A stretch of 64,000 bases of DNA. Origin: Mytilus galloprovincialis. Its lineage: Eukaryota > Mollusca > Bivalvia > Mytilida > Mytilidae. The notes beneath the pieces were generated by a model that worked only from the letters and a program-made list of their open reading frames with translations, was not told where the DNA came from and searched no databases. The stretch's first letter is position 1. Every line of letters begins with the position of its first letter. Positions 1-64,000 of the stretch are shown piece after piece. A program made the translations under genes and the position numbers. The stretch spans positions 33,323,440-33,387,439 of the forward strand of contig NC_134841.1 in NCBI RefSeq assembly GCF_965363235.1. The letters are read 5' to 3'.

Positions 1-816
1 ACAAAAATACCTACCGCAACTTTGCATTGGTGTAGAACAAATATCATTTACAAAATTAATGTAAAAAATCATTTGAAATTTACCGATAATTTGTGTCTTT
101 TACAAAACAAAACACGAGAAACGATTTTCTCGATTGGCAGTTTCCATATGCTGTATGAGTTAACTCACTCAACACAGAGATTTTCATTTAAAAAATTTAA
201 AAAACGAAGATTTGGCACAACATAGCATTATTCATTGTATATTTAAAGTATACTACTATACTTTAGCCATTCCTCTTTACATACAAAAGGCAGTAATTGT
301 GTTTTGTTAAATGCTAAAATAAATTAACGTGACTAACGAACCAATCAATAACTAAATAACCATTTATTTAAGTATGATGCACATGCTTAACCGTAAACAA
401 AACAACTAAACAAAAAATATAACGATTCACTGTCTTATTTATCATGTTTATTGTGAGCGTTTATACTTTATGTGACTTGGTTCCAAGAACTGGAAAGAAA
501 TTTTATTGATACTGAAAGTAAGTATTTTATTTATTTATTTATTCGTTTATTAGCCATGTATAATTATTTTTATTCAGATTTAAGTTTTTGATTGATACTC
601 GGTCCTAATGGTTGATTACACTAAAATGCATGGTAATTTATACAGTCATGTATGATGTTTTCAATTTCAGTTTGAAAAAGAAAAAAATCAAAAGATGAAC
701 GTCTAAATGACCAACCCCAAAATAAAAAAAAAACTTTATATAATGACCAGTCCTTTAAAAAGACGGTGAGTATATCATTCTTCTCGATCTGCTTCATTGT
801 TCATGTATATAGATAT
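1..816. other. AT-rich intergenic DNA, nothing recognised
   Basis: No ORF here has coding character; the 67-codon ORF near the start is low-complexity AT-rich sequence. No known repeat end was seen apart from short A/T runs and a (TTTA)n stretch near 530. Confidence 0.5.
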
Positions 817-1390
817 AAAAAGATTAGGTATGAGTGCCAATGAGCCAACTCTCCGTCCAAGTCACAATTTATAAAAGTAAACCATTACAGGTCAAAGTAC
901 GGTCTTCAACACGTAGCAGTGTCCCACGCCGAACAGCAAGCGATAAAGAGCCCCAGACAATTACTAGTATTAAACCATTCAAACGGGAAAACCAACGGTC
1001 TAGTAACCTACATAAACAACGAGAAACACTTATGAACCACATCAACAAACGACAACTACTGAACATCAGATTCCTGACTTAGGACAGGTCCAAACAATTG
1101 CAGTGTGTGTAAACGTTGTAATTGTACCAAACCTTCACGCTTATCTAAAACAATAGTCACTGAGTGTTACAACACAACATAGAAAGATACACTATAAAAC
1201 ATCAATTGAAATAGCTTAAATCAATCAAAATAAACCAAGTGAACATAAACTGACCGAATAAATTTGATCTATGATACATAGACAATAAAAGTGCATTGAC
1301 TTGACATATCAACGATATAAGGATGAGGCTTAAAAACGAAGAAATGCGAGGCTCTGCCGAGCTTTTTCTCCGTTTCGGGCCAAAACCATT
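817..1390 (+). repeat. Mussel interspersed repeat (GGTATGAGTGCCAATGAG family)
   Basis: The stretch begins near 'AAAAGATTAGGTATGAGTGCC', runs through 'CAAAGTACGGTCTTCAACAC' and 'GATTCCTGACTTAGGACAGG', and ends in 'CTCCGTTTCGGGCCAAAACC'. I recognise these phrases from many mussel loci, and related copies occur elsewhere in this window (4.3, 15.3, 17.9, 33.8 and 39.6 kb). The small ORFs on both strands inside it are chance ORFs of the repeat. The class is unresolved; it may be a non-autonomous retroelement. Confidence 0.7.
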
Positions 1391-1477
1391 TACATTAGTA
1401 TTATACAAAGATAAATGAAAATAATTTTGTTGTTAGGTATACGGTTTAAATGGAGAAAGGAAATATTTTTACGGTTA

Positions 1478-1594
1478 ACTACTGACCCCCTACGAACCAT
1501 AGAGATGAATTAAAGCCATAGGGGATTCGGCCTCCGGCCTCACCCCCTATGAATTTTACTTACCTTCTATGGATCCGTAGGGGGTCAGTTGCGA
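1478..1594. mobile_element. Foldback MITE, GACCCCCTACG palindrome
   Basis: The arms are ACTGACCCCCTACG on the left and CGTAGGGGGTCAGT on the right. A second inner inverted pair, CCATAGGGG and CCCCCTATG, flanks a GC-rich centre. The whole stretch could fold into one long hairpin. There is no coding capacity. Confidence 0.6.
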
Positions 1595-1599
1595 ACCAT

Positions 1600-2297
1600 A
1601 TAACTTGTTATATGGGTAGATTTTTTTTTTTAAGAATAAGGATTTTGCTGAAAAGAATAGCAGTCAGAGCTTTGTTGACAAAAAGAAATTTAAATCGGAA
1701 TCGTTATCCGTGCTATTTTTTTTTAGGTAAACAGGAATCGAAAATCCATGGTGACAATTATCAGAAGCTAGGGTGTATAAGTAAATGAGACCGCAATCCA
1801 ACGACAAATAAGTAGGCATTTAAAGGGTGACAAAGTACATTCTTCAAAATCTCTTTATATACTTGAATTAATTGAAATTTTAATTTGTAAGAATTGATTT
1901 CGAAACAGTTCAGTCTTCCGTCAATTTTCTTTTACGTTGTTATTTTTCTTCCATTAAATGATTTAGTTTGGATGACAGATCCATATAGAGTTATATGCAT
2001 ATGATCGGTATTGCACACAGATATTTTAATAGGAATTGGTTTTTTTTAGCAATTTTATCATACTTTATTGATATATTTGACATTTTTAAGAGAGATATAA
2101 AAAAAAATATTAATAACAGTACCTTCTGTACAATGTATTTACACAGCTAATATGATTATTCTGCTATTTGGTCTCGATCTGCATCAATTTAATGCAATCG
2201 TGACTGTTGTCAGTCTCATGCTACCCGTTTAAACCTATGTTAGCAATCATTTGTATTTGATTTTTCTTAAAACTTATCTATATTTCTTTGGACTTAT
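1600..2297. other. Intergenic DNA, nothing recognised
   Basis: AT-rich sequence with several homopolymer runs. The 79-codon ORF at 1549-1788 overlaps the foldback element and has no recognisable domain. Confidence 0.4.
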
Positions 2298-2460
2298 CAG
2301 TGGCGGATCCAGAAATTTTCATACATGTAAGTGGAGGCCCACTGACTGCCTAAGAGGGGGTCCGCTCCAGTCACGCTTCAGTGATTCTCTATATAAGCAA
2401 CCAATTTTTTTCCAAAAAAGGGGGGCCCGGGCCCCCTGCCCCCCTCCAAATCCGCCTCTG
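2298..2460. mobile_element. MITE with CAGTGGCGGATCC ends
   Basis: The left end CAGTGGCGGATCCAG pairs with the right end CCAAATCCGCCTCTG, giving imperfect terminal inverted repeats. The centre is a GGGGGGCCCGGGCCCCC palindrome. The bases immediately outside both ends read CTTAT, a likely 5-bp target duplication. Elements with these ends are widespread in bivalve genomes. There is no transposase. Confidence 0.65.
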
Positions 2461-2579
2461 CTTATAGCTTGAAATATAACAATACACATTTTGCTATTCT
2501 AGTAGTTGAAGTCATTTATATTATACTGTTGTAGGGAACATATGATTATCATACATAAACATTGGAAAACCTTACCATT

Positions 2580-2693
2580 ATTAGTTACATAGTTTTCTAG
2601 TGACTTAATACGTTATATATGGGGTCAGTTAATTCCATATGGGATGAGACCCCATATATACCGTATTACGTCACTAGCATATTATGTAACGAA
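2580..2693. mobile_element. Foldback MITE, TATATATGGGGTC family
   Basis: The left arm (TTAGTTACATAG ... TATATATGGGGTC) is the reverse complement, with a few mismatches, of the right arm (GACCCCATATATA ... TATGTAAC). A 20-base spacer separates the arms. A half copy of the same family lies at 35302-35370. Confidence 0.65.
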
Positions 2694-3106
2694 TTTAGCT
2701 TACCGACTATTTTAATATGTGGTTTTTAGACTAGTTACCTATAAAAGTGAGCAAGACATTAGTCTTCAATACCGTTTATAGCATTAAGAAACTACTTCCA
2801 TTGGTCATACACAAACAAATTCTAACAATAACAACTTGTTAGCTTTGAGTGTGTTATATTACTTTTTTTCAATATTTCATAATCAATTTCTTTGTTGGTT
2901 GAAACCTTTACAGTTTTTTTTTCTTTCTCAGTACTGTTTTGTTCTTATAAAGGGACGTAACACCACTACTAACCGTGTTTTGAAATAAGCCCTGCATACT
3001 TTTAACCTAATATGGAATATACATGGTCTCCACGTAGTTGCTTTTAACCAAATTTATTCCAAGAAATGCATAGGAGGAAAGATAAACAATAATATTCCTA
3101 TTGCAG

Positions 3107-6100
3107 ATGGGACACATTTTTTGTAAACCAGAGATCCAAACGCCGCAACAAGAAGAAAAAGAAGAATCTATTTTAGATTCAGAATTCATTAGGGCGCCTT
3201 CAAGTAGCTCATCTGATGATATGAACAAAACGTCAGATTTCGAGAGTTTCATTATCCCTTTTGAGAGTGACTCTGACGAGCTATTGGTAAGTATGAATTT
3301 CAAAAAAGTGTTATGGCAATTGTTACATTTTATCTTATAGTTCGTTTCTGTGTGTGTTGCATTGTCGTTTGTTTTTTGTTGCACATCAGTTTTTCTGTTG
3401 TTTCCATGTTTTCCTCTTAAAGTTGATGTGTTACACTCGGTTTTAGTTTGTAACCCGGATTTGTTTTCTTGCAATCGATTTATGACTTTTAGCGATATAC
3501 TACTGTTGCCTTTATTCATTCAAGTGAACGACAAAACTTGATAATTTGAAAAGGAAACAAGATAGAATCCTCAGCAGTGAACAAGTGGAAGTGTTTACAG
3601 CTTTCATTTCACTTAACCAGTAAAAAGATATTAACCAGAGTAACGCTACAAGATCGGTCAACCATTAAGTTTTACATGTTTTTAAAAAAAAAAATAAGAT
3701 AAAATATTTTAAAAGATAATATTGTTAGTGATCTTCTTCTAAACTAATATAATGAATGGAAGCGATTCACTCAAAATCACGAATGGAAGCGAATACAACT
3801 AAAATCACGAATGGAAGCGAATACAACTAAAATCACAAATGGAAGCGAATACAACTAAAATCACGAATGGAAGCGAATACAACTAAAATCACAAATGGAA
3901 GCGAATACAACTAAAATCACGAATGGAAGCGAATACAACTAAAATCACGAATGGAAGCGAATACAACTAAAATCACGAATGGAAGCGAATACAACTAAAA
4001 TCACGAATGGCAGGGATTAACTTAATTAATAATTATTATAAAATAAAATAAAACTGCCACGTGAATTTAGATTGCAGCTTTATGGAGGAAAAATAATAGA
4101 GTTATTTAAAAATTTATAATGAAAACGGAACGACTACAAACATGTTGCACTTTTTTTTCAAATTAGATACGACTTCATAAAAGAAGTATAGAAAAATAAT
4201 AAACACTGTAGGGTAACCTATAACACGAAATATTGCATATTCGGCTTTAAAATGTTTTTTTTATTAATACTTAGAGATGCTATGTGTTTTCATTAAGTAT
4301 AAAAAAAAAGAAAGAGGAGGTGTGGTATGAATGCCAACGAGACAACTATCCACCAAAGTTCAAATGTATTGAATGTTAGCAATTATAGCCAATCGTACTG
4401 CCTTTAACATGAGAAAAATCTGTACAATATGGTTGGCTATACAAGGTCCCGACATGTTATAACTATTTTAGTGTTTTGCAAAATTAAACTAGTAGATACA
4501 TAAATTGTAAATATTAACTTCTTTAATATGTGCAAGGCAAGCTCTTTCAGCATTATTGCAAAGAAATGATAAACTGTGAATACACGTGTAAAATCCTGTG
4601 AAATATTACAAATTAAGTTTAATTTACAAATGAACGGCAGTTTTATTCACATGTTGTCTTGGCAGTAGTATTTCAGGCTTGACATCAAGTCATGGCGACC
4701 CCTTATGTCAATTTTTTGGTATTATTGTTATCCATCAATATAAATAACCAATGCAAAAGTAACCTGTTATTAGTAAAATACTTCTGCTTTTACAATTAAT
4801 CATTTTCAGGCAAGACTTGATAACGGTCACAAGATAATGTATAATAGTCTACATCTGACATTCTGTGAAAAAAAAATTATTGGCAAGCGTAATTGAAATT
4901 GGAAAAAATCGCAAATTATCCCGTAAACAACTTATCAATGCATGTCCGGCCAATAAAAAGAGAACAAATATTTACGTTTTTAGGTGAAGATTCCAGCCAC
5001 AGAAAACGACTACCCAGATGCGAGACCAGTTAAAATTGAAAAAAAGTTAAAATTACCTGGTGGAATTAAAATGTTTGATAATTGGGATCCTGATACAACT
5101 AGTGACGATGCAATCAATGAGGAGGAACTATTACCAATTACTCAGGCAGACTTGGATAGCCATGCTAGAAAGGTTAGATCATTTTGTCTATTTCACTAAT
5201 TACTCAAGTGGAACTACAAAGGTCTATTAAGGTGAGATGCTTTTGTCTATTTTATCATATTCTCCGGCAGAACTTGATAGTCAGGCTAAGAAAATGAGGT
5301 GCTTTTTAGTATATTTAACCAATTACTCAGACAGAACTATATAACCATGCTTGAAAAGTTTTGCGCTTTTTGTCTATTTTATCAATTTGAATACTCAGAA
5401 CTAAATAGCAATGCTAGAAAAGTAGGTCTGTTTATTTCTAGTGTACACATTACTTAGTGAGAACTAAGTAGCCATGCTACTAGGAAGACTATGTGTTTTA
5501 TAACTGTTACCAATTATTCAGGCAGAACTAGGGAGCCATGCTAGATCGGTAATGTACTCTTATGTCGATATTTCCAATTATCGACCGAAACTAAATAGTT
5601 ATACTTGGAAAGTTAAGTGTTATAATTGTGTCTATTTTATCCAATATCTGAAATTTATTAACGTTTCAACTTATGTTTTACATATAAATTACTGGACTGT
5701 TTGTATATTGGAAGAATCTATTTAGTTTTTGTTGAAAATATTAAATGAAAAATATCTCTTTTAAGGCTCCGGCATCAGTATTGAATCAGTTTGAAGACCT
5801 TATTTCATATCTCGATAAGCCAGCCCGTGGTAAGGAATCCCGAGATGAAATAATGGTTCGAGCAATTTTAGTCTGGTTAAGTAATCAGGAAGTAGAAAAC
5901 TTCACATCTATGAAAGGAGATGACAACACACCAAAAGGATTTCTCAGTCTTCTTGGACATAAACGAAGCACATATCCTTCATTTTTCGCATTACTTTGCA
6001 GGTATTTATCGGCCATGTTGAGTTTATGTTACGTCAAAGATACCTTTACAAGTATTTATTTACTTCTTACCATTATATATTTGGTAGAAATTATAATTAT

Positions 6101-9100
6101 TGATTCACGATAGTGTATGAACCTGTCACATGATATACCTGGCGCTTTGAGCTAAGGCAAAAGTATGAACTGAAAATGAATGCATTAAAGAGAGGCAAAA
6201 AATACCTGGTGGATATTCAGACTCATAAGTTGAAAACATACTGATAATGCCATGGAAAAGAAACAAAAAACTAAATACAAACAACAGTGAGCAAAACACA
6301 ACATAGAAAACTAAAGAAACGACCCACACAAACCTCATCAAATACCGGGGGTGCTCTCGTGTGTTCCGGAAGGATGGGGAGATACAATATACTTGTTCCA
6401 CATGTGGCAACTGTAGTATTGCTAATGTAAGCAAAGGATAGAAATCATTATAAAAACTATGATATCCACATCTAGACATAGAAAATTTATATATAGATAA
6501 CTTCTATAACTGCAGACTTATTTCAGTATACAACAAGAATGTGGCCACAGTACACGGATGCCCCACTCGCACTATCATTTGTTATGTTCATTTGACCGTG
6601 AAATTGGGGTAAAAACTCTAATTTGGCATTAAAATTAGAAAGATCTTATCCTAGGGAACACGAGTTTCATGTTGATTGGACTTTAACTTCATAAAAACTG
6701 CCTTGACCAAAATCTTTAACCTGAAGCGGGACAGACGGACAGACGGATCAGAAAACATAATGCCCCTCTACTATCGTAGGTGGAGCATTAAAAGTTTGCA
6801 TGGATAAATTCCAGCGTCTTACATCAACGACATAGAAGGGGTAATGACTACATTTTGATTAACCAAACGAGATCCGATTTAAGCGTTTACACGGTGCGAT
6901 GTTTGACGAAACGACATCACGGGTAAAAAGTCAAAAAATGAAACAAAATTGAGAGCTTTTCTAACAATCTGTATCATGAAAAAATCTCAGCTATGAATAT
7001 TATATAATGATTTGGAAGCAAATATACTAATGGTTTATGCCATACACATTTTAGTTACTAGTAGTAAGTTTGATATGTACTTTTATGAAAGTATACGAAT
7101 ATTACACATGTATATTCCAAATAAAATTAACAAAAATTGTTGAAATATTTTCCATTCTAACTTCATTTGTTTTAAACATATTGTTTGTTTTTTTCTAACA
7201 TACATTTTTTAAAATTCATCGGTGTCAATATAAGATTTCAAAGTTAACAAGTTTTCAGACAGAGAATGTTCATGTTATTATGTTGTCTCTGATTTTAAAT
7301 ACAGTAAATTGTATTTTCCTGAATTGGTTAAATGTTTGGCGTTCTTTAAACTCAAAAGCTAAAAAGAATTTAACACACTTAGCCTAGACCAGTAATATTT
7401 CTTCATGAATTCCAATCTAAGTTCCTTATATTTCGAACACACTAAGATTAAACAGAACTTTTCTTCAATACACTGACGGCAAATTATACATAAACGACGT
7501 GATTACTCGATGCTTGGTAGCGCCCAGTTTCAAGTGCGAAAGTCTTATTTTAGACATACAAAATATGATTACAGTATTAAAAAAGTTATTTGGGAACATA
7601 CTTTTTTAGTTAAATCCTCTGCTTCACACAAAAAACATAAATAGTTCATGCAATGTTGACTGCAAATATCTAAGTGCATTTACAAATGCAATACGAAAAA
7701 GTAAGATAAAAGACAAAAACTTTTTCTCCAGATGCTATTTTGTAATTTGCCGATATGACTAAATTGAAGATTTGCTTACCTGTAGAAAAGCCGACATACA
7801 ATGTGTTCGGATTCATGGTGTCTGTAAGGCTGGAGATTACCAACCTGGAGACAGAAATGGTGAAGACCTGGCATGCTTCTGGAACGCTGTTTATTTGCGA
7901 GATTCATGGCATATAATTCATCCATTTTGGGTTTGTCGGTCAGTATTTGGAAAAAGGGCAGGTGGTTGGATAAGAATAGAGGAAAGTGGAAAATCCATTG
8001 GACAAAAACAAAAAGCTCATGAAGGAGTGCTTAGGAATGCATTTAAAGAATACTATATAATGCCAGATCCAAATCAATTTATTTACAGATGTCATCCTGA
8101 CGAATCAAATTGGCAATTAGTATCAAAGCCGATTTCAAGAGATAAGTTTTTTGATCAAGCATATCTTCTACCACCTTTTTGGGCATTAGGGTTAACACTA
8201 TTAAGTGAAAATTCATGCTCATTGAAAGCTGCCGGAAACGCTGTTACAATAACATTCCAAGGGCCCAAAGAAACAGCCAACGAACTAAATATGGACTATG
8301 ACTTTTTATTAAAAGAAGAAAGCGCAAAAGAGAAAGATAGAAATGAAATGTTGAAACCAGAAAATATGCCACGACTAGTAGCTAAAATACGAAATGGGTC
8401 CGAATGGAATTTTAATATACAATTTCCTGTAGAAGGAATATATAGAATAGTAATTTATGGAGCGCCTGAAAAACAACCATTGCTAAGACTTTGTGAATTT
8501 CAAATAAGATGTACTACCAGAACACAAAACTGTCGACTAACGCCCTTCAATCCCGGTATGTTAGGATTTGGACCAAGTCTAACAAGCGAACGAGCAGGAC
8601 TGCTTCTCCCATCTCACCGTAATGGTCTTGTAACAACAGACAAAAATAAACCAACCAATTTAAGTTTTCTCCTTGACAGTGAAATGTCAAAATCTATAGA
8701 AATAAGAACAGAATTGAGGGATTCAGATAATGAAGACCAGTCATCTTTAGTCGTAACAACAATTGAGAAAAAGGAACTTAAAATCACGACAACGCTTATT
8801 AAAGAAGGAGATTACGGTATCAAGATTCTAACCGGAAAACGTAGGAGTTTAAGTGATGAAAACATTACCATGCGTGTTGTTTGCAACTACTTCGTTACAA
8901 CATCGTATAAATTCTCACATGAGGTTAGTGAAAAGTAAAATCACAAAAATACTGAACTTAGAGGAAAATCAATTCGGAAAGTCCATAATCACATGGCAAA
9001 CGCATCAAAAACGAATGGACAAGAACTATCATATTCCTGACTTGGTACAGGCATTTTCAAATGTAGAAAATGGTGGATTAAACCTGGTTATAAATTATCC

Positions 9101-12100
9101 AGAAATCCAAACTCCGTTTTCGTATATGACTCAGAACAGATCAGGGCTGACGGTAGTTTGTTTTTCAATCATTTTATTGTAATAAAAACGAGGTAAAAAA
9201 TCCGGGATAGTTATATGCTTAAGTTTGACATAAACCGTGGCAAACTTAAAACAACAAAAAGATAAACAAATGACTATCGGTTTCCTCTTTCGAATCTGTT
9301 CTCATTTCGTATATCATGTATTTGTAACTTACTATAAGGTATTAGTTTTGCTCATTTTACAAACTAGTCTGGTTGTTTTTATACCCTTGTAATCAGTCGT
9401 ATTTTTAAGTTCTTGTTAATTAATTTATTAATGGTCAATTTCTTTTCCACAGCTATATGATTTTCAGATATACATTTGAAGTTGTATTTTCTTCGCGAGA
9501 TTTTTTTGATATTTTTAATTAGGTTTTATGTGGATTTTATAGAAAACAAACAAACGTCTTGCAAGGCACAATCTTCTAGCTTTTATTGAAAATGCTGGGA
9601 TAGCAGAAATTGGAAAAATTGAGGAAGGCATTCAAAGATGTAAGAAAGAGAAAATTCCGGAAACGGATTCAGACATTGAAAATGCAGAAAGAAAACTGCA
9701 AGTTCTACTCTTTAGGAAAGGTACGTGTATAAAACTTTCTTGCTCTAAATATCAACGTCCACTTACATGCATATGTATTTATTGTTAACAAAGCGCCAAA
9801 CATGTACAATCACGAGTTTACATGTAAAAAAATCACATTGTATCAATAGATAAATAACCAATTAATACCTCTCTGTAGATTGCCATTGTTTTTAGGTCGA
9901 GACTAGGTACATTCAAATAAAAGTGTTGAATCGATTTGAAGACAAAGAAAATCAGAGACACGTGCCTATACATTATGTCAAGCTCTTAATCGCCCTGTGT
10001 CTCAAGAATTGGGAATCTGTCTACCATTGATTTGCCATTAAACATTTTAAATGACAAAAAACATTTAGACCTCTGAGAAGATTGACAGAGTTCCTTAATA
10101 ATGGGACAACGTATGAACTTATGGCTTCCTTTAACTAGTTTTAGAGATCTCAACCCTTTGATCTCAGAGAATAACCTACAATAACTTACTTTTTGCATTG
10201 AGCAAAATGATGTTTGTTTCTGTTTTCCACTGGCAGTTGAACATATAATTTCGTCAACATGTTCTTGGAAACTACGCACAACTTCTAATTTGTTATCAGC
10301 TTGATGAGTTGTAACGTACATGAAAAGATTTGTTTTTCGGATTTTTGGTAGATGCCTACTTCCTGTTTGAAACGTAGTTAATGAAATTTCCCCCCGGAAA
10401 TATCTCCGATACTAATTATCATAATGTCATTGACTTCATATTTGGTCAGCAACTATTCAGTGATGAGTTCTAATAAATTCATACTTACTGTTTATTTAAC
10501 TGTTGATTTCGAATTCAGGTAGGGGTATTAAACTTAGCACAACACTACGTTCATTTTTTTTTTATATTTTCAATACCACGTTGTATAAAAATTATGTAGT
10601 TTGTACAATGTAGAATGTAATTATTTTTTTACTTAACGCATGTCTCCAATACTGTTTTTTTTTTTTAATTTTTTCAGATATCCATGATGCTTATATGAGA
10701 AGACATTTAATTACAACAGAGAAAACGATTGAAAGGTTGCACAAATCTCCATATGAAAGAATATTTACCGAAAGCATTAGACATTTGGAAGAATTCGCCT
10801 CACAACTAAAATCGTTGGAAGGGTTCACACAACAATTACCAGATATCCTCCATGCTGTTGGTGAATTTAACCATACACACGTAACCAATGAGCAGGTCGC
10901 GAATACTCTCTGTGCTTTGTCTGTACTTTTTGGTGACAAACAGAAAGAAATAGAGGTATTAAAATGTATAGGCAACATTTGCACTAATTTCTATAGCATT
11001 ATATTATGGTACCGATTTCTAAAAAAGATACAAAGGATGTAGTACATGTTCAATGTTGTCGAAGGACAGTCAAAAATAATACCAGAACTCTAAAATTTTA
11101 AACAACATGGATGAGCTGACAAGAATCCAGCTCATATCATGAACCACTTGCTATTGTTAGTATCATACTTAACTCAATTTTGTTAGATCATTTATTTCTC
11201 TCATAATACAAAAATTTTTGATAAAGTTTTAATTAGTTAAAAAGATACATATATCAAAACTAATTGAGTGCATGTGTGCTTATTATTACTCATTTGTAAA
11301 TCCTGATCCAGTCCTCCATAATCTTACGAAAGTTACCTTATAATAAAAAACGGCAGTCGATCACAAGCAGTTCAAATGACACCATTTGAAAAGAATATTA
11401 AAAAAAAATTTAGTATGTGTATATAAAATCTCTATTACTTCATATTACGACACAATTCACTTCAAATGTATCGGTTGCTCCAGCGAAACAGTTAGAATCA
11501 AGTTGATTCGATATTTTGATCCAAAACCATCATTTTAGTTTTACCTTTAATTTTTTCTCTTAAAATTATTGAAGTTCCCTTGAGTTTAAGTGTGCCAATT
11601 TAAAAAAAAAGGTACGTTAACCCTTTCATATGGGTCTTGGTCACGAGATTAATTATGATGATTATTAATGGCAGACTTTCACATGTACAATCCATTGACA
11701 AACATTGTAAATTACTTATGATTTGAATACACAGCAATTATAAAGACCTGTTCACCATAAACTCTTTAAAATCAAAATCAAAATCTTGCTTTAGAAACAA
11801 AAAAACAAAAGACATTATAAAAATTTACATAAAGTCTTTATTTTTTGGGCCAAATTTGATTTAAAAAAAAAAAGTCTACATATTCCTTGCCAAACTTTTC
11901 CCTTAAAAACTTTTTTTAATATCAAATCTGATTGAGTAATAGGGTCTATAACAGAAGAAAGAATGATACCAGGATACCAAAGGAACATTCAAACCCAGAA
12001 ATCGTTAAATAAACTTGAAATGGCATGTTTAACAACAAAAAAAAAAGACAATCAGACAAACAACACTACACATAACGTAAAATAGAAAAACTAAAGACTG

Positions 12101-15100
12101 AGCTACAACTTTTTACCCAACCAATCACTGGGCGTGATTATCAGACGTGCTCCATTAAGGTTAGCAGATACTGCTTCTTATAGTACGTAACTTCCGTAAT
12201 ATATATACGCAGGTATGGCACGCCGTTTTTATATTTATTCAATTTTGAAGATATCTTATTTATTTAACAAGATATCTTATTAAGTATTAAGATATCTTTA
12301 ATTTTTATAAGATATCTTATTTAATTTGAAAGTAAATAAGATATCTCTATTAGTTTATAAGATATCTCTATTAGTTTATAAGATATCTCTATTAGTTTAT
12401 AAGATATCTCTATAAGTTATTAAGATATCTCTATTAATTAATAAGATATCTTATAAAGTATATAAGATATCTTACTTCTTTATAAAGATATCTTTTAAAT
12501 ACATACTTTATAAGATATCTTATTAATTAATAGAGATATCTTATAAATTAATAGAGATATCTTATTAATTAATAGAGATATCTTATAAACTAATAGAGAT
12601 ATCTTTATAACCAATTAAATAAGATATCTCTATAAGTTAATAAGATATCTCTAAAAGTTTATAAGATATCTCTATTAGTTTATAAGATATCTCTATAAGT
12701 TAATAATATATCTCTATAAGATAATAAGATATCTCTAAAAGTTTATAAGATATCTCTATAAGTTAATAAGATATCTCTATTAATTAATAAGATATCTCAT
12801 AAAAGTATATAAGATATCTTACTTCTTTATAAAGATATCTTTTAAATACAAACTTTATAAGATATCTTATTAATTAATAGAGATATCTTATAAACTAATA
12901 GAGATATCTTATTAATTAATAGAGATATCTTATAAACTAATAGAGATATCTTATTAACTTATGGAGATATCTTATTAAGTAAATAAGATATCTCTATTAT
13001 AAACTATATAAAAAATATCTTATATAGTTAATAAGATATCTTATAAATTAATAGAAATATCTTATATTTTAAATAAGATATCTTATATATTTAATAAGAT
13101 ATCTTTATAAACATTCTAATAAGATATCTTATTTAATATATAAGATATCTTATTTAATATATAAGATATCTTATTTAATAAATCAGATATCTCAATTAAT
13201 ATACATTGTATAAGATATCTCTAAAAGTTTATAAGATATCTCAATTAGTTTATAAGATATCTTATTTAACTAAATAAGATATCTCGAAATTGAATAAATA
13301 TAATAACGGCGTGCCATACGCGGGTGTTGATTATATTTTGGCTTTTCGTTGGTTGCGATTTTGACGATGTTTTGTAACTGTGCAATGAAAGATATTTTGT
13401 ATTTATTTTCGCAGACAGTAGATGATTTACAAGCTATTTCTAGAGAAGCAAAACACAAAATTGCAATCCAAAATAACACTGGAAGTGCAAGTTTAAAACC
13501 GGAAAATGCACAAAGGGCAATGAATATTATAAAGAAGTATTCGTATGAGGAAACAAGGAAGAAAAATGCAGCAGCAGCACAGATACATAAATGGGTACGT
13601 TTTTATTTATTAGTCTGCTGTGTTATTTATGTCGATGTGTTGCTGTCTTATTATGAAAATCAATTATTTCCTTTCATTAATAATAATGTCAGACAACTGT
13701 GAAAAGTTAATGAGTCATTCGATATTTAATGTTTACGATGTTGGCTTAGTTTAAAGAAAAATATGAAATTATTATAGATCTATTTTTAGCTCACCTGGCC
13801 GAAAGGCCAAATGAGCTTTTCTCATCACTTGGCGTCCGTCGTCGTCCGTCGTCGTCCGTCGTCGTCGTCCTGCGTTAACTTTTACAAAAATCTTCTCCTC
13901 TGAAACTACTGGGCCAAATTTAACCAAACTTGGCCATAATCATCATTTGGGTATCTAGTTTAAAAAATGTGTCCGGTGCCCCGCCCAACCAACCAAGATG
14001 GCCGCCATGGCTAAAAATAGAACATAGGGGTAAAATGCAGTTTTTGGTTTCTAACTCAAAAATCAAAGCATTTAGAGCAAATCTGACAGGATAAAATTGT
14101 TTATCAGGTCAAGATCTATCTGCCCTGAAATTTTCAGATGAATCGGACATTCCGTTGTTGGGTTGCTGCCCCTGAAATGGTAATTTTAAGGAAATTTTGC
14201 TGTTTTTGGTTATTATCTTGAATATTATTATAGATCGAGATAAACTGTAAACAGCAATAATGTTCAGCAAAGTAAGATCTACAAATAAGTCAACATGACC
14301 AAAATGGTCAGTCGACCACTTTAGGAGTTATTGCCCTTTATAGTAAATTTTTGACCATTTTTCGTAAATCTTAGTAATCTTTTAGAAAAATCTTCTCCTC
14401 TGAAACTACTGGGCCATATTTAACCAAACTTAGCCATAATCATCATTGGGGTATCTAGTTAAAAAAATGTGTCCGGTAACTCGGCCAACAAACCAAGATG
14501 GTCGCCATGGCTAAAAATAGAACATAGGGGTAAAATGCAGTTTTTGGCTTATAACTCAAAAACCAAAGCATTAAGAGCAAATCTGACAGGAAGTAAAATT
14601 GTTGATCAGGTCACGATCTATCTGCCCTGGAATTTTCAGATGAATCGGATAATCGGTTGTTAGGTTGCTGCCCCTGAATTGGTAATTTTGAGGAAATTTT
14701 GCTGTTTTTTTGTTATTATCTTGAATATTATTATAGATAGAGATAAACTGTAAACAGCAATAATGTACAGCAAAGTAAGAACTAAAAATAAGTCAGTATG
14801 ACCAAAATAGTCAATTGACCCCCTAAGGAGTTATTGCCCTTCATAGTCAATTTTTAACAATTTTCTTAAAATTTGAAGATTTTCAATAACATTTTCCACA
14901 GAAAGTACTGTTATAGATAGAGATAATTGTAAGCAGCAAGAATGTTTAGTAAAGTAAGATCTACAAACACATCACCATCACCAAAACACAATTTTGTCAT
15001 GAATCCATCTGTGTCCATTGTTTAATATCATATGCATAGACCAAGGTGAGCGACACAGGCTCTTTAGAGCCTCTAGTTCCTTTTGCACACCATTTTACGT

Positions 15101-15674
15101 AATCGAACAATTCTGTGGGTAGCTTTAGCGAGTTTGTTAGAAATTACCGTTTTAAGATTACAATTAGACTTTTATATTGCTCTTTATAATTATATTCTTA
15201 TGAGGTAAGCTTGTAAAAGAGATCTGCAGAAAATTGCAAGCATATAATGAAGAACAAAATATAGTAAAATGGAGGCTGATTGTTTTCTCGTTTGAATCGT
15301 TTTACATTTGACATTTTGGGGCTTTTTATAGCTTTATATATGACATAAAGAGACCAAATCTTCTTCTTTGGGACTCTGTGGAGAGTTGTGTCATTAACAG
15401 TCATTCCACATCTTGCTTTTTATACAACTTTGGTGTTTTTTAATTTAAAGATTTTTTTTCTTGCTGTTGAACTTATTTACACCTTTCCTTACCTCGAAGA
15501 ATTTTGTAATCACTTGCATTTTTGAGCGACCTTGTATGCTATTATAAAAGGATATAGAAATGTATATATCATGTCGCAGAATAAAATAAATGGTTTTGTA
15601 ATAATTTTGTCTTTCAGGTGACTGATGTTATCTCCAAATTAGAACATAAGAGATTAGACCAGGAGAACGTATAA
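3107..15674 (+). CDS. Kyphoscoliosis peptidase / hillarin-like protein with degenerate catalytic site, 8 exons
   Basis: Proposed coding exons are 3107-3286, 4984-5172, 5766-6001, 7786-8923, 9543-9720, 10678-10955, 13415-13594 and 15618-15674. All have GT/AG borders and matching phases, and together give 811 codons plus stop. The start ATG directly follows a possible acceptor (TTGCAG), so an upstream non-coding exon is likely. MGHIFC fits N-myristoylation with a nearby palmitoylated Cys. Residues 130-255 form a transglutaminase-like fold, followed by the family signatures 'MPDPNQFIYRCHPDESNWQL' and an Ig-like stretch 'FNIQFPVEGIYRIVIYGAP'. Aligned by motif, the triad Cys is Arg190, the His is Cys232 (CFWNAVY) and the Asp is His247 (HPFW), so catalysis is unlikely. 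Relatives (KY in vertebrate muscle, hillarin in leech and fly) are cytoskeletal or septal proteins. Residues 582-811 are charged and helical. The domain call is firm; exon 1 and the 3-prime edge of exon 4 are less sure. Confidence 0.8.
3330..3541 (+). repeat. Mussel repeat 'GTTTGTAACCCGGATTTG' in intron 1
   Basis: It matches 20375-20556 in the same orientation, sharing 'TAGTTCGTTTCTGTGTGTG', 'TTTTAGTTTGTAACCCGGAT' and 'TATACTACTGTTGCCTTTAT'. It produces a 170-codon antisense ORF (3007-3519) that I do not consider a gene. Confidence 0.65.
3755..4015 (+). repeat. 28-bp minisatellite in intron 1
   Basis: Nine head-to-tail units of 28 bp (AATGGAAGCGAATACAAC + TAAAATCACG) followed by a partial unit. 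Units 2-9 are nearly identical, differing mainly at one G/A position; the first unit is divergent and 27 bp long. Confidence 0.9.
4308..4460 (+). repeat. Mussel interspersed repeat fragment (GTGTGGTATGAATGCC family)
   Basis: It begins 'GAGGTGTGGTATGAATGCC' with 'GAGACAACTATCCACC', the 5-prime end of the family also seen at 817 and, reversed, at 18.3, 34.0 and 39.7 kb. It lies in intron 1 of the KY-like gene. Confidence 0.6.
5133..5650 (+). repeat. Decayed tandem copies of the exon-2 3-prime end in intron 2
   Basis: The last 40 bases of exon 2 plus the first 23 of intron 2 (CCAATTACTCAGGCAGA ... GCCATGCTAGAAAGGTTAG ... TTTTGTCTATTT) recur about eight times with a period near 63 bp. Recognisable repeats include 'CCAATTACTCAGACAGAACT', 'AGCAATGCTAGAAAAGTAGG' and 'CCAATTATTCAGGCAGAACT'. 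Copies 2-8 have diverged and most have lost the reading frame or the donor GT. The first copy keeps the working splice donor at 5173. Confidence 0.8.
6530..6792 (+). repeat. Bivalve repeat (GTACACGGATGCC ... GACAGACGGA)
   Basis: It shares 'AGTACACGGATGCC', 'ACTATCATTT' and a '(GACGGACA)n ... CATAATGCC' tail with 39045-39290. It lies in intron 3 of the KY-like gene. Confidence 0.6.
8924..9152 (+). other. Possible exon extension or retained coding stretch after exon 4
   Basis: Immediately past the GAG|GTTAGT donor, another frame stays open for about 75 codons with coding-like composition (for example KNYHIPDLVQAFSNVENGG). It ends exactly at a second good donor (ACG|GTAGTT, intron from 9153) in phase 0, the same phase as the next exon. 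Reading through from exon 4 would need a +1 shift near 'GAAAAGTAAAATC'. It could be an older exon part, an alternative form, or a one-base homopolymer difference in this assembly or allele. Confidence 0.35.
9986..10321 (-). other. Unassigned 111-codon antisense ORF in intron 5
   Basis: An open frame of 111 codons with mixed composition and several Cys residues lies antisense in the intron between the 9.6-kb and 10.7-kb exons. I recognise no domain. It could be a remnant of a retrocopied or mobile gene, or chance. Confidence 0.2.
12215..13317. mobile_element. TIR element filled with GATATC palindromic satellite
   Basis: The ends are ATGGCACGCCGTT (left) and AACGGCGTGCCAT (right). The terminal inverted repeat extends about 45 bp through 'ATATTTATTCAATTT'. 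Flanks ACGCAGGT (12207-12214) and ACGCGGGT (13318-13325) form an 8-bp target duplication with one mismatch. The interior consists of about 50 AAGATATCT/AGATATCTT palindromes spaced 17-25 bp apart by AT-rich linkers such as 'ATTAGTTTATA' and its reverse complement. There is no ORF. It sits in intron 6 of the KY-like gene. A non-autonomous DNA transposon is the best reading; the superfamily is unresolved. Confidence 0.75.
13783..15078 (+). repeat. Bivalve AGCTCACCTGGCC...GAGCCTCTAG repeat in intron 7
   Basis: It starts 'TTAGCTCACCTGGCCGAAAGG', passes a (GTCGTCC)n microsatellite, and ends 'GACACAGGCTCTTTAGAGCC'. Both ends carry short hairpins (TGGCCGAAAGGCCA; GGCTCTTTAGAGCC). The body is a roughly 490-bp unit present twice ('CTTCTCCTCTGAAACTACTG' at about 13893 and 14392; 'CCAAGATGGCCGCCATGGC' and its variant). 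A second, longer copy is at 45.6-48.0 kb. Confidence 0.75.
15285..15425 (-). repeat. Mussel interspersed repeat fragment
   Basis: Reverse orientation: 'GTTTGAATCGTTTTACATTTG' ... 'GTGTCATTAACAGTCATTCC' ... 'CACATCTTGCTTTT'. It is a diverged copy of the family seen complete at 17.9-18.3 kb. Confidence 0.5.
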
Positions 15675-15793
15675 ATCAGATAAAAGGATTTAAGACAACA
15701 AGACATAAGGTTGCTGGTTTCGTAGTTTGCAGTTCACTCGCAGAAATATCACATGCATTTCCATTTGACAGTAAGCCCAAATGCATCAAAATG

Positions 15794-15924
15794 AATAAAA
15801 AAATTTCATTTCTCCTGTTGAAATAAACTTCTGTGCCATTTTACATTTCTGGGATCTATTTAATTTACATGTTTCTAACTGAAATAATGAATCATGCATT
15901 GAGTTGAGAACATTTGTCAATAAA
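15794..15924 (+). terminator. Candidate polyadenylation signals of the KY-like gene
   Basis: AATAAA occurs at 15794-15799, 15822-15827 and 15919-15924, at 120-250 bases past the stop codon. I cannot tell which is used. Confidence 0.4.
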
Positions 15925-16312
15925 ATATTGTTTTAAAAGATAACATCTTCAAACTGTATGCTTGGATGATGATGTGATTTTTTTGGAATTTTTTTTAGAA
16001 CAATTATGAACATTACTGAATGTTACTTGTCGCGAGGATATATCTTGAAACAAGCAAGACGATGATTGTCCTCATGGTCACTATAGTAGTGCAGGTACCG
16101 CATACCGATTTCCCCAAAGCACCTGAGTCAACCATCGTTTTTTAATGTTGTTCATGATGCTGAATGATAAGTCGTCAGCGTAGTGTTTTTGTTAACTGTA
16201 ATAGTTGATTGTTTGTTTGTTTGTTTGTTTTCCTTTTTTCAATGGTCATATCAGTCTTCCTTCGACATGTGGGATTTTTATATCCGATAACATTAACGGT
16301 ACCAATTTTTCT

Positions 16313-16356
16313 GCACCAGATGCGCATTTCGACAAATAATGTCTCTTCAGTGATGC
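16313..16356 (-). ncRNA. Type I hammerhead ribozyme, array copy 1
   Basis: Read on the - strand: stem I GCAUCA, core CUGAAGA (position 7 may vary), stem II GACA/UGUC with a 5-base loop, GAAA, a palindromic stem III UGCGCA, then UC and the cleavage point between 16319 and 16318. The other half of stem I, UGGUGC, follows and pairs with one G-U. The tiny stem III favours dimer-type (double hammerhead) folding. Confidence 0.85.
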
Positions 16357-16661
16357 TCGTGGCCAAAATATGTAAAATCCAAAGCTTATATAAAAGATGT
16401 AGAGCTATAATCCAAAAGTTCCAAAAAGTATAGCCAAATCCGTGAAAGGAATCAGAGCTTTGCATGAGGGAGATACATTCCTTAATTTATAATAATTTTT
16501 AACATTTTGTAACAGCAAATTTAATAACACAAAAAATCCGTATTTTCATGCCAGTACCGGAGTACTGGCTACTGGGCTGGTAATACCCTCGGGGTCTAAC
16601 AGTCCACCAGCAGATGCATCGACCAAGTGGTAGTAATAATATAAATGGTACCAATTTTTCT

Positions 16662-16705
16662 GCACCAGATGCGCATTTCGACAAATAATGTCTCTTCAGT
16701 GATGC
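16662..16705 (-). ncRNA. Type I hammerhead ribozyme, array copy 2
   Basis: Identical core to copy 1, 349 bases downstream; all catalytic positions (CUGANGA, GAAA, UC) are kept. Confidence 0.85.
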
Positions 16706-17010
16706 TCGTGGCCAAAATATGTAAAATCCAAAGCTTATGTAAAAGATGTAGAGCTATAATCCAAATGTTCCAAAAAGTATAGCCAAATCCGTGAAAGGAA
16801 TCAGAGCTTTGCATGAGGGAGATACATTCCTTAATTTATAATAATTTTTAACATTTTGTAACGGCAAATTTTATAACACAAAAAATCCGTATTTTCATGC
16901 CAGTACCGGAGTACTGGCTACTGGGCTGGTAATACCCTCGGGGTCTAACAGTCCACCAGCAGATGCATCGACCAAGTGGTAGTAATAATATTAATGGTAC
17001 CAATTTTTCT

Positions 17011-17054
17011 GCACCAGATGCGCATTTCGACAAATAATGTCTCTTCAGTGATGC
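17011..17054 (-). ncRNA. Type I hammerhead ribozyme, array copy 3
   Basis: Identical core, another 349 bases on, with stems I-III unchanged. Confidence 0.85.
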
Positions 17055-17349
17055 TCGTGGCCAAAATATGTAAAATCCAAAGCTTATGTAAAAGATGTAG
17101 AGCTTTAATCCAAATGTTCCAAAAAGTATAGCCAAATCCGTGAAAGGAATCAGATCTTTGCATGAGGGAGATACATTCCTTAATTTATAATAATTTTTAA
17201 CATTTTGTAACGGCAAATTTTATAACACAAAAAATCCGTATTTTCATGCCAGTACTCTACTGGGCTGGTGATACCCTCGGGGACTAACAGTCCACCAGTA
17301 GAGGCATCGACCCAGTGTTAGTAATAACATTAACGGTACCAATTTTTCT

Positions 17350-17393
17350 GCACCAGATGCGCATTTCGACAAATAATGTCTCTTCAGTGATGC
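17350..17393 (-). ncRNA. Type I hammerhead ribozyme, array copy 4
   Basis: Identical core, 339 bases from copy 3. The shorter spacing reflects a small deletion near 17254-17264 in the hairpin region of the third unit. Confidence 0.85.
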
Positions 17394-17528
17394 TCGTGGC
17401 CAAAATATGTAAAATCCAAAGCTTATATTAAAGATGTAGAGCTATAATCCAAAAGTTCCAAAAAGTATAGCCAAATCCGTGAAAGGAATCAGAGCTTTGC
17501 ATGGGGGAGATACATTCCTTAATTTATA

Positions 17529-17932
17529 AGTATCAACCCTCATTTAAAAACAAATATTTGAATATCGGAATTACAAAACGTTAACACAAATCAAATAAAA
17601 GTAGCTTCAGTTATATAATTTTATTAAATCAATAACAAGTGAGACTTGATGAAAATAATTTTAATGCTTGTAAACAAGATCTTTTAACATCTAACAAACT
17701 CGTGTTCACAATGTGTATTGATTGTCATATAAACTTATATTATTAAGTTTATGACAAAACACAATGCCTGTAACACAGATGCATTGATATTTAACAAATT
17801 CAAATTGAAACTCAAATGTTCATTTTGGTTTAAACTTTAACAAAAAGTGTGTGGCAAGTGCAAACCAAGTATACAATTTAACTGAAAATTAACATATGTA
17901 TACACAATGATTGAATTTCAATAAAGAGCCAG
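17529..17932. other. AT-rich spacer, nothing recognised
   Basis: No coding-like frame and no repeat that I can name. Confidence 0.4.
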
Positions 17933-18318
17933 AGTTGCCCGTCCTCAGTTATAATGACTTTTTAATGCATATAGAGAACCAATTTTGGGATTCCGCTAAC
18001 ATGCTTAACCCCGCCACATTATTTATGTATGTGCCTGTCCCAAGTCAGGAGTCTGTAATTCAGTGGTTGTCGTTTGTTTATGTGTTACATATTTGTTTTT
18101 CGTTCATTTTTTTTATACAAATAAGTTCGTTAGTTTTTCTCATTTGAATTGCTTTACATTGTCATATCGGGGCCTTTTATAGCTGACTATGCGGTATGGG
18201 CTTTGCTCATTGTTGAAGGCCGTACGGTGACCTATAGTTGTTAATGTCTGTGTCATTTTGGTCTCTTGTGGATAATTGTCTCATTGGCAATCATACCATA
18301 TCTTTTTTTATATTATTT
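17933..18318 (-). repeat. Mussel interspersed repeat, near-complete copy
   Basis: Reverse orientation, with 'CCCAAGTCAGGAGTCTGTAA', 'ATAGCTGACTATGCGGTATG', 'GGTGACCTATAGTTGTTAAT' and 'TCTCATTGGCAATCATACCA' in order. It is the best-preserved member of the family in the window. The 78-codon ORF inside is not a gene. Confidence 0.75.
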
Positions 18319-19038
18319 ACTTGAGCATACAATCACCATTTCTTCATCAGAAACATCATGAACAAAAAAAATTTCAACTTTATTTTCAATTGATTAAAAA
18401 TGTTGATAATCAGTTCCATGTTTTACAAATGTTTTATTCACAATATTATTAATACTACACTGCATATAGTATTTTAAGGGTGGTCAAAATTACGGAAAAT
18501 TGAATCACACTTCATACACCAAACATTTAACCATAAATATAAAAACACTTCTTCGACGAAACTAGTTATTGTTCAAAACCAAGTTTGCGATATAAGAAGA
18601 GAAAACGAAGAAAACGGATCTACATGTATTAAAAAACCTTTAAGCAAAGTACGAATAAAGTGTATCACAAGTTATTAATGGCACATCAACACATTTTTCA
18701 GTAAGTTTTGGCAAAATAAAAAAAAAACGAATATCTGAATCTGACCTGTACAAATAAATTGTTTTAAAGAAACCTCAAGTAACAGTAAATCTGTACATTG
18801 TATAAAAAACATGGATAAACAAAAGTGTTCCCTTAAATTAAACATTATAACAAATTTGTACTAATATTCTACCTCAGATTATGTGTAACAGTTGTTTGGT
18901 TTACTTAGTGGCATCATTCGCATGTTAAAATTGACTATAAGAGCGAACATAACTTAAACCCTCACAGTGAAAAGTATTTGATTGTTCACTTTGTTTTTCT
19001 AGTCAATAGTATGGTTCCCTTTAATAATGTGAAAATAA
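18319..19038. other. Spacer downstream of the ZNFX1-like gene
   Basis: No gene seen; it probably holds the 3-prime UTR of the - strand gene. An ATTAAA (- strand, at about 19018-19023) just past the stop is a weak poly(A) candidate. Confidence 0.4.
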
Positions 19039-22000
19039 TCATCGTCTCTTCTTTCGTTTCTCCTGTTTTGTGGCTGTAATTGTCGAATTGTCTTTCTTTG
19101 GACGGTAAAATTTGAGATTGCCTTCTGGTTTCCTATCAATTTTAGTCAAAGTTGGAAAGTCTTCTTGTTCCTCTGCGCTAATCATGTTTTGTTTTGTGGT
19201 TGCTATGGTCGGATTATCTTTCTTTGGACAGTTCCATTTTAGATTGCCGCTCGGTTTCTTATCAATTGTAGTCAAAATTGGAAAGTCTTCTTGTTCCTCA
19301 GCGCTCACTATGTTTCGTAATTCATCGGAAATTCCAGTTGATTGATTCGGAAGGGATTTTATTTTGATACGTTCACTTGATGACGGCGTGATAAAGTCAT
19401 TAAGTGACATTGAACGATTTCCACGTGTTTCTTCATTGGCTGAGCGACCTCGACCTCTAAAGTTACCTCTTGGTCTTCTCTGGGGTGTACTACTTCTTCC
19501 TGCTCGTTCATTAATTGCGAATCTAGACTCTTTCATTTGTCCATTACCTTTAACTGATCTGTCCCATTCTTTTTTAAAGTGAGTCTGGTCTGAAACTTGC
19601 TTCCTTACTTCGCCCCTTGAAAAGTGTATTTGTGTTGGGGAACTCCTTGTATCTTTTTGAAACTCCAATTTAGTTGCATCTCGTGTCACGGACTCTTTGT
19701 GTTGCTTTTTCGTCCTTGATTCTCGGCATACACAACACGTTATATCATCGTTGGTTATAGAGAAGATGTGACCTTTAAAAGAATTCATGAGCAAATGATA
19801 TAGAATAAATGTTTATGTTCAAATGAATTACAACAATTGAAGAGAAATCCATCTTTCAGAATAATAAGTACGGCATCTTGCGGACTGTTACGTGTACCTT
19901 GTGTAGTACAACTTTAAAAATACTCATCGTCGTCGTCTTTATTTATTAACCTTATGTTTCCAACGTAAAAAAAACACAAATAAAGTACACATTTGCTACT
20001 AAATATAACTAAGAAGTCCGATAAACGCGAGTTTATAGAAAAGTAAAATTATGAATATTATTTTTTTTTCTTCAAAATACCCATTTTTACAAATGCAAGT
20101 GATTACCTCGATTAAATTAGGCAAAACCTTACGGATTTTAAGACCCTAAATGCTTTTCAACTTCATACTTTATTTGGTCGTTTTGATTATTTTATTCGAG
20201 TATTTTGTAGACGAAACTCTCGTGTCATACATTTTTATCCTTGTATCTATGGTGATTAAATCATAAACTCTTTCGTTGAAAGAAGTTAGAGCTATTTTCT
20301 TCTACTTTATATTCTTCTTTTTGAAGGTTTGACGAATGAAATAATTTTTCAATCAATTATCTTTATTTCACATTTATTATATTATAGTTCGTTTCTCTGT
20401 GTGTTACATTTTAAATTTGTGTTTCTGTTGTGTCTTAGTTCTACTCTTATATTTGATGTGTTTCCCTCAGTTTTAGTTTGTAACCCGGATTTGTTTTTTT
20501 CTCAATTGATTTATGCATTTCGAACAGCGGTATACTACTGTTGCCTTTATTTATGAATACGCGTATATGTGTGTGAACTGTACTGACCTTTTCTACATAT
20601 GGCCCACTCATCCTGATGAACTCCCATCTTATCTCGTAGGACAGGGTATGCTTCAGCATTAATTAAATGCACATCTTCCTCTATACTCTCAAGGCTTGCG
20701 ATAAGAAAGGAAAGTAACTCATCAATATGTTGGTGATCATATTCAGCTCGAACAATTTGTGCTTTTATGAAGTGAACTACATCGTTCCCCTTAATGCTAA
20801 TGTAGGTCATGTTTGTCGTTTTTGTTATATCTTTAGGTCTCGCTCCTGCAGCGGTAAAGGAGTCATGTTTTATATCAAGAGGAACATCACTTTCAATCAA
20901 ATGACTTTGCATTTTGCTGTCTTCGAGAGGTTTGACTCCTTCAGCAACACGCTTGTCGTTAAAGGCAGCTTCCAAAACATCCGGTTTACTTGAACATATT
21001 GTTACGACCCAAAGAGTATGTAACTTATAGATTTCCTGAAACAAGTCTTCAAAACTATGTATATCACTTAATCCCTGGTTAACAGTATCGTATATCCTAT
21101 TAGCAATTGAAGTTGTGAACGATAAATTGTCAACAAAGTTTTGATCAGAATTTAAATACTTAACAATTTGTCTGTAGGTTGCGAATTTTTTCAAATACGT
21201 ATTTATAAGGTTTACAATGTCTCCACTATAACAAGGAAATGTTATTTGACGATTGGTATTCCTTTCCAAAATGTTGCTCTTAGCTGCTTCGATAAACTGC
21301 TTCTTACATTTGAGGACACGGTCATATCGTGGATGTTTATGAATGATTGTTTTGCAGGTTGGGCATTTTATAACAAGAGCATCCTTTGATTTCCTCATAT
21401 ATGCATCTAAAATTGTATCCGTAAATGTGTGACCACATTCTTTCAGGGTTACTGTTTTGTAAAATTTTGAATACGGATTGCTACTATCGCCCGGAAACTG
21501 ATTTGGTTTGCATTCTATACAGATATCTGGACAAGGCTCGCCACAATATCCAGAACATATATGTCCACATCCCAGGATACTTTTGCATGGTTGACTACAT
21601 TTTTGACGGTCGCATATTTCGCTACATAATTTGGAACATTTGGAATGTGGACACTGCCAGACGCACGGTTGTTTGCACGGTTTACATGGTTGACTACATA
21701 TGTTGGTACACTTTCTATGGTCACAAGCGTAAGTACAAGGTTTGTTGCAAGGTTTGCAATGTAGACAATTGTAACCGTTGCATTTATGTCCACATAGCTG
21801 CTCCTTTTCGCATTTTCTTTGGCATATTTTGTGGATCAAGCCGCCCTGGCATTCAATGCACAAATGCGTACAAATATGGCCACAGGAAAGCCGTTTTTGG
21901 CATTTTGAAGTACATTTTATAGGATGTCCAGCTCTATAACATTCAATTTCAATCGAATGCCCACAGGGTAATTTTTGCGAAACGTGATGACAACATAAAG

Positions 22001-25000
22001 GTATATCATTCGTATTCATCGGGTTTTCTGCCGTATCGATTTTATCGATTGCTTGTTTCATACTACATGGGATATTTGTTGTGTGGTTACATGACGGATA
22101 AGTATATGGAACTGTTACATTGCATTGCAAAGCTGAACCTTCTCTTTCCTCTTTGGATTCCCAACATGCAACGCTTAGAGTATGGCCACATGTTTTTAAG
22201 TATACGTCAACGTTTGACATACACTTAATACTTTCTAATGCCGGATCTACACCACATGAAATAATTTGTTCGTGTTGACATTTGGGCATTTTCTTTTGAA
22301 CATCATATGAACAACAAATCTGTTCCGGGTTTTTATAGCATTCTACCTTGTTTGTATGGCCACATTTTGGTAAAGTTTTCTGTACAAATTCCAAACATTT
22401 AAATGTGTTTAAGTCCTCTGAACAAGACATTTTCTGCATATGCTGACATCCCGTTATAACTCTTTCTATAATTGCGGAACAATAACAGGAAGACGGAAAA
22501 TGACATGTCCTGTTACATACATGAAGTTTGTCGCAAAGCTTCCTACATTTGTCTTTGCAAGTTGCATGTTTTGCCATAAAGCAATCTGATTCAACTGAAT
22601 GTCCGCAGTTGAACTTCTTTGTGACGGACTCCATGCAATTTATTTTATCTAAATCAGTATGACATTCTACGATTAGTGTGTGTTTGCACATCTTGAAAGT
22701 CTTTTCTGTTTGTATCAAGCATTTGATTTCATTTTCGAATACACGCTTCGATTCGTGACATTCTCTTTCGTATTCATGACCGCATTTAGATCTTGTATCG
22801 ATTACATTTTCTTTACACTTATAGCTGTCAACTATTGTGTGACAACGCATTAAAGCGGTATGGCCACATTTGAGAAGTCTCTGTACTTCTGTATAACATT
22901 TATGCTCCATTGGCTCAATATAACACTTTACTTGATTAATATGCCCGCATGAAAGTTGTTTTTCTATTTTTACCCAGCATTCACATGGATTTGATTCGTG
23001 ACATCTTCGAGGGCATTTGTGTTCGTTTGGACATGTCTTTGGACAGTTTTTCATACATTCGTATTCTATATGATCCCTATCAAAACTGTGACATCTAAAT
23101 CGACAAGCATGACCACAATTCAACCTAAACTCACACGGAATACCGCATCCACCATCGGGGGCTTTCAAGAAGTCTGTTGGAGATATTGCTTGAATTTCCT
23201 GCTTTTCGGGGTGATTTTGACAATACAAAAACAAACCTTTGCCGATACTGTTTTTACGTTTTAGTGTATCTGATATAACCTGCCAATGTTTAGATTTCCT
23301 TGTTAGGGTATCGATGTTGCCTATGATGTACATTCCCTTTTTGGCACGAGACAATGCAACACATATCCTGTTTTCTTTATTAAGAAAACCAATCACCCCC
23401 TCCTGATTGCTTCTGACCAAGGACAAGATGATGACTTCATTTTCCTCGCCTTGATAGTTGTCCAAAACACATATGGTGACACCTTCGAATTCTGCTTTTG
23501 GCATTTTCTTTTGAATGCAATACATCTGACCCGAATAAGCTGCTAAAATTGTTATTTGGCTCGGCTTGTAACCCTGGTTCAGCAAATATCTGCATAATTC
23601 TCTTGCGTAGTCAGCTTCGAATTCATTTGAATAACTTCTCCCTTCATCGCTGTAAACCTCAGGGCTCGAATGGTTGATAAAATAAAGATTCTGTCGAATT
23701 CCTCCAACATCTTCATAATACGTTACATTTTCGTTGTCTTCCAAAGCAGGATAAATATGTCTCACCAGATCTGCAATATCAGGTCTCATTCTGTGTTGTC
23801 TTTGTAGGCAATAATAATGTAATTCGTTATTTATCATTCTTTCAAAAAGAGAGACTGACAAATTGTATTTGATTGCAAGTTCGTGAACAGCTGGTTTAGG
23901 TTCTAGTTGTTTGTGATCACCTATAAGAATGACGTGTTGACAATTTTGGCTGAGGGCTGTAACAATGTGTGCTTCCAATACTTCAGCTGCCTCCTCAATA
24001 ATTGTAATTGTTGGTTTCAGTTTTGCTAGAGAATCGTAATATCGAGCTGCAGCCGTTGTTGTCAGTGCAATTACAGATGCTTTGCTCATAATAAGTTCAT
24101 CAATTTGAAATTTGGCTTGTTTGTATCGATCAAATAATGCACTGATAAGTCCTTCGGTGTCTTGCAGTTGTTGCTTTTGTGATTCTATATACTGGGAGAC
24201 CCAGAAACGATAAAACTTCCATCGATCTTCTAAAGTTAGTTCCCAGAGATCTGTGATGATATCTGCTGTTTCTCTGATCACCTTTTCTCCAAATCTGATG
24301 TTTTGTTTTACCTTTTCTGCCTCATTGCGCAATACGTCACGACATCTTTCCTCAACATTTTTCTTTTCGTTTTTCTTGAGCTGTTTTATTATGTCTAAAC
24401 CTAAGTTTTCGGTACTATATACCTCGTTGTATTCGTCATCTTCTATGTGTCTTTCAGCATATTCGAATTCTGCCTCACTTGTAATATCAATATATACAGC
24501 ATCATCGTTAGCAATGTGGTTGTGTTTGTACCGGCCTGTTGAACCATTTTGGCGTCCTTGGTAGATTTTCTCAACTTCTTTGTACCAAAATCCTTCTGTA
24601 ACTTCAAGCCATCGGTAGAAAGCTTTGTCTGGCTTTTCTCTGAATTCTTTTCTATGATCGCTAGACATGACAGTCTTTAAAACAATGAAGCCAAGAACAA
24701 TTTGTTCATTTTGAATAGCTGTCAATCTGGATTTGATTTGCACCATGCGTGATTTTAATCTGTCCACGAGTGTAATGGTGTTGCTATCTATATTTTTTAA
24801 ACGTTGTAGTTTGTAGGCTGTTTTACGATAGTTCGATAGGAACTTTGATCGATGTTTGAACAAGGTAAACTGCTCAACTGATGGATTCTTACAGCGGCTC
24901 CCTATTCTAACAATATCTTCCTTCGGAATTGACCCTTGGAATTTTATTATTCCTTCAAGGAACTGGTCTAAGGCATGATTTGTAAAACAGACAACCATGA

Positions 25001-26576
25001 TAGAATTTTTACATTCATATTCAAACATATCTTCCTCATCTGGAATTCTCCTGTATAACCTACGTTCATCCCTTAAAACATTCCTATCACTCCAAACGAG
25101 CTTGTTGTAAAGTAGTATTTTAGCAATTTGAAGTCCTATGTAGGTTTTACCTGTACCTGGAGGACCTTGTATAACAACGAACTCTTTAGTTAAAGCTGCA
25201 TGAAATGCTTCCCATTGAGCAGCATCAAGGTGAAGATCGTCCATACTAGGCCATTCTTCAATATTCAAAATATTCACAAAAGTTCTTTGTTCCGAGACAG
25301 GCATGAAGTCATAAGTTTGAGACCCTTCTCTTATATAACTCGGTGGCAAAATATCTCTTTCGCAATCGACAATGTATCTTTTGAATGGTATGTGCCCTTT
25401 AACTTTTTTTAATGCCGCTAAAACATGGCGATAAGATTCAAAATATGCTGATGATGACTCAATCATTACACCGTTAATGTTACGTGATATATTTTGATCC
25501 TTTCTAGTTATGAATATTTGGGCTTTGAATACACCTGACCGTTCCAAATCTTTTCTGTCAGAATCAACTATAACTGCGAATAAAACTGTGCGAAAATTAT
25601 CAAATGAAAGACAGACAAGAGACCCATAAATTAGTCTTTTTGAGGTAAACCAGTTTATTTTCTTAACTTGCTGATAATCGAGCTCGATTTCATAAACCGT
25701 TCCAAACTCATGTGATAACGTTGTGCCCATAATTTTTACATTACGATATAACCGTCCATCTTCTAAACGAATATGACGACAACGCGGTTGATTTTCGTCA
25801 TGATTTATTTGTATGTACTCTTTCACTGCGCTTCTAAGTGGACAAATAAAATCCTCTCTGTATAATCTAAATTGAACATCAAGATAGTGTTCAAGGTTTG
25901 TATACCGTCCCTTTGATTTGTTTCGACGAAGAAATTCAGTTGGTTCAAATACATCTCGATCGCTCGGTATGATGGAAAGTCGACGAAAATCGTCTGACGG
26001 TAACAGTTTATCTTCAAAGTCGTCTTCAACTTTTGGTATCGTCTTACATTTTGCCTTTTCTGTTAAAGTGTGAATTATATCGTGCCTTAATTTTGATACG
26101 CTATTAAGTTTTGTTTCCTTTTCGACTAAAATGTCGCTCGCTATAATCGTTTGGTTTAGAAAATCAACTAATCCAATTGTCTGTGGTGTCATTGCCGAAC
26201 TCGGTGTTCTCATAAACAGCTGCTGAATTATCAGAATAAAATCATCCAATAGACAGTTTAGTGGATGGGAACATTCTAGGTGTTCGTCATAGTGTTGTAT
26301 TAGGCTTAAGCCATTTAAACCAAGAAGGCTTGAATCTGAGATATCGCATAACAGCCGTAATATTAGGTCTGCATTACCATTGCTTCTAAGTGCCTTGCTT
26401 ACAATATGTACAAAAGCAGAAATTGTTTCCAGCTTCAAATCAGATTTATTCATAAAATATTTTAAATTATTTGTCGATGTTATACAGACCAATAATTCCT
26501 TATCGTCTATGTTATTTTCAAACATTTCCAATATGCGTCTAGATGTCAAACAATTTCCATGACTTTTTAAAGACAT
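19039..26576 (-). CDS. NFX1-type zinc finger helicase, ZNFX1-like, 2 exons
   Basis: Exon A (26576-20588) ends in phase 1 at AAAAG|GTCAGT, and exon B (19772-19039) begins GTCACATC after TTTTAAAG, giving 2,240 aa in one frame. The SF1 helicase core shows Walker A GPPGTGKT (about 471), motif Ia FTNHALDQF, motif II IIEEAAE (about 860), motif III GDHKQLEPKP (about 886), motif IV QRQHRMRPDIA (about 925), motif V DNYQGEENEVI and motif VI VALSRAKKGMYIIGN (about 1073). A long Cys/His array of NFX1-type fingers fills about 1140-1740 (NCGHACRFRCH, ECGHTFTDTI and many CGH...C repeats). The splice joins CRK to GHIFSI, rebuilding a W..C.KGH.(Y/F).I motif like the RZ finger of ZNFX1 and RNF213. The tail has an RG-rich patch (GNFRGRGRS). 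Vertebrate ZNFX1 senses viral RNA; nematode ZNFX-1 acts in small-RNA inheritance. The single large helicase exon is notable. An upstream exon is possible because the frame is open back to an acceptor (TTATTTCAG) near 26617. Confidence 0.9.
19066..19312 (-). repeat. Tandem 42-codon duplication in the ZNFX1-like C-terminal tail
   Basis: Two adjacent coding units of about 126 bp encode SAEEQEDFPILTTIDKKP and SAEEQEDFPTLTKIDRKP, each followed by a GNLK...PKKDN segment. The DNA is about 85% alike by eye. Length being a multiple of three keeps the frame. Confidence 0.8.
20115..20245 (+). repeat. Decayed retrozyme-type repeat in the ZNFX1 intron
   Basis: It contains 'TTCAACTTCATACTTTATTTGG', the body phrase also found before the hammerhead at 59.9 kb, then 'TTTTGTAGACGAAACTCTCG'. 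The CUGAUGA half of the hammerhead core is missing, so it should be inactive. Confidence 0.5.
20375..20556 (+). repeat. Mussel repeat 'GTTTGTAACCCGGATTTG' in the ZNFX1 intron
   Basis: Second copy of the 3330-3541 repeat. It ends only about 30 bases from the exon A splice donor of the ZNFX1-like gene, so it occupies part of the 815-bp intron. Confidence 0.65.
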
Positions 26577-27200
26577 CTTTACTGTTCGATTCTGACTTTT
26601 AAATCAATTAAGATCTGAAATAATAAGAAAAATAATAATGTATTTCACATTATTGAATAAGTTAAGTCAATAATGACACTGCTTTTCATGTCTATCAACA
26701 ATAATCATTCGGTTATGTATGTATCTCCGGATTTACTGATTAAGATTGAATTGAAGTTGAAAGCAGGGATTTGTGGCGATTAAAAAACATCATCAGCTAA
26801 AGAATTTAGTGTAACAAATATTACTTTGACTTTGCCTATCTTTTAATTTGTTTCATTTTTCTTTGACTTTCTCACTGATTTAACTGAACTCAGATTCCAC
26901 CTTGAACCCGTATCGATGGCTATCATGCTTCTTAGCAGCATACCTTTTTTAAAGGCAGTAGTTTTGTGTCTCAATTTTTATTCTTGGTGATAGTTCACCA
27001 AAGAAAACCATGGTTTCAAAGAAGATGTGCAAAAGTTACACTAGATACGGTTTTGTTTCTTTGTCTATCAACTAGACATTAAATATCCACTTTACTGATG
27101 GATGATGGTTCCTGTGTTTCCTGAAGTAAAATCTTACAGTTTAAGGTTTATTTGTTCTGTTTGAGTGTTCATTTATTACAATGATACTATACAACTATGT
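26577..27200. other. 5-prime flank of the ZNFX1-like gene
   Basis: A possible 5-prime UTR acceptor on the - strand lies near 26617; otherwise no promoter element stands out and no repeat is recognised. Confidence 0.35.
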
Positions 27201-27219
27201 ATAATTATAAATAATGAGA

Positions 27220-27377
27220 GGACACTGCTGCAACCTGATTCGTTCTTGTTAGAAAGAATGAAGAAAAAATATATCAGTTGGCGAAAAAATATCGTTTTAG
27301 TAAAAGAGGTGGCGAAAAAGTTGACACAATTAAGGGAGACTCTGGACAATAAAGGTTTCACTACACGTATTACGTAA
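27220..27377 (+). other. Exon-like coding stretch, unassigned
   Basis: An open frame with protein-like, Lys/Leu-rich composition (PDSFLLERMKKKYISWRKN ... VKEVAKKLTQLRETLDNK) that could form an amphipathic helix and ends in TAA. I see no clear acceptor partner. It could be a terminal exon of an unseen gene or a decayed copy. Confidence 0.25.
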
Positions 27378-28140
27378 AATTAAAATTATCCATTAGCAAT
27401 CAGGTACATCATGTCAAGGTCAGATCAAACACAACAAGACGTACACGAACATGTTTAAGTAATTAAGGTAAACTATATATATTTTACTACATTGCATACG
27501 TAAAATTCCAATAAAAAAAACCAAGTAAAATATAGAATTCTTTATTTTATGGCAAAAAAGTGATTGCTAAAAAACAAAATGTCAAAAGTTTCATTATGGC
27601 TTACAGATTTTTTTTTACTCGTAATAATAAACCCTTAGCCTTACATTACGCAGATTATCTTTGAGGTTGGTGTCTCTTTCATATCGCTCAAAATGTATAT
27701 AATATATTTTTATTCAACTACATACCCAAACTACATGGTGCATCCCCGTTTGTATTCAATAAACTTGTACATTGTAGAGGAAGGCAAATAATAACAAATG
27801 AACCTTACTACGACCAATTAAATACTTTTGTTTTTACTTCCTGGTGAGAAGAAGTAAAACGTACAAGTATTTTCTTTGTATATTTAACCACTATTATTTT
27901 TAGATCCGGAATTTAAAGTGTATATTTTTGTCGGCTCACCTCGACTATCGTAATTTTCAAGCACTTTACTTATTTTTTGTTTTTTTCTTTAAAACGGTAT
28001 TTTAGTACATTTTTTTTAATAATGAAAGAAAAAGAAGTCAAATTTCTTTACCTTAGATTAAGATGCAATATTAACAACTAAATAGTATCATTTTCATAAC
28101 AGTGTAGGCAACCGCAAGACTTTTGTTGGTTATAATACTG

Positions 28141-28268
28141 AACTATATTTGTCAGGCTATTGATAACAGTGATTTTACAGACGAACGTTCACCTAATCTG
28201 ACCAAATCAACTGATAACCTGAGCGCCCAAATAAATGATCTTGTCTACGCTATTATGAAAATGATTCT
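28141..28268 (+). other. Exon-like coding stretch, unassigned
   Basis: It follows a good acceptor (TATATTTGTCAG) and is open with coding-like composition (AIDNSDFTDERSPNLTKSTD ... SAQINDLVYAIMKM). No good donor was found at its end. It may belong with 27220-27377 to one broken or partly visible + strand gene. Confidence 0.25.
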
Positions 28269-28335
28269 ATTCGTGCACATGGTGCAATACGAAATACTTC
28301 TATTATATAACTATTTATGCAGATTTTTTTCTTAA

Positions 28336-29455
28336 TCCTCTGTTACTCTCGTACCTTCTGTTTTTCTTCTGGTTCCTGGCTGGTCTTGTCTTCGAAAGGT
28401 CAATATAAAGGTTACTGAAAAAGAGCAATCAAGTTACGTTTTAGATGAAAATGAGGTTTAAAGCTAAGAAATTTTTAGGGTGTGAATAAGAAGAGTCTGA
28501 GATATGTAGTGTATATCAATAAAACAGCGACCTAACGACAAATCAAATAAAACAAAATAAAACTATAAAAATGTCAATAAAGAACTTTAATTGCCAACAC
28601 AATATTTCAATCTCAAAATCGCCCCTCCTCTAAAACAACTAAACATACAATATACTTAAAATCTGTCTAAAAGAACAAGACAATCGACCAGAAACATTCA
28701 ATATTGATTTTAAGGTAATAAATTCAAGACAATCATTTAGGTTCAGACTTTCGATATAGGCACATGAACATGTTGCACAGGTTAAAACTATGGTTGTTTT
28801 ATCGACCCATTTTAACTGGGTCCGATGAAATTATAACACACATATGCGTATGAGTAAGGGAGGAGGTAGAGTGGTCGGTTGCCCCAACCCCTTTCAAAAT
28901 AGAGGTGGGGGGTCTATGGTCTACAATCAAACACAAATTTTGGGCAAAATGAAGTAGTATGGTATTGTGCCGTTGTCTGTCCAGTAATATCTATTTTGGT
29001 TTGACTGATTTAAAGCTTGTCTAAGCCAAGGCTAAGCTATACTCACGGCTCTTAAATCTATACCATTTCATCATTGGTCCTCATTTATCATTTGGATTTG
29101 AAGCATATGTTGCAGTTCCTTTTACAATATTTTCTTTAGGCGGACAATTGAAACATACCTGACACCATGTTGTCCCCAGTATCATAGCAGTACAACGTTG
29201 ATAAACATTTCGCAAAATCGAAAGTGAAAGTAGAATAGGAAAATTTCCCAGTAGTCAGGTGAATGACCTTTCATATATCAATAATCTAATCAAGTGATTT
29301 TAATTTAAATTACCTATAACGTGATTTTTAAAAGTCGATAACTAAAATATTATCATTAACAAAGATAAATTCAACGGATACTGATAATATTATACAGAAA
29401 TCTCGACAAAGCTTTTGCACTAAAAAATACCATTACCATGATTTGTTTACCTTCT
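28336..29455. other. Intergenic DNA, nothing recognised
   Basis: No ORF with coding character and no repeat I can name. Confidence 0.4.
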
Positions 29456-29545
29456 AAGATTTTAAAGGCATGTACTAAAAGGTGGAGTGAAGTGGTGGAG
29501 CGGAGTGGTGGAGTGGAGTGGTGGAGTGTTGGAGTGCTGGTGTTT
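29456..29545 (+). repeat. GGAGTG-rich satellite stretch
   Basis: Imperfect (GGAGTGGAGTGGT)n following 'GGCATGTACTAAAAGGTGG'. The same phrase with shorter arrays lies inverted at 30968-31035, so the two form an inverted pair about 1.4 kb apart. Confidence 0.6.
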
Positions 29546-30967
29546 TTGAGTGGAGTCACGGTGTAAAAACATGGATTTAGTATAAAAAAAAAATTATAAG
29601 ATATTTTTGTATACATATGTAGCTATAAAAACCATAAATGTTTCAACAGCATCCAAAAAAAAATAAGATTAATGTTATATGATAGATTTCTATAATTTAG
29701 GAGCAAGTTTCAGCAGTTTTACCTTAGTTAACAACATTCTGATGAAATAATTTTAAAGACAAGACACTGAAGTTCAAAGACATGATTTAACTAAACAACC
29801 ATTCCATCTTACTTTCATAGCTGGAATAATAAGAAAATGATTCGACTGTGGACAATCATTTTCAGATTAACAATGAAATGTTCCAAATGATCTTGTGTTG
29901 AAAAGATATGATTACAGAATGTATTTAAGTCCAAGATCTAAAATCTTGAAACAATCTTTCTTCACAAAACACATATTTTCATTTAGATGGTGACCGTGCA
30001 AAAAAAAAGGATCCTCAGTTTGAATTCAAAGATGTTTGAATCCATAATGAAATAAAGCAAGGTTTGTCAGATGAGCATTTGCTTTTACTAAATCGCTTGG
30101 AATTCAACATTAAATGTTCAGCACAAAAGATAAAGTCTTCATTTTACAATCAAATTTGTTGAAAATGTTTTTTTTTCTTTGTATACTTCTATCTGTCTTG
30201 TTTTCATAATATGCAGAACATATAATGTGTGGTTTTTTCCTGATTTAACATCTGTTTATTTTATCAAATTACTAAAAAAAAACATTTCTCATCTATTAAA
30301 GCTATTTAGTTTCAGAGGTTATAGTAATGACAGTTTTATGGGTTCTCTGAACAAGCGATGGTGGCTAGATACAGTTTCCTCATCTATTTTTAGTTGGAAG
30401 AAACACATTATTTTAAATAGTACATTCATTAAATTAACATGCAAGATAAAATCAAAGTGAAAATGTTGATTGACAATTTTATTTTATTATATCATAGTCT
30501 ATTGATAACAAAAATATTAATAATTTTAAATTTTTTATCACAAGATGTTTTTTAGTCTCTGTTTGATTCTAACATATTTTGCCGGAAATTAGACATACAT
30601 TTTTTTAAATTACCGACTAAACCTAACACAATTTGAAAATTATTATAAGCACTGTGTGTATTTTGATAAAAGTTTTGTGAGCTCATCTAAACTTTATTTT
30701 AACTGCATAGATTACTGGGCCTTTGCTTTCCCCCTTCTTATTAGAAATACACTATTATTCAGGACAGTAAAATAAATTACACGATAAACAACATTATCCC
30801 CCTCCATCTAAGCTGTCATAAAATGCTACCCAAAACATTGTCCAACTTTGATGAATTAATCAAATATGTCAAATGAAATAATATAAAACATCCTGTGCTG
30901 CAATTTAAAAAAAAAGCAATTATAAATTATTTTTAAATTGATATTGGTTTTTTGATATATTAAATAT
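29546..30967. other. Spacer between inverted GGAGTG repeats
   Basis: AT-rich; the 93-codon ORF at 30179 is low-complexity and not convincing. No domain or known repeat. Confidence 0.4.
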
Positions 30968-31035
30968 ATTTCACTCCATGACTCCACTCCAACACTACAC
31001 AACTCCACTCCACTCCACCTTTTAGTACATGCCGA
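30968..31035 (-). repeat. Inverted GGAGTG satellite fragment
   Basis: CACTCCATGACTCCACTCC ... CCACCTTTTAGTACATGCC is the reverse complement of the 29456 stretch and its flank. Confidence 0.55.
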
Positions 31036-31307
31036 TTTTAAAATACTGGGCTTTTTGAACATGTAAATAAGAAATATCCGCGGTCATTCGTATCGAACGT
31101 ATATGTATAAGTATTATAATACTTTAAGACTGTCAGATACATAGTACTTCTACGTACACTATAAGCTAGTTATATCCTTTCTGTTGTCTATTGACAGAAG
31201 ATTTCAGTTTCATATTTAATGAACCGGCATGATTGTTTGATTTGGGAAAAAAAGCCTGAAATAAAGACTGAATTGTTATTAAAGTGTTTCTACAAATACA
31301 ATAAAAA

Positions 31308-33352
31308 ACTAGTATCTCAATTGTTTGTAAAACAATTGAAAGGTCTTTCCTGTAAAAGTGATGTTTTCGTATTGTACTTTGTACGACCTTTCGTTTGATA
31401 TACGACAAGCATACCTTCTGAAACTTTTCGCTTTTTACACTTAATGACCTCATCCGTCTACATTTTTGAGATCGGAATTATGATATATGGAACAGAGTAG
31501 ATGAGCTTTCGTTTGATATGCAACAACACCATGTTCTTGAAAGTTTGATTTTTGCACTTAATAACCCTATCCAACAAATTTATGGAGGTCGGGAATTTGA
31601 TATTTCAAATGTACACATCATGACCTTTCATTTGATATACAACAACCCTACCTTAAAAGAACATTTATTTTTTGCACTCAATGACCCCATCCAACCCATT
31701 TTTGGGAGACGTCAATTAGAAATTTGAAATGTACGCTTTATGTTCTTTCATTTGATATGCGACAACCTTACCATCTGAGAAATTTGAATGTTTGCACTAA
31801 ATGACCCCACCCGTCCCCCTGGGATGAAAAGGGGGTTTAAAATTTTCATTTTCAAGTAGAGTTTATTAAGACCTTCAATTTGATATATCAGATGACCCCA
31901 TTTGACAAAGTGCAAATAATGATGCAATATCAATTATATAAATAGAAGTTATGAAACTTACAAAGTCAATGCAAAACTTGAAAATTTCAAATTGAATTTT
32001 TGGTGTTTTTTTCCATGGAATATTTTTGGTATTTGGTCAAACATATAACTATGTCAACCTCTTCAATTTCTAAAACATTTTAAGTGGTAAGCTCTTGATG
32101 ATTCAGAAATACATGCCTCCGCTCGAAAAACTTCAAACTGCATTATCTCTAAAACGACAATAGATATCTCAAATCTGTTAAATGATAAATGATCTACAGT
32201 TGAAGGACAACATTATAGAAAAAGAATTGGGACAATTTCAAAGTTCACCAAGGTCACAATTAATCATCATATATATGATGCAATACAAAACTTGAGAACC
32301 GGAAGTCGTAGAGACATGGGACTATCACCATTCAACTCAGGACCACTTGGCCTTTCAAATATTACAAGGTCAAGGTCATAGTAAAATGTGTAGGTCAAGG
32401 TGAAATTTCATCATGACCTGACATTGACCTCAAATTGAAGGTCTTGAACTACTGATCATCTTTGCAGTTTATAGTAGGTTGATATCTGTTACCTTTAAAA
32501 AGATATACACACAATACTATACTTTTAAGAATCATCCCGTCGTAACTTTTGAACAGACAGTCGGACTCTTTTGAGGTCAGTGTATAAAATGTAGAGCTCG
32601 TCGAGAGGAACATTTTATACGCTGTAAGTATGCAGCAAACTCTTATCGTTTTCTTAATATGAAAGATTGAAATTGCAGCGTAATTTTTTTTTGCACTCGG
32701 TGACCTTTGACCTTGGGTGCAAATTAAAGGTCACATGAACTTAAGATTATTGGTGTAGGTCCCAAGTCTTTACGACTTCCTGTTCTCGAGATACAATTTT
32801 TCAAAAATTGTGTATATTTTTTCAAGGGAAATAACTCCTTATAAGGGTTAACAACAAAATGATTGTTTATGTTTATTATCATTGCCATCTGGTCTTGTAC
32901 ATGTTGCCGTTTTCAAATCGATTCTATCTTGAATACTTTTTGAGAAAAATGTAAAAGAATGAAATTGCTTCAAGGGGACGTAACTCTCATAGAGAATGAT
33001 GAAATCCTTAGCAGCCTCATATGGTAACACATCATAATGAGATCTAACTTTTGTCCAAATAAAATCATGATATCTTTAAAAACAACGAGGGGGGGCCATG
33101 TCGAAAAAAATCAATAAAAGGGAGATAACTTCTAAAGGGGATGATGAAATCCTACACAGCCTCATCTGGTAATACTTCATGATGAGGTCTACCAATGGTC
33201 CATATTTGGTCTTGATAACTCCAATAGAAACGACGGGAGGCCATGTCAAACAAATGCTGGATGAAAAAAAAAAAACAAAAAAAAAAAAAAAAAAAAAAAA
33301 AAAAACAGGAGAAAAACAATAAGGTCTTTCCTCGCGGAGAGGAAAGACCTTA
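31308..33352 (+). mobile_element. 2.0-kb Helentron-like non-coding element, copy A
   Basis: The left end is ACTAGTATCTCAATTG with a subterminal hairpin CAATTGTTT-GTA-AAACAATTG followed by AAAGGTCTTTCCT. Inside are about four tandem units of 115 bp ('CTTTCATTTGATATGC' phrase) and TGACCTTGACC-type repeats. The right part has an A tract and ends in a 13-bp-stem hairpin AAGGTCTTTCCTC-GCGGA-GAGGAAAGACCTT. Ends sit between A and AA with no target duplication. There is no protein. The right hairpin repeats the left subterminal motif directly and inverted, as in Helentron-type (Helitron2) non-autonomous elements. The A tract leaves a retroelement as an alternative. Confidence 0.6.
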
Positions 33353-33604
33353 AAAACATCCAAACTAACTTGAAGATTTGAAAGCCAGGGATGTATTATT
33401 ATTATATATAACCAAAATCGGACCTTATAAGAATATCCGTAAATCTTAAACGGTCAACTTTTCCTTTCAGTAAAGAGTCCGATTTTAAGTCTAGTTAGCT
33501 TTCTAGTTTCTTAATATTTTCTTAATTAAACAACGGAGTACTCGCAGTCGGATCTGTACTTTGTTTCGTTTTAGTTGAGAGATGTATAACTTCCCTATCA
33601 CGTC

Positions 33605-34085
33605 CGGTATGTGTTTTTGGTAGACTGAGGTTTATTTCTGCTTTGTATCAACGCTGCCACATTCTTTAAGCGTCTATCCCAGGTCTGGGACCTGTAATTG
33701 AGAGGTTGTCGGGTGGGTATTTTTTTCTTTCTATTCTCATATTTGTTTTTTGTTTATTAGTATTTTTTGTCTTTTATCGTTACTGCAGGTTAGGACGAGT
33801 GTTTGCGCATTCTAACACAGTCATGTAACATGTTTAACGCCGCCTCATTTAGTGTGTGTCTACCCAAAGTGAGGAGCCTGTAATTCAGTGGTTATCGTTG
33901 GTTCATTTCTGTTATAAAAAAAAAATCGTAAATTGTTTTGTTATAAATTACGCCCTTTACATTTTTCATTCGGGATTCCTCATTGTTGAAGCCTGAGCGG
34001 TTGACTATGATTGATTATATTTAATTCATTATTACTTTGGTAGATAGTGGTCTCATTGGCATACATACAAAATCTCCGTATTTGC
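33605..34085 (-). repeat. Mussel interspersed repeat, diverged copies
   Basis: Two partial reverse copies: 'TCTGGGACCTGTAATTGAG' at about 33683, and 'AAAGTGAGGAGCCTGTAATT' to 'GGTCTCATTGGCATACATAC' at about 33858-34070. Confidence 0.55.
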
Positions 34086-34819
34086 TACATTTTGCTAAAT
34101 AGAAGAAAAAAACATAGAGCTGACGCAGCTGCTGAATCATGTGCATTTTGATCGTATGAAAACAGATTGATTGAAACTAGGTCACCACAAAAAGTCAGGC
34201 AGTTGCATAATGCTTTATTGAAAGGAATGATTTCATGATTAATTATTAAAATTTACAAAATAGATATTAGACAGTAATGATTTGCATGCTACTAAAGAGT
34301 TCAGATACAAGCAGCACTAATATAGAAAATTAAAGAAAATAGAAGACATAATTTAAAATTTACATTTCATTGGCACGAACATAGGAAATCTGTTTGTCAA
34401 GAATATAAATGTTGTATGGTATTAAACACTAAAGTACTTCTTGATTATCCCTGACATGTGTAGTTAGAGACAGCATTTGAATTATCTTCAATTGAGTACT
34501 AGAAGGTGTGGTAATGCAATAGTCTCTCAATTTGATAATATGGTTAATATTTTATAATTTTAGCTTGAAATCTCCAGTTAAATCACGTATCACAAACGAA
34601 CAAATACAGATAACGGGATGTAACTTCGCCTTGATTTAGATTAGACGTATACAGAGTCTTTCTGAAAAAGCAACACAATGAAAATGTCGTTTGTGTTATT
34701 CCTTATGTTTTACGAAAATAATTCAATTTGCAAAACAACATGTACATCTTCTAAGCTCAGGCTTGACTTTAAAATGTTCACAATAGTACGAAATAAAAAC
34801 CCAATCACAGTATATTTAA
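34086..34819. other. Intergenic DNA, nothing recognised
   Basis: No coding-like frame or identifiable repeat. Confidence 0.35.
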
Positions 34820-34964
34820 GAAATAATTCCTTCATTTTTAACATGGGTAGGCATTATATTTGTCGATATTTTACACTGAGCGTTAGCGAGGTGTAAAATG
34901 TGGTCAAATGTAATGCCTACCCATGTTAAAATGAGCATAGAGCATGACATAAAGGAATTATTTC
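34820..34964. mobile_element. 145-bp foldback MITE (TAACATGGGTAGGCATTA arms)
   Basis: The arms GAAATAATTCCTT ... TAACATGGGTAGGCATTA and TAATGCCTACCCATGTTA ... AAGGAATTATTTC are near-perfect reverse complements around a short centre that also pairs (TTTTACAC / GTGTAAAA). Confidence 0.7.
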
Positions 34965-35301
34965 GATTCTAATAGGACAAATACAGTATTTTTATAGGTC
35001 GAAGCGTACGAAAATATCGTTAAAATGTTTGGCTTTTCCTAATTTCCTCCCCGAGGAGTCTGTGCATTACATTTCATATTTGATAAGTTTAAAAATTACA
35101 AGCAGGGTAAATATATGTTGTTTTATAAAAAAACATATAATAAAAGTTTATGTTAGCTGCTTAAATGTATATATTTTAAAGGATAACGATGGAAATAACG
35201 TTAATATACACAGTTAATTCGTGCGCATGTGTCAAACATATGTTGTGCTCATTAGAACACGGCTTTGTTTACAAAGCGTAATAAGGACGTCATATTAGAA
35301 T

Positions 35302-35370
35302 ATTAGTTACATAGTGTGCTAGTGACCTAATACGGTATATATGGGGTCAGTAAATTCCATATGGGGTGAA
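35302..35370 (+). repeat. Half copy of the TATATATGGGGTC foldback MITE
   Basis: It matches the left arm and spacer of the element at 2580-2693 ('TTAGTTACATAG', 'GGTATATATGGGGTCAG'); the right arm is absent. Confidence 0.6.
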
Positions 35371-35734
35371 ATCTGTTTACCAACAACCTCACATTGAATC
35401 GGTGCCTTTTACGCTTACATCACCATTCAATACACCTGACGCGGATAATAATCAAAATGATAATGGAAGTTATTTAATAGCGACCTTGATTGGCTATACT
35501 GCCCTCGCATGGTCGGTTATAATAAAAAAAAAACAAAAAAAAACATATACATGTACCTTTTTAAAGATGTTACTCGTAAATTGATGATAACGCCTTAATT
35601 TCGACTGTTAATTTTAAAGTTTATATCATATGTGTATATATATTAATAACCGAAGGTATAATTTTATAATGACATTGAACTAAGTTTTTAAACAATTACT
35701 AGAACACACCCGTGATATCGCAGGTCCGTGACTG

Positions 35735-36410
35735 AATTAAAGTATATAACTATGCGTAAACCTTATTTTAGTATTGGGATTGTCATGCCGATTATAAGAT
35801 GCACAGTTTTCTCTGCTTTCAAAATCATCTTTCTGTTTGAACCCGTCGACCTGGAACTAATCAATTATTGGTAATGTTAATTATTTGGAAAAACAAAAGT
35901 TCCAGGAATGGAGTATTTTTTAATCAATAGCATTGTCCTACATTAGTTTTAAATAAAGTTGAATTCTTTGATTCGCTGTTTTACCGTCATGCCCGCTAAC
36001 AAATTGAAAACTACCTATACGCCTTATTTTAAGTCCAGATTTTTAGTATTCGTATTGTCATCTGAGAAATTCTTACTGATTAAAATACTACAATAGGCAA
36101 TGCTTGAATTTAGTAGTGTCAACCCTGTGATTATGACCCGTGTAGATAGCAAAATCCGAAATACACCATTTGATGGTGCGCCTGTCAGATGCGGAACGTA
36201 CAGATAAGGTAATAGGTAACAGGTGAATATTGGTATCGGATTCGACCCGGAACTTGATAATTATGGGCAAGTGAATGTTATTTATGTGGAAAACAAAAGG
36301 GTCTAGAGTGGTGTAATTTTTAATCAACACAATTGTCCTTTATTGGCTTTATATAAAATTGAATTCTTTGATTTGTCGTTTTCACCCCATGACGGCTGAC
36401 AAATTGGACC
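35735..36410 (+). repeat. Diverged tandem duplication, unit about 390 bp
   Basis: 'AACCCGTCGACCTGGAACT ... TAATCAATAGCATTGTCC ... GTTGAATTCTTTGATTCG' at 35840-35975 recurs as 'ATTCGACCCGGAACTTG ... TAATCAACACAATTGTCC ... ATTGAATTCTTTGATTTG' at 36240-36380. I recognise this as a dispersed mussel repeat. Confidence 0.6.
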
Positions 36411-36599
36411 TCTTTATTTTAGTATTATAGATATACGTTTTTTCATTGATATTAAAACATTTTGTAGTTTTGGAGAGAGAAAAAAACTTCTTACTGAGGC
36501 ATGATCATGTCTTTCCTTGCCCGGCATAAACAATAATTATAGTTTTCTAATGACAAACCAAACGGGATGTAAGACATGGATTTATTATATGTACTCTGG

Positions 36600-36735
36600 T
36601 GTCAGTGGCGTAGCTAGGTTATTTTTACGTGTACGCCCGAACCTTGTTGAGGGGCCTGAAGGCCCAAGCGGATCCAGGCCAAAGAACCTGTTGGTAGTAG
36701 ATTAGCGGGGGTGAAGCCTCCGGAAGTTTATGCGT
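36600..36735 (+). repeat. CAGTGGCGTAGCTAGG repeat end
   Basis: It begins CAGTGGCGTAGCTAGG followed by 'GTGTACGCCCGAACC', an end widely seen in animal DNA transposons. An inverted match to this end ('GTGTACGCCCGGGCG ... GTAGCTACGCGCATG') lies at 43690-43732. Confidence 0.45.
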
Positions 36736-38092
36736 TATCGAGAATGACATATTACCATTCCTGTCAATGAAAACTCATCAATAACAACATTCTTTAGATT
36801 AAAAATTGTTTCTTTTTGATGTTTTATCTATTCATTGTGTTTACTTTCAAATATGATTAAAGCCTTAGGGGGCCGTGGGGTAAAGCACTCAATCAACGAA
36901 AACACATTTTCATGTGCAAATGTCGTAAATGAGTTGTTCAGGTGAAATATTAAAATTTGTAAAGGGTTCTCTATGGAACCCTGGTTCTCGCCTGGGATTT
37001 CTCCAAGCGACAAATAATTTATCAGTCCATTACAGGATTTAAACAAATCAAATATTTTCATTAGATATTTTGTCTTGGTCAGGAATATTAATTTCTGCAC
37101 AAGTTTCATGACAAACTACGGAGGTTTATAAATTTATCACGAACATTAACTCATCATAGATACCAGCTTTGAAATTTTGTACTTGCGCCAGACGCTCGTA
37201 TCGTCTACAAAGGACACATCAATGTCGCTCGAAACAAACGTGACAAAAATTCCAGATCGTCTGATTTAAATTGCGTAAAGATATTAAAGTCTGTCTGTCA
37301 TTATAACAGTTACACGGAAAATTGAACGAAAAAAAGTTTGCTTCTAGCTAAAATTAACCATAAAAAAAAACTTCAATAAAGTTTCATTAAATTCGACGAA
37401 TGTTTAACAAAGTAATTGACATGTAACACATTTTAATCTCAGACTGTAAATGCAAAATGAATTCCTTTTATCCATAAATTACGGGAAAACTCATCATAAA
37501 ATAATTTTGTCATTATACTCTGGATACTCTATTGACCATCAACAGTTTTTGTCCAGCTACCGTAAAATTTTACGAAGGTTTGACAATTAAAGTTATTAAT
37601 ATCTTAAAACTTTAACAACATACTGAACCTAAATGTACATAGTTATAATATTGGCACCGCTGGCGAAATTTGAGGTAGGGCCAATTTGCCGATGATTTTT
37701 TTCACAGAAGGGCCAATTTCAAAAAGTGCCGAAAGAATAAAATTTACTATAAAAACAAAAAATAAACATGCTTTTTGATCAATATCTCGATTTACATATA
37801 TTATGACATGTGTGATCAAAAGTTAATTTGACCCTAAAAAAGGATGAAAGTCCAATATGCGGATTTTCAGGTGTTTTTAGGTGAGAAAAACAGGGAATCC
37901 CCTCAGAAGGACATTTTAAACCAAAAAAAAATTATGCTTTTTATGACTGTTGTTATTCATACTACTTGTTCCCTCAAAAATGAAATTGGTTTAGAGTGTC
38001 CTTATTACATAAAAAACAACTTTTTAAAGAAAAAATTGTAACATCGATAAATTGTACCGATATAGCTGCTTAATAAGAGAGATATGTATAAG
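36736..38092. other. Intergenic DNA with one decayed ribozyme repeat
   Basis: Apart from the hammerhead relic at 37186-37231, no gene or named repeat was seen; the 93-codon - strand ORF at 36828 has no recognisable domain. Confidence 0.35.
37186..37231 (-). ncRNA. Decayed hammerhead ribozyme relic
   Basis: Read on the - strand: AGCGACA, UUGAUGU, GUCCUUUGUAGAC, GAUA, CGAGCGUC, UGGCGC. The order is that of a type I hammerhead, but both conserved core boxes carry changes, so it should be inactive. Confidence 0.55.
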
Positions 38093-38170
38093 CATCGCCG
38101 TAGCTCCATTAATAGAGCACAATACTACTAATAAATGATGGTTTGAAAGAAAGGGTTCGAATCTCGCTCA
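38093..38170 (+). tRNA. tRNA-like sequence (pseudo-tRNA or SINE head)
   Basis: It shows an A-box-like 'GTAGCTCCATTAATAGAGCA' (D arm GCTC/GAGC) and a B box 'GGGTTCGAATCTC' about 50 bases on, with a possible anticodon arm between. The acceptor ends do not pair well, so a functional tRNA is unlikely. Confidence 0.35.
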
Positions 38171-39044
38171 GAATATTTGCATTTTTGTGTTGTTATATTA
38201 AATTTTAATGTTTCTATCATATTTTTTCGGATGTTTGCTTAATTCATAGAGTCATTCTGGTTCATTTTGACTATATAGTTTACTAGTTTATCATTTTACA
38301 TGTATCAAAGAAAAAAATAATGTATTGCTTATTGTGTGCATTCCTAGACTATCCATACCCTTGACTTACTTTCTATCCATGTGGTTACATTTATTACATA
38401 TATTCAAGGACCAACTGCCGTCAAACTGATGTAGGGGCCTGTACATAACCAATAACACGAGAATTAATTCTATAGCAATGAAACCTACATGTTCACTGGG
38501 GTAAAGCTGATGACCGTAACTGCATTCACGGTCATCCCAAGATGTCGGATGAAAAATTAGGTCAGTTTCTGTATTGTCTGTTAAAGTGTTTCTATATCAT
38601 TTTCTTTACAAATCATACATTGAAACGATGTAAATTTATAAAAGAATCACTCGAAAATCACCAATTACTTCCGAGAAATGTGCATGAAACGGGAAATTCG
38701 ATTTGAAAAAATCGTTAAGATGACCGTAAATCATAATCAAAATATTTTCAAGATGACCGTAACATAAAACAAGGATGACCGTGATTGGTAAAAAGATGAC
38801 CGTAACTTGTAAAGGATGACCGTAATTTGTAAAGACTGACTGTAATTTATATAGCGGTTAGCGAATATAAATATGTTTCATAAAGTTCTTTTTTTAAACT
38901 ATAATATAATTGGCCATATTTAGGATTTATAACAATGATAGTAAATTGCATATTTCTCGTAAACAATGAAATATTTATTGATATCGACGTTAAAATTTAA
39001 CACAAATTGACAGCGATACGACGAAAATTTGAAGAAACATGAAT

Positions 39045-39290
39045 GTGTCCCTAGTACACGGATGCCTCATCTACACTATCATTTTCTATGTTTAGTGGAC
39101 TATGAAAAGGGGATAAAACTAATTTGTCATTAGAATTAAAAAGATCATACCATAGGGGAAATGTGTACTAAGTTTCAGTTTTATTTAACTTGAAGCTGGA
39201 CAAACGGACAAACAAACAGACGAACGGACGAACGTACGCACAGACCATAAAAACATAATGCCAATGAAAGAAGCATTAAAAACATTAATA
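39045..39290 (+). repeat. Bivalve repeat nested in the foldback element
   Basis: Second copy of the 6530-6792 repeat: 'AGTACACGGATGCCTCATC' to '(GACGAACGGAC)n ... ACATAATGCC'. Confidence 0.6.
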
Positions 39291-39604
39291 ATACATACGA
39301 ATATTTGGTAATCGAGCCCATGTGTATGGATCCAGAGGAAGCAGATTAAAATCTTAATTTGTCTTGATGTATGCAGGCGGAAACACTTTTGAAATAGAAC
39401 AAAAGAATCGAAGCTCTGTGTTTATCGAGAAAGCGATAAATGTTAACTGTAATGTTTGATATAGTAACAAAATTTTAAAAAGTTAATAGAAACAAATAAA
39501 ACGACAATTTTCTTATTTTAAAAACACCATTTGCATAAGTTTTCAATGTATCTATTACATAGTAATGCAAAACAATAAGATATCAAGTCGACGACATGGT
39601 TCTT

Positions 39605-39752
39605 ATCGGGGCCTTTATAGCTGACTATGCGGTATGGGTTTTGCTCATTGTTGAAGGCCTTACGGTTACCTATAGTTGTTAATGTTTGTGTCATTTTGGT
39701 CTTTTCTGGATAGTTGTCTCATTGGCAATAATACCACATCTTCTTTTTTATA
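39605..39752 (-). repeat. Mussel interspersed repeat inserted in one arm of the foldback
   Basis: 'ATAGCTGACTATGCGGTATG' to 'TGTCTCATTGGCAATAATACC'. It is present in the left arm only; the matching right arm at about 41058 lacks it, so it arrived after the inversion formed. Confidence 0.7.
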
Positions 39753-42629
39753 TATAGTATCTATAAGTTGGATGTAGAAAATGCATAACCTCCGATTTTT
39801 TTTTATCACGGACGGAGAACTTATCAATCTTTTAGTTCAGAAATTTTCGGGTCTGCCCATCCATTATGTGAATCAAGAAAAAATTCCCCAAAACAGGTAA
39901 CGATTGTATCGAAAAGAGAAAAATCGAGTGCACCTTTTTATGTTAGGGCATGTTTGCATGGGGTGTATATTTTGTCTTTAAAACGTACAAAGCAAGAGTA
40001 TTTTATATAGCATCTCGCTTCAGATTCTATCATTATTATATAAAGCTACAGGTTGACTTTATAACGTAAAAAAATGACAGTACGAAAAGATGAAATATAT
40101 GGGTCAAGTGAGATACCTATCTAATGAATCACAAAAAACAGAGTAGGTGTGTTCGAATAGCTATTTTTTCTAAAAGTACTTGACGACAGTCCAGTCAGGA
40201 TCCTACTTCGTCAAAATTATCTCCCCATTACGCCAGTTCATTTCACAATCGTAAAAATGGAAGCCATTGTAGCGATGACGCGCTACCAATTTTGCTCTTG
40301 GAAACCGATAAATGTATCTGCATTGCACCAATACGATCCTTATATGTCAGTTATATTTTAAAAGACAAATGTATCAACTAGCTAATGAGCATCAGTTAAT
40401 GATCTTGTCTGCATTGATTCACCTTAAAACTATTGTCTGATCGGTTGTTAGGTGGAATTTTCGAAAAATAATAAACATTTAAAAAAAATCTAATTAAATA
40501 TTTCGTGGAAGGGCAGACTAGATTTTTTTTAGTGGTTGAAGACTATAAACCCTAGTTATCACACACAAAAAATTAGAATTTTTCGAAGATATGCATTTTC
40601 ATCATCCAACTTGTAAGACTGTCGTCAAGTACTTTCAGTAAAAAAATAGCTATTCGAACACACCTTCCCTGTTTTTGTGACTCATTAGATAGGTATTTCA
40701 CTTGACCCATATATTTCATCTTTTAGTACTGTTATTTTTGTGTGTTATAAAGTCAACCTATAGCTTTAATATATAAAAATGATAGAATCTGAAGCGAGAC
40801 GATGTATGAAATATTCTTACTTTGAACGATATCAAGACAAAATACTCAACTCAAACACGCCCTAACATAAAAAGGTGCACTCGATTTTCTCTTTTCGATA
40901 CAATTGTTACCTATTTTTTGGAATTTTTTCTTCAGTCACATAATGGAAGGGCAGACACGAAAATTACTGAACTAATAGATTGATATCTTTTCCGTCCGTG
41001 GTAATTTTTTCAAAAAAATCGGAGGTTATGCATTTTTGTCATCCAACTTGAAAGATACCCATGTCGTCGACTTGATATCTAATTGTTCTGCTTAACTATG
41101 TACTAGATAAATTGAAAACTTATGCAAATGGTGTTTTTGAAATAAAACACCTCGTAATTGAGAAGAAAATTGCAGTTTTGTTTGTTTCTATTAACTTTTT
41201 AAAAATTTGTCACTATAGTAAACAATACAGTAAACATTTATCGCCTTCTCTAATAGAGAGCTTCGATTCTTTTGTTCTATTTCAACCTGGTTTCCGACTG
41301 AGTCTTTTAATTTGGATGATGAAAATGGATATCTTCGAAAAAATATGATTTTCTTGTGTGTGATAACTAGGGTTTATAATCTTCAACCACTGAAAATGTT
41401 TAGTCTGCCCTTCCACGAAATATTTAATTAGAATTTTTTCAAAAATTCCATCTGACATCTGAACAGACAATATTTTTAAGTTGAATCAACGCAGACAAGA
41501 TCATTAACTAATGCTCATTAGCTAGTAGATACATTTGTCTTTTAAAATATAACTGACATATAACGATCGATCGTAATGGTGCTACGTGGATAAATTTATC
41601 AGTTTTCAAGAGCAAAATTGGCAGAGTGTCATCCCTACAATGGCTTCCATTTCTACGATTGTGAGCATGAACTGGGGATGGGGAGATAATTTTGAAGAAG
41701 TAGAATCCTGACTGTATGAATAACATGAATTGACAACGTTCCGCCTTGTGATACGCTTTTCGTACAATACTATTTTAAGGATCTACTTTGCTGGAGCTCA
41801 CCTTCAATAGTTTATTCGAATGATATTTTCAAAATATTTCTGTTATTTTATTTGCAAGACAAAATGAAAGACGATATAATATCAATGGGTGTACATGCAA
41901 TTTTTTGGCATTTTTAAAAATGTGTATTTATTATATGTCATTAAAAGGAATCCCAGAAACAAACAAAAAATCTTTTGTCGAGCAGTTGAAGGCTGTGCAC
42001 CGCATTTTTTTCATGCTTGTAAGGTGTCCTTTTATCGCGCTTTTGTAGCATGTTTTCCCTTCCTGTTCATTTGCATGTCTTTTGGCAAATTCATTTTAAA
42101 AATTAAACCCTCTACTGTAAAAAAGATACATATGGTAATCTTGGCATTTGAAGCACGTCTCATTTTCTTCTACCTATAGGATAAAACTCTCATATTAATA
42201 TGTGTATACCAACACGATTAATCATTTGATACAACAAGATAGTTATATAAATACGGATATTTCTTAGAATTGAGGGTCATCTTTTAAAAATTACGGTCAT
42301 CATTTACAAATTACGGTCATCTTAAAAGCAGTTACGGTCAGCCTTGTTATGAATCGCTGATTCTGTTACGGTCATCTCGATTGTGATTTACGGTCATCTT
42401 GGCGATTTTTTCAAATCGAATTTCCCGTTTCATGCACATTTCTCAGAAGTAATTAGTGAGTTCCGAGTGATTCTTTTATAAATTTACATCGTTTCAATTT
42501 ATGATTTGTAAAGAAAATGATATAGAAACACTTTAACAGACAATACAGAAACTGACCTAATTTTGCATCCGACATCTTGGGATGACCGTGAATGCAGTTA
42601 CGGTCATCAGCTTTACCCCAGTGATGTTG

Positions 42630-45584
42630 CGGGTGTTATATACACATAACTTAAAATAAGGCCATTGTATACAAGTTTCAAAACAACACAAACTATTTTT
42701 CGAAACCTTTTTTGAACATGGTATTCTATGTAACAAATGCAGTCAACAACAATTTTGTCGCCAATTTACAAACTGTTTAGATACTAGTACTGATATATTT
42801 ACCAACGTCCCTACACCGGTACCTAAGTCATCAGAAAATAAAACAACACAACAGAACAATCAATTACACTACAAATCGTGATTGAAGGTAAAACATCAAG
42901 AAGCTGTTGCATCTGTATCACAACGAAGGTCCGATTTGTTAAAATGACAGAAAAGGCAATATAACATGTGTAAGTAACACAGGGTGATATATGACCAACT
43001 GACGGTAAAATGTTCTCGGGTTAAAATATATACATGTAGTATCTTATCTTATCTTATAGGCGATAAAACCTTAAAAGACCAGGAAAAGTACATATATACA
43101 GATATTTAGAATGAGAAAATCAAGATTTGAATTTGTTCCATGTTATTTGGCTCCTTGGCATGTTACGTGGTATGGCACCTTGCATAAAGGATGTTAATAA
43201 TAAAATAAAATCAATATTAAAAAATCAATAGCCTTGGCCTTGTCTTTGTAGGAATACCTGTTCAAGGTATGAAAATAAATGATGTGACGTATTTTCATGT
43301 ACTATAATTAACATCTATCGGGCTACTTAAAGCATGATTTACCTATCTAATCGAATGAAACAAATCGCCGGCAAATTGGCTCTACCTCTTTAGGATCGAA
43401 ATGTCTCGCTTTTGCGACATAAATGGCAATGGCTCGATACAAATTGAAAACCGAATATCGAATCTTAGCACATAATGAATTGCTTTAAAAAAAGAAAAGG
43501 AAAGTGAGTAAAGAATTCACGGTATATTAAGACTTTGACAGAAAATGAACAAAAATATCATATGATAAAAATGTTTGTCTCTTTTATTCGCAATTACAAG
43601 CCATGATTGAAGAAAGACATAGAAGGTTGATGTACTATTATTTAATTCTTTTAATTTTATTGAGATGATTTTTTTTTGCCAAATTCAAGTGTACGCCCGG
43701 GCGTTTTGACGTAAACGTAGCTACGCGCATGCGGTGTATGAATTGTACTTATTTATACGTCACGATTAATAAGCTGCTAGTAATTCCTATTAGGGAATAC
43801 GTTTATATGATTGGTTGAGAGGACTTCCGGTAGTGGTTTTTGACTTTATTGTTGGAAAAAGGACGATAATTACACAGTCCCGGGCTCGACGTTGAAAAAT
43901 ATATATTGTCACATCACTATAATCGTTAAATAATAAATTCCTTAAGAAAGGCGTTTAATCCTATAATAAATGTACAAAATTGCTAAATATAAATATTTAA
44001 CTTATTAATAATTGAAACAGAGATCCTACTACTATCTATTGAGGTCGTGGAATCGACAATTTCATCAACATTTTAATGACACTTCTAAAGTTACAAATTA
44101 TTTGTTTTGTATGTTTTTATACGGTTAATATATTGGGTCGAGGTTCAATTTACAGACAAACATGTTACATTATGTAGAAATTAGAATCAACAACAGTAAT
44201 ATTCTAGAAACGTGATAGAAACATTAATGCCAGTATTAAACTACATATCTCACGATAGTCTTCCTACATATTCGTTACAACATTGATTAATAATATAATT
44301 TTGGGCGTAACACGTCCTCTGATTACCTGCTAGGTATGTGGTTTTTTTTTGTCTATCAGCTCATAGACATAATTTTGTCATGTGACCGTGATTTACTCTT
44401 ACAAAAGGAATTTAGAATTAAATGTTTAGATTAGAGAATTCTGTCCATTTTACATCTTAGCAATGCGTGTTAAAACTCATGGATTCCAAAACTAACAAGA
44501 ATGTTATAGTAACGTAGTCCGAATTGGAATGAATATCCCCGCGTTTGTGAAGTTACAATGAAGCAATGGAAAACGAGTCGTAGAACACATGCACTCCAAG
44601 AAACCAAATTGATTATAGGAAATATAAAGACAGTCTATCGAACTAACTTGAAACGAAAACCCTCATAACAAATCATCAACTATTACAGTGAAATTTAAGA
44701 AGTGTGATCCTTGCAGATACATATACGAAAACGGACAATTTCCGAAAAGATTTGGTCTCTTGTCAAAGTTTAATGGTGATCGTACAAAACATAATGTCAC
44801 AAGGTTCGAAATTATTCCTTTTATTTGTTCAGGACAGAAGTTTTAGTTTATTGAAAATAAAGAAATGGTAAGGAATAATTCTATCAAGCTCGTGCGGAGT
44901 ATACAACACCAGAATTGTTATAAAGTTGAACTCTAATAACGGGTTCGAACTTTACACGATTGGAATAACAGAAGAAACAAACAACAGGCTGTATACATCA
45001 ACAACTTATTTGGCAACATAACACACAATTTGTTCTGTCCATTACTGGTCAATACAATATAATTGATGACCAGACGGTCTTGGTGTTTTGCTTAGTACAG
45101 AAATTACTAGAACATGTTATGTTGTCAGTATTTATTAATGGATATAATGTCCAAGTATCATATTTGAAGTCTGATAATTTGTCATGAGTAATCCCAAAAG
45201 TGTCTTAAATATCTACATCTTAATGCAACAGCTAAAATAGGAAATCATACAGTTTGAATAATGGGAAACTGGACCAGGTCAATTTTACACTTAGGATTAG
45301 ATAATGCTTATAGTTGTCAAATTTTAATATTTGTCAAAATCTTTTAATTGCTGTCTTCTCTTAAATTATTTTGTGTCGGGAATTTACAAAGAAAGCATTG
45401 TTTGTCAAATCATGTGTAGGTAAACATTCATATATGTTTCTTTTTCCCCAGTGCGGGACATAAGGGGTCCGATCATCGACAGGGTCACACCAAAGTAATG
45501 GATATTTTATTTACTGCTTGTCTCGCCAAGCACGCGTTATAAGAAGTCAGAGTAAAAACTGGTCGGTTCGGAGTTAGAAAAAGA
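42630..45584. other. Intergenic DNA, no gene seen
   Basis: No coding-like ORF. It contains the inverted GTAGCTACG repeat end at 43690-43732; the remainder is unassigned AT-rich sequence. Confidence 0.35.
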
Positions 45585-45639
45585 ATGCAACATTTTCACT
45601 TCAAAAAATGGTGTTATGCTTTTTCGTCTGAGTCAGAAC

Positions 45640-48005
45640 ATTATTTTAACACTACAAGGTATGGGGGAAATCTAAATAACTCTGAAACCAAAGCATTTAG
45701 AGCAAATCTGACAGAGCTAAAATTGTTTATCAAGTCAACATCTATCTACCCTGAAATTTTCAGATTGCTACCCCTTAATAGGAAATTTTGCCGTTTTTGG
45801 TTATTATCTTGAATATTATTATAGAGAGAGATAAACTGTTAACAGAAATAGTGTTCAGCAAAGTAAGATCTACAAACGAGTCAAATGACCAAAATGGTCA
45901 GTTGACCCCTTCAGGAGTTATTGCCCTTTAAAGTCAATTTTACCACTTTTGTTGCAGAAAGCTCGACATAGGGATTGTGATCCGGCGGCGGCAACTTCTT
46001 AAAAGCTTTATATTTTTGAAGGTCGAAGACAAGGATGCTTCATATTTTGTATATATATGCCTCATGTTACGAAGTTTCCGTCAGTCACGTGTCCAATGTC
46101 CTTAATCTCATTTTCATGGTTCAGTGATTACTTGAAAAAAAAGTTAAGATTTTTTTAATGTTAAATTCTCTCTTATTATAAGTAATAGGATAACTATATT
46201 TGGTATGTGCGTACCTTGCAAGGTCCTCATGCCCGTCAGACAGTTTTCACTTGACCTTGACCTCATTTCATTGATCAGTGAACAAGGTTAAGTTTTGGTG
46301 GTCAAGTCCATATCTCAGATACTATAAGCAATAGGTCTAGTGTATTCGGTGTATAAAAGGACTGTAATGTGTCATTTCCAACTGGCAGGTGTCATCTGAC
46401 ATTGACCTCATTTTCATGGTTCAGTGGTTATTATATAGTTAAGTTTTTGTGTTTTTGTCTGTTTTTCATATACTGTATGCAATAAGTCTACTATATTTGG
46501 TAAAATTGAGAATGGAAATGGGGAATGTGCCAAAGAGACAACAACCAGACCATAAAAAAAAACAACAGCAGAAGGTCACCAACAGGTCTTCAATGTAGCG
46601 AGAAATTCCCGCACCCGGAGATGTCCTTCAACTGGCCCCTAAACAAATATATACTAGTTCAGTGATAATGAACGCCATACTAATTTCCAAATTGTACACA
46701 AGAAACTAAAATTAAAATAATACAAGACTAACAAAGGCCAGAGGCTCCTGACTTGGGACAGGCGCAAAATTGCGGCGGGGTTAAACATGTTTGTGAGATC
46801 TCAACCCTCCCCCTATACCTCTAGCCAATGTAGAAAAGTAAACGCATAACAATACGCACATTAAAATTCAGTTCAAGGGAAGTCCGAGTCTGATGTCAGA
46901 AGATGTAACCAAAGAAAATAAACAAAATGACAATAATACATAAATAACAACAGACTACTAGCAGTTAACTGACATGCCAGCTCCAGACTTCAATTAAACT
47001 GACTGAAAGATTATGATTTCATCATATGAACATCAGGCACAATCCTTCCCGTTGGTGTATGGAATGATTGTAAGGTGTACATGTCTAGCTGGTAGGTGTC
47101 GTCTGACCTTGACCTCATTTGCATGGTTCAGTGGTCAAAGTTAAGTTTTTAGTTTTGGTCTTATTATCTAACACTATATGCAATAAGGCAACTATATTTG
47201 GTGTATGGAAATTTTTATGATCTTTTTGTCAGTCGCTCAGATTTAATTTGACCTTGACCTCATTTTCACGGTTCATTGCTCAGTGTTAAGTTTTTATGTT
47301 TTGGTCTGTTTTTCTTAAACTATAAGCAATAGGTCAACTATGTTGTATGGAAGGATTGTTAGCTGTACATGTCTGCCTGACATGGTTCATCTGACCTTGA
47401 CCTCATTTTCATGGTTCGTTGGTAAATTTTTTGTTTTCTGTGTTAATGTTAAGTTTATGTGACAGTTGTAATAAAGCTTTATATTTAGGACTATCAACAT
47501 AATATCAATGATAAGTAAAGAAAGGCGTGTGCACTCTTGTTCTTAAATGCTTGTAATTTTTTACAAAAATCTTCTCCTCTGAAACAACTGACAAAACGTA
47601 ACCAAACTTGTCCACAATCATCATAAAATTATCTAGTTAAAAAATGTGTCCGATGACCCTGCCTGCCAACAAAGATGACAGACATGGCTGAAAATAGTTT
47701 TTGGTTTATATCTCTGAAACTGAAGCATTGAGAGCAAATCTGACTTTTGGCAAACATGTTTATGAAATTTAGATATATCTGCCCTGAAATTTTCAGACAA
47801 ATCCGACAACCAGTTGTTGGGTTGCTGCCCTTCAGTTAGTAATTTTATGGAAATTTTGCCGATTTTGGCTATTATCTTAGATATTAATATAGAATCTAAT
47901 GATATCTTATACGATAAAGTATGATTTAAACCTTATTTTACATGATTTCTAAAGCATCAGTAAATAAAGGGGAGCGACACAGGCTCTTTAGAGCCTCTAG
48001 TTTGA
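45640..48005 (+). repeat. Long composite copy of the bivalve GAGCCTCTAG repeat
   Basis: It shares 'CAAAGCATTTAGAGCAAATC' and 'GGTTATTATCTTGAATATTA' with the 13.8-kb copy and has the same end (GACACAGGCTCTTTAGAGCC). In the middle it carries about five diverged units of roughly 140-160 bp built on 'TGACCTTGACCTCATTTTCA'. It is interrupted by another repeat at 46504-47040. Confidence 0.7.
46504..47040 (+). repeat. Mussel repeat (GGGAATGTGCCAAAGAGAC family), nested
   Basis: It runs from 'GGAAATGGGGAATGTGCC' through 'GAAATTCCCGCACCCGGAG', 'CCTGACTTGGGACAGGCGC' and 'AGTCCGAGTCTGATGTCAG'. A reverse copy lies at 60262-60765 and a fragment at 49556-49690. It splits a unit of the surrounding repeat, so it is younger than its host. 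Confidence 0.75.
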
Positions 48006-48159
48006 ATATTAATGCATTTCAACTTTGTACATGATGTGGCATTTTCATCTTAAGTATTTCTAGCGTTACTGGATGATCAATATATCAGTCTATTCTAGAC
48101 GAAAAATGTTTTGTCAGGCGTACAAAATTTTATTCTTTTGTATCTATAATGATGTTTTT

Positions 48160-49130
48160 TTCAGGTTTACTATTAGCAAGAAATGATATAAACATCATTC
48201 AATTTGGTGAATACACATGGTTAATACACATTTCAGTTTAAAACTTTTGACAGTCGCATACAAATGTGACCGAGCGTGCAAGGCCTGTATAGCCAGTCAA
48301 TGACGTTGAAAACATCCATTTGTACAAATTTGATACTGTCGAAGGAAAACAGGATAGTGACTTTGAATCAAAGATTTCACAACTATGAAATAAATAATAA
48401 CACCGTTTTAATTTATGTACTTTGATCCGTTTACTACTCTCATGGAAGATGAAATACATGTACCTTATAACTTTTCTTGTTTCTATTATTGTTATAATTT
48501 TATTTGTTTTATATCATTGAATAGATACTATAGACACGAAAAATACAGAGAAACCCGACTTGATGTATAGGTATTGTTTATTGGTATAAGTCGTACACAA
48601 ACATGTAACTGCATTCAATCCGAAGAAAATGGAAACATTATATAAATAAATCATAAGTATTAGTAATAGTCTATTTGAAATTAAGATAAGGTATACGTTT
48701 AGCTGGAAAAATACTGGTATTGATATAAGTGATTAAATTTATATAAATTGGCTTAAGCAATCCAGAACGCTTGTAAACACCGTAATATCAACAACAACAC
48801 CCTTCTTATCCAAAGATAAGGTCTAAAAATTATCAAAATATTGATACAATACATTGCATGTTGATAAGGAGGATTTGAATTTGATGAATATAGAAGCATT
48901 TCAATCGACTTACTTTTATTATAGATGTAAACTGTAAACGTATTTGATCAATGCTTAACACTGTACACTGTCAATATATTATGTCCCAGGTGAAGGAGGG
49001 TAAACGGGGGAATAGTTTGGGTCCCAATAGCCCCTAAAGTCAAATAAATTAAGAACTTTTCTGATTTACAGAAACAAATGTTGAATCTGTCTGTTGAATT
49101 TTATTTATAAATCAAATGTTTACAAAATGT
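48160..49130 (+). repeat. Segmental duplication, uninterrupted copy
   Basis: It shares, in order, 'ACATCATTCAATTTGGTGA', 'CCGTTTACTACTCTCATGG', 'AAGTCGTACACAAACATGTA', 'CAACAACAACACCCTTCTTA', 'AAGATAAGGTCTAAAAATTA' and 'ATATTATGTCCCAGGTGAAG' with the interrupted copy at 50270-57810. No gene is visible in it. Confidence 0.65.
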
Positions 49131-49269
49131 GCCTATATCAAAGTATAAAGGAATATCTAACCCCGTATTGGCAGAAACTTTTTGAATTTCTATGCTCTTC
49201 AACTTCTTACTTTATTTGGCTTTATTACTTATTAGATTCTAGTGTCATACCTACGTAACACATCATCAT

Positions 49270-50165
49270 ATAGCACCGACCTACGCCGGTTGCGGCAAAA
49301 AATCATGCACGCTGCCAATAAACTAGTAGTTTTGAACGCATTCAACTTCTTAATCACATCTGTATCGTGTGCACGAGCTCTAAGCGTGTTTATGGCGTAC
49401 GAGAAGCAACGTAGATGAAATGCACGCTACAAAGGAAACACGTCCTTTGAACGTATTTGAGACGCGTTCTGGTCGTACCTGGGACGATTATCCGTGCTTT
49501 AGGCGTGTCTGGGATATGTAATCATTGCGTGTTTCATTGAACTAGTACACATTTTTATTTACAGGTCAGCTGAGGCCCATCTCAGGGTGGTATTTTTTCG
49601 CTGCATTGAATACGCAGTAGTGGCCTTCGTTTGTTATCTGCTCTTTGACATATTCCCCATTTCCATTCTCAATTTTATTGTTTGTACTACTTCTGGAAAA
49701 CACACATGGTCTTGTAAATTTACGGACAAGTTTCGTTGAATGTCAGGATACGTTTTGGATATGCCACGGGTGCATTTAATTCGTTCACGGAGATCTGAAA
49801 CTACGCCAGGTGAATGTTACAAACACGCCCTGCACATGTCCAAGTAACCATCTTGAAGCGTATACAACGTGCTTTAAACGTGTCTCAAACTTATCTGTAG
49901 TGTTCCCGAACGCGCTTGTAACGTATGAATTACGTACATGTAGCGAACAGGTATACGCTTGACAAACGCTAGAGCTTTGATGCAAATTTTTATGTAGCAT
50001 TTAAATTTCTCAGAATTTAAGCGATCACTAAGCGTATAACTTGGCATTTCGACGAACTTTAAATTTATGCAACACGCGATTGCTTAGCGTTCCTCTTAAG
50101 TGCCCTTAACGTTTACGGTACAATTTTCACGGTTCGTCTAGTGTACGTCGGTCTATACGCCAATG
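49270..50165. repeat. Possible degenerate DNA element
   Basis: Unlike its surroundings it is rich in CG dinucleotides and ACGCGT/CGTGT words. Its edges (ATATAGCACCGACCTACGCC and GGTCTATACGCC reversed) look like diverged inverted ends. A reverse fragment of the GGGAATGTG repeat (49556-49690) interrupts it. Confidence 0.3.
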
Positions 50166-50174
50166 TGTGACGCC

Positions 50175-50219
50175 GGTATCACTTATGAGTTTTTTTAGAC
50201 GATGCGTTCGTCTGACGTA
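50175..50219 (+). ncRNA. Decayed hammerhead ribozyme relic
   Basis: GUAUCA, CUUAUGA (core G lost), GUUUUUUUAGAC, GAUG, CGUUCGUC, UGACGUA: the hammerhead order with damaged core boxes. Confidence 0.5.
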
Positions 50220-50482
50220 CAAAATTTTAATCTTGGTATGTGTGATGAGTTTTTTCGTTGTTATTTGCAGTAGGCAATCATTATGATAAAGACATCATTC
50301 AGTTTGGTAAATTTTTCACCTTTCAGCATCAATACTTAGTTATCTCAGTCGTGTACACATGTGATGCTGTTTGAGGAAAAACTTGATAGTGACTTCGAAC
50401 CAAACGAACTATGTTAACACATGGACAAACAATAGAAAATAATACAACAGTAATATAAACGTGACAAGAATATATAAACATA

Positions 50483-52439
50483 ACTAGTATCTCAATTGTT
50501 TGTAAAACAATTGAAAGGTCTTTCCTGTAAAAGTGATGTTTTCGTATTGTACTTTGTACGACCTTTCGTTTGATATACGACAAGCACACCTTCTGAAACT
50601 TTTCGCTTTTTACACTTAATGACCTCATCCGTCTACATTTTTGAGATCGGAATTATGATATATGGAACAGAGTAGATGAGCTTTCGTTTGATATGCGACA
50701 ACACCATGTTCTTGAAAGTTTGATTTTTGCACTTAATAACCCTATCCAACAAATTTTTGGAGGTCGGGAATTTGATATTTCAAATGAACACATCATAACC
50801 TTTCATTTGATATACAACAACCCTACCTTAAAAGAACATTTATTTTTTGCACTCAATGACCCCATCCAACCCATTTTTGGGAGACGTCAATTTGAAATTT
50901 AATATGTACGCTTTATGTTCTTTCATTTGATATGCGACAACCTTACCATCTGAGAAATTTGAATGTTTGCACTAAATGACCCCACCCGTCCCCCTGGGAT
51001 GAAAAGGGGGTTTAAAATTTTCATTTTTAAGTAGAGTTTATTAAGACCTTCAATTTGATATATCAGATGACCCCATTTGACAAAGTGCAAATAATGATGC
51101 AATATCAATTATATAAATAGAAGTTATGAAACTTACAAAGCCAATGAAAAACTTGAAAATTTCAAATTGATTTTTTGGTGTTTTTTTCCATGGAATGTTT
51201 TTGGTATTTGGTCAAACATATAACTATGTCAACCTCTTCAATTTCTAAAACATTTTAAGTGGTAAGCTCTTGATGATTCAGAAATACATGCCTCCGCTCG
51301 AAAAACTTCAAACTGCATTATCTCTAAAACGACAATAGATATCTCAAATCTGTTAAATGATAAATGATCTACAGTTGAAGGACAACATTATAGAAAAAGA
51401 ATTGGGACAATTTCAAAGTTCATCAAGGTCACAATTAATCTTCGAATATATGATGCAATACAAAACTTGAGAACCGGAAGTCGTAGAGACATGGGACTAT
51501 CACCATTCAACTCAGGAACACTTGACCTTTCAAATATTACAAGGTCAAGGTCATAGTAAAATGTGTAGGTCAAGGTGAAATTTCATCATGACCTGACATT
51601 GACCTCAAATTGAAGGTCTTGAACTACTGATCATCTTTGCAGTTTATAGTAGGTTGATATCTGTTACCTTTAAAAAGATATACACACTATACTATACTTT
51701 TAAGAATCATCCCGTCGTAACTTTTGAACAGACAGTCGGACTTTTTTGAGGTCAGTGTATAAAATGTAGAGCTCGTCGAGAGGAACATTGTATACGCTGT
51801 AAATATGCAGCAAACTCTTATTGTTTTCTTAATATAAAAGCTTGAAATTGCAGCGTAATTTTTTTTTTGCACTCGGTGACCTTTGACCTTGGGTGCAAAT
51901 TAAAGGTCACATGAACTTAAGATTATTGGTGTAGGTCCCAAGTCTTTACGACTTCCGGTTCTCGAGATACAATTTTTCAAAAATTGGGTATATTTTTTCA
52001 AGGGAAATAACTCCTTATAAGGGTTAACAACAAAATAATGGTATATGTTAATTAACATTGCCATCTGGTCCTGTACATGTTGCCGTTTTCAAATCGATTC
52101 TATCTTGAATACTTTTTGAGAAAAATGTAAAAGAAAGAAATTGTTTCAAGGAGACATAACTCTCATAGGGAATGATGAAATCCTTAGCAGCCTCATATGG
52201 TAACACATCATGATGAGATCTAACTATTGTCCAAATAAGGTCATGATATCTTAAAAAACAACGAGGGGGGGCCATGTCGAAAAAAACCAATAAAAGGGAG
52301 ATAACTTCTAAAGGGGATGATGAAATCCTACACAGCCTCATCTGGTAATACTTCATGATGAGGTCTACCGATGGTTTATATTTGGTCTTGATAACTCCAA
52401 TAGAAACAAGGGGAGGCCATGTTAAACAAATGCTGGATG

Positions 52440-52479
<40 letters not shown>
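50483..52479 (+). mobile_element. 2.0-kb Helentron-like element, copy B
   Basis: Same left end as copy A. It ends in a 40-base A tract with no terminal hairpin and is joined directly to the first base of copy C. Confidence 0.65.
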
Positions 52480-52482
<3 letters not shown>

Positions 52483-54435
52483 AGTATCTCAATTGTTTGT
52501 AAAACAATTGAAAGGTCTTTCCTGTAAAAGTGATGTTTTCGTATTCTACTTTGTACGACCTTTCGTTTGATATACGACAAGCACACCTTCTGAAACTTTT
52601 CGCTTTTTACACTTAATGACCTCATCCGTCTACATTTTTGAGATCGGAATTATGATATATGGAACAGAGTAGATGAGCTTTCGTTTGATATGCAACAACA
52701 CCATGTTCTTGAAAGTTTGATTTTTGCACTTAATAACCCTATCCAACAAATTTATGGAGGTCGGGAATTTGATATTTCAAATGTACACATCATGACCTTT
52801 CATTTGATATACAACAACCCTACCTTAAAAGAACATTTATTTTTTGCACTCAATGACCCCATCCAACCCATTTTTGGGAGACGTCAATTAGAAATTTGAA
52901 ATGTACGCTTTATGTTCTTTCATTTGATATGCGACAACCTTACCATCTGAGAAATTTGAATGTTTGCACTAAATGACCCCACCCGTCCCCCTGGGATGAA
53001 AAGGGGGTTTAAAATTTTCATTTTTAAGTAGAGTTTATTAAGACCTTCAATTTGATATATCAGATGACCCCATTTGACAAAGTGCAAATAATGATGCAAT
53101 ATCAATTATATAAATAGAAGTTATGAAACTTACAAAGTCAATGCAAAACTTGAAAATTTCAAATTGATTTTTTGGTGTTTTTTTCCATGGAATATTTTTG
53201 GTATTTGGTCAAACATATAACTATGTCAACCTCTTCAATTTCTAAAACATTTTAAGTGGTAAGCTCTTGATGATTCAGAAATACATGCCTCCGCTCGAAA
53301 AACTTCAAACTGCATTATCTCTAAAACGACAATAGATATCTCAAATCTGTTAAATGATAAATGATCTACAGTTGAAGGACAACATTATAGAAAAAGAATT
53401 GGGACAATTTCAAAGTTCACCAAGGTCACAATTAATCATCATATATATGATGCAATACAAAACTTGAGAACCGGAAGTCGTAGAGACATGGGACTATCAC
53501 CATTCAACTCAGGACCACTTGACCTTTCAAATATTACAAGGTCAAGGTCATAGTAAAATGTGTAGGTCAAGGTGAAATTTCATCATGACCTGACATTGAC
53601 CTCAAATTGAAGGTCTTGAACTACTGATCATCTTTGCAGTTTATAGTAGGTTGATATCTGTTACCTTTAAAAAGATATACACACAATACTATACTTTTAA
53701 GAATCATCCAGTCGTAACTTTTGAACAGACAGTCGGACTCTTTTGAGGTCAGTGTATAAAATGTAGAGCTCGTCGAGAGGAACATTTTATACGCTGTAAG
53801 TATGCAGCAAACTCTTATCGTTTTCTTAATATGAAAGCTTGAAATTGCAGCGTAATTTTTTTTTGCACTCGGTGACCTTTGACCTTGGGTGCAAATTAAA
53901 GGTCACATGAACTTAAGATTATTAGTGTAGGTCCCAAGTCTTTACGACTTCCGGTTCTCGAGATACAATTTTTCAAAAATTGTGTATATTTTTTCAAGGG
54001 AAATAACTCCTTATAAGGGTTAACAACAAAATGATTGTTCATGTTTATTATCATTGCCATCTGGTCTTGTACATGTTGCCGTTTTCAAATCGATTCTATC
54101 TTAAATACTTTTTGAGAAAAATGTAAAAGAATGAAATTGCTTCAAGGGGACGTAACTCTCATAGAGAATGATGAAATCCTTAGCAGCCTCATATGGTAAC
54201 ACATCATGATGAGATCTAACTTTTGTCCAAATAAGGTCATGATATCTTTAAAAACAACGAGGGGGGGCCATGTCGAAAAAAACCAATAAAAGGGAGATAA
54301 CTTCTAAAGGGGATGATGAAATCCTACACAGCCTCATCTGGTAATACTTCATGATGAGGTCTACCGATGGTCAATATTTGGTCTTGATAACTCCAATAGA
54401 AACGAGGGGAGGCCATGTCAAACAAATGCTGGATG

Positions 54436-54473
<38 letters not shown>

Positions 54474-54570
54474 AGGAGAAAAACAATAAGGTCTTTCCTC
54501 GCGGAGAGGAAAGACCTTAAAAACAGGAGAAAAACAATAAGGTCTTTCCTCGCGGAGAGGAAAGACCTTA
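52480..54570 (+). mobile_element. 2.0-kb Helentron-like element, copy C
   Basis: Nearly identical to copy A over its length (closer than to B). Its 3-prime hairpin module (ACAGGAGAAAAACAATAAGG + hairpin) is present twice in tandem. Confidence 0.65.
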
Positions 54571-54740
54571 ATTATAGTAATCACGTATATTTATAAGCAA
54601 ACCTTTCAATTGCACTAATACAATTTCACACATTATGAAATAGATAATCACACAGTTCTAATCACTGTATGAACCGTTTACTACTCTCATGAAAGGTGAA
54701 ATACATGTACCTAATAACTTTCTTGTTATCATTAATCATT

Positions 54741-56768
54741 AAGGTCTTTCCTCTCCGCGAGGAAAGACCTTATTGTTTTTCGCATGTTTTTTTTTTTTTT
54801 TTTCATCCAGCATTTGTTTGACATGGCCTCCCCTCGTTTCTATTGGAGTTATCAAAACCAAATATGGACCATCGGTAGACCTCATTATGAAGTATTACCA
54901 GATGAGGCTGTGGAGGATTTCATCATCCCCTTTAGAAGTTATCTCCCTTTTATTGGTTTTTTTCGACATGGCCCCCCCTCGTTGTTTTTGAAGATATCAT
55001 GACCTTATTTGAACAAAAGTTAGATCTCATCATGATGTGTTACCATATGAGGCTGCTAAGGATTTCATCATCCCCTATGAGAGTTATGTCCCCTTGAAGC
55101 AATTTTTTTCTTTTACATTTTTCTCAAAAAGTATTCAAGATAGAATCGATTTGAAAACGACAACATGTACAGGACCAGATGGCAATGTTAGTTAACATAT
55201 ACAATCATTTTGTTGTTAACCCTTATAAGGAGTTATTTCCCTGAAAAAATATACACAATTTTTGAAAAATTGTATCTCGAGAACCGGAAGTCGTAAAGAC
55301 TTAGGACCTACACCAATAATCTTAAGTTCATGTGAACTTTAATTTGCACCCAAGGTCAAAGGTCACCGAGTGCAAAAAAAAATTACGCTGCAATTTAAAG
55401 CTTGCATATTAAGAAAACGATAAGAGTTTGCTGCATACTTACAGCGTATAAAATGTTCCTCTCGACGAGCTCTACCTTTTATGTAATAAGCCCAAAAATG
55501 TCCGACTGTCTGTTCAAAAGTTACGACGGGATGATTCTTAAAAGTATAGTATTGTGTGTATATCTTTTTATAGGTAACAGATATCAACCTACTATAAACT
55601 GCAAAGATGATCAGTAATTCAAGACCTTCAATTTGAGGTCAATGTCAGGTCATGATGAAATTTCACCTTGACTTTCACATATTACTATGACCTTGACCTT
55701 GTGATAGTTGAAAGGTCAAGTAGTCCTGAGTTGAATGGTGCTAGTCTAATGTCTCTACGACTTCTGGTTCTCAAGTTTGATATTGCATCATATATTTGAT
55801 GATTAATTGTGACCTTGGTGAAATTTGAATTTGTTCCAATTCTTTTTCTATAATGTTGATCTTCAACTGTAGATCATTTATCATTTAACAGATTTGAGAT
55901 ATCTATTATCGTTATAGAGATAATGCAGTTTGAAGTTTTGCGAGCGGAGGCATGTATTTCTGAATAAACAAGAGCTTACCACTTAAAATGTTTTAGAAAT
56001 TGAAGAGGTTAACATAGTTATATGTTTGACCAAATACCAAAAACATTCCATGGAAAAAAACACCAAAAAATCAATTTGAAATTTTCAAGTTTTGCATTGA
56101 CTTTGTAAGTTTCATAACTTCTATTTATATAGTTGATATTGCATCATTTTTTGCACTTTGTCAAATGGGGTCATCTGATATATCAAATTGAAGGTCTTAA
56201 TAAACTCCACTTAAAAATATAAATTTTAAACCCCCTTTTCATTCCAGGGGGACGGGTGGGGTCATTAAGTGCAAACATTCAAATTTCTCAGATGGTAAGG
56301 TTGTCGCATATCAAATGAAAGAACATAAAGCGTACATTTCAAATTTCAAATTGATGTCCCCAAATAATTGGTTTGATGAGGTCATTGAGTGCAAAAAATA
56401 AATTTAAAAAAAAATATAAAAGATAGGATTGTTGTATATCAAATGAAATGTCATGATGTGTACATTTGAAATATCAAATTCCCGACCTCCAAAAATTAGT
56501 TGGATAGGGTTATTAAGTGCAAAAATCAAACTTTCTAGAACATGGCATTGTCGCATATCAAATGAAAGCTCATCTACTCTGTGTTTCATATATCATACTT
56601 CCGATCTCTAAAATGTAGGCGGATGAGGTCATTAAGTGTTAAAAGCGAAAAGTTTGAGAAGGTATGCTTGTCGTATATCAAACGAAAGGTCGTACAAAGT
56701 ACATTACGAAAACATCACTTTTACAGGAAAGACCTTTCAATTGTTTTACAAACAATTGAGATACTAGT
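54741..56768 (-). mobile_element. 2.0-kb Helentron-like element, copy D, inverted
   Basis: Complete in reverse orientation from the hairpin AAGGTCTTTCCTCTCCGCG to ACTAGT, more diverged than A-C, with a shorter T tract. Together with B and C it makes a 6.3-kb inverted-repeat cluster. Confidence 0.65.
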
Positions 56769-57330
56769 TTATATTTTCTATTATTGTTATTATTTATCTG
56801 TTTTTCTTTTTAAATCTTTTAGCACAAATTCTCCTTTTATCAACATTGATAAACTCTAATCGAGAAAAAACTCAGCCTGTCATTTGTTGTGATTTAACTT
56901 TATACTATAGCATAAACCAAGTGTGTGTATTTTATTTGTAAGAGACTATTCGTGAATATTGGTTTGTTACGTAATAATACATTGCAGCATCTGAATCATG
57001 TACTTTTACAAAAAGAATTAAGAACAGTTGACAATATCCTAAGACAACTATGATTGTTGTTGCTATTTCCCTTATTTCTTTTTCCCAGACTGTGACTTCT
57101 CAAGCATATCCCCTTTTCATTGACGGGATCGTTTACTTTATTGGAACAAGTCGTACACAAACATGTAACTACATGCAATTCGAGGAAAATGGAAGCATTA
57201 TATAAATAAATCAGAAGTAGTCTATTTGAAATGAAGGGTATTGATATAAGTCATAATATCTCTAAATTGGCTAAAGCAGTCTAGAACGATTGTCAACACC
57301 GTAATGTAAACGTAAACAACAACACCCTTC

Positions 57331-57469
57331 TCAATCTAATTAAAATATTTATCTCTGATTACGTTATACTACTTTTGTAGTATAACGTCTAATTAAAATA
57401 TTGACGTCATATTGATCTCTGATTACGTTATACTACTTATGATCAGAGATCAATATTTTAATTAGATTG
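57331..57469. mobile_element. 139-bp MITE with 8-bp target duplication
   Basis: Terminal inverted repeats CAATCTAATTAAAATATT / AATATTTTAATTAGATTG, flanked by CACCCTTC at 57323-57330 and 57470-57477. The paralogous site near 48800 reads through CACCCTTC once, without the insert. An 8-bp duplication would suit hAT-like mobilisation. Confidence 0.8.
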
Positions 57470-58189
57470 CACCCTTCCATTCCAAAGATAAGGTCTAAAA
57501 ATTATCAAAATATTGGTACGATACATTGCATGTTGATAAGGATAATTTATAAATTTGATGAATAATATATAAATAAGCAGTTCAATCGTCTTAATTACTG
57601 TATAATAGATGTAAACTGTACACGTATTTGATCACAGCTCGGAACAGTACTGTCCATATATAATATGTCCCAGATCAAGGAGGGTAAATGGGTGGAACAG
57701 TTAGGCCCAAATGAATAACACCTACAGTCAAATGTATTGGGTCCTGCCAAGTGTCAAATGTATTACAAACTTTTCTGATTTTCAGAAACAAATGTTGAAT
57801 CTTTGAACATTTGGTTTGAAAAATCTTATAAGTTTATCAAAGTTTATACAGCCACAAATGCCTTAACATTCAGGTAATTGGCGAGATTAGGCAAAATCTT
57901 AGAACTATGTTATACAGAACAATTGTGTTGCGCTTTCTTGTTAATTAAGATTTTAAGTTTAGGAATTATATGGAGTTGATGAATTCATTTCTGTTTAGAA
58001 AAGAATACTTTTGTTTCCTTTAGTTTTACGTTTTCTTGCTTATATCTAAAAAAAAATTAGTTTACGTAATAAGGAATTAGCAGTCTTTGTATAATTACGA
58101 TTTAACCACATGTCTTGAGTAAAAACGGTCTTTGATTCGTATTTAAAAGCCTAAATTTCACACTGCAAACTGTACACCTTTTCTTTCCG

Positions 58190-58990
58190 ACTTCGTCCAT
58201 GAACTTCTTAGGAAGAAAGAAAAGAAGTTACTGTTTACTTTACTCTCCGCTATATAGAGGATGTTCTTTCACTAAATAATTCAAAATTTGGTGACAATGT
58301 TTAAGGCATCTATATCATCGAACTTGAAATATAGGGTACACCAGATACAGTTAAGTCTGCTTTATATCTTGACTTACATCTAGAAACTGACAATGAAAGT
58401 CGGTTGAAAACAAAACTTTATTCGACAAGATAGATGATTTCAGCTTCAGTTTCAATTTCCAGCAACACCTGCATACGAAGTATATTTCTATCATTTGATA
58501 TGGTATTCCAGGGCTTGTTTTTCTTACTAGGATTTCAATTATAGAGAGTTACTGCTCACAAGGAAGCGTTTAAACCAAGAAGTTATGAAGTCATCCCTTC
58601 GTAATAATTCGGACGCCATCACGAGTTTATTGACCGTTATGGAATATCCGTTTCACATATGATAGCGGATATGTTCCTTTTATCGTTACTACAATACCGT
58701 CCCCTTTTCCCGAATGTGACCTATCAAATAAGACTTATTACTGGGTTTGTAGTAGCATGAGTAACACGATGGGTACCACATGTGGAGTAGGATATGCTTA
58801 CCTTCCAGAGCACCTGAGATCACCCCCAGTTTTTGGTGGGGTTAGTGTTATTCAGGTTTTAATTTTCTACGGTTGTGTATTGTGCGTCTGTTGTTCTTTA
58901 TTTTTCCTTTTATACATGGCGTTGTCAGTTTATTTCGACTAATTAGTTTGAGTGTACCTTTGGTATCTTTTGCCTCTCGTATTAATATAC
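58190..58990 (+). mobile_element. Fossil 3-prime part of a reverse-transcriptase element
   Basis: Broken remnants resemble an RT whose active-site region is of the Y(I/V)DD type, followed by its C-terminal region and a 3-prime flank ('CCACATGTGGAGTAGGATA', 'GAGCACCTGAGATCACCCCC') that recurs widely in bivalve genomes. It is badly degraded, with many breaks, and looks old. It is probably a Penelope-like or LINE-type element; no LTRs are visible. Confidence 0.5.
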
Positions 58991-58999
58991 TCCTTGGTT

Positions 59000-59890
59000 G
59001 GACAACTTTCCTTAAAGAGTAATACTCCTTACAGCTTATTTATTCTTATATAAAGCAGATTGGTATATGTTTTATTAAATCTTGTTTTACATTGCAGGTT
59101 GTAGAGACAGTGACCTGACATAGACTGGTCAACCCCAGTCACATTTGGCTCGACAATTTTTCAATTTACATTTTTAAAGCATTCTATTGCCTTTTTTTTT
59201 TTCGCCAGGCCTAAAAATCAATTATTTACCCCTAATTCTGTAGCTGTAGCAGCTAGAACTATTTCAATGTTAGAGTTTTGGGAGTAAAAAGGTTTGTTGT
59301 AGAATTAACTTTAACAATAATTTGGATTTTCCGTTAAAGCACAATACTACAGTATTCATATGATTCGTTTTGAATGCATTGTTTATAGCAGTCTGCATAT
59401 AAGCGATTGGTTGTCATTTTGTTATTAAACGTTATTATGCTATTGAAGTTAATGCTAACCATTTGTTAGACGAAATTGTTGATCTTTCTCTGAAACATCA
59501 GGGAATTTAACAATAATGGTGATGTCTTTTTCAATTAAGTGTGTCTTGCTGAATTGATATCATAAGTTACACTGTGCCATTGACATTCTATCAACTACAG
59601 AATAAAGGGTTTGGATTATGTTCTGTGTGTGATTTTTAGTATAGCGTTTGTTGAACCAATAAATTTTCCATTATGAAATTAATATTCTACCAAATAGAGT
59701 TCTATTTTTTAATACCAAGTTGTAAGTTGAAATGACGCTTTATCGAAAACCCAGTTAGTTCGGCTTCAATGACAATGTGTACATTGAAAGAGCAGAATTT
59801 TAATGCCATTTGTTTGTCTTTTTTTATATTCCGTTTACTTATTTTATCAGTTCATACACTTATAAACCTACTGTTTTGTAATACATGTAC
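59000..59890. other. Intergenic DNA, nothing recognised
   Basis: No coding-like ORF and no named repeat. Confidence 0.35.
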
Positions 59891-59942
59891 AAGTACTAAC
59901 TTCAACTTCTTACTTAGTAGGCCTTTTTAACTTTTTTTATTC

Positions 59943-59987
59943 GAGCGTCACTGATGAGTTTTTTGTAGACGAACGCGCGTCTGGGCC
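59943..59987 (+). ncRNA. Near-intact hammerhead ribozyme relic
   Basis: GAGCGUCA, CUGAUGA, a stem II GUU/GAC, then GAAC instead of GAAA, followed by GCGCGUC and UGGGC. The upstream body 'TTCAACTTCTTACTTAG' matches other retrozyme-type copies. One lost A in the GAAA box and a weakened stem I argue against activity. Confidence 0.65.
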
Positions 59988-60261
59988 AAAATATAAATCG
60001 TTTAATCCTGTTATGGATCTATGGTGAGTTTATTTAATTGAATAGAATAAGACATGCCGGTTTCTCACTTAAATTTTAAGGATATTATTAAAAACAATTT
60101 CTTTCTAATAGGAGTGATCTACGTCATTATCTTATTTGAATAATGCTTATGTGCTCAGTCCTTGAAATCTTAACCTTTGACATATCTCGGCTCAGAGTAT
60201 ACGAACTTGATATTCATATGATATTCGCCTGATATTCAAATGATGAAGACATAATCTTTCA

Positions 60262-60765
60262 ATCAGTTTAATTGAGGTCTGGAGCTGGTATGTCAGTTAA
60301 CTGCTAGTAGTCTGTTGTTATTTATGTTTTATTGTCATTTTGTTTATATTCTGTTGTTACGTCTTCTGACATCAGACTCGGACTTCTCTTGAACTGAATT
60401 TTATTGTGCGTATTGTTATGCTTTTAATTTTCTATATTAGCAAGAGGTATAGGGAGAGGGTTGAGATCTCATAAACATGTTTAACCCCACCGCAATTTTG
60501 CGTCTGTCCCAAGTCAGGAACCTCTGGCATTTGTTAGTCTTGTATAATTCATAATTTTAGTTTCTTGTGTATAGTTCGGAGTTTAGTATGACGTCCATTA
60601 TTACTGAACTAGTATACATATTTTTAAAGGGGCCAGCTGAAGGACGCCTCCAGGTGCGGGAGTTTCTCGTTACATTGAAGACCCATTAGTTGCCTTCGGC
60701 TCTTGTCTGCTCTATGGTCGGGTTGTTGTCGCTTTGACACATTCCTCATTTCCTTTCCCAATTTT
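60262..60765 (-). repeat. Mussel repeat (GGGAATGTGCCAAAGAGAC family), reverse copy
   Basis: From 'TCAGTTTAATTGAGGTCTGG' to 'TTTGACACATTCCTCATTTCC', the reverse complement of 46504-47040 almost end to end. Confidence 0.75.
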
Positions 60766-61076
60766 ATTTATCAATCTTTTCAAGGTGTTTTGTTTGGGTT
60801 TTATGTCAAATGTGTTGTCATATCAACCAACTTTTCCAAGTATAAAAAGGGTATCTATTTAATTTAAGTAAAAACCATTAAATCAAACAAAAGTCTAAAA
60901 GCTTTAAGAAACCTAAGGATGCATAACAATACTATGATAGCACATATTAGATAATAGTTATAAAGATGTATTATTACAGAAACTTCCATATTTTACCATA
61001 GAGTTCGATTTTTTTTTTGACGTTTTGAGAACATACAATATAATTCGGAAATACCTAAATTTTGAATTCTCAGATT

Positions 61077-61118
61077 CGTCACTGATGAGTCTTCTGTAGA
61101 CGAAACGCGCGTCTGACG
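61077..61118 (+). ncRNA. Intact type I hammerhead ribozyme motif
   Basis: Stem I CGUCA/UGACG (perfect), core CUGAUGA, stem II GUC/GAC with a 7-base loop, GAAA, palindromic CGCGCG as stem III, and cleavage after the C at 61113 (GUC). All invariant positions are present. It is a single copy here, with no neighbouring unit. Confidence 0.8.
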
Positions 61119-61149
61119 TAAAAACAAAATTTACTCCTGGTATATTTTT

Positions 61150-62370
61150 ATGATAAGTGTATTTGCTACATATAAACTATCGTACTAACCAAACAATGCG
61201 ACTTCTTCAAATAAAAAAAATTCTAACAAATCTTTCATAAGTTTTAGAGACTCGGGATGGGTAAGAGACTAACTCATTTTATAAACACCTTTCTGATGCT
61301 GAAGAGTAGATGTTTCGAGGTCTTTTTTGTTTGTTTTGTCATTGGCGTATAGGCTAGCTTGTCATGCATAACAGATTGTTTTTATCTAACGTCATTGCTA
61401 TTTCTCCTGCAACTGACCTTTCTATTATACAAATACAGGGTTGCAGATAACATGTGACGTCAACGTACTCTAGACGTTTATTGTGACTGCCATAATTTCA
61501 TACTTTAGTTGTGAGAGAACAGTTAATTTCACATTTCTGTAAGTAAAGCGATGCCGACATGAATAAAATCACGCTAAATTTTTCGTTATACATGGCTAAA
61601 CGAACTCCGAAACAGCGATTACGTCCTCTTTACTACACTACGTCAACTTTGATAGTTTAGCGAAGCAACGTCACCACTGTTTCGAAGTTTGGTTCCTAAA
61701 GTTACCTTATATCCTATTTATAAAAAAAAATGCTTTTTAGATGGGTACTGGTTATTCGTGCGCTGCATAACATGCTTTTTTACCTTTGATTCTTTGTAAA
61801 TGATTTTATCAATCTGTTTTCACAGAATCTATAATAATGATAAAAATCATAAGTTTGGAAACGTCTTTAACAGACCATGTTTTATGTGAACATTGCGTCA
61901 TAATGTTCTTCCAGAACTTGAAACTGCTATTGTATACAACCATTTTAATTAAAATGATCATTTATATTAAATTTTTCAGGATTATACATATGGAATTATT
62001 GTAATCTTGCTGGATATTGATAAAAATCGTCTGTATTGAACAATATATATCTTTATTCTAAACAAACCATGATATCACATGCAATATAATCTACTGAAAA
62101 TTCAGCTATAACGAATATTTCCAATACTGACTCAGTTAATCACGTGGTTTTTCCGATAGTTACTTTGCTTATAATATAAAGACTACGCTAATGACTAATT
62201 GTAATAGACTATAACTTGTTTCTGTCTTCAAGTTCATTATTCCTGTAGTTAAAGTATAGATAAACGTTTCTTGGTTGGTTTTAAATTTAAATTTAGGAAT
62301 TGATTAACTTTGAAAAGTAGTTGACTCCTATGAAACGCTGGAAAAGTGCAGAAAATTCACAATGTGATAT
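61150..62370. other. Intergenic DNA upstream of the 62.6-kb ORF
   Basis: No coding-like ORF or named repeat. Confidence 0.35.
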
Positions 62371-62371
62371 T

Positions 62372-62414
62372 TATATATAAAAACTTTTGCTTTGGATAAA
62401 AATCTAATAAAAAG
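62372..62414 (+). promoter_or_regulatory. Candidate TATA box and first-exon donor
   Basis: TATATATAAAAA (62372-62383) is followed 31 bases later by a consensus splice donor AAAAG|GTAAGT (intron from 62415). The spacing would allow a very short non-coding first exon. Possible acceptors are TTTTTTTAAAG at about 62500 or later. Confidence 0.35.
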
Positions 62415-62602
62415 GTAAGTTCTTTTACTTACTTTCTGTTTACTTTCATGTTATAAATTTTTAACACTATTTCTTTTTTATTCAATTATTTTTTTTAAAG
62501 TCGGCAAATTATATTTGTTCATTGATTTTATTTTTTAAAAAAATGTATTATTTTCAATTATGATTTAAAAAGTTTGGATGTACAAAGGAAGTAAACTTGA
62601 AG

Positions 62603-62734
62603 ATGGATTCTCAAATTATTGATGTTCAATGTAAATGTCAAACAAGTGAAATAGTCATACAGGCGGATTATTCAAACAGGTTAAAAAGACAAGTGACAGA
62701 AATTGACAGTCAAATATCTAGCCTAGAGAAATAA
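62603..62734 (+). CDS. 43-codon ORF, possible small gene or first coding exon
   Basis: It begins MDSQIIDVQCKCQTSE and ends in a heptad-like, coiled-coil-prone segment (RLKRQVTEIDSQISSLEK). Composition is protein-like against very AT-rich surroundings. It lies just behind the candidate TATA box, donor and acceptor. No family is recognised. It may be a complete small protein or the 5-prime part of a gene. Confidence 0.35.
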   Translation: MDSQIIDVQCKCQTSEIVIQADYSNRLKRQVTEIDSQISSLEK

Positions 62735-64000
62735 TATTTCATCTGAAGCACTATATAACATTTTACATCATTTGTTAGCTTTATATTTATTAACCCGTGT
62801 GTACAATATTTACAAATTATTATGTTTTATATTTTTTGTTTTACTAAAGGATTTTTTTTTACTTTCAAGGTCAAATAGATTATACCTATTTTAAATTTAT
62901 CGACAGTCGCATATCTATCGTAGAACAGTTCCTTTCTATATGTGAAATGTTATTTCAATTGAAGAAAATTTACAATATTGCATCACTATTTGACTTACGT
63001 AATTATTAATCTTTGTGAAGGCTGTTATTAAATGACTTTTTATATGTAGAATTACAATAAATTAGATATTTTTTTACTTTCAAGAAATTATACGTATTTG
63101 AAGTTATTGTTGTTCCCATGAAGGTGACTAATTATTAATAATTACAAACTTATCAATATATATATTATATATATATGTGAATGAGTAGAGATGTTGGGTA
63201 AACTGATGCCAGCAAATCAACAACAAAAACATTTTAATATTTTTTTTTTGAATTTTGTCTTTATAGGTTATAATATTGATTTTGTTTTTAAGAAATTAAA
63301 ACATAACTAGATAAGTATTACTTTAAAGTTGCTGTCCTTAATACTTTTTTTCTGAATTTTATGCCGACAGACAATAGTTTAATATTTATAGTTGAAATTT
63401 GTTTATAATCAGCTTTCGGTAGCTACAATGATTCCACTTCTTTTTGTTGGTTTCCTTTCTTCTCTTTTTGTGATTCTCGTCGATTTGATGAGTTAGGACC
63501 TTTCCAACTGATATTCATAGTATGTTCATATTGGACTTTGACACCACTACCACAGGTTAGGTAGAAAGGGGGAGGGCTTACATACATGTTTAGCATTACT
63601 ATATTCTTTATTGGATGGTCTAAAGTCAGGAACCAGTAATCTAACTATTCTTTTACTATACGGTATGCATTTTTCTCATAATGATTGTGGAAGACCGTTC
63701 TGTAAACTTTTTTGTGTTAACACCCTTGTTCTTTGGTGTCTGGCTGAGAGTCTCCTTAGCAATAATAATTATTATTATATATAATCCTTTTTTATGTTTA
63801 TGTCTAAGACATTTAGAGAGCAAAATGAAATCTTAAGACATGGATTATAGATGGAAAAATACCCATATTAACGCGTATCATGGCGAAGATATAATAATAA
63901 AACAATAATTTTTTCAACCTTTTGTAATAGTTTTTCAAAAACTCCAATGATTAGTTGAATTGAAGTCTGGAATAGTTACTTTTTGTCAAACTACAACTGC
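62735..64000. other. AT-rich DNA with a weak mussel-repeat remnant
   Basis: A faint match to the 17.9-kb repeat family lies at about 63571-63640 ('ACATGTTTAGCATTACTAT ... CTAAAGTCAGGAACCAGTAA'); otherwise no gene or repeat is recognised. Confidence 0.35.

Follow-up and report, generated by a model that had tools for sequence, protein, structure and literature searches.

The array of hammerhead-bearing repeats in the DNA analysed here, a 64,000-nucleotide stretch of the Mytilus galloprovincialis genome (the window), raises a question that has been open for animal retrozymes: how do they return into DNA? For this mussel, the available text of Cervera and de la Peña (2020; PMC7229834) describes two hammerhead families, repeats of 350-390 bp, and circular RNA on northern blots. 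The same text proposes tandem cDNA as the product of a primed circle, and names Penelope-like elements as a strong candidate to provide the enzyme. A review of that year states, in the parts available to us, that animal retrozyme repeats have no conserved motif that would betray a partner element (PMC7761336).

The window lies on contig C4 of an assembly of 1.385 Gb in 331 contigs. Its retrozyme features, and two hammerheads of a second family, are as follows.

16287..17529, - strand: retrozyme array of 3.6 units, with the RNA 5' end at 17529 (unit position 176) and the RNA 3' end at 16287 (unit position 32).
16313..16356, - strand: type I hammerhead ribozyme, closest to the RNA 3' end (RF00163, 31.2 bits; pattern match).
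16662..16705, - strand: type I hammerhead ribozyme (core pattern).
17011..17054, - strand: type I hammerhead ribozyme (core pattern).
17350..17393, - strand: type I hammerhead ribozyme (core pattern).
16287..16318, - strand: 32-nt tail from the final ribozyme cut to the insertion end, with letters TGGTGC...GGTACCGTTAATGTTAT.
16543..16632, - strand: conserved block of one unit (unit positions 36-125), with predicted stem-loops; its placement in the window was counted by hand.
61076..61119, + strand: type I hammerhead (CUGAUGA) of family 2, a lone copy (Rfam 30.1 bits; core pattern).
59942..59984, + strand: decayed family 2 hammerhead, where GAACG replaces GAAACG.

The original prediction, made from the letters of the window, was of four intact type I hammerheads on the - strand, repeated every 349 nt. 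The four ribozymes are there, with the same core in each: CTGAAGA, GACA/TGTC, GAAA, TGCGCATC and a 6-bp stem I, GCATCA/TGGTGC. Allowing one mismatch, a relaxed core pattern matches the window five times, at the array's four ribozymes and at the 61-kb hammerhead; 100 shuffles gave 0.00 matches on average. At position 7 of the hammerhead core, where CUGAAGA and CUGAUGA differ, any base is tolerated. The ribozyme closest to the RNA 3' end is predicted to cut between 16319 (C17) and 16318, and the junction of 16668 to 16319 foreseen for a monomer is indeed the predicted cleavage junction. The period needs a small amendment. Tandem Repeats Finder gives 349 (3.6 copies, 96% matches over 16287-17529), while one unit measures 339 owing to a 10-bp deletion.

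A covariance model, the check suggested at the outset, gave a divided answer. Applied to 81 bases, Rfam Hammerhead_1 found one array hammerhead at 31.2 bits, short of the gathering score, which is 34. The array hammerheads were not matched at the gathering score, at E<=10 over 2.2 kb, or at E<=5 over the whole window. Because the 81-base search did reveal the hammerhead, the absence in wider scans is taken as an effect of the filters.

The evidence supports the view that the array is a metazoan retrozyme, non-autonomous and non-LTR, and one more member of a kind known from mussels. The units, at 349 bp, fall within the range of about 150-450 bp given for such elements; each carries a type I hammerhead, although one scoring below the Rfam gathering score; and the GC content, 37% in the 339-bp unit, is below the 45-50% limit. 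Coding sequence for a reverse transcriptase with a GIY-YIG endonuclease was not found in the array, where the longest mechanical open reading frame that overlaps it has 122 amino acids and a TTG start. The strand of the hammerheads and the copies elsewhere in the genome bear out both the retrozyme reading and the leftward sense of transcription.

Other features share the window. A segment of 1.87 kb is present in three copies (31428-33300, 50603-52476 and 52600-54472) that are 97-99% identical, two of them nearly adjacent; it holds 120-bp internal repeats and a terminal poly(A) stretch. Two identical 51-bp units, each with the inverted repeat GGTCTTTCCTC/GAGGAAAGACC, lie at 54468-54571. At 12231-13284, AT-rich repeats of 20-21 bp, with AAGATATCTTATT in the consensus, run in tandem for about 1 kb. 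On the - strand at 20547-26576 is an open frame of 2009 amino acids with a ZNFX1 domain and AAA domains.

The genome, of course, holds many more hammerheads than the window. With up to three mismatches, the family 1 pattern of the array finds 4,118 places and that of family 2, the commoner, 34,858; the reversed patterns, used as controls, find 0 in each case. The hammerhead predicted at 61 kb is real, and the two lineages do coexist; its neighbour at about 59942 is decayed, and the copy is single, not an array. A further decayed family 2 hammerhead lies on the - strand at about 37186-37225. When the 61-kb region was used as a query against the genome, all of the matches listed, except the region itself, fell between its two hammerheads (query positions 327-881).

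How well does the hammerhead fold stand as a structure? Paired changes distinguish the two families in all three stems. In 17 sequences from both families, 97.5% of 204 cells are paired (85.4% in shuffles), and 27 cells are changed on both sides (10.9 in shuffles). The number of pairs with a change on both sides shows no excess (5, against 4.2 in shuffles, with 146 of 500 shuffles as high), nor does the number of pair types (9, against 10.3); thus, two of five measures are not above shuffles. The 17 were picked from 49 distinct forms (10 of 42 in family 1, all 7 in family 2), all filtered beforehand for having 10 or more of the 12 pairs. For the most part, the changes reflect a single split between the families.

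Folding energies tell a different part of the story. In an isolated ribozyme stretch the hammerhead is not the best fold (z-score 0.20), having -3.7 kcal/mol against -7.8 for the best. Two copies of the ribozyme co-fold exactly as a dimeric hammerhead at -27.3 kcal/mol, via the palindrome AUGCGCAU; judged by energy alone, this suggests that the ribozymes may work as dimers. The fold of a whole unit is barely beyond its shuffles (z -0.53, with 28 of 100 as good). Selection on resident ribozymes was also considered. Divergence within arrays is 3.0% in the ribozyme and 3.8% elsewhere, and lower in the ribozyme in 14 of 20 arrays (p 0.048). Nothing is claimed from this, because units are excised by their own ribozyme, which biases the comparison.

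The question of return to DNA is best put to the places where arrays begin and end. For this, 35 loci were fetched as the best hits to the window array, and so are not a random sample (the best 40 of 4,560 candidates were scored). Two were removed as segmental duplicates (L031 and L042, of L024 and L038), and two others, the two ends of a single array (L021 and L022), were counted once. With the window array, this leaves 33 independent arrays. Two of these, L032 and L041, were kept in the count of ends and left out of the test for target duplications.

With unit positions numbered from the ribozyme cut and the arrays read in RNA sense, the 3' end falls at 32-38 in 31 of the 33. Of the other two, L041 lacks part of its last ribozyme and, by eye, finishes with the same terminal letters as the other arrays; L032 is a true exception, the one array with its 3' end elsewhere. 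Measured against each array's own unit, 27 of 31 ends fall 17-22 letters past the start of GGTAC. The remaining four (L033, L037, L038 and L039) gave 5 past GGTAC, possibly because a different motif served as anchor; their ends were assessed by eye instead. At the 3' junctions listed, no consistent tail repeat or poly(A) is present; the array ends and unrelated host DNA follows.

The 5' ends behave otherwise. Around the unit, those of the 33 arrays show no clustering (Rayleigh p 0.31). Within nine positions around the cut, an interval chosen after an initial look at the ends, lie five of them (348, 1, 1, 2 and 4), where 0.85 would be expected (p 0.0015). These five arrays are 4.07 to 4.11 or 6.11 units long, so each is a whole number of units with the tail added.

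Not one of the 33 arrays ends at the ribozyme cut, where priming on the 3' ends of cleaved monomers would have placed the end. Further, because insertions end 32-38 nt past the cut, the array in DNA is not merely a chain of cleaved monomers. As far as our literature search reaches, the fixed ends and the junction evidence are new for animal retrozymes. The main text of PMC7229834, as available, gave nothing on fixed ends, on empty sites or on 5' ends at the cut, and the titles and opening lines of abstracts in the open-access literature gave no report of fixed ends of animal retrozymes.

Family 2 gives a second view of the same point. The 328,139 bases scanned (the fetched loci and the window) contain 25 of its hammerheads, three of which are duplicates in L042; these loci were picked around family 1 arrays, which makes the sample non-random. 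From near the cut, 24 of the 25 could be aligned, and 6 run on into a next unit. Nine of the 24 end at reference position 36-52, five at 30-35, two at 26 and two at 64-69, in a set that takes in a diverged subfamily poorly served by the reference. The family 2 end is homologous by sequence to the family 1 end.

Directly past this fixed 3'-end point, in both families, lies a conserved stretch. Conservation between the families peaks at unit position 41-60 (90%), continues at 61-120 (73-75%), and runs at 37-69% in other intervals of the unit. Seven units of family 1 and three of family 2 went into the profile; two of the three are incomplete at their ends, which lowers the last intervals. The conserved block is predicted to fold into stem-loops. 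In the ten hand-picked sequences used for this fold, 3 of 31 pairs are changed on both sides, with a small covariation term (-0.12).

Did these arrays truly arrive as insertions? For some relatives of the window array, the site without the array can be read. Around L020, the flanks join exactly at ACATTT^AAATG in an empty site, with 2 differences in 220 bases; five further places match all 220 joined bases at 99%, making six in total. L023 has at least 34 empty places with joined flanks and 3 extra bases (among the best 40 of 2,649 candidates). In the four such copies read, the extra bases are TTT (three) or TAT (one), meaning that the insertion lost 1-3 bp. Compared with related empty copies, L037 and L034 have short duplications, the latter also showing 4 extra bases.

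As it happens, the window itself contains, at about 58207-58664, a diverged copy (72% identical) of the repeat that the L023 array hit, with the empty site at 58331-58333. The flanks of L037 match the same repeat.

Target duplications were then counted at the two junctions of each array. Exact repeats of at least 6 nt tie the junctions in 12 of 30 arrays, where mismatched pairs of junctions lead one to expect 2.2; for at least 7 nt, the figures are 6 of 30 and 0.6. The offset ranges in this test were fixed after a test with loose positions, which gave no excess at a score of at least 9 (1 of 32, duplicates L031 and L042 included, against 28 of 992 control pairs). A duplication of at least 6 nt is absent in 18 of the 30. 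The duplication at L036 has 23 bases; in at least one of the twelve arrays, L009, the repeat is made of element letters. Because several duplications start with TT, the nick seems to be placed at TT.

For the window copy itself, the evidence of mobility is thinner than for its relatives, which supply the empty sites and the target duplications. Its duplication has only 5 letters, and it has no empty site, because its flanks are single-copy.

The units within arrays add a further kind of record. Some arrays are wholly uniform: all 14 units of L020, all 5 of L009, all 4 of L017 and all 3 of L023 are identical, while their mean identity to other arrays is 94-96%. Units of L009 and L010 find their best match, at an identity of 1.000, in a unit of another locus, which means that uniform DNA sources exist.

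The window array is less uniform. The original prediction took its high unit identity as a sign of recent spread or homogenisation. Identity within the array is indeed 96.9%, against a mean of 93.2% to the units of other arrays, but this is modest beside the 100% of the most uniform arrays; for that reason, the window array is not among the youngest copies. Two of its units, 16668-17016 and 16319-16667, have common changes that are absent from the third.

Long arrays, in which up to about 22 units were read, allow neighbours to be compared with distant units. In all seven loci with at least nine units, adjacent units resemble each other no more than units far apart (a difference of at most 0.002), which is the expectation if all units came in together from one molecule. 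Among the 31 loci with at least three units, neighbours are more alike by 0.005-0.031 in 11, and less alike in one. These 11, which include the window array, all have six units or fewer. They imply that local duplication or conversion after insertion acts as well.

We therefore read the arrays as the probable products of target-primed reverse transcription that starts from a fixed internal site on a circular RNA and continues for several rounds, because this accounts for the fixed 3' end, the scattered 5' ends, the identical units and the empty sites. From such a start, a cut linear monomer would leave an insert of only about 33 nt.

The steps would run as follows. Leftward transcripts would be cut by their hammerheads into 349-nt monomers that become circles; cutting and circles have both been published for M. 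galloprovincialis. A reverse transcriptase encoded elsewhere would bind the circle at the conserved stem-loop block, nick an AT-rich target, and prime at one fixed position, about 33 nt beyond the point where the ribozyme cuts. It would then copy round the circle, in the arrays read from about three to more than 20 times, and stop at scattered points. Where the RNA had been cut, the enzyme would presumably run off at the ribozyme cut, to give the arrays that begin there.

Which enzyme might do this? The most likely one, in our view, is a Penelope-like reverse transcriptase, although we would give this only about an even chance. In the anole, a Penelope-like element called PAc has a reverse transcriptase that starts internally, past a hammerhead, and nicks AT-rich DNA with an ATT motif; Frangieh et al. 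call such an internal, non-homologous start unique to Penelope-like elements, and found that ribozyme mutants left insertion in vitro unchanged (PMC11167929, as far as its text was available).

The mussel genome has Penelope-like elements of its own. A search with the PF01541 profile gave at least 147 matches (among the best 150 of 1,001 candidates), and six sequences were read: four loci, and two stretches of 401 bases downstream of GIY-YIG matches (L044-L047, L049 and L050). Two of these, L044 and L046, are one family with a small CUGAAGA hammerhead, seen by eye and missed by the pattern scripts; in L044, GIY-YIG scores over and RVT_1 slightly under the Pfam cut-off. A clear hammerhead was not found in the other four, L045, L047, L049 and L050, of which L049 looks coding, so that its 3' end was perhaps not reached.

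The 3' region of the L044 family gave at least 44 matches (from the best 40 of 256 candidates). Of these, 36 end at one base, about 111 nt past the cut by a hand count; four end at 222-223, which is 35 nt earlier, three at 247-254, and one is the query's own place. Thus, the retrozyme (31 of 33) and this family (36 of 44) alike show insertions that stop at one fixed internal place beyond a hammerhead, and in this genome the Penelope-like class behaves likewise. The letters GTTATTAT of L044, 27 nt past its cut, resemble the retrozyme; they were dropped as a candidate end, as none of the 44 matches ends there.

A separate observation concerns four of the 44. At G000:C8:34551925-34552437 and three similar places, Penelope-like copies stand head to head with inverted partial copies that are without the last 35 nt.

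A LINE-type enzyme might instead move the same element. Target-primed reverse transcription, short target duplications and a TT at the nick suit LINEs also, and none of the six Penelope-like sequences read matched the retrozyme, its tail included, at E below 0.02 (best E 0.022, taken as chance), which leaves Penelope-like elements as a candidate partner. LINE enzymes, however, start at the 3' end of their own RNA. Junctions that show neither a consistent tail repeat nor poly(A) speak against them too, as does the uniqueness that PMC11167929, in the portion available, grants to the internal start. We consider a LINE-type enzyme the less likely mover, with a little under a third of our belief.

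The template, rather than the enzyme, is the subject of another alternative. A linear read-through RNA of many units might have its 3' end made at about 33 by a processing enzyme or a terminator, and reverse transcription might start there, with no circle needed. According to the available text of PMC7229834, the ribozyme is slow in M. galloprovincialis, at about 0.1 per min, so uncut multimers should exist. The five arrays that start at the cut, with four or six whole units and a tail, would fit run-off on cut linear oligomers, and uniform arrays able to serve as sources do exist. But the identical units in arrays of 14 and of 5 demand a uniform source array here, whereas a circle yields uniformity free. 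Moreover, with unrelated host DNA after the 3' end of a source array, nothing is seen that would set the RNA end at that place. The linear template is improbable by our reckoning.

Last, the array might be an ordinary satellite that unequal crossing-over and DNA circles have spread, with the ribozyme incidental. This would suit the tandem arrays of up to about 22 units, the closer likeness of neighbours in 11 of 31 loci and the changes shared by two of the window units. It is very hard to credit, however, beside clean empty sites, short target duplications, the even likeness in the seven longest loci, and array ends of which one is fixed and the other free with respect to the unit.

Reverse transcription on a circle is thus the reading that we carry forward. 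In its full form, each array is the record of a single target-primed event on an RNA circle, with one entry site beside a stem-loop, 20 rounds or more possible, and either a random stop or a run-off at the cut; taken with all of these parts, we lean towards it, at somewhat better than an even bet. If it is true, every array reports the entry site, and five of 33, or about one in seven, report that the ribozyme cut in the germ line. Thanks to the fixed ends, the empty sites and the conserved block next to the entry site, the return of these elements becomes a claim open to test, in which the entry site is named and a structure is put forward as a candidate for recognition.

How does this compare with systems already known? 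Plant LTR retrozymes, in the available text of PMC7229834 and PMC7761336, likewise bear hammerheads, are non-coding and pass through circular RNA; they differ in having type III hammerheads, LTRs, a PBS, a PPT and 4-bp duplications. Penelope-like elements code for their own reverse transcriptase and GIY-YIG endonuclease, for which the window array has no open reading frame long enough. PAc of Anolis, as far as PMC11167929 was available, shares with the mussel arrays a hammerhead upstream of a fixed internal start of reverse transcription, insertions that end there, an AT-rich nick and tandem copies. The closest likeness is, of course, to the retrozymes already described from M. galloprovincialis. 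The available text of PMC7229834 reports about 5,000 hammerheads, by another method and so not strictly comparable with the 38,976 found here by both patterns with up to three mismatches. In both descriptions the elements have type I hammerheads in two similar families, tandem repeats of about 350-390 bp, low GC and thousands of copies.
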